Shown here piece by piece: positions 1 to 22,846 of a stretch of DNA of 22,846 nucleotides; within the stretch, counting starts at the first letter, position 1; each line of letters starts with the position of its first letter. Below the pieces are notes generated by a model. The model searched no databases. It was given only the letters and a program-made list of their open reading frames with translations, and was not told where the DNA came from. A program made the translations under genes and the position numbers. The DNA comes from Candidatus Latescibacterota bacterium (GTDB lineage: Bacteria > Latescibacterota > UBA2968 > UBA8231): positions 43,072-65,917 of the forward strand of contig JAGWBY010000026.1 of the NCBI GenBank assembly GCA_021295675.1. The letters run 5' to 3'.

Positions 1-560
1 TCTGGTTTGGGGATGATATGGGTGTGGCCGGGCGAAAAGAGGGCCTTGACCGTCGAGGCGGTTTTGTGCGGGACCAACTCGTCGCCGTCGGGTGGATGGC
101 GGACGAGGGACTGTTTGCTGGGCCAATCGTCGTGCGAGATGACGGCGACCGTATCGCCGGTGTCGTCAATCAGGTGGACGTCCTCGCCTTTGCCGGTCAG
201 GCCGTTGCCGATTTTTCCGTCGTCGGTATAGACGGGGACAGAAAATCCCGTCGGGGTGCCGCCGCCGAAGAGGACGACGTACGAGCCGGGTTCGATGACG
301 GCGTTGGCTGGGAACTCGAAGAAGTTTTCCAGCGACGTGCTATCGCCTAACCGCCAGCCGCTTATATCGACGGGTGCTGAACCGGTGTTGTAGAGTTCGA
401 TGAATTCGTCTTGATATGTGTGTCGCTCGCCGTCTTGGTTGGCATCGCCGGCTGCACCGGAAGGCGGGTCGGCGAGTACTTCGCTGATGACGACATTGGC
501 TTCGACTAGGGATGGGAGCGCGAGCAGCGTTAGCAGGGCGATGACAAAGATACGGGCCAT
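1..560 (-). CDS. Secreted lamin-tail-domain (LTD) protein, C-terminus beyond the window
   Basis: The frame is open from the ATG at 560 to the left edge (186 codons), so the C-terminus is missing. Residues 1-21 form a signal peptide (MARIFVIALLTLLALPSLVEA). The mature part starts NVVISEVLADPPSG and continues with an acidic Asp/Asn loop (GDANQDGE), then EFIELYNTGSAPVDISGW and a GSYVVLFGGG strand. This is the pattern of the lamin tail domain, an Ig-like fold common at the start of large secreted enzymes and adhesins. The rest of the protein probably carries another domain or a sorting tail, which cannot be seen here. No clear terminator or promoter is visible in the 213 bases between it and the dioxygenase gene (561-773). 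The start follows a weak purine-rich site (CAGGGGC). Confidence 0.8.
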   Translation of the reverse strand, partial: MARIFVIALLTLLALPSLVEANVVISEVLADPPSGAAGDANQDGERHTYQDEFIELYNTGSAPVDISGWRLGDSTSLENFFEFPANAVIEPGSYVVLFGGGTPTGFSVPVYTDDGKIGNGLTGKGEDVHLIDDTGDTVAVISHDDWPSKQSLVRHPPDGDELVPHKTASTVKALFSPGHTHIIPKP

Positions 561-773
561 GCCCCTGCTTATGCAAAAAGCGGGCCAACCTGTTGTCTAT
601 GCCGTTATTTCTTTAGGAACAGATAGTTATGGAAAGGCCGTTGATCTTTGCGTCCGGCGATAATGACCCATTTGAGACACAGCGGCGCAGACGACGGGTA
701 ACGCTTCTTCCATCACTCCGGGACGACCAGCGACGGCGGTCTGCTCCCAGCCACGGTGGGTTGGGAACGCCCT

Positions 774-1688
774 TCAGACCCAGCGATAGGTGCGAGCGCC
801 GCGACTGGAGACGCGGGCCAACTTCCAAGCCGTCAGCCACTCTTGGCGATCGTGGACGACCAGTTCGGGATGCTCCTGGCTGCGGACGAGGAGGCCGGGT
901 AGGTGGGGCCGGCCATTGGGCTTGCGGGCGTCGTTCCAGCGCAAATCCATGCTCCAACGGACCGCGTCCGAGCGGTTGGGTTGGCTGCCGTGGGGGGTGC
1001 GGCAATGGATGGCGATCAGGCCGCCGCGTTGGACGGGGATGGTGACCGGATCCCAGGGCGGCAATTCTGCGGGCGCGACGGTGAAGCTGCCGCCTTGATC
1101 GGCGGGCGGGCGCACGTGCCGGCGCAGCGGCTCCTTGTGACAGCGGGGATAAATCATCAGGGTGCCGTTTTCTTCGTCGGCATCGACTAGGGGGATCCAA
1201 GTGGTGACGACGAGCGTGTCGTCGGCTTCGGGCAACAACACGCCGAGGTCTTGGTGCCAAGCAGTGGAGCGCGCCCATTCGTTTTGCGAGAAGTTGCCGG
1301 CGTACTGGTCGCTGGCTGGGACTTTGGCGCGGATGTGCTGGCAGGAATTGGCGTAGATTTCCGGGCCGATCAGGAATTCGATCAGGTCGAGCAGTCGTGG
1401 GTTGTGCAAAAAGGCGAAGATGTTAGGCCCCAGATTGGCGGGGAAGTTGATACCGGCTGTGGCGCTGGCGTCGGCTTTGGCGAGGGGAATCAGGCGTTTG
1501 GCAAAAGGCAGCTCCGCATAGTCGCGTTCTATTTTGCCGGCGGCTAGCAGGCGTTGGGCCGCTTGATCGACGATTTCCTCTAGTTCCTCTTGGACTGGAT
1601 CTAGGTCTTCGGAGGCCAAGGCGTCGGGCACGTGGACGTAGCCCTCGGCGTGGAAGAATGCGAGCTGCTCCGAGTTGAGGCCGGGCAT
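774..1688 (-). CDS. Phytanoyl-CoA dioxygenase (PhyH) family protein
   Basis: 304 residues, a usual length for bacterial PhyH proteins, which are Fe(II)/2-oxoglutarate oxygenases with a double-stranded beta-helix. The N-terminus (LNSEQLAFFHAEGYVHVPDAL) is the typical helix and first strand. The iron-binding facial triad is visible as H145 and D147 (WHQD) and the distal H233 (RTPHGS). R244 (DAVRWSMDLRW) is the likely 2-oxoglutarate carboxylate ligand. The substrate cannot be inferred; such proteins are abundant in uncultured marine and soil bacteria. The gene starts 8 bases after the PorV-like gene, so it is probably the last gene of the operon that begins with the HtrA-type protease. No frameshift is visible. 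Confidence 0.9.
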   Translation of the reverse strand: MPGLNSEQLAFFHAEGYVHVPDALASEDLDPVQEELEEIVDQAAQRLLAAGKIERDYAELPFAKRLIPLAKADASATAGINFPANLGPNIFAFLHNPRLLDLIEFLIGPEIYANSCQHIRAKVPASDQYAGNFSQNEWARSTAWHQDLGVLLPEADDTLVVTTWIPLVDADEENGTLMIYPRCHKEPLRRHVRPPADQGGSFTVAPAELPPWDPVTIPVQRGGLIAIHCRTPHGSQPNRSDAVRWSMDLRWNDARKPNGRPHLPGLLVRSQEHPELVVHDRQEWLTAWKLARVSSRGARTYRWV

Positions 1689-1696
1689 GGCGCGTT

Positions 1697-2623
1697 TTAG
1701 AAGGTGCCGATGATCGAGGCGCGATGAACTTGGCCTAAGTCGGGAGAGGACGAGTAGGCGTAATCGATTGCGTAGCGGTTCATGATTAGGCCGGCCCCGG
1801 CGCTCAGGCCCAGCGGCTCTTCGTCTTGGCTGCCGGTCTGTTGGGTGGTGTAACCGGGTCGAACATAGAGGCCTGCGGCGAGTTGGATCTCAAGGCCAAA
1901 GGCTAGGTAGGAGTCGTTGTCGTTGGGCAAGTTGAAATCGGCGACCAAAAGCACGGGCACTGGCATGTGCGCGAGGTGATGGGCCATCCCTAGGCGGATG
2001 TGTACTGGCAGCGAGTCCTTGAAGCCTTCAGTGTAGCCCGAGCGGACAAAACCGAGGTTGGTGATTGCTGCGCCGAGCGTCGTGCCCTCGATCGGGGCGC
2101 GGACTAGGAGGCCCAGATCGGCGAGATAAGCGTCGGAAGAAAACTCGGCGATGTTTGAATAGACGGCTTTTAGATTGGCACCGACGGCTAGCCAGTCCGG
2201 CCCGAGCTGTTGGGCGATGGACAGATAAGCGGCGAGGTCGGTCGCCGAGAAGGTCCCTAAATCGCGCCCTTCCGCATCGGTATGCCACAAGTCGCCGTAG
2301 GATACGTAGTGGACGCTCAGGGCGTGTACGCGCGACCCGTTGGGGGCGGCGATGGAGGCGAAGCCGGCTTGGGAATCGACGAAATAGCTGTTGTAGGCAA
2401 GGGCAGCCGTGCGCTCGCTCAAGCCGAAAAGCCCGGCGGGATTCCAGGCCGAGGCCTCGATGTTGCCAGACACGGCCGCGTAGGCCCCGCCGAGTGCAGC
2501 AGCGCGAGTGCCGACGCCGATCTTGAGAAAGTTGAAACCCGTGGTGCCAGCGTTGGGGTTGATCGCACTAGCGGGCGTCAAAGTCGAAAGTAGGATGCAG
2601 GCGGCGAGGGCACAGTATCTCAT
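1697..2623 (-). CDS. PorV/PorQ-family (UPF0164-like) outer-membrane protein
   Basis: 308 residues from the ATG at 2623, chosen because GGAGA lies 6 bases upstream and a signal peptide follows (MRYCALAACILLSTLTPASA). The longer open frame back to 2749 would overlap gatA. The mature N-terminus (NPNAGTTGFNFLKIGVGTRAAALGGAYAA, then EASAWNPAGL) is the hallmark of PorV-like barrels. Alternating hydrophobic strands follow, and the protein ends in Phe like many outer-membrane barrels. In Bacteroidota, PorV carries cargo with a type IX C-terminal domain to the attachment complex. Two intact CTD proteins lie 11 to 16 kb away, which fits such a role, but the family also has members of unknown function. 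It sits between gatA (16 bases) and the dioxygenase (8 bases). Confidence 0.82.
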   Translation of the reverse strand: MRYCALAACILLSTLTPASAINPNAGTTGFNFLKIGVGTRAAALGGAYAAVSGNIEASAWNPAGLFGLSERTAALAYNSYFVDSQAGFASIAAPNGSRVHALSVHYVSYGDLWHTDAEGRDLGTFSATDLAAYLSIAQQLGPDWLAVGANLKAVYSNIAEFSSDAYLADLGLLVRAPIEGTTLGAAITNLGFVRSGYTEGFKDSLPVHIRLGMAHHLAHMPVPVLLVADFNLPNDNDSYLAFGLEIQLAAGLYVRPGYTTQQTGSQDEEPLGLSAGAGLIMNRYAIDYAYSSSPDLGQVHRASIIGTF

Positions 2624-2639
2624 AGTTGGTCTCCAGATT

Positions 2640-4041
<1,402 letters not shown>

Positions 4042-4316
4042 GAGTTAGGAGGCGGCTTGGTCTGGGCTTGGTCCTTGTCTTTGGACTGAGGCTCAGTTTG
4101 GGCCGGAGGGGCCGTAGGCTGAGTAGGTTGCTTGGGGGCCTCGATTTCGTCCTGCACGTCGCGCATGGCGGTGCGGAACTCGCGGATGCCCTTGCCCAAG
4201 CCCTGCGCCATCTCGGGAATGCGCTTGGCACCGAAGATGAGCAGAATGACGACGAAGATGATAAGTATTTCCCAGTGGCCCATACCGAACATGGCTCTAG
4301 CTCCCGAAAGGTGTTT

Positions 4317-4598
4317 TTAATAGCTGTGGCGGAAGTAGTACCAGCCGACGAAAAGTCCCAACATAGTGATTAGGTTGAACTTTAGCGACAGCTCAAACGA
4401 AAAGGACAGGATGATTAGGTTGAACATGTGTGGCCCGATGGAATACTCCACGTAGCGCAAAAGAGCAAGTTCGACAATGGTGTCGGGGCCGACTAAGGCC
4501 ATGAGGATAAACCTCAGCATTTCACCGATGATATTGGCACCAATCATCGTGGTGAAGAGGATGAGGATGAGGTGGCTGATGGGTTTGTTGTACAGCAT
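4317..4598 (-). CDS. Small membrane protein, DUF4321-like
   Basis: 93 residues with about three hydrophobic segments: residues 8-34, a middle segment near 56-66, and 72-88. The C-terminal half (LIILSFSFELSLKFNLITMLGLFVGWYYFR) matches the DUF4321 pattern of a 'SFxFxLxLKxNL' strand followed by a Gly-rich helix. No function is known for this family. The start lies 6 bases after the pssA stop and the gene is followed 24 bases on by tatA, so it is co-transcribed with envelope genes. The family call is by remembered pattern only. Confidence 0.6.
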   Translation of the reverse strand: MLYNKPISHLILILFTTMIGANIIGEMLRFILMALVGPDTIVELALLRYVEYSIGPHMFNLIILSFSFELSLKFNLITMLGLFVGWYYFRHSY

Positions 4599-4604
4599 GG
4601 AGAT

Positions 4605-5300
4605 TTAGGCATGTTGGGTGACGGCACCGTGTACAAGCCGGAAAATCCAGCGCAAGGGCCCGGAGAAGACATACACGAGAATCATGGGAAAGAAAAAGAT
4701 GCCGTCGTAAATGGTCAGCCCGACCGTGGTGACGAAGTAAAGCTGTTTGAAGCGGTCGCTGAGGGAGATGCCACGGAAATTGGGGACACTGTCGTAATTG
4801 AGCCGACTGACCATCAGGAAGGACAGCACTAAAATCAGTAGCACGGCCAGCGGCGTGGCGTGGGGAATGGGCCACGCTTTGACAAAGACCACGTATTGGG
4901 TGAGACAGACCGCAGCCGTGGGAATGGCCAATCCCATGTAAAATTCGCCGCGCTCGCCGTCGAGGCTGAGCGTATTGAAGCGAGCGAGACGCATGGCACC
5001 GCAGAGCAGGAACACAAAAGCCAGCGCCAGCCCCCAGCCGGTTGGTAGGTGAGCCTGATAGATGATGGCAGCGGGCACGATGCCAAAGGTGCAGGCATCG
5101 ACGATGGAATCGAACTGGAGTCCAAACATGGAGTCCCGTCCCATGACCCGGGCGAGTTGGCCATCCATTTTGTCGAATACTGCGCCCAAGAAGATGAGCC
5201 AAGCGGCTGGCACGTAGTTGCCGCTAAAGGCGTAGTGCAGGGCGAGGAATCCGCAGAACAGATTGCCGATGGTGAACGCGGTGGGTATAAACTGCCTCAT
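4605..5300 (-). CDS. pssA: CDP-diacylglycerol-serine O-phosphatidyltransferase
   Basis: 231 residues with about 7-8 membrane helices. The full CDP-alcohol phosphotransferase signature D-x2-D-G-x2-A-R-x8-G-x3-D-x3-D is intact: D43, D46, G47, A50, R51, G60, D64, D68. The N-terminus (IPTAFTIGNLFCGFLAL) and length fit the membrane-embedded subclass II PssA, which makes phosphatidylserine from CDP-diacylglycerol and serine, the step before phosphatidylethanolamine. A strong Shine-Dalgarno (AGGAAGGA) lies about 7 bases before the ATG. It follows the HtrA gene by 19 bases and precedes DUF4321 by 6. The usual partner psd is not in the window. Confidence 0.93.
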   Translation of the reverse strand: MRQFIPTAFTIGNLFCGFLALHYAFSGNYVPAAWLIFLGAVFDKMDGQLARVMGRDSMFGLQFDSIVDACTFGIVPAAIIYQAHLPTGWGLALAFVFLLCGAMRLARFNTLSLDGERGEFYMGLAIPTAAVCLTQYVVFVKAWPIPHATPLAVLLILVLSFLMVSRLNYDSVPNFRGISLSDRFKQLYFVTTVGLTIYDGIFFFPMILVYVFSGPLRWIFRLVHGAVTQHA

Positions 5301-5319
5301 TTTAGCATCCTTCCTGCCG

Positions 5320-6423
5320 CTAGCGCCGCGTCCGGTAGGGACGCTCTTCGAGGGTCAGGTCTAGGTTGTAGTGCTCGTTGTAGCGCACCACGCCGAGTGC
5401 AGCTACTTCGCCGACGCGCAAGACGCGCAGCGCGTCAATGGCCTCGTCGGCACTGCGGATATTCTTGTCGTTGACCGCGACGATCACGTCGCCGCTTTCG
5501 AGGCCCGCTAACTCGGCCGGACTGTCGCGTGCCACTCTGACAACTAAGGCCCCATCGGTGGAATCGAGCTTTAGGTATTCGGCTAGATTCGGGGTGATGT
5601 CTTGGACGGCCGAGATGCCGGTCCAAGCGCGCCGCGCTTGGCCGTGCTGGCGAATTTCCTCCAAGAAGCTCGCAGCCGTGTCGATGGGAATGGCGAAGCC
5701 AATGCCAATAGAGCCACTGTCGTATTCGCTGCCGGTGTAGATAAAGCTGTTAATGCCGATGACTTCGCCATCGGCATTGACGAGGGGACCGCCGCTATTG
5801 CCTCTATTGATGGCCGCATCGGTTTGAATCATGTCTCGGTAGTAGTAATCGCCTTGGGGTTCAGAAAAGTCGCGATCTAGGCCGCTGACGACGCCGATAC
5901 TGACAGTAGGCCCCAAATCGAAAGGGTTGCCAATGGCAATAGCCCATTCGCCGACCAGAATATCGCCCGAAGTCCCCAAGGGCGCAACCGGCAGATCGCC
6001 TCCATCTACCTTGAGGACAGCGAGGTCGAAATTGAAATCAGAGGCCACGTAGCGAGCCTCAAAGATGCGGCCGTCGGGCGCGGGCAACGAGGCCGTGATC
6101 TTCTGTAGCTGACGCGGGTCGCCAATGACGTGGCTATTGGTGAGAATGTAGCCTTGGCCATCGACGACAAATCCCGAGCCGGTGGACATGCGGTGTTGAT
6201 CTTGGGGCACGTAGTAGAACGGCGAGAAAAAATTCCAAAAAGGATCGCTGCGCTGTCGGTATAGATTATAGACGCGCTGTCGGTAGCGCACGTGGAGACT
6301 GACGACCGAGGGCTGAACCCGCTCTACGGCCTGCACGACGGCTGTGCGGCGCGATTCCCCAATGGACGCGCTGGCATGATTCAGAGCTAATACCAGCAGA
6401 GCAAGTGAGCAGAGCAAGTGCAA
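5320..6423 (-). CDS. Periplasmic HtrA/DegP-type trypsin-like serine protease with one PDZ domain
   Basis: 367 residues. A signal peptide covers residues 1-20. The chymotrypsin-fold triad is H98 (TNSHVI), D133 (NFDLAVLKV) and S210 (RGNSGGPL). A PDZ domain spans about 262-358 (AELAGLESGDVIVAVND). Only one PDZ is present, as in DegS or bacterial HtrA, whereas DegP and DegQ have two. Residues 45-80 are rich in Arg/Tyr/Phe and may be the LA loop that controls oligomerisation. The start is TTG at 6421-6423: GAGG lies 7 bases upstream, no in-frame ATG exists upstream, and a later start would cut the signal peptide. It is the first gene of the operon running to the dioxygenase and has its own promoter. 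Confidence 0.93.
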   Translation of the reverse strand: MHLLCSLALLVLALNHASASIGESRRTAVVQAVERVQPSVVSLHVRYRQRVYNLYRQRSDPFWNFFSPFYYVPQDQHRMSTGSGFVVDGQGYILTNSHVIGDPRQLQKITASLPAPDGRIFEARYVASDFNFDLAVLKVDGGDLPVAPLGTSGDILVGEWAIAIGNPFDLGPTVSIGVVSGLDRDFSEPQGDYYYRDMIQTDAAINRGNSGGPLVNADGEVIGINSFIYTGSEYDSGSIGIGFAIPIDTAASFLEEIRQHGQARRAWTGISAVQDITPNLAEYLKLDSTDGALVVRVARDSPAELAGLESGDVIVAVNDKNIRSADEAIDALRVLRVGEVAALGVVRYNEHYNLDLTLEERPYRTRR

Positions 6424-6462
6424 GGTTGGACCTCGAGAATGAACTTCGCTAATTAATGAGTA

Positions 6463-6492
6463 ATTATATAATAATCATACACATAGTTGCAA
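6463..6492 (-). promoter_or_regulatory. Sigma-70-type promoter of the htrA-pssA operon
   Basis: On the minus strand TTGCAA (6487-6492) and a perfect TATAAT (6463-6468) are separated by 18 bases. They lie in the only AT-rich stretch of this region, about 40 bases before the TTG start of the HtrA gene. Sequence match only; no start site is known. Confidence 0.6.
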
Positions 6493-6519
6493 GTATTGCA
6501 CGGCAGTCCTGTAGTGCCG

Positions 6520-6825
6520 CTAGTCCGGTAATTCGCTGTCTAGGAGCAAAATTGCATCAAAGCAGTCGTTTTTGGCGGCCTTGTTCCTTTTGACAATGTC
6601 GCATTTGGTACAGCGGTGGACGAGGATATAATCGCCGCGTTTGATGGCAAACCCCACTGGCTCCATCAAGCCGCGACAGCGCTCGGCGCGGTCGCCTGGA
6701 TTTACATCGACGTGTTGACTCCAGAGGCATTCGGGACAGTGGTTAGTGTAGCCATTGCCCTGCACGGGAAAACCACAATTTTCGCAGGTAAAATTTTCAA
6801 TGTATCGCTGAAATTTTTTGCCCAT
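6520..6825 (-). CDS. RNHCP-domain zinc-ribbon protein
   Basis: 101 residues with seven cysteines in zinc-ribbon spacing: C14-x2-C17, C30-x2-C33 (NHCPEC), C50, and C72-x2-C75. The NHCPECLWSQHVDVNPGDRAERCRGLMEPVGF core and the later VHRCTKCDIVKRN match the RNHCP domain, named for its NHCP-like motif. The function is unknown; the double zinc ribbon suggests nucleic-acid or protein binding. It starts 5 bases after truA, so it is probably the last gene of the uvrC operon, and the htrA promoter lies immediately beyond it. Confidence 0.88.
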   Translation of the reverse strand: MGKKFQRYIENFTCENCGFPVQGNGYTNHCPECLWSQHVDVNPGDRAERCRGLMEPVGFAIKRGDYILVHRCTKCDIVKRNKAAKNDCFDAILLLDSELPD

Positions 6826-6830
6826 TTACA

Positions 6831-7589
6831 CTAGACCATTTCCGCACTAAAACGGCCATCAGGGTACTCCACCCACAGCAGGCAGAGGCCACACGCAGGG
6901 GCCGTGGCACCGGCTGCGGTGCGGTCGCCGCTGGCGAGCAGGTTGGCGATGGCTGTCGGCGGCCTCGTGTCGCGGCCGATTTCGACCATCGTGCCAACGA
7001 GGATCCGCACCATGTGGCGCAGGAAGCGATTGGCCTCGATTTCAAAAACTAGTTCGGGGCCGCGTTGGGACCAGACGGCGTCAAAGACGTGGCACGTCAG
7101 GTGCTCTGGGATGGGATCTTGTTTGCAAAAGGCCCCAAAAGCGCGTTCGCCGCAGAGGGCGCGAGCGGCCACGGCCATGGGGGCCAAAGATAGCGCTGAA
7201 TAATAAGTCCACACCTGAGTGCGGTTGACGGCTGCCTTGCCCTGGTGAATGCGGTAGCGATAGCGCTTGCGGATCGCGCTGTAGCGGGCGTGGAAGTCCG
7301 CAGCGACCTCGTCGGCGGCGCGCACGGCAATGTCTGGGGGCAAGAGTCCGTTGAGGCTGCGGAGCAGACGGTCCGTGGGCAGCGCGGCCTCGGTCTGGAA
7401 ATGAGCCACTTGCCCTAGGGCGTGGGTGCCGGCGTCCGTGCGGCCTGAGCCGATGAGGCGGACCGGCTCTTTGAGCAGGATGTGCAGAGCTTGTTCGAGC
7501 GCGTCTTGCACGGTACGGCCGCTCTTTTGGCTCTGCCAGCCGACGAAGTGGGTGCCGTCGTATTCGATTACTAGGCGCAGCGTCCGCAT
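6831..7589 (-). CDS. truA: tRNA pseudouridine(38-40) synthase
   Basis: 252 residues from the ATG at 7589, which sits 4 bases after the ecfT stop; a TTG at 7619 would overlap ecfT. The N-terminus MRTLRLVIEYDGTHFVGWQ is the standard TruA start. The catalytic aspartate is D52 in GSGRTDAGTHA. RYRYRIH and NRFLRHMVRILVGTMVEIG are the usual later motifs. The enzyme makes pseudouridine at positions 38-40 of the tRNA anticodon arm and acts as a homodimer. Linkage of truA to ecfT is a very common bacterial gene order and supports both calls. No break is visible. Confidence 0.95.
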   Translation of the reverse strand: MRTLRLVIEYDGTHFVGWQSQKSGRTVQDALEQALHILLKEPVRLIGSGRTDAGTHALGQVAHFQTEAALPTDRLLRSLNGLLPPDIAVRAADEVAADFHARYSAIRKRYRYRIHQGKAAVNRTQVWTYYSALSLAPMAVAARALCGERAFGAFCKQDPIPEHLTCHVFDAVWSQRGPELVFEIEANRFLRHMVRILVGTMVEIGRDTRPPTAIANLLASGDRTAAGATAPACGLCLLWVEYPDGRFSAEMV

Positions 7590-7593
7590 CGTC

Positions 7594-8394
7594 CTAACGC
7601 AGATAGTACACGAGCGCAACCAAGCCTAGGGCGGCCAAGGCGAATAGACCGTCGGCGCGGCCAAAGCGCAGCGGGCGATAGTGGGTGCGTTCGGCCCCGC
7701 TAGAGTAGCAGCGGCTTTCCATGGCCAAGGCGAGGCGGTCGGCGCGCCCACAGGCTGCGACGAGGAGGGGTACGAGGAGGGGTACGAGGTTTTTGCTGCG
7801 GCGCAGAAAGGAGCCACCAAAATCGGCCCCACGCGCTAGTTGGGCTTTGCGCAGGCGCTCGGCTTCGTCGAGGAGCACGGGAATAAACCGCAGGGCAATG
7901 GAGATCATCAGCGCCATGTCGCCGGCCGGGAAGCCGAAGCGGCGCAAGGGGTTAAAGAGACGCGCTAGGCCGCTAGTTATCTCCATCGGTGACGTGGTCA
8001 GCGTCAAGAGCGTGGCGGCGACGATGGCTGCGGCCAGCCGCGCGGTGAAGAAGGCTCCCAAGCGCAGGCCCTCGGCGGTCAGGACGTGATCGGAAAAGGG
8101 CAATGGCAAGACGGGCCGGCCGGGCGTGAGCAGCGCGTGGAGGCCAAAGGTGAACAGGAAGAGCCAGGCAAAGGTTTTGAGCTGGCGCAGGATGAGACGC
8201 CAAGGCACCCGCGCCAAGGCGATGGTCCCAAGCAGGAAGCCCCCAAGTAGTAGCAGGGCGAGTGCGTTGGGCGCTGCAAAGGCCGCCAGCGTCAGCGCGA
8301 AAACGGCCCCTAACTTGGTGCGCGGATCGAGGCGGTGGATCGGCGAATCGAGCGCGAGGTAGCGGCCGAGCGCGATGTCCTGCAAGAAGGCCAA
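7594..8394 (-). CDS. ecfT: Energy-coupling-factor transporter transmembrane protein EcfT (CbiQ family)
   Basis: 266 residues with several hydrophobic helices. The N-terminus (YLALDSPIHRLDPRTKLGAV) is typical of EcfT. Two cytoplasmic coupling motifs are visible: AQLARGAD (canonical Ala-Arg-Gly) and, later, LALAMESRCY, where the usual ARG/ARGY is replaced by ESR. EcfT joins two ATPases to a vitamin-binding S component. Here no ecfA1, ecfA2 or S component is adjacent; the three genes upstream encode a conventional ABC importer with its own permease. The gene is 3 bases after the binding-protein gene and 4 before truA. A 12-base tandem repeat inside it encodes LVPLLVPLLV. Confidence 0.9.
   Translation of the reverse strand: MAFLQDIALGRYLALDSPIHRLDPRTKLGAVFALTLAAFAAPNALALLLLGGFLLGTIALARVPWRLILRQLKTFAWLFLFTFGLHALLTPGRPVLPLPFSDHVLTAEGLRLGAFFTARLAAAIVAATLLTLTTSPMEITSGLARLFNPLRRFGFPAGDMALMISIALRFIPVLLDEAERLRKAQLARGADFGGSFLRRSKNLVPLLVPLLVAACGRADRLALAMESRCYSSGAERTHYRPLRFGRADGLFALAALGLVALVYYLR
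7762..7789. repeat. 12-base tandem repeat inside ecfT
   Basis: On the plus strand GAGGAGGGGTAC occurs twice, followed by GAGG. It encodes a doubled PLLV unit just before the second coupling helix of EcfT. The frame is kept. It may be a natural feature of the helix or a small duplication. Confidence 0.7.
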
Positions 8395-8397
8395 GGG

Positions 8398-9363
8398 CTA
8401 GGGCAAGAAGCGGTTAGTGAAGACCGCGGTGGGGTCTACTACATCCTCTTTGATCAGGCCAACGGTCACCATTTGTTCCAATAGCTTTTGCCAGCGCTCC
8501 AAGGTCATGCTGCCGAGGCCGTTTTGTTGGGCGACTGGGTCGAGAATCATGGCGATGGATTCGGTGGCCCCATAGGCGAGAATGTCCATACCCATCTCGG
8601 GGTTGAGACTGTTGATATGGCGGTTGGTCGCTTCGGGCTCGGCGAGGTATTTCTCCCAGCCTTTGACGCTGGCGCGGACTACAGCACCGACGAGTTCAGG
8701 TTCGGCGGCGATGCGCTCTGCGGTGGTGATGAGTACGCTGGCATAGGGGTTGAAGCCGGTATCGGCTACGAGCAGGGCCTTGGGATCGCCTCCTTTGGTT
8801 TTGGCGACGAAAGGCTCGCTGAAGACGTAGCCCTGCTGGGCGAAATTCTCGTCCGCGAGGAATTGGGCCACATTGCCGGGATAGGGGACGATCGTGACGC
8901 CTTCAAAAGGGTATTTCCAGCGCAGGTAGTGCGAGAAGGCCGGGCGTTGCGACAAGGCCAAGGTGATGTTTTTGATTTGCGAAATAGAGTCGATACCCGA
9001 GCTCTCGTGAACCATGATGCAGCGCGGGCTGATCTGGTAGGACGCCATGAGCGCGACTATGGGGATTTGTTGGGCGCGGGCGTACAGGATGTCGTCGGCA
9101 TTTGTTATGCCAAAGGCCACCGCGTCGGTGGCCACGCGCTGGACGACCGGCGCGTCCGGGCCGCCGCCGAGGATTTTGACCTCAACGCCGTTTTCCTCGT
9201 AGTAGCCGTGGACTGCGGCCGCGTACAAGCCGCCGTGTTCGGCTTCTGGAAACCAGTTGAGCGCCAGTTGGACCTTGGGCAGGGCCTCGGCTGTGGGTGC
9301 TTCTTTTTCCGCGGCGCAGGCGACTAACGCGAGGAAGGCCGCCAAGAGCGGGTATTTGAACAT
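8398..9363 (-). CDS. ABC transporter substrate-binding lipoprotein, NMT1/THI5 (ThiY-like) family
   Basis: 321 residues from the ATG at 9363, chosen because AGGA lies 8 bases upstream and a lipoprotein signal follows at once (MFKYPLLAAFLALVAC, lipid Cys 16). The mature start VQLALNWFPEAEHGGLYAA, followed by GYYEENGVEVKILGGGPDAP, is the classic NMT1/THI5 opening. FGITNADDILYARA and VYPYPGN-like segments follow. Family members bind pyrimidine precursors of thiamine, sulfonates or nitrate. The N-terminal motif is closest in feel to the pyrimidine binder ThiY, but the ligand is not proven. It is the third gene of an ATPase-permease-binding protein cassette and is followed by ecfT. A GTG or ATG further upstream (9411, 9378) is possible. 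Confidence 0.85.
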   Translation of the reverse strand: MFKYPLLAAFLALVACAAEKEAPTAEALPKVQLALNWFPEAEHGGLYAAAVHGYYEENGVEVKILGGGPDAPVVQRVATDAVAFGITNADDILYARAQQIPIVALMASYQISPRCIMVHESSGIDSISQIKNITLALSQRPAFSHYLRWKYPFEGVTIVPYPGNVAQFLADENFAQQGYVFSEPFVAKTKGGDPKALLVADTGFNPYASVLITTAERIAAEPELVGAVVRASVKGWEKYLAEPEATNRHINSLNPEMGMDILAYGATESIAMILDPVAQQNGLGSMTLERWQKLLEQMVTVGLIKEDVVDPTAVFTNRFLP

Positions 9364-9412
9364 CGCGAGAATCCTCATAGTGATTGTGAGTGATAGCTGG
9401 CATGTCGCCACT

Positions 9413-10170
9413 CTACTCGGGCGCGCCCGTCCAGCGTCTGAGCAAGAAATTACTCAAGCTACTCACAGTGGTAAATAGCCCCAAGCCGAGCAAGGTGCAA
9501 AACAGAATGCAGGCGAACAGGTAGTCGGTCTTGGCTTGGCCGTTGGTGAGGATGATCAAGTAGCCGAGGCCAAAGTCCTCGGTGCCGTAGCCGGCGAAGA
9601 ACTCGCCGACAAGGAGATGCGGGCACCGACGAGCATTTGGGGGACAGCGCCGGGGACGCGGAGCTTGAACAGCACCTGCCAGCGGTTGGCCTTGTTGAGC
9701 GCGAAGAAGTCGAGGATGTGGGGATCGACGCGGGTCAAGCCGTCGGTGGTATTGGCGATGACCGGGAAGAGGGCGATGATGAAAGAGACGGCCACCACGC
9801 CTTGAAGACCGTAGCCGATCCACAGGATGATCAGCGGCGCGATGGCGACGATGGGCATGGTCTGCAAGAAGATCGCGTAGGGGTAGAGGCTGCGCTCGAT
9901 GAGGCGCGACTGGGAAAACAGCAGGGCGACCAAGAAGCCAAAGGCAAAACTGAGGACAAAGCCCAAGAGGGCACCCGAGGCCGTCAGCAAGGTAGCCGAC
10001 AGCAGGCGCGGCAAGTTGTCGGCGATGGCACGGGCCACGAGCAGGGGCCCGGGCAACAGGAAAGGTTCGATTCCGAGGAGCGAGACTGCGCCTTGCCAGG
10101 CGCACACGACTAAGGCGAAGAACAGCAGCGGAGGCAGGACGTTGGTCGTCAGGGAGTGCAGTCGTTTCAT
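9413..10170 (-). CDS. ABC transporter permease (SsuC/TauC/ThiX type), frameshifted
   Basis: An inner-membrane permease of the binding-protein-dependent family (BPD_transp_1). The first frame gives residues 1-186 with several helices and the EAA-type coupling loop (DFFALNKANRWQVLFKLRVPGAVPQ area). It breaks near 9612 after MLVGARIS. The rest (VGEFFAGYGTEDFGLGYLI to the stop at 9413) is in another frame. In this family about nine residues like AGLAVIGAI lie between these two pieces, so roughly 26 to 28 bases appear to be missing rather than one base inserted. The ATG overlaps the ATPase stop (ATGA), which implies translational coupling. Both halves are well conserved, which favours a sequence error over old decay. 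Confidence 0.85.
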
Positions 10171-10888
10171 GGGTCGTCGGAGTGGGCGAGTTGGCGCGAA
10201 ATCCCGTTGGCTATGCGGATAAATTCAGGGGCGCTGCGCAGGTACGGCGAGCGCGGATAGCGGCGAGGAGGTGGCCGGGCCGCGCGCTCATCACGAGGAC
10301 CCGCTGGCTGAGGAACACGGCTTCGGAGACGTTGTGCGTGACGAAGAGGCCGGTCCAGCGGTCTTCCTGCCACAGGCGCAACAACTCCTCGTTGAGCCGC
10401 TGGCGGGTGATTTCGTCGAGTGCGCCAAAAGGCTCGTCGAGGAGCAGGATCTGCGGGCGGGTCACCAGTGCGCGGGCAATGGAGACTCGCATGCGCATGC
10501 CGCCGGATAGTTGGGCTGGGTACGCAGCGGCAAAGTCGGTTAGGCCGACCAGTTCAAGCGTCTGGGCGACGCGCTCGTCAGCGGCTTCGCGGCGCAGTTC
10601 TAAGGGGAGGGTGATGTTGTGCGCGACCGATCGCCAAGGCAGTAGCGTGGCGTCTTGGAAGACGAAAGCGAGGCCGAGCGGATCGTGGCCCTCCACGCGC
10701 AGCTCGCCGCTCGTGGGCTGGTCTAGGCCGGCCACGAGGCGGAGGAAGGTGGATTTGCCGCAGCCGGAAGGGCCGACGATGGAGACGAACTGACCGCGGC
10801 TAATTTCTAAATCGAGGTCGCGCAGGGCTTGGACCCCGGAGGGGAAGTACTTGTCGATCCCTGCGGCGACGACTAGCTGCGACTCCAT
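10167..10888 (-). CDS. ABC transporter ATP-binding protein (SsuB/TauB/ThiZ type), frameshifted near its end
   Basis: Walker A GPSGCGKST (39-47), Q-loop Q78, signature LSGGM (127-131), Walker B ILLLDEP (147-153) and switch H185 are all present. The frame holds to about residue 210 (SARPGHLLAA, near 10258). It then runs into an unrelated tail ending at 10211, while the next frame continues YPRSPYLRSAPEFIRIANGISRQLAHSDDP to a TGA at 10167-10169. That tail is the normal family ending, and its TGA overlaps the permease ATG as ATGA, which supports the restored frame. A few residues like IPVxLP seem to be lost at the junction. The start ATG directly abuts the xerD TAA. The ABC domain itself is intact. 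Confidence 0.88.
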
Positions 10889-11815
10889 TTAACCTCGGGG
10901 GTGGTAGGTCTTGTGGACCTCTTTGAGATAGCTGAGGTCGAGATGCGTATAGATCTGGGTGGTGGAGATGTCGGCGTGGCCCAACAGCTCCTGCACGGCG
11001 CGGAGGTTGGCGCCGCCTTCTAACAGGTGCGTGGCAAAGGAGTGGCGCAGGGTGTGGGGGCTAATCTCCCTGCCGATGCGGGCCTTGTCGCCAGCAGTTT
11101 TGATGATCTTCCACACGCTCATCCGCGAGAGCGGCCCGCCTTGGGCGTTGAGAAAGACGTGGTCGCTCGAGTCGGGACGGGCGAGGTGAGGGCGGCCTTG
11201 ACGCAGGTAGCGTCTGAGCGTGCGTGCGTCTTTGGCCGCGATGGGTACGATGCGCTCGCGCCGGCCGCGGATGCGGATGAGGCCCCGCGCCAGCAGCAGG
11301 GCCTCCTGTTGCAGCGCGGTCAGTTCGGAGACGCGGATGCCGGTGGCGTAAAGCACAGCGAGGATGGCCTTATCGCGCTGGCCCAGCGGCTCGTCGGGGT
11401 CGGCTGCGGCGAGGAGGGCGGCGATTTCCTCGATTGAGAGCACGTCGGGTAAGCGGCGCTCCAGTTTGGGCGGGTCGAGGAGTTCGGCTGGGTTGTGCGT
11501 CGTTGCGCCCTTGAGCAGTAAGTACTGGTGGAAGCGCTTTATCGAGGTGAGGTTGCGAGCCATGGTGGAAGCAGTTAGGCCGGCGTCGCGCAGCGAGTGG
11601 AGCAAGCGAGCGATGTGTTGGTGTTGGACGGTTTCTAGGTGCTCGACGCCTTGGGAGGATAGGTGATGCAAATAGCGGTTGAGGTCGCGGCGATAGGCAT
11701 CGAGGGTATTGGCCGCCAGCCCATTGTCGCGCTCCATGGCTTGGAGGAAGCGCTCGCAGGGATCGGACAGGGCCGCTGGCAGCGGGCGTTCAGGCGTGGA
11801 TTTCGGGCGGGCCAT
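10889..11815 (-). CDS. xerD: Tyrosine recombinase XerC/XerD family; catalytic lysine apparently missing
   Basis: 308 residues from the ATG at 11815; the open frame extends further upstream but there it is only the shadow of uvrC. The N-terminal SAM-like core-binding domain (FLQAMERDNGLAANTLDAYRRDL) is followed by the catalytic domain with R161 (GIRVSEL), H254-x2-R257 (HTLRHSF), H280 (LLGHADIS) and nucleophile Y289 (TTQIYTHL). The beta-hairpin that carries the catalytic Lys (GKGxKER in XerD) reads IRGRRERIVPI here: two residues, including the Lys, are absent. XerCD resolves chromosome dimers at dif. Length and C-terminus (LKEVHKTYHPRG) fit XerD better than XerC. It overlaps uvrC by 26 bases and abuts the ATPase gene. 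Confidence 0.9.
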   Translation of the reverse strand: MARPKSTPERPLPAALSDPCERFLQAMERDNGLAANTLDAYRRDLNRYLHHLSSQGVEHLETVQHQHIARLLHSLRDAGLTASTMARNLTSIKRFHQYLLLKGATTHNPAELLDPPKLERRLPDVLSIEEIAALLAAADPDEPLGQRDKAILAVLYATGIRVSELTALQQEALLLARGLIRIRGRRERIVPIAAKDARTLRRYLRQGRPHLARPDSSDHVFLNAQGGPLSRMSVWKIIKTAGDKARIGREISPHTLRHSFATHLLEGGANLRAVQELLGHADISTTQIYTHLDLSYLKEVHKTYHPRG

Positions 11816-13598
11816 GATCTGGGCTGTTGAGATGGGCGAGCAAGGCGTCGGCCTGTTTGCGGCTGAAGCCGGGGAGGGCGGCGATTTCCTCGGCTGGCGT
11901 GGCGGCGATGCGCTTGACCGAGCCGAAGGCAACCAGCAGGGCCTTGCGCTTTTGCGGGCCGATGCCGGGGACGTGATCCAAGGTCGAGCTGAGCGCGCTT
12001 TTGGCGCGTTGCTGGCGGTGGTTTTTGAGCGCGAAGCGGTGGGCTTCGTCGCGCAGCATCTGCAACAGGCGCAGGCTGGCCGAGGTCTTGGGCAGCAGCA
12101 GGGGATCGCGCTGGTCCGGCAGGATGACTTCCTCAAAGCGCTTGGCGAGGCCGACGACGGGTTGGTCTGTTATGTCTAGCTCGCGTAGGGCGGCGACTGC
12201 GCTGGAGAGCTGGCCCGAGCCGCCGTCGATGAGCAGCAAGTCGGGCCGCGGCTCGTTGCGTTCGGCCAGGCCGCGGAAGCGGCGATGTACTACTTGGTGG
12301 ATGGCGGCGTAGTCGTCGGGCTGCGCGAGATCGCGGATTTTGAAGTAACGGTACTGGCTGCGCTTGGCCCGCCCATCGATAAAGCAGACCACCGAGCCGA
12401 CAGGGTGCGCGCCTTGGAAGGTGGAGATGTCGATGCCTTCGATATGGCGAGGTGGAGCCGCTAGCTGCAAGTCGCGCTGGAGGGCATAGACCGATTGGGG
12501 GATGCGGTCGCGTTTCATCTCGCGCTTGAGCTGGCGTTCGGTGAGCATTTGGGCGGCGTTTTTGGTGGCCATGTCGAGCATTTGCGCTTTGGCACCGCGC
12601 TGGGGGGTGGCCAAATCGACCTTGCCGTCGGCCTTTTGCGACAGCCAAGTAGCCATCGCGTCGGCGTCCTCCGGCTGGGCTGGCAGGTGGATCTCGGGCG
12701 GGACAAAGTCGTTTTGCAGGTAGAATTGCCGCGCAAAGGCCGAGAGGATGTCCCCGTCGGAGGATTCCATGACCCCGCCGAGGAAGTGGTGCTTTTTGCC
12801 GAGCAGGCGGCCCTCGCGGATTTCGAGGACGCTGCAACAGGCTTCGTCGTCGCTGCGGGCCATGCCGAGGACGTCGCGGTCTATCTGGTCGTCGAGGACG
12901 ACCTTTTGGCGCGCGCGCATGGATTCTAGGGCTTGGATCTGGTCGCGGAAGCGGGCGGCTTTTTCGTAGCGCATGTCTTCGGCGGCCTCGGTCATGCGCT
13001 TTTGTAGCTCGCGGATCACTTCGGCGTTCTGGCCGCGCAAAAAGCGCACGGCCCGCTCGACGGTTTTGCGGTAGTCGTCAGCCGAGACGAGGTTTTCGCA
13101 GGGGCCTTCGCAGCGCTTGAGGCACCTTGTCTGAGGGCAAATGGGCGTTGCAGGCGCGGATGGGGAAGACCTTGCGCAGCATGTCGAGGGTGGTGTGCAT
13201 GGCGCGGACGTTGCTGTACGGGCCGAGGTAGCGCGAGCCGTCGCGGACTACGTCGCGGGTGGCGAAGATGCGGGGAAACGGCTCGGCGGTGATGCGGATA
13301 TAGGGGTATTTCTTGTCGTCTTTGAGCAGGATGTTGTAGCGCGGTTTGTGGGTGCGGATTTGGGTGGCTTCGAGGATGAGGGCTTCTTGTTCGCTACCCG
13401 TTACGATGTAGTCGATGTCGGCGATGTTGCGGACTAGGGCTTTGAACTGACGCCGGCCATCGCCGCCCGAGATGCGAAAGTACGAGCGCACCCGGTCGCG
13501 CAGGCTTTTGGCCTTGCCGATGTAGATGATCTGCCCGTCGCGCCTTTTCAGGGCAGGGCGTCGAGTTTGAGGCGCAGATCTTCGGAGAGGTTTTTCAT
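11790..13598 (-). CDS. uvrC: Excinuclease ABC subunit C, interrupted by two frameshifts
   Basis: UvrC makes both incisions in nucleotide-excision repair. The start at 13598 gives MKNLSEDLRLKLDALP and then a TGA. The frame beginning LKRRDGQIIYIGKAKSLRDRVRSYF continues the GIY-YIG domain to about 13135. The third frame restarts at TRCLKRCEGPCENLVSADDYR and runs to 11790. At the first junction the PGVY half of the GIY-YIG motif is lost (about 8 residues). At the second, part of the Cys-rich segment before CEGPC is lost. Downstream features are intact: UVR motif (MRYEKAARFRDQIQAL), RNase H-like domain (IEGIDIS, LLIDGGSGQLSSA, RDEAHRFA) and a double helix-hairpin-helix (VPGIGPQKRKALL, LPGFSRKQADALL). 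A good promoter lies 33 bases upstream. As read, it could not encode a working protein. Confidence 0.92.
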
Positions 13599-13630
13599 CA
13601 GAAAGGGATGCAGATTGACATATTGCAACG

Positions 13631-13659
13631 AGGATAGGCGTTTTGCCGGATCGCGTCAA
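13631..13659 (-). promoter_or_regulatory. Sigma-70-type promoter of the uvrC operon
   Basis: On the minus strand TTGACG (13654-13659) and TATCCT (13631-13636) are spaced by exactly 17 bases, with uvrC starting 33 bases after the -10 box. The same boxes and spacing, with matching flanks on both sides, recur at 20828-20856, which supports a real element rather than chance. Confidence 0.65.
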
Positions 13660-13686
13660 GACGGGCGAGAGATGCGGGATTGGCAG

Positions 13687-13950
13687 CTACTTGAGCAAGA
13701 GTAGTCGTCGGGTCTGCTCGCCGCCGGGATAGTGCAGGCGCACGAGATAGACCCCCGCCGCTAACGCCGTACCGGCGTCCCAGCGGACTTGGTGTGAGCC
13801 GGCGGCTTGGAACTGATCCACGAGTGTGCGCACGGGTTGGCCCAAGGTGTTGTAGATCGTCAGTCGCACTGGGCCGGGGGTGGCTATGTCGTAGACGATT
13901 TGGGTGCTGGCGTTGAAGGGGTTGGGATAATTGGGGGATAGGCCGCTGGT
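13687..13950 (-). repeat. CTD cassette, copy 1 (in the YWTD gene)
   Basis: 264 bases encoding the 86-residue sorting domain. It is nearly identical at DNA level to 15815-16090, which is 12 bases longer because of an extra NQQG. Shorter copies of its 3' end lie at 19009-19110 and 19853-19948. Confidence 0.85.
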
Positions 13951-15756
13951 GGCTGGTATCGCTGGCGTGGCGTCGGGCGTTGAGATCGCGGTTGGGTGGG
14001 AGATGTCTAAGGCGAGGTCTGTTGGCTCTGGAGATATTCCCCATCCTCCATCTCCTAGTGTCCATATCTCCTCGAGGTTGGATCCATCCAAGTTGGACCG
14101 GAAGAATTCGGTCCATACTGGGGGCACCTCACCTACCATCCCAAGGCCGTCGGCTCGATGCGACAAGTATATTTTGTTTCCAGTTAGGTCCAGGGCGAAG
14201 GCTTTAAAGGATCCCCAACCCCAATCCTTGTCAGAACGAGTGACGATAGTCTCGACGTTTGAGCCATCTAATTCCGCCCGTTGAATCGCCTTCCCATCTG
14301 CGTCCATCCAGTATATCTTGCCCGCCAGTACATCGAGAGCCATTTTTTCACTACTATCGCTATCCGTTGGTTCTGAGACGATAATAGCTTCGACATTGGA
14401 CCCGTCCAGGTCCGCTCGCTGAATGGTGTGCTCCCATTGCTCCCTTCGGAAGCTCTCAGTCCAATAGATCTTATCCCGGACGCCATCAAGGGCAATATCT
14501 CCGGGGTTGCTCAAACCTGTAAGGACCTCTTTGACGTTGGACCCGTCCAAGTCCGCCGCCTGAATTTTCCCGTCGTCCACCCAATAGATTTTGTCCCCTT
14601 CTAGCAGGGCAATGTCCTTAGGACGATTTCCGGTGATCAGGATTTCGAGGTTTCGGCCGTCCAAGTCGGCCCGATGGATCGTCCCCTTCCACGCGTCGGA
14701 CCAGTACATCTTGTCCAAGTACAGGGCAATACCGTGTGGTCTCCTTACTGTTGGATCAAATAGGATTTCGACATTTTGGCCGTCTAAATCCGCACGCTGA
14801 ATCGTCCCCTGCCTTGAGTCCGCCCAATAGATTTTGCCTCCGTCCACGTCAAGGGCGATACCTATGCGGGGCCCCCTCCAGTCGGTATAGAGGACGTCTT
14901 CCTGTAAGTTGAATAGGATTTCGACGTTGGAGCCATCCAAATCCGCACGCTGAATCGTCTGCGTGGCTGGATTGGTCCAGTATACTTTGCCTCTGTCCAC
15001 GTCGAGGACTATTTCTTCGGGGTAGCCATCAGATACGGTGAGGACCTCTTCGATATTTTCTCCGTTTAGGTCCGCCCGCAGGATCGTCTTCGTGCTTAGG
15101 TTGGTCCAGTACACCCTGCCTCCGTCCACATCAAGGGCCATAGCTCCGAGATAATCTCTGCTCGGAGTCGGAGGAATTCTAAAGTCGTCGAAGTTTTGGC
15201 TGAGGTCGGATCGGATTATTTGACCGGAGTACCAGTCCAGATAGTACACGTTGCCCCGGACCAAATCCAGAGCAATTTCATTACCCAGCAGCCAGTCGTT
15301 AAGGATTTCGCTATTGGAGCCGTCGAGGTTGGCCCGCCCCACATGACCATACGGATGGTCATATTCGGGGAGGTCCGAGATCCAGTATATTTTGCCCTCG
15401 AATACATCAAGCGCGATGTTCGTTACCCCTGTCGCCTCCCAACCAGCGTTAAAGTCTTTGAGATTGGAGCCATCTAGGTTAGAGCAATAGATATTCCGAC
15501 GATCTGCCCAGTATATTTTGCCCCGCAATAGATCGAGTGCGATGTCGGTAGGACGCCTCAAGTCTGACTCGATGAGTTGTTCGACATTGGTGCCGTCGAG
15601 GTTGGCCCGCTGGATGCCTTTTACTCGGTTCGTCCAGTAGATTTTGCCTTCCGCGATCGGCGGCTGACCGTAGCTGGTGCCTTGCCCGACGAGGGCCAAC
15701 CACGCCATTGCGAACAGGAATGCAGTGATTTTTCGAGTGGCGATCAGGTGTATCAT
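13687..15756 (-). CDS. Secreted YWTD beta-propeller protein with type IX-like C-terminal sorting domain
   Basis: 689 residues. A signal peptide covers residues 1-30. From residue 37 to about 590 there are 12 repeats of roughly 40-50 residues with the core GKIYWTN...IQRADLDGSNVE...IALD. This is the LDL-receptor class B (YWTD) pattern. Since YWTD propellers have six blades, 12 repeats suggest two tandem propellers (inference). Residues 604-689 form a CTD (SGLSPNYPNPFNASTQIVYD, VRLTIYNTLGQPVRTL, GVYLVRLHYPGGEQTRRLLLLK) of the FlgD-Ig-like/type IX sorting kind. The protein is likely surface-exposed or released and may bind ligands. GGAGG lies 7 bases before the ATG. No catalytic residues are recognised. 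Confidence 0.9.
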   Translation of the reverse strand: MIHLIATRKITAFLFAMAWLALVGQGTSYGQPPIAEGKIYWTNRVKGIQRANLDGTNVEQLIESDLRRPTDIALDLLRGKIYWADRRNIYCSNLDGSNLKDFNAGWEATGVTNIALDVFEGKIYWISDLPEYDHPYGHVGRANLDGSNSEILNDWLLGNEIALDLVRGNVYYLDWYSGQIIRSDLSQNFDDFRIPPTPSRDYLGAMALDVDGGRVYWTNLSTKTILRADLNGENIEEVLTVSDGYPEEIVLDVDRGKVYWTNPATQTIQRADLDGSNVEILFNLQEDVLYTDWRGPRIGIALDVDGGKIYWADSRQGTIQRADLDGQNVEILFDPTVRRPHGIALYLDKMYWSDAWKGTIHRADLDGRNLEILITGNRPKDIALLEGDKIYWVDDGKIQAADLDGSNVKEVLTGLSNPGDIALDGVRDKIYWTESFRREQWEHTIQRADLDGSNVEAIIVSEPTDSDSSEKMALDVLAGKIYWMDADGKAIQRAELDGSNVETIVTRSDKDWGWGSFKAFALDLTGNKIYLSHRADGLGMVGEVPPVWTEFFRSNLDGSNLEEIWTLGDGGWGISPEPTDLALDISHPTAISTPDATPAIPATSGLSPNYPNPFNASTQIVYDIATPGPVRLTIYNTLGQPVRTLVDQFQAAGSHQVRWDAGTALAAGVYLVRLHYPGGEQTRRLLLLK

Positions 15757-15814
15757 AAGTAAACCTCCGTTCGTCCGGGCCGATTAGGATGAACGATAGA
15801 CGCGGATTTGGAAG

Positions 15815-16090
15815 CTACTTGAGCAAGAGTAGCCGCCGGGTTTGCTCGCCGCCGGGATAGTGCAGGCGCACGAGATAGACGCCCGCCGCCAACTCCGTGC
15901 CTTGTTGGTTGCGGGCGTCCCAGTGGACTTGGTAGAAGCCAGCAGCTTGGAACTGATCCGCGAGCGTGCACACGGGTTGGCCCAAGGTATTGTAGATCGT
16001 CAGCCGCACTGGGCCGGGGGTGGCTAAGTGGTAGGCGATCTGGGTGCTGGCGTTGAAGGGGTTGGGATAATTGGGGGATAGGCCGCTGGT
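15815..16090 (-). repeat. CTD cassette, copy 2 (in the LRR gene)
   Basis: 276 bases, the same cassette as 13687-13950. Similarity continues past the stop codon for about 30 bases, so the copied unit is DNA and not only a conserved domain. Confidence 0.85.
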
Positions 16091-18949
16091 GGTCGGCAAG
16101 TTCTGAGATGCAACTGCCACCGAGGTAGCGGTCTCGTCGGACGCGCTTGGGATGTCTGGGCAAAGCGGCAGGTAATCGGCCCACTCGGCCAATGCCTCCG
16201 GTACGCAGGTGAACTGGTTGTCGTAGAGAAATAAATCCCGCAGCGTTGTCAATTGTCCCAGTTCGGATGGGATCGGTCCTGTTAACTGGTTATCGTAGAG
16301 GTACAACTTCAGTAGCGTTGTCAATTGTCCCAAGGCAGGAGAAATCTGCCCCGTCAACTGGTTGTTGTTGAGATATAACTCATAGAGCGTTGTCAATTGT
16401 CCCAATTCCAGTGGAATCGAACCCGTTAGTAGGTTGTTGTTCAGGTACAACCCCTGCAGCCTTATCAATTGTCCCAATTCCAATGGAATCGAACCTGTTA
16501 ATTCGTTGGATGAAAGATTTAGACGCCTGAGCCTTGTCAGTTGACCCAACTCGGCAGGAATCTGCCCCGTCAACTGGTTGTCTTGGAGATACAACGAGCT
16601 GAGCTTTGTCAATTGTCCCAATTCGGGCGGGATTGGTCCCGCCAACTGGTTGTTGTTGAGGAACAAATCCGTGAGATTGATCAATTTTCCCAAGGTGGCA
16701 GGAATCGGCCCCGTCAACTGGTTGTCGTGCAGGAGCAAATCCCACAGCGTTGTCAATTGTCCCAATTCCAGTGGAATCGAACCTGTTAATTCGTTGGATG
16801 AAAGGTTTAGACGCCTGAGCCTTGTCAGTTGACCCAGCTCAGGCGGAATCGGCCCCGTCAACTGGTTGTTGTGGAGGTCTAACTCGCTAAGCTCTGTCAA
16901 CTGTCCCAACTCCGCCGGTATAGGACCTGTCAACTTATCGGAGGAGAGGTCTAACTCGCTAAGCTCTGTCAACTGTCCCAACTCCGCCGGTATAGGACCT
17001 GTCAACCCATTGGCGTAGAGTTTTAACTCCCTGAGTTCCGTCAATTTTCCCAACTCGGGCGGTATAGAACCCGTCAACCCCCTACTGTAGAGAGACAATT
17101 CCGTAACGCGAGAGTCTTCGACTTTGACGCCTTGCCACTGGGGGACAGATGCGTACGCGCTCCACTTCAAGGTGTCCCGGACGTCCCACCTGTTGCGTAC
17201 AGTAAGGAGTGCCTCGCAGTCCGCCACTAGACCGGGGTTGTTCTGCGGATTCGGCACAGCAATGCCATTGCCACATAGAGCCGGCTCGTCCGGACAGACC
17301 GGCAGCTCGCTGATCCACTTAGCTAGGCCCGCCGGTACGCACCCGGTCAATGCCTTGTCATCAAGTTCCAAATTCGTGAGTTGGATCAACTGTCCCAACT
17401 CCACCGGAAATGGGCCCGTCAACTGATTGTTGCGGAGGTTCAACTGAAAAAGCCCTGTCAGTTGACCCAACTCCGGTGGAATCGCATCTGTCAGGGCATT
17501 GTTTTGAATGTACAGGCGCTCCAAGTGGATCAGTTGGCCCAATTGCGGCGGGATCGTCCCGGTCAGCGCGTTGTAGCCGAGGATCAACACCTTCAGCTCT
17601 CCGAGTTGACCCAGTTCAGGTGGAATCGTCCCAGTCAACGCGTTGTTGTGGAGGCTCAACGCCCTGAGTTGTGTCAACTGACCCAATTCGGGCGGTATCG
17701 TCCCGGTCAAGGCATTGTCGCCGAGCCAAAAACTTTCCAGTTGGCTGAGTTGTCCCAACTCCGGTGGGATCGCACCCGTTAGCTGATTGGTGTCCAAGTT
17801 CAGTCGCACGAGTTTGGTTAGTGTTGCCAGTTCGGGTGGGATCGCCCCCATTAAGGCGTTGTCGTTGAGAGACAGATCTTCCAATTGAGGCAATTGGCCT
17901 AGCTCAGGGGGTATCGTTCCGGTCAGCGCATTGCCACTGAGGGACAGACTTTCCAAGTGGACCAACTGGCCCACCTCCGGCGGAATCATCCCCGTCAGGG
18001 CGTTGTCGTCGAGGGACAGACTGTGCAAGTGGCTGAGTTGTCCTAATTCGGGTGGGATCGTCCCGCTCAGCGCGTTGTAACCGATGAACAACTCTTTCAG
18101 CTTGCTCAGTCGAGCCAATTCGGGTGGGATCACCCCGGTCAACTCATTGAATTCGAGATCTAGCGTTCTGAGTCGCGTCAACTGGTCGAATTCGGGTGGG
18201 ATCGTTCCAGTCAGTGCATTGCCGTTGAGGGCCAGATTCTCCAATTGTCCCAATTCGCCTAACTCGGGTGGGATTGTCCCCGTCAAGGCGTTGTATCCGA
18301 GGTCCAAAACCTTCAACTCTCCCAAATGAGCCAATTGGGGCGGAATTGAACCGGTCAAGAGCTGCCTACTGAGGTTCAACTCCGTGACGCGATCGTCGCT
18401 TACCGCGACGCCATCCCAGTCGCTGATCGGTGTGTCCGGACTCCAATTCAAGAAGCCGAACCCGTCCAGACTATCGCGTACGGCCAAGAGCAATTTACAG
18501 TCAAACACCAAGTCGTGGTTGTCTTGCGGTTCCGGCACGACAATGCCGTTGGCGCACAACTCCCAAGGATGGGGGCTTAAGGGCTCTCTATCTTCATTTT
18601 CATCCCAACCTCGGGATGTCCACACCATTGCTTCAGATAGCGCCCAATTCGCCCTTCCGAGTCTACCTTTATCGCTGGATGCGTCGTCGCGGCCATATCG
18701 CAGCGAAGTCGGGGTCTTATTTCCGCTGATGTCGTAGCGGGGATAATAATAGTACCCGGTTCTGGAATTTTGAATTACACCTCCTTTTTCGGATAACAAG
18801 TAGTGTCCAAATTCGTCCACTGATTCTCTCACAGTAAAGCTGGTCCCATCTGGTTGAACTATGATCCGGATGCCGCGGTCTTCAGGGATCGCCGAGGCGG
18901 GTTGGAGAGGGAAGAGGAGGATGAGAACGATTATACCATTTCGAGCCAT
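15815..18949 (-). CDS. Secreted leucine-rich-repeat protein (28 plant-type LRRs) with type IX-like C-terminal sorting domain
   Basis: 1044 residues from the ATG at 18949, which has AGGAAGGA about 8 bases upstream. A signal peptide covers residues 1-20. Residues 25-75 (IIVQPDGTSFTVRESVDEFGHYLLSE...GYYYYPRYD) resemble the N-terminal domain of M6-type peptidases, but no protease follows. Two modules then each open with a cap (LCxNGIxVPxPQ ... DC..LL.VR ... W.GV.V...RVTEL), as in plant LRR receptors, and continue with 24-residue LRRs (LTGxIPPELGQLxxLxxLxLxxN): 15 repeats at 188-547 and 13 at 615-926. Residues 955-1044 are the CTD. The protein is likely a surface or released binding protein. Module 1 favours ALTGTIPPEL and module 2 favours QLTGPIPxEL, so they were probably joined from different arrays. 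No frameshift is seen. Confidence 0.92.
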   Translation of the reverse strand: MARNGIIVLILLFPLQPASAIPEDRGIRIIVQPDGTSFTVRESVDEFGHYLLSEKGGVIQNSRTGYYYYPRYDISGNKTPTSLRYGRDDASSDKGRLGRANWALSEAMVWTSRGWDENEDREPLSPHPWELCANGIVVPEPQDNHDLVFDCKLLLAVRDSLDGFGFLNWSPDTPISDWDGVAVSDDRVTELNLSRQLLTGSIPPQLAHLGELKVLDLGYNALTGTIPPELGELGQLENLALNGNALTGTIPPEFDQLTRLRTLDLEFNELTGVIPPELARLSKLKELFIGYNALSGTIPPELGQLSHLHSLSLDDNALTGMIPPEVGQLVHLESLSLSGNALTGTIPPELGQLPQLEDLSLNDNALMGAIPPELATLTKLVRLNLDTNQLTGAIPPELGQLSQLESFWLGDNALTGTIPPELGQLTQLRALSLHNNALTGTIPPELGQLGELKVLILGYNALTGTIPPQLGQLIHLERLYIQNNALTDAIPPELGQLTGLFQLNLRNNQLTGPFPVELGQLIQLTNLELDDKALTGCVPAGLAKWISELPVCPDEPALCGNGIAVPNPQNNPGLVADCEALLTVRNRWDVRDTLKWSAYASVPQWQGVKVEDSRVTELSLYSRGLTGSIPPELGKLTELRELKLYANGLTGPIPAELGQLTELSELDLSSDKLTGPIPAELGQLTELSELDLHNNQLTGPIPPELGQLTRLRRLNLSSNELTGSIPLELGQLTTLWDLLLHDNQLTGPIPATLGKLINLTDLFLNNNQLAGPIPPELGQLTKLSSLYLQDNQLTGQIPAELGQLTRLRRLNLSSNELTGSIPLELGQLIRLQGLYLNNNLLTGSIPLELGQLTTLYELYLNNNQLTGQISPALGQLTTLLKLYLYDNQLTGPIPSELGQLTTLRDLFLYDNQFTCVPEALAEWADYLPLCPDIPSASDETATSVAVASQNLPTTSGLSPNYPNPFNASTQIAYHLATPGPVRLTIYNTLGQPVCTLADQFQAAGFYQVHWDARNQQGTELAAGVYLVRLHYPGGEQTRRLLLLK
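16172..17107 (-). repeat. Tandem 72-base repeats, LRR module 2 (13 units)
   Basis: Each unit is 24 codons. Two neighbouring units are identical over 61 bases (16874-16934 and 16946-17006, offset exactly 72). A longer-range copy links about 16467-16554 and 16758-16841 with only a few differences. This indicates recent unit duplication. Confidence 0.9.
17309..18388 (-). repeat. Tandem 72-base repeats, LRR module 1 (15 units)
   Basis: Fifteen 24-codon units with consensus LxxLxLxxNALTGTIPPELGQL. They are more diverged in DNA than module 2 but regular in length, with no broken unit. Confidence 0.9.
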
Positions 18950-19008
18950 TACGTATTCCTTCCTGTCGGCGGCATGGTCGCGGCCGACCTCCACGCCCCG
19001 CACTCCGG

Positions 19009-19110
19009 CTACTTGAGCAAGAGCAGTCGCCTAGTCTGCTCGCCGCCGGGAGAGTGCAGGCGCACGAGATAGACGCCTGTCGCTACTGCTCGCTGGTCGC
19101 GGGCGTCCCA
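19009..19110 (-). pseudogene. Orphan 3' fragment of a CTD-protein gene
   Basis: 34 codons in frame: WDARDQRAVATGVYLVRL, then HSPGGEQTRRLLLLK and a stop, the last third of the sorting domain. No start or upstream domain belongs to it; the sequence changes abruptly at 19110, only 8 bases from the toxin stop codon. It lies 59 bases upstream of the LRR gene. It reads as the tail left behind when the toxin-antitoxin pair or other DNA replaced the body of a CTD gene. Confidence 0.8.
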
Positions 19111-19118
19111 CGGTCAGA

Positions 19119-19517
19119 TTAGTTGCGTTCCCACCGTTCCAGAGAAATCGCGTCAATTTCTTGAAAGTGATCGTCCCGTGCGACCAAAGTCACTTGATGC
19201 TGCAGGGCCTGAGCAGCTATCCAAATATCATTCTCCGGTATGGGACGACCCTTTGCCCGAAGCGCGTTCTTTATCTGGCCATACTGTCGAGCCGTTTCCT
19301 GATTACAGCCAATGACCACCGTTGTAGAGGCGAATTCATTTATGCGCTGAATGTTTTCATCCACGCGAATGGATCGCTCAGCGCCATAATACAGCTCGCC
19401 CAAGACAATGCTGGACAAGAAAACCTCAACGGCTTGGTTCAGACGTTCCTGAATTATTTTTTCTTGAGCGAAGAGAGCGATGATGATATTGGTATCCAGT
19501 AGGTATCTACCATTCAT
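19119..19517 (-). CDS. VapC-type PIN-domain toxin (putative RNase)
   Basis: 132 residues, the usual PIN toxin length. Acidic residues are in family positions: D8 (LLDTNIIIAL), E41 (VLGELYYG), D97 (PENDIWIAA) and D115/D116 (VARDDHF). They bind Mg2+ for single-strand RNA cleavage, typically of tRNA or rRNA. The ATG overlaps the antitoxin gene by 11 bases, as expected for a coupled pair. It lies between two orphan CTD fragments, suggesting recent arrival or stabilisation of this island. Confidence 0.92.
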   Translation of the reverse strand: MNGRYLLDTNIIIALFAQEKIIQERLNQAVEVFLSSIVLGELYYGAERSIRVDENIQRINEFASTTVVIGCNQETARQYGQIKNALRAKGRPIPENDIWIAAQALQHQVTLVARDDHFQEIDAISLERWERN

Positions 19518-19737
19518 TGGGATCTACGCTTTCGCAATCGGCTTGGATCGCTTCAGCCATCCTGTCTAAGTCTTCCCTATCTATTGTTCCTGCAAAGCGC
19601 AGCAGAGCCTTGCCGGGTACGCCTTCCATCTCGGACTTTGCTAACGAACGCACGAATTCCAGCACCTCCGCTTGTTGGCCTTTGCCCAATTTATGGATCT
19701 CATCGAGAATTTCTTTTTCTACAGACGTATCTTGCAT
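19507..19737 (-). CDS. Antitoxin of the VapC-type toxin (DUF2281/VapB-like)
   Basis: 76 residues. The N-terminal half (EKEILDEIHKLGKGQQAEVLEFVRSL) is the helical segment of antitoxins usually found before PIN genes. The tail (FAGTIDREDLDRMAEAIQADCESVDPNEW) is the acidic toxin-wrapping part, with the characteristic C-terminal VDxNEW. A strong GGAGG lies 7 bases before the ATG at 19737, so antitoxin should be made in excess of toxin. The pair is probably autoregulated, but no clear operator could be assigned. Confidence 0.85.
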   Translation of the reverse strand: MQDTSVEKEILDEIHKLGKGQQAEVLEFVRSLAKSEMEGVPGKALLRFAGTIDREDLDRMAEAIQADCESVDPNEW

Positions 19738-19775
19738 TTTCAGTCCTCCACATTCACGAGTTGTACATGTCTGAG

Positions 19776-19803
19776 AAGATACATGGCGAGTTTGCGTTTA
19801 CAA
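19776..19803 (-). promoter_or_regulatory. Possible promoter of the toxin-antitoxin pair
   Basis: Minus-strand TTGTAA (19798-19803) and TATCTT (19776-19781) with a 16-base spacer, 38 bases before the antitoxin ATG. Nearby ACATGT-type palindromes (19765-19770) could be operator half-sites. Weak match. Confidence 0.35.
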
Positions 19804-19852
19804 GATATACATATACATCTGCCGCTCATGCTGATTTCCGCACACTTGGCAG

Positions 19853-19948
19853 CTACTTGAGCAAGAGCAGTCGTCGGGTCTGCTCGCCGCCGGGATAGTG
19901 TAGGCGCACGAGATAGACGCCTGTCGCCAACGCCGTGCCTCGCTGGTC
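19853..19948 (-). pseudogene. Second orphan 3' fragment of a CTD-protein gene
   Basis: 32 codons in frame: DQRGTALATGVYLVRL, then HYPGGEQTRRLLLLK and a stop, nearly identical to the ends of the intact copies. Upstream, 19949-20048 holds no intact gene; short coding-like scraps in different frames (NVTISHPSGW, then DGKVAVRYHVR) could be the decayed domain before the CTD. With 19009-19110 it brackets the toxin-antitoxin pair. Confidence 0.78.
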
Positions 19949-20048
19949 GCTGGTCTGGTTTTTCGGACGTGATAGCGCACAGCGACCTTACCATCCACTG
20001 GGGTGTGAGATCGTTACATTGGTCGCGAAAGCAGAGCGCACGAAGAGG

Positions 20049-20741
20049 CTAGCTATCTTCGCCTGCCGCTTCGTGCTCAAAGCGTTCGCGCCGTTCTTGC
20101 AAGGTTTCGCCTTCGTACATCCAATAGAGAGAACCCCTTGCAGACTGCGAACCCTTGATATCTTTTGCCAGACCGGAAATGGTGCTTCGCTTTTCTTGAT
20201 ATTCAACGTGATTATTCTCGTCCACGGCTTTGCAAGTTATGCTCGGGTCATCAGTCCACTCTAAAATCGCACCAACAGGAACTTTTGCCATCGTGAATTT
20301 AAAATTTTCTGCTCTAGGGGGGCGTTCTACCTCATCCTCACCCGTATCCTCAGCCGTGTCGGCAGGACTTGGCGTTACATCTTCCTTTTCATGTAGTTTC
20401 AGAACCGCTTTTATACGGAATGGAGCAATGCCCTCGAAAAATTCTCGATTTGGGCGGACCCGGTTCTCGCCAAACGCTACGTGTAAGGCCTTTTCCACCT
20501 CTTCGTAGTTTTCAACCACGGCTGCATATTCGCAGTTAAACGCTCGTGGCACACCGGTACGGTCCAAGTCCTTCATCCGATTCTTGACGTCTTGGACAGA
20601 ATTACCTCCGGTCTTCCCAATTTTTACATATCCCTCCATCGCGGGGTTAGTCAGCAGGTACGCGATGCCTTCCGTACCCATACCCGCTGGTGGTTCAGTA
20701 GTGCTAGGTTGGCTTGTCATTTCTTGCTGTTGTTCAGCCAC
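20049..20741 (-). CDS. GIY-YIG (T5orf172) nuclease-family protein with DUF4357-like C-terminal domain
   Basis: 230 residues. The start is GTG at 20741: AAGGAG lies 7 bases upstream, while the ATG two bases earlier is out of frame. Residues 25-115 form the T5orf172 variant of GIY-YIG (IAYLLTNPAMEGYVKIGKT, then VKNRMKDL with the catalytic-type Arg, then PNREFFEG with the catalytic-type Glu). An acidic linker (about 120-142) leads to a DUF4357-like domain (VPVGAILEWTDDPSITCKAV ... SARGSLYWMYEGETLQERRERF). Such proteins are often found near restriction or phage genes, but none is present here. DNA cleavage is possible, not shown. It has its own promoter overlapping the end of rlmI. Confidence 0.85.
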   Translation of the reverse strand: MAEQQQEMTSQPSTTEPPAGMGTEGIAYLLTNPAMEGYVKIGKTGGNSVQDVKNRMKDLDRTGVPRAFNCEYAAVVENYEEVEKALHVAFGENRVRPNREFFEGIAPFRIKAVLKLHEKEDVTPSPADTAEDTGEDEVERPPRAENFKFTMAKVPVGAILEWTDDPSITCKAVDENNHVEYQEKRSTISGLAKDIKGSQSARGSLYWMYEGETLQERRERFEHEAAGEDS

Positions 20742-20827
20742 ATCAGTTCTCCTTAGTAAAGGGTTGTGTCTGGTAATTATAGAAGACTACAGGTATGCCG
20801 TTCGCTGTCAGGTTGGCTATTACAACG

Positions 20828-20856
20828 AGGATATGCCTTTCACCCGGCAGCATCAA
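20828..20856 (-). promoter_or_regulatory. Sigma-70-type promoter of the GIY-YIG gene
   Basis: Minus-strand TTGATG (20851-20856) and TATCCT (20828-20833) with a 17-base spacer. The rlmI stop codon TGA is inside the -35 box. Flanks on both sides match the uvrC promoter. A TATAAT at 20776-20781 without a good -35 is an alternative. Confidence 0.55.
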
Positions 20857-22040
20857 GAAAGGCGAGAGACGCGGGCGAAGATGCACTTGAGGTAGCGTCC
20901 GTCGGGGAAGGCTGGGTCTATCGGGTGGTCGGCTGGGTGTAGGTTGTAGGTGAGGATGCGGGTGCGGACCCGGGCGCCAGCGGCGGCGCGGCGGACGATT
21001 TGGAAGAAGTCCTCTTGAGAAATTCGCGCCGAGCACGAGGCCGTCACCAGCAGCCCGCCGTCGGCTATGAGGCGGAAGGCGTTGCGATTGAGTTTGGTAT
21101 AGACGCCCATGGCCTGTTTGTACTGGCTGCGTTTCCGCATCAGCGAGGGCGGGTCGCAGATGACGATATCGTAGCGGGGGCCGCGCTCGGCCAGTTCGTC
21201 CACAAAGGGAAAGACATCGGCGATCAACAGGTCGGAGTGGGAGCCTTGGGGGCGGTTGGCGGCGAGGGTGCGGCGGGCGGCGGGCACGACTTGGGGCGAT
21301 ATATCGACGTCGAGGGTGCGGGATGCGCCGCCTTTGAGGGCGTGGGCCGAAAAGCCGCTCGAATAGGAGAAGAGGTTGAGCACGCGCTGGTCGCGGGCGA
21401 GCTGCTGGAGGTAGAAGCGGTTGGCGCGCTGGTCGAGAAAAAAGCCGGTCTTCTGGCCGCGGTAGAGATCGGCGTAGAGGCGCGTGTCGTGTTCTTCGAT
21501 CTCGACGAACTCGGGTGGAGCTTCGCCCGCTAGCAGGCCGGTGGGCCGGTCGTCTAGCCCCTCGGCGCGGCGAGTGCCCACATCGCTGCGTTCGTACAGG
21601 CTGCGGGGGGCGAGCAGGGATTGGAATGCGATGGCGGGGCGTTGTTTTTCCATGCCAGCGGTGTGGAATTGCACCACTAGGTAGCCGGCGTAGTCGTCGG
21701 CGATTAGGCCGGGCAGGCCGTCGCTTTCGCCGTGGACTAGGCGCATGGCGTTGGTGTGGGCGGATAGACCGGCGCTGTGGCGGAGGGCAATGGATTGGGC
21801 GATGCGCTCTGTGAAGAAGGCCGCGTCAATGGGGCGGCTGGGGTCTTGGGTGAGACTGCGCACGCGGATCAGCCCGCGACAGACGAAGCGCTCATGCGCG
21901 TCAAAGACATCGACGATATCGCCGGTGTCGGCGTCCTGGGGAGGGCGTTCGACCGCGCCGGAGAAGACCCAGGGGTGGCCGTTGCGCACGGTGCGCTCGC
22001 TGTTGGGGCGCAGGTAGAGGGGTGGATAGTGGGGGGTCAT
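20853..22040 (-). CDS. rlmI: 23S rRNA (cytosine(1962)-C5)-methyltransferase RlmI-like
   Basis: 395 residues, the normal family length. An N-terminal PUA domain (about 1-75; NGHPWVFSGAVE) is followed by a middle domain with MRLVHGESDGLPGLIADDY and the TGFFLDQRANR motif, then a Rossmann methyltransferase domain. SAM motif I is at 219-232 (VLNLFSYSSGFSAH), motif IV is DPPS (296-299) and SCS is at 335-337. The family methylates C5 of a cytosine in 23S rRNA. Between L57 and I58 (near 21869) the usual YNPxSQ segment of the PUA domain is absent in frame, the same kind of loss as in neighbouring genes. It is divergent from the GH32 gene across 163 bases. Confidence 0.88.
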   Translation of the reverse strand: MTPHYPPLYLRPNSERTVRNGHPWVFSGAVERPPQDADTGDIVDVFDAHERFVCRGLIRVRSLTQDPSRPIDAAFFTERIAQSIALRHSAGLSAHTNAMRLVHGESDGLPGLIADDYAGYLVVQFHTAGMEKQRPAIAFQSLLAPRSLYERSDVGTRRAEGLDDRPTGLLAGEAPPEFVEIEEHDTRLYADLYRGQKTGFFLDQRANRFYLQQLARDQRVLNLFSYSSGFSAHALKGGASRTLDVDISPQVVPAARRTLAANRPQGSHSDLLIADVFPFVDELAERGPRYDIVICDPPSLMRKRSQYKQAMGVYTKLNRNAFRLIADGGLLVTASCSARISQEDFFQIVRRAAAGARVRTRILTYNLHPADHPIDPAFPDGRYLKCIFARVSRLS

Positions 22041-22108
22041 GTTCTTTTTTGTATAGTTTGTGCCAACTCTCGCTTGAGATAGGCAATCTTGGCAAGACTA
22101 ATTTTGAG

Positions 22109-22133
22109 AGGCATTCTAATTTGCACAATGCCT
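22109..22133. repeat. 7-base inverted repeat between rlmI and the GH32 gene
   Basis: AGGCATT and AATGCCT separated by 11 bases, in the AT-rich 163-base divergent intergenic region (22041-22203). It could be an operator for either gene. Neither flanking gene ends here, so it is not a terminator. Confidence 0.35.
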
Positions 22134-22203
22134 TGACAGGGCAGCGAAAAAAGGGTCTTCATTTTTCTATACGTTCATAACTTAACCAAGAAAGTCTGAC
22201 TAT

Positions 22204-22846
22204 ATGCAATCCGATCATACCTCGGCCGTTGCCCAGTACAGCTTTGGCGATACCCTCGCCGAGCAGGAAGTCCAACTGCGAACAAACCCGCTCCTGCAGC
22301 GCTTTAGGGCCACTAGGCAGGCTCAGGCCAGCGACCCAGTGCGTCCAATATACCATTTTTGCAATCCGGACGGCCGCTTAAACGATCCCAACGGACTGTG
22401 TTTTTGGCAGGGTCGCTGGCACCTGTTCTATCAGGCCTTTCCCCCTGAAGACCCGCGGCCGCACTGGGCCCACGCGGTCAGCGATGACTTAATCCACTGG
22501 CGCGATTTGCCCTACGCCATCTACCCCCATCCCGAACACGGTTGCTGGTCCGGCGCGTCGCTGGTCGATGGGGATCGGGTCATAGTCCACTATTACGGCC
22601 ACCAACTAGGCAATGTGAGCGCCATCAGCCGCGATCCGGGTATCCCCGAGCCCAAGGTCAACGAGTTCAGTCAACCCTACCGGGTTTACGATCCGTGCAT
22701 TTGGAAAAAGGACGGAGCCTACTACTCGCTTTCAGGTGGCACACTGCCTATCGGTCCGAGGGGCCTGCAGCGCCGGGCGAATTTTCTTTTTCGCTCGGAG
22801 GATCTCGAAACCTGGGAATACCTGCACCCTTTTGTCGAAGACGATC
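22204..22846 (+). CDS. Glycoside hydrolase family 32-like protein (beta-fructosidase/levanase type), C-terminus beyond the window
   Basis: 214 codons are visible and the frame is open at the right edge. There is no signal peptide, so the protein is probably cytoplasmic. HFCNPDGRLNDPNGLCFWQG carries the NDPNG motif with likely nucleophile D61. FYQAFPPEDPRPHWAHAVSDDLIHW is the second blade motif and CWSGAS (114-119) corresponds to WSGS. The transition-state stabiliser, normally RDP, reads VYDP (162-164), so the Arg is replaced by Tyr. The acid/base Glu motif lies beyond the edge. The fold is a five-bladed propeller; likely substrates are fructosides, but the Tyr variant suggests a divergent subfamily. 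It is the only plus-strand gene. The ATG follows a weak AAGAAAG. Confidence 0.85.
   Translation, partial: MQSDHTSAVAQYSFGDTLAEQEVQLRTNPLLQRFRATRQAQASDPVRPIYHFCNPDGRLNDPNGLCFWQGRWHLFYQAFPPEDPRPHWAHAVSDDLIHWRDLPYAIYPHPEHGCWSGASLVDGDRVIVHYYGHQLGNVSAISRDPGIPEPKVNEFSQPYRVYDPCIWKKDGAYYSLSGGTLPIGPRGLQRRANFLFRSEDLETWEYLHPFVEDD

Follow-up and report, generated by a model that had tools for sequence, protein, structure and literature searches.

Gene content of the rlmI-uvrC interval

The window, that is, the whole stretch of 22,846 nucleotides that was analysed, carries an interval delimited by rlmI and uvrC. In the order of transcription, on the minus strand, it contains rlmI, a T5orf172 gene, a remnant of a secretion domain that we call tail 4, an antitoxin gene, vapC, a second remnant called tail 3, a leucine-rich-repeat (LRR) cargo gene, an LDL-receptor-class-B-repeat (LDLRb) cargo gene, and uvrC. 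The upstream border (20853..22040) encodes an rlmI-like 23S rRNA methyltransferase whose NCBIfam and Pfam matches were below the equivalog cut-offs; between the window and the close relatives this gene has 90-94% nucleotide identity. The T5orf172 gene (20049..20741; PF10544, E 6.2e-12) occupies the place that the body of another cargo gene has in two relatives, G001 and G002. Tail 4 (19853..19953) was assigned by the tail pattern, its open frame and its alignment to G001, and tail 3 (19009..19110) by the same pattern, its open frame and a junction with vapC that is common to G002 and G011. Between them are the VapB-like antitoxin gene (19507..19737) and the gene of a VapC-like PIN toxin (19119..19517). 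The downstream border, uvrC (11790..13600), was identified by comparison with relatives and its frame is broken in the window.

The LRR cargo gene (15815..18949, by profile matches) was listed as an open reading frame starting at 19003, the ATG at 18949 being the likely start when judged by eye against the G003 protein. The LDLRb cargo gene (13687..15756) matched PF00058. The C-terminal sorting domain (CTD) of cargo of the type IX secretion system (T9SS) was found above cut-off in both predicted genes, 13687-15756 and 15815-19003, with scores of 41.4 and 37.2 bits for TIGR04183 (T9SS type A; cut-off 23). The window also has a gene for a T9SS component of the PorV/PorQ family (1697-2749; NF033709, above cut-off).

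A short repeat, P, of about 86 bp, precedes uvrC (13601..13686). It copies the final rlmI codons together with the intergenic region, in which there is a promoter-like TTGACG-17-TATCCT for uvrC. This copy was recognised by repeat comparison and by its conserved sequence and position. Another copy lies beside rlmI (20809..20875), 76-78% identical to part of 13601-13686, and a shortened and diverged copy of the rlmI 3′ end (15757..15804), detected by eye and with a G001 counterpart that matches P, is found between the LRR tail and the LDLRb gene. Scans of the window for promoters and terminators were no better than in shuffled sequence (4 promoter-like sites against a mean of 4.2, and 4 terminator-like sites against a mean of 7.7), so the promoter in P is assigned only from conserved sequence and position.

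The initial annotation had described a VapBC-type pair bracketed by two in-frame 3′ fragments of the CTD that ends the two intact neighbours, with all four copies in the same direction, and this description was borne out. The four copies constitute one repeat family (D4), each coding on the minus strand, and a degenerate tail pattern matched exactly four places of the window (13690, 15818, 19012, and 19856) and 0 in 100 shuffles. The fragment lengths given there, 34 and 32 codons, also agree with our measurements: the frame ending at 19009 has 34 codons, all of them tail-like, and the frame ending at 19853 has 44, about 32 of them tail. The same is true of the gap of 8 bases between fragment and toxin, tail 3 being alignable to 19110 and the vapC stop codon starting at 19119. 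While the intact neighbours carry the full domain, the orphan copies correspond only to the last 14-34 codons of TIGR04183. Tails 3 and 4 are probably untranslated, as no usable start was seen.

Variation of the interval in related genomes

The comparison set comprised 11 genomes of one genus, G001 to G011. When genome contigs were scanned with the tail pattern, a single place was obtained, in VXML01000080.1 (Gemmatimonadetes bacterium isolate SB0661_bin_36), which is G001. The DNA identity of uvrC to the window was 89-93% in G001, G002, G003, G004, G007, G008, G010, and G011 (95% for one piece of G010) and 75-79% in G005, G006, and G009; judging by these identities, the window probably belongs to this genus. 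Several relatives are fragmented, and rlmI and uvrC lie on separate contigs in G003, G005, and G009. The T9SS translocon is present in the relatives, with SprA (TIGR04189) above cut-off in 9/9 genus genomes searched. The T9SS sorting-domain matches in nine relatives numbered 47-113 per genome, which in four of the nine, where they were counted among the first 150 candidates, are to be read as at least that many. With SprA in all nine, these many CTD matches indicate that relatives of a bacterium that bears the label Gemmatimonadetes have an extensive type IX secretion repertoire.

The slot between rlmI and uvrC had a different content in each of the eight close genomes (those with the higher uvrC identity), with rlmI and uvrC constant, and its size went from less than 200 bp in G007 to about 29 kb in G001. 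Reading from rlmI to uvrC, the slot of G001 contains an FGE-sulfatase cargo gene with an intact CTD, the antitoxin gene without VapC, about 24 kb of other genes, an AbiEi-like gene, a tail stub, and the LDLRb cargo gene. G002 has the same FGE-sulfatase cargo gene intact, followed by VapBC and an orphan tail, and G011 has an orphan tail of about 14 codons, VapBC, and another orphan tail, that is, the bracket without any cargo gene. In G008 there is a uracil-DNA-glycosylase-like gene seemingly fused to the first LDLRb codons, and then the antitoxin gene, an AbiEi-like gene, and an orphan tail. The slot of G004 is formed by the LDLRb cargo gene, P, an AbiEi-like gene with AbiEii, and again P, and that of G010 by an AbiEi-like gene, the antitoxin gene, and an LRR gene without CTD. 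In G003, where the slot is divided between two contigs, a match to the first 30 LDLRb codons lies beside rlmI and is followed by an LRR gene, and an LRR cargo gene with CTD precedes uvrC. Only 54 bp of the antitoxin gene are present in G007. The labels AbiEi-like in G001, G008, and G010, AbiEii remnant in G001, and LDLRb head in G008 were given by eye, from likeness to the scanned proteins.

In the sister group the interval is occupied in another manner: G006 has a large CTD gene that runs the opposite way, and in G005 and G009 a CTD gene oriented like it adjoins rlmI, uvrC being on another contig. The G006 gene (L117:2113-8439) has 2108 codons and a CTD-like end. In the distant G024 the distance between rlmI and uvrC is about 8 bp. 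The stretch of about 24 kb in G001 that is absent from the window (C93:75000-98900; L046/L047) contains several large genes, some of which weakly resemble the slot cargo in their CTD, and also encodes a TPR protein. It was also possible to see that 5′ remnants of the LDLRb gene are seemingly kept beside rlmI in G008 (L107:9224-10054) and G003 (L119, C307), so that heads are left as well as tails.

The genes directly upstream of the orphan tails in the slot are VapC (tail 3 of the window, G002, and G011), an AbiEi-like gene (G008), a short AbiEii remnant (G001), the T5orf172 gene (tail 4 of the window), and rlmI itself (first tail of G011). The tree of the flanking genes was unresolved (bootstraps 16-82) and that of the CTD DNA was poorly supported; neither was used for event counts, because the order and number of losses cannot be derived from them.

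Toxin-antitoxin genes of the slot

VapBC modules of type II have a small antitoxin gene directly upstream of the toxin gene, often overlapping it. The pair in the window has this arrangement: the antitoxin gene (19507-19737) is upstream of vapC (19119-19517) and overlaps it by 11 nt. The toxin has a PIN domain (PF01850, E 1.3e-18, 68.2 bits, cut-off 23.6) and matches NCBIfam VapC models below their cut-offs. The antitoxin had no family match in Pfam at E<=1 or in NCBIfam at E<=0.01. In a cyanobacterial plasmid, a relative of the antitoxin with 46% identity is encoded directly upstream of a VapC relative with 58% identity, in the same order.

VapC with at least 94% identity was found in 2/11 genus genomes, G002 and G011, in both cases in the slot, and distant relatives of it (identity of at most 45%) are found elsewhere in several genus genomes. 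Orthologues of the antitoxin gene occur in G001, G002, G008, G010, and G011, those of G001, G008, and G010 without this VapC, in addition to the fragment in G007. The AbiEi-like gene behaves in a similar way; it forms a DUF6088/AbiEi-like plus AbiEii pair in G004, as in the type IV AbiEi/AbiEii systems, and apparently stands without AbiEii in G001, G008, and G010. In G001 the first AbiEii codons seem to run into the tail stub. Toxin genes are thus absent from the slot more often than antitoxin genes, and the gene states across the relatives point to repeated loss of toxins with the antitoxins remaining. This differs from VapBC and AbiEi/AbiEii modules in that several relatives keep a slot antitoxin gene without its toxin.

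Tail 4 and the apparent exchange of cargo bodies

The structure of the upstream tail was clarified by alignment with G001. Window positions 19511-19953 align, with one small gap, to G001 C93:98954-99390, a stretch that takes in the antitoxin gene, the region upstream of it, and some 32 codons from the 3′ end of the FGE-sulfatase cargo gene (PF03781); this gene is intact at this position in G001 (606 codons) and G002. The homology ends inside the CTD and resumes at 20809, beside rlmI, and the 855 bases in between hold the T5orf172 gene. Considering this alignment to an intact gene, tail 4 is the 3′ scar left by the FGE-sulfatase cargo gene. The body of that gene is missing and the T5orf172 gene now occupies its place; the body either was deleted before T5orf172 arrived or was replaced by it. 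The identity of tail 4 is slightly higher with the tail of the G001 LDLRb gene (89%) than with the tail that occupies the equivalent position in G001 (84%), which blurs its ancestry, and the comparison is too short to place it firmly. By the same alignment, the DNA between tail 4 and the antitoxin gene is the 3′ flank of that cargo gene. The suggestion of the initial annotation that the TA pair was loaded as a passenger upstream of a resident tail does not simply apply, then, as the DNA adjoining the pair on the side of tail 4 is the normal 3′ flank of a gene intact in G001 and G002.

Synonymous divergence was compared along the FGE-sulfatase gene of G001 and G002. The body had a dS of 0.065 and the CTD (last 91 codons) a dS of 0.302, a ratio of about 4.6; in the same genome pair dS was 0.193 for uvrC and 0.176 for xerD, and the first 45 codons of the cargo gene gave 0.296. 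Codons 46-495 contained 14 synonymous differences in ~302 sites and the last 111 codons 18 in ~90 (Fisher P 2e-5, with borders that were drawn after the profile was seen), while the CTD did not differ from uvrC in synonymous divergence (P 0.53). In dS, the CTD of the G001 gene was less distant from the other CTD in the slot of G001 (0.173) than from its G002 orthologue (0.302). As a control, 26 reciprocal best pairs of CTD genes elsewhere gave a median CTD/body dS ratio of 1.03 (range 0.42-1.72), and the two G001/G002 pairs among them had body dS of 0.242 and 0.237. These pairs, several of which share a gene, derive from 74 CTD-gene loci of five genomes, taken from among the matches listed and not at random; a usable frame, read from stop to stop, was obtained for 64/74, and the other 10 had no open frame with the CTD motif. 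The LDLRb gene deviates in the opposite way, with CTD/body ratios of 0.51, 0.33, and 0.34, a contrast that misaligned repeats may inflate.

A low body dS between diverged ends means that a recent exchange replaced the body while the 5′ end and the CTD stayed resident, or that the ends were converted afterwards. The cargo gene common to G001 and G002 thus provides one clear case, for one gene and one genome pair, of an apparent mosaic of a recently exchanged body and a diverged CTD. An ordinary allelic exchange would give the same picture if its tract stopped at the CTD by chance.

The proposal in the initial annotation that CTD DNA is a recombination handle was sustained in part: tails stay while the genes upstream of them change, and in this gene body and tail recombined separately. 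It fails to account for the orphans, whose ends are ragged (about 14 to 34 codons) and non-homologous. Homologous recombination from tail to tail would join a body to a tail, so no orphan would be expected, and ragged ends meeting unrelated DNA point to non-homologous deletion or insertion. Among the matches listed in the open-licence literature there was no report of orphan CTD tails or of CTD DNA as a recombination handle, which is weak evidence of absence.

Taking these data together, we consider it probable that the rlmI-uvrC interval is a hotspot of gene turnover where recombination finds local homology in the CTD tails and in the rlmI 3′ end, cargo bodies come to be swapped or to disappear, and the tails are what ragged deletions leave behind as scars. 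Across the relatives the slot holds T9SS cargo genes with FGE-sulfatase, LRR, or LDLRb bodies and similar CTD DNA, TA modules (VapBC and AbiEi/AbiEii), and odd genes such as T5orf172 and the uracil-DNA-glycosylase-like gene. Two short repeats would provide the homology: the CTD tail, which measures about 100-280 bp, and the stretch formed by the rlmI 3′ end and its promoter, which measures about 86 bp. Recombination in the CTD would change the cargo body and leave the CTD in place, for which the FGE-sulfatase gene is the single example, and non-homologous deletion or replacement, to which the ragged ends point, would remove bodies and leave short 3′ scars. Tail 4 is the scar of the FGE-sulfatase gene and tail 3 probably an older one beside vapC, with VapBC a resident between them.

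Another arrangement, to which we give a minor share of belief, is that the slot is a dedicated exchange site for surface proteins. A resident promoter repeat upstream and a resident T9SS tail downstream would be kept, the cargo bodies would be swapped between them, and the TA modules would contribute to the persistence of the slot in the population as toxins and bodies come and go.

The rlmI 3′-end repeat

P was found only at the rlmI-uvrC slot in the eight genomes searched (E<=1e-3). Copies or parts of it adjoin rlmI, precede uvrC, precede LDLRb in both the window and G001, and separate the inserts of G004, where there are three copies. The tails that precede uvrC, LDLRb, or P are followed, in 8/9 cases, by TAGCTGCCAA or a one-base variant of it and then by rlmI 3′-end sequence, G003 being the different one. 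This regularity suggests that inserts arrive with a duplication of the rlmI 3′ end.

It could be thought, on this basis, that circular DNA enters by site-specific or Campbell-type insertion at the rlmI 3′ end or at a cargo 3′ end and duplicates it, P copies and tails being attachment-like direct repeats. We regard this as unlikely. In its favour, P comprises the last rlmI codons with the intergenic promoter and is present on both sides of inserts, three times in G004; in G002, VapBC has an intact CTD on one side and a partial tail on the other; and an xerD gene, next to uvrC, lies about 2 kb away. However, XerD scores over the cut-off of the housekeeping model TIGR02225, and its gene is in the same place beside the near-empty slot of G007. 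No inverted core was found in P, the remnants are ragged, and no integrase was noticed among the slot open reading frames listed or scanned, in a reading that was not systematic. Integrons and integrative-element cassettes have a dedicated integrase and recombination site; an insertion of the Xer or integron-like type was not supported by these observations.

Distribution of orphan tails

With a 108-bp tail as query, 31 matches were obtained in 13 of the 27 genomes searched, and 27 of these matches could be classified: 23 end open frames of at least 137 codons and four are orphans (one in G002, one in G008, and two in G011). The unclassified ones were two at contig edges, both in G035, one in G012, and G004:C1:5041769. 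All four orphans are in the rlmI-uvrC slot, as is the tail stub of G001, and 18/23 intact tails are elsewhere. A search of 60 genomes, in which the best and the partial 3′ matches were classified and frame counts were left unused as unreliable where the alignment stops early, added one partial 3′ match in the distant G045. It is a likely orphan, with ~27 tail codons in a frame of 91 (L109:3134-3409; C218), on a 3.85-kb contig without rlmI or uvrC. Within the genus, then, the orphans found belong to the rlmI-uvrC slot, and outside it there is probably at least one other case.

The full model of the initial annotation, in which CTD DNA is a genome-wide handle for homologous recombination, a shuffling platform of which orphan tails are by-products, appears hardly probable to us. 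Many orphans with varied genes directly upstream, in a count of orphan and full tails, had been proposed as support for it. The varied genes upstream of resident tails were found, but the orphans are 4/27 and in one slot, and the 18 matches elsewhere end long frames. The separate recombination of body and tail in one gene and the likely orphan of G045 speak for the platform; the 26 control pairs, none with a mosaic of equal strength, and the ragged orphan ends adjoining unrelated DNA speak against it.

Tail 3 and the junction with vapC

The final bases of vapC (CAACTAATCT) are identical in the window, G002, and G011, and in each of them a tail comes next, with ~34 codons in the window and ~20 in the other two. 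The simplest reading would be one ancestral vapC-tail junction that was trimmed later, and from this common junction tail 3 is probably an older scar beside vapC, already present in the ancestor of the three copies.

The same junction bears on the possibility that the bracket is an assembly artefact, in which four near-identical repeats led the assembler to drop gene bodies. Compared with G001, the window is missing stretches of 25, 19, 20, 22, 12, 20, 25, and 18 nt at 9612, 10260, 13120, 13550, 13773, 14571, 14580, and 21872, respectively, and the two at 13120 and 13550 break the uvrC frame; they may be real decay or an assembly fault, and to that extent the sequence may be unclean. Nevertheless, the bracket is also present in G011, and in G002 the VapBC pair is again followed by this orphan tail, so the bracket is not an accident of the window assembly alone. 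With separate genomes sharing both the junction and the bracket, an artefact is very improbable and was discarded as its cause.

That the tail is meant to fuse to VapC and give a secreted toxin is practically excluded: the tail starts 8 bases past the vapC stop codon in the window and is in the vapC frame in G002, but the stop codon is kept in all three genomes with the tail in three different frames, so a fusion is not the point, and the PIN match spans nearly the whole profile. VapBC looks like a resident between two former cargo genes, predicted to be an ordinary module and not a secreted or tail-fused toxin.

Relation to known systems

By comparison with the orphan cdiA-CT/cdiI modules of CDI/Rhs loci, some common features were recognised. 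In those loci, fragments of variable length, most without start signals, gather at one place beside intact genes. Small toxin-related genes are interspersed, and the swapping of parts is attributed to a proposed recombination at a conserved sequence (PMC3150448). The slot is alike in having fragments of varied lengths beside intact genes and TA genes among them. The arrangement is nevertheless inverted: the variable part in CDI/Rhs is the C-terminal toxin, with the conserved part upstream (PMC3150448), whereas in the slot it is the C-terminal sorting tail that is conserved and the body that changes; and the TA pair looks like an ordinary VapBC, unlike a cargo toxin with its immunity. Orphan CDI/Rhs fragments encode polymorphic C-terminal toxins with immunity genes; the fragments of the slot are ends of a sorting domain and not toxins, and the tails were not assigned to that class.

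A second likeness is with the T9SS surface proteins of Porphyromonas gingivalis, in which domain rearrangement, allelic exchange, and gene conversion among cargo genes with shared domains are described (PMC5266723). There, as here, T9SS cargo genes with shared domains diversify by recombination. In P. gingivalis it is adhesin and catalytic modules that vary, and the passages of that work considered here do not mention orphan CTD fragments or a TA-bearing slot (PMC5266723).

A bacterium with a T9SS can have dozens of cargo genes whose sorting-domain ends are alike. In the locus analysed, this common ending appears to act as recombination homology in at least one gene and to be left as a visible scar of lost genes, and orphan tails could serve to read the loss history of secreted proteins. 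The interval is, in addition, a case of two kinds of TA module recurring in one variable slot, in which antitoxin genes seem to outlast toxin genes.
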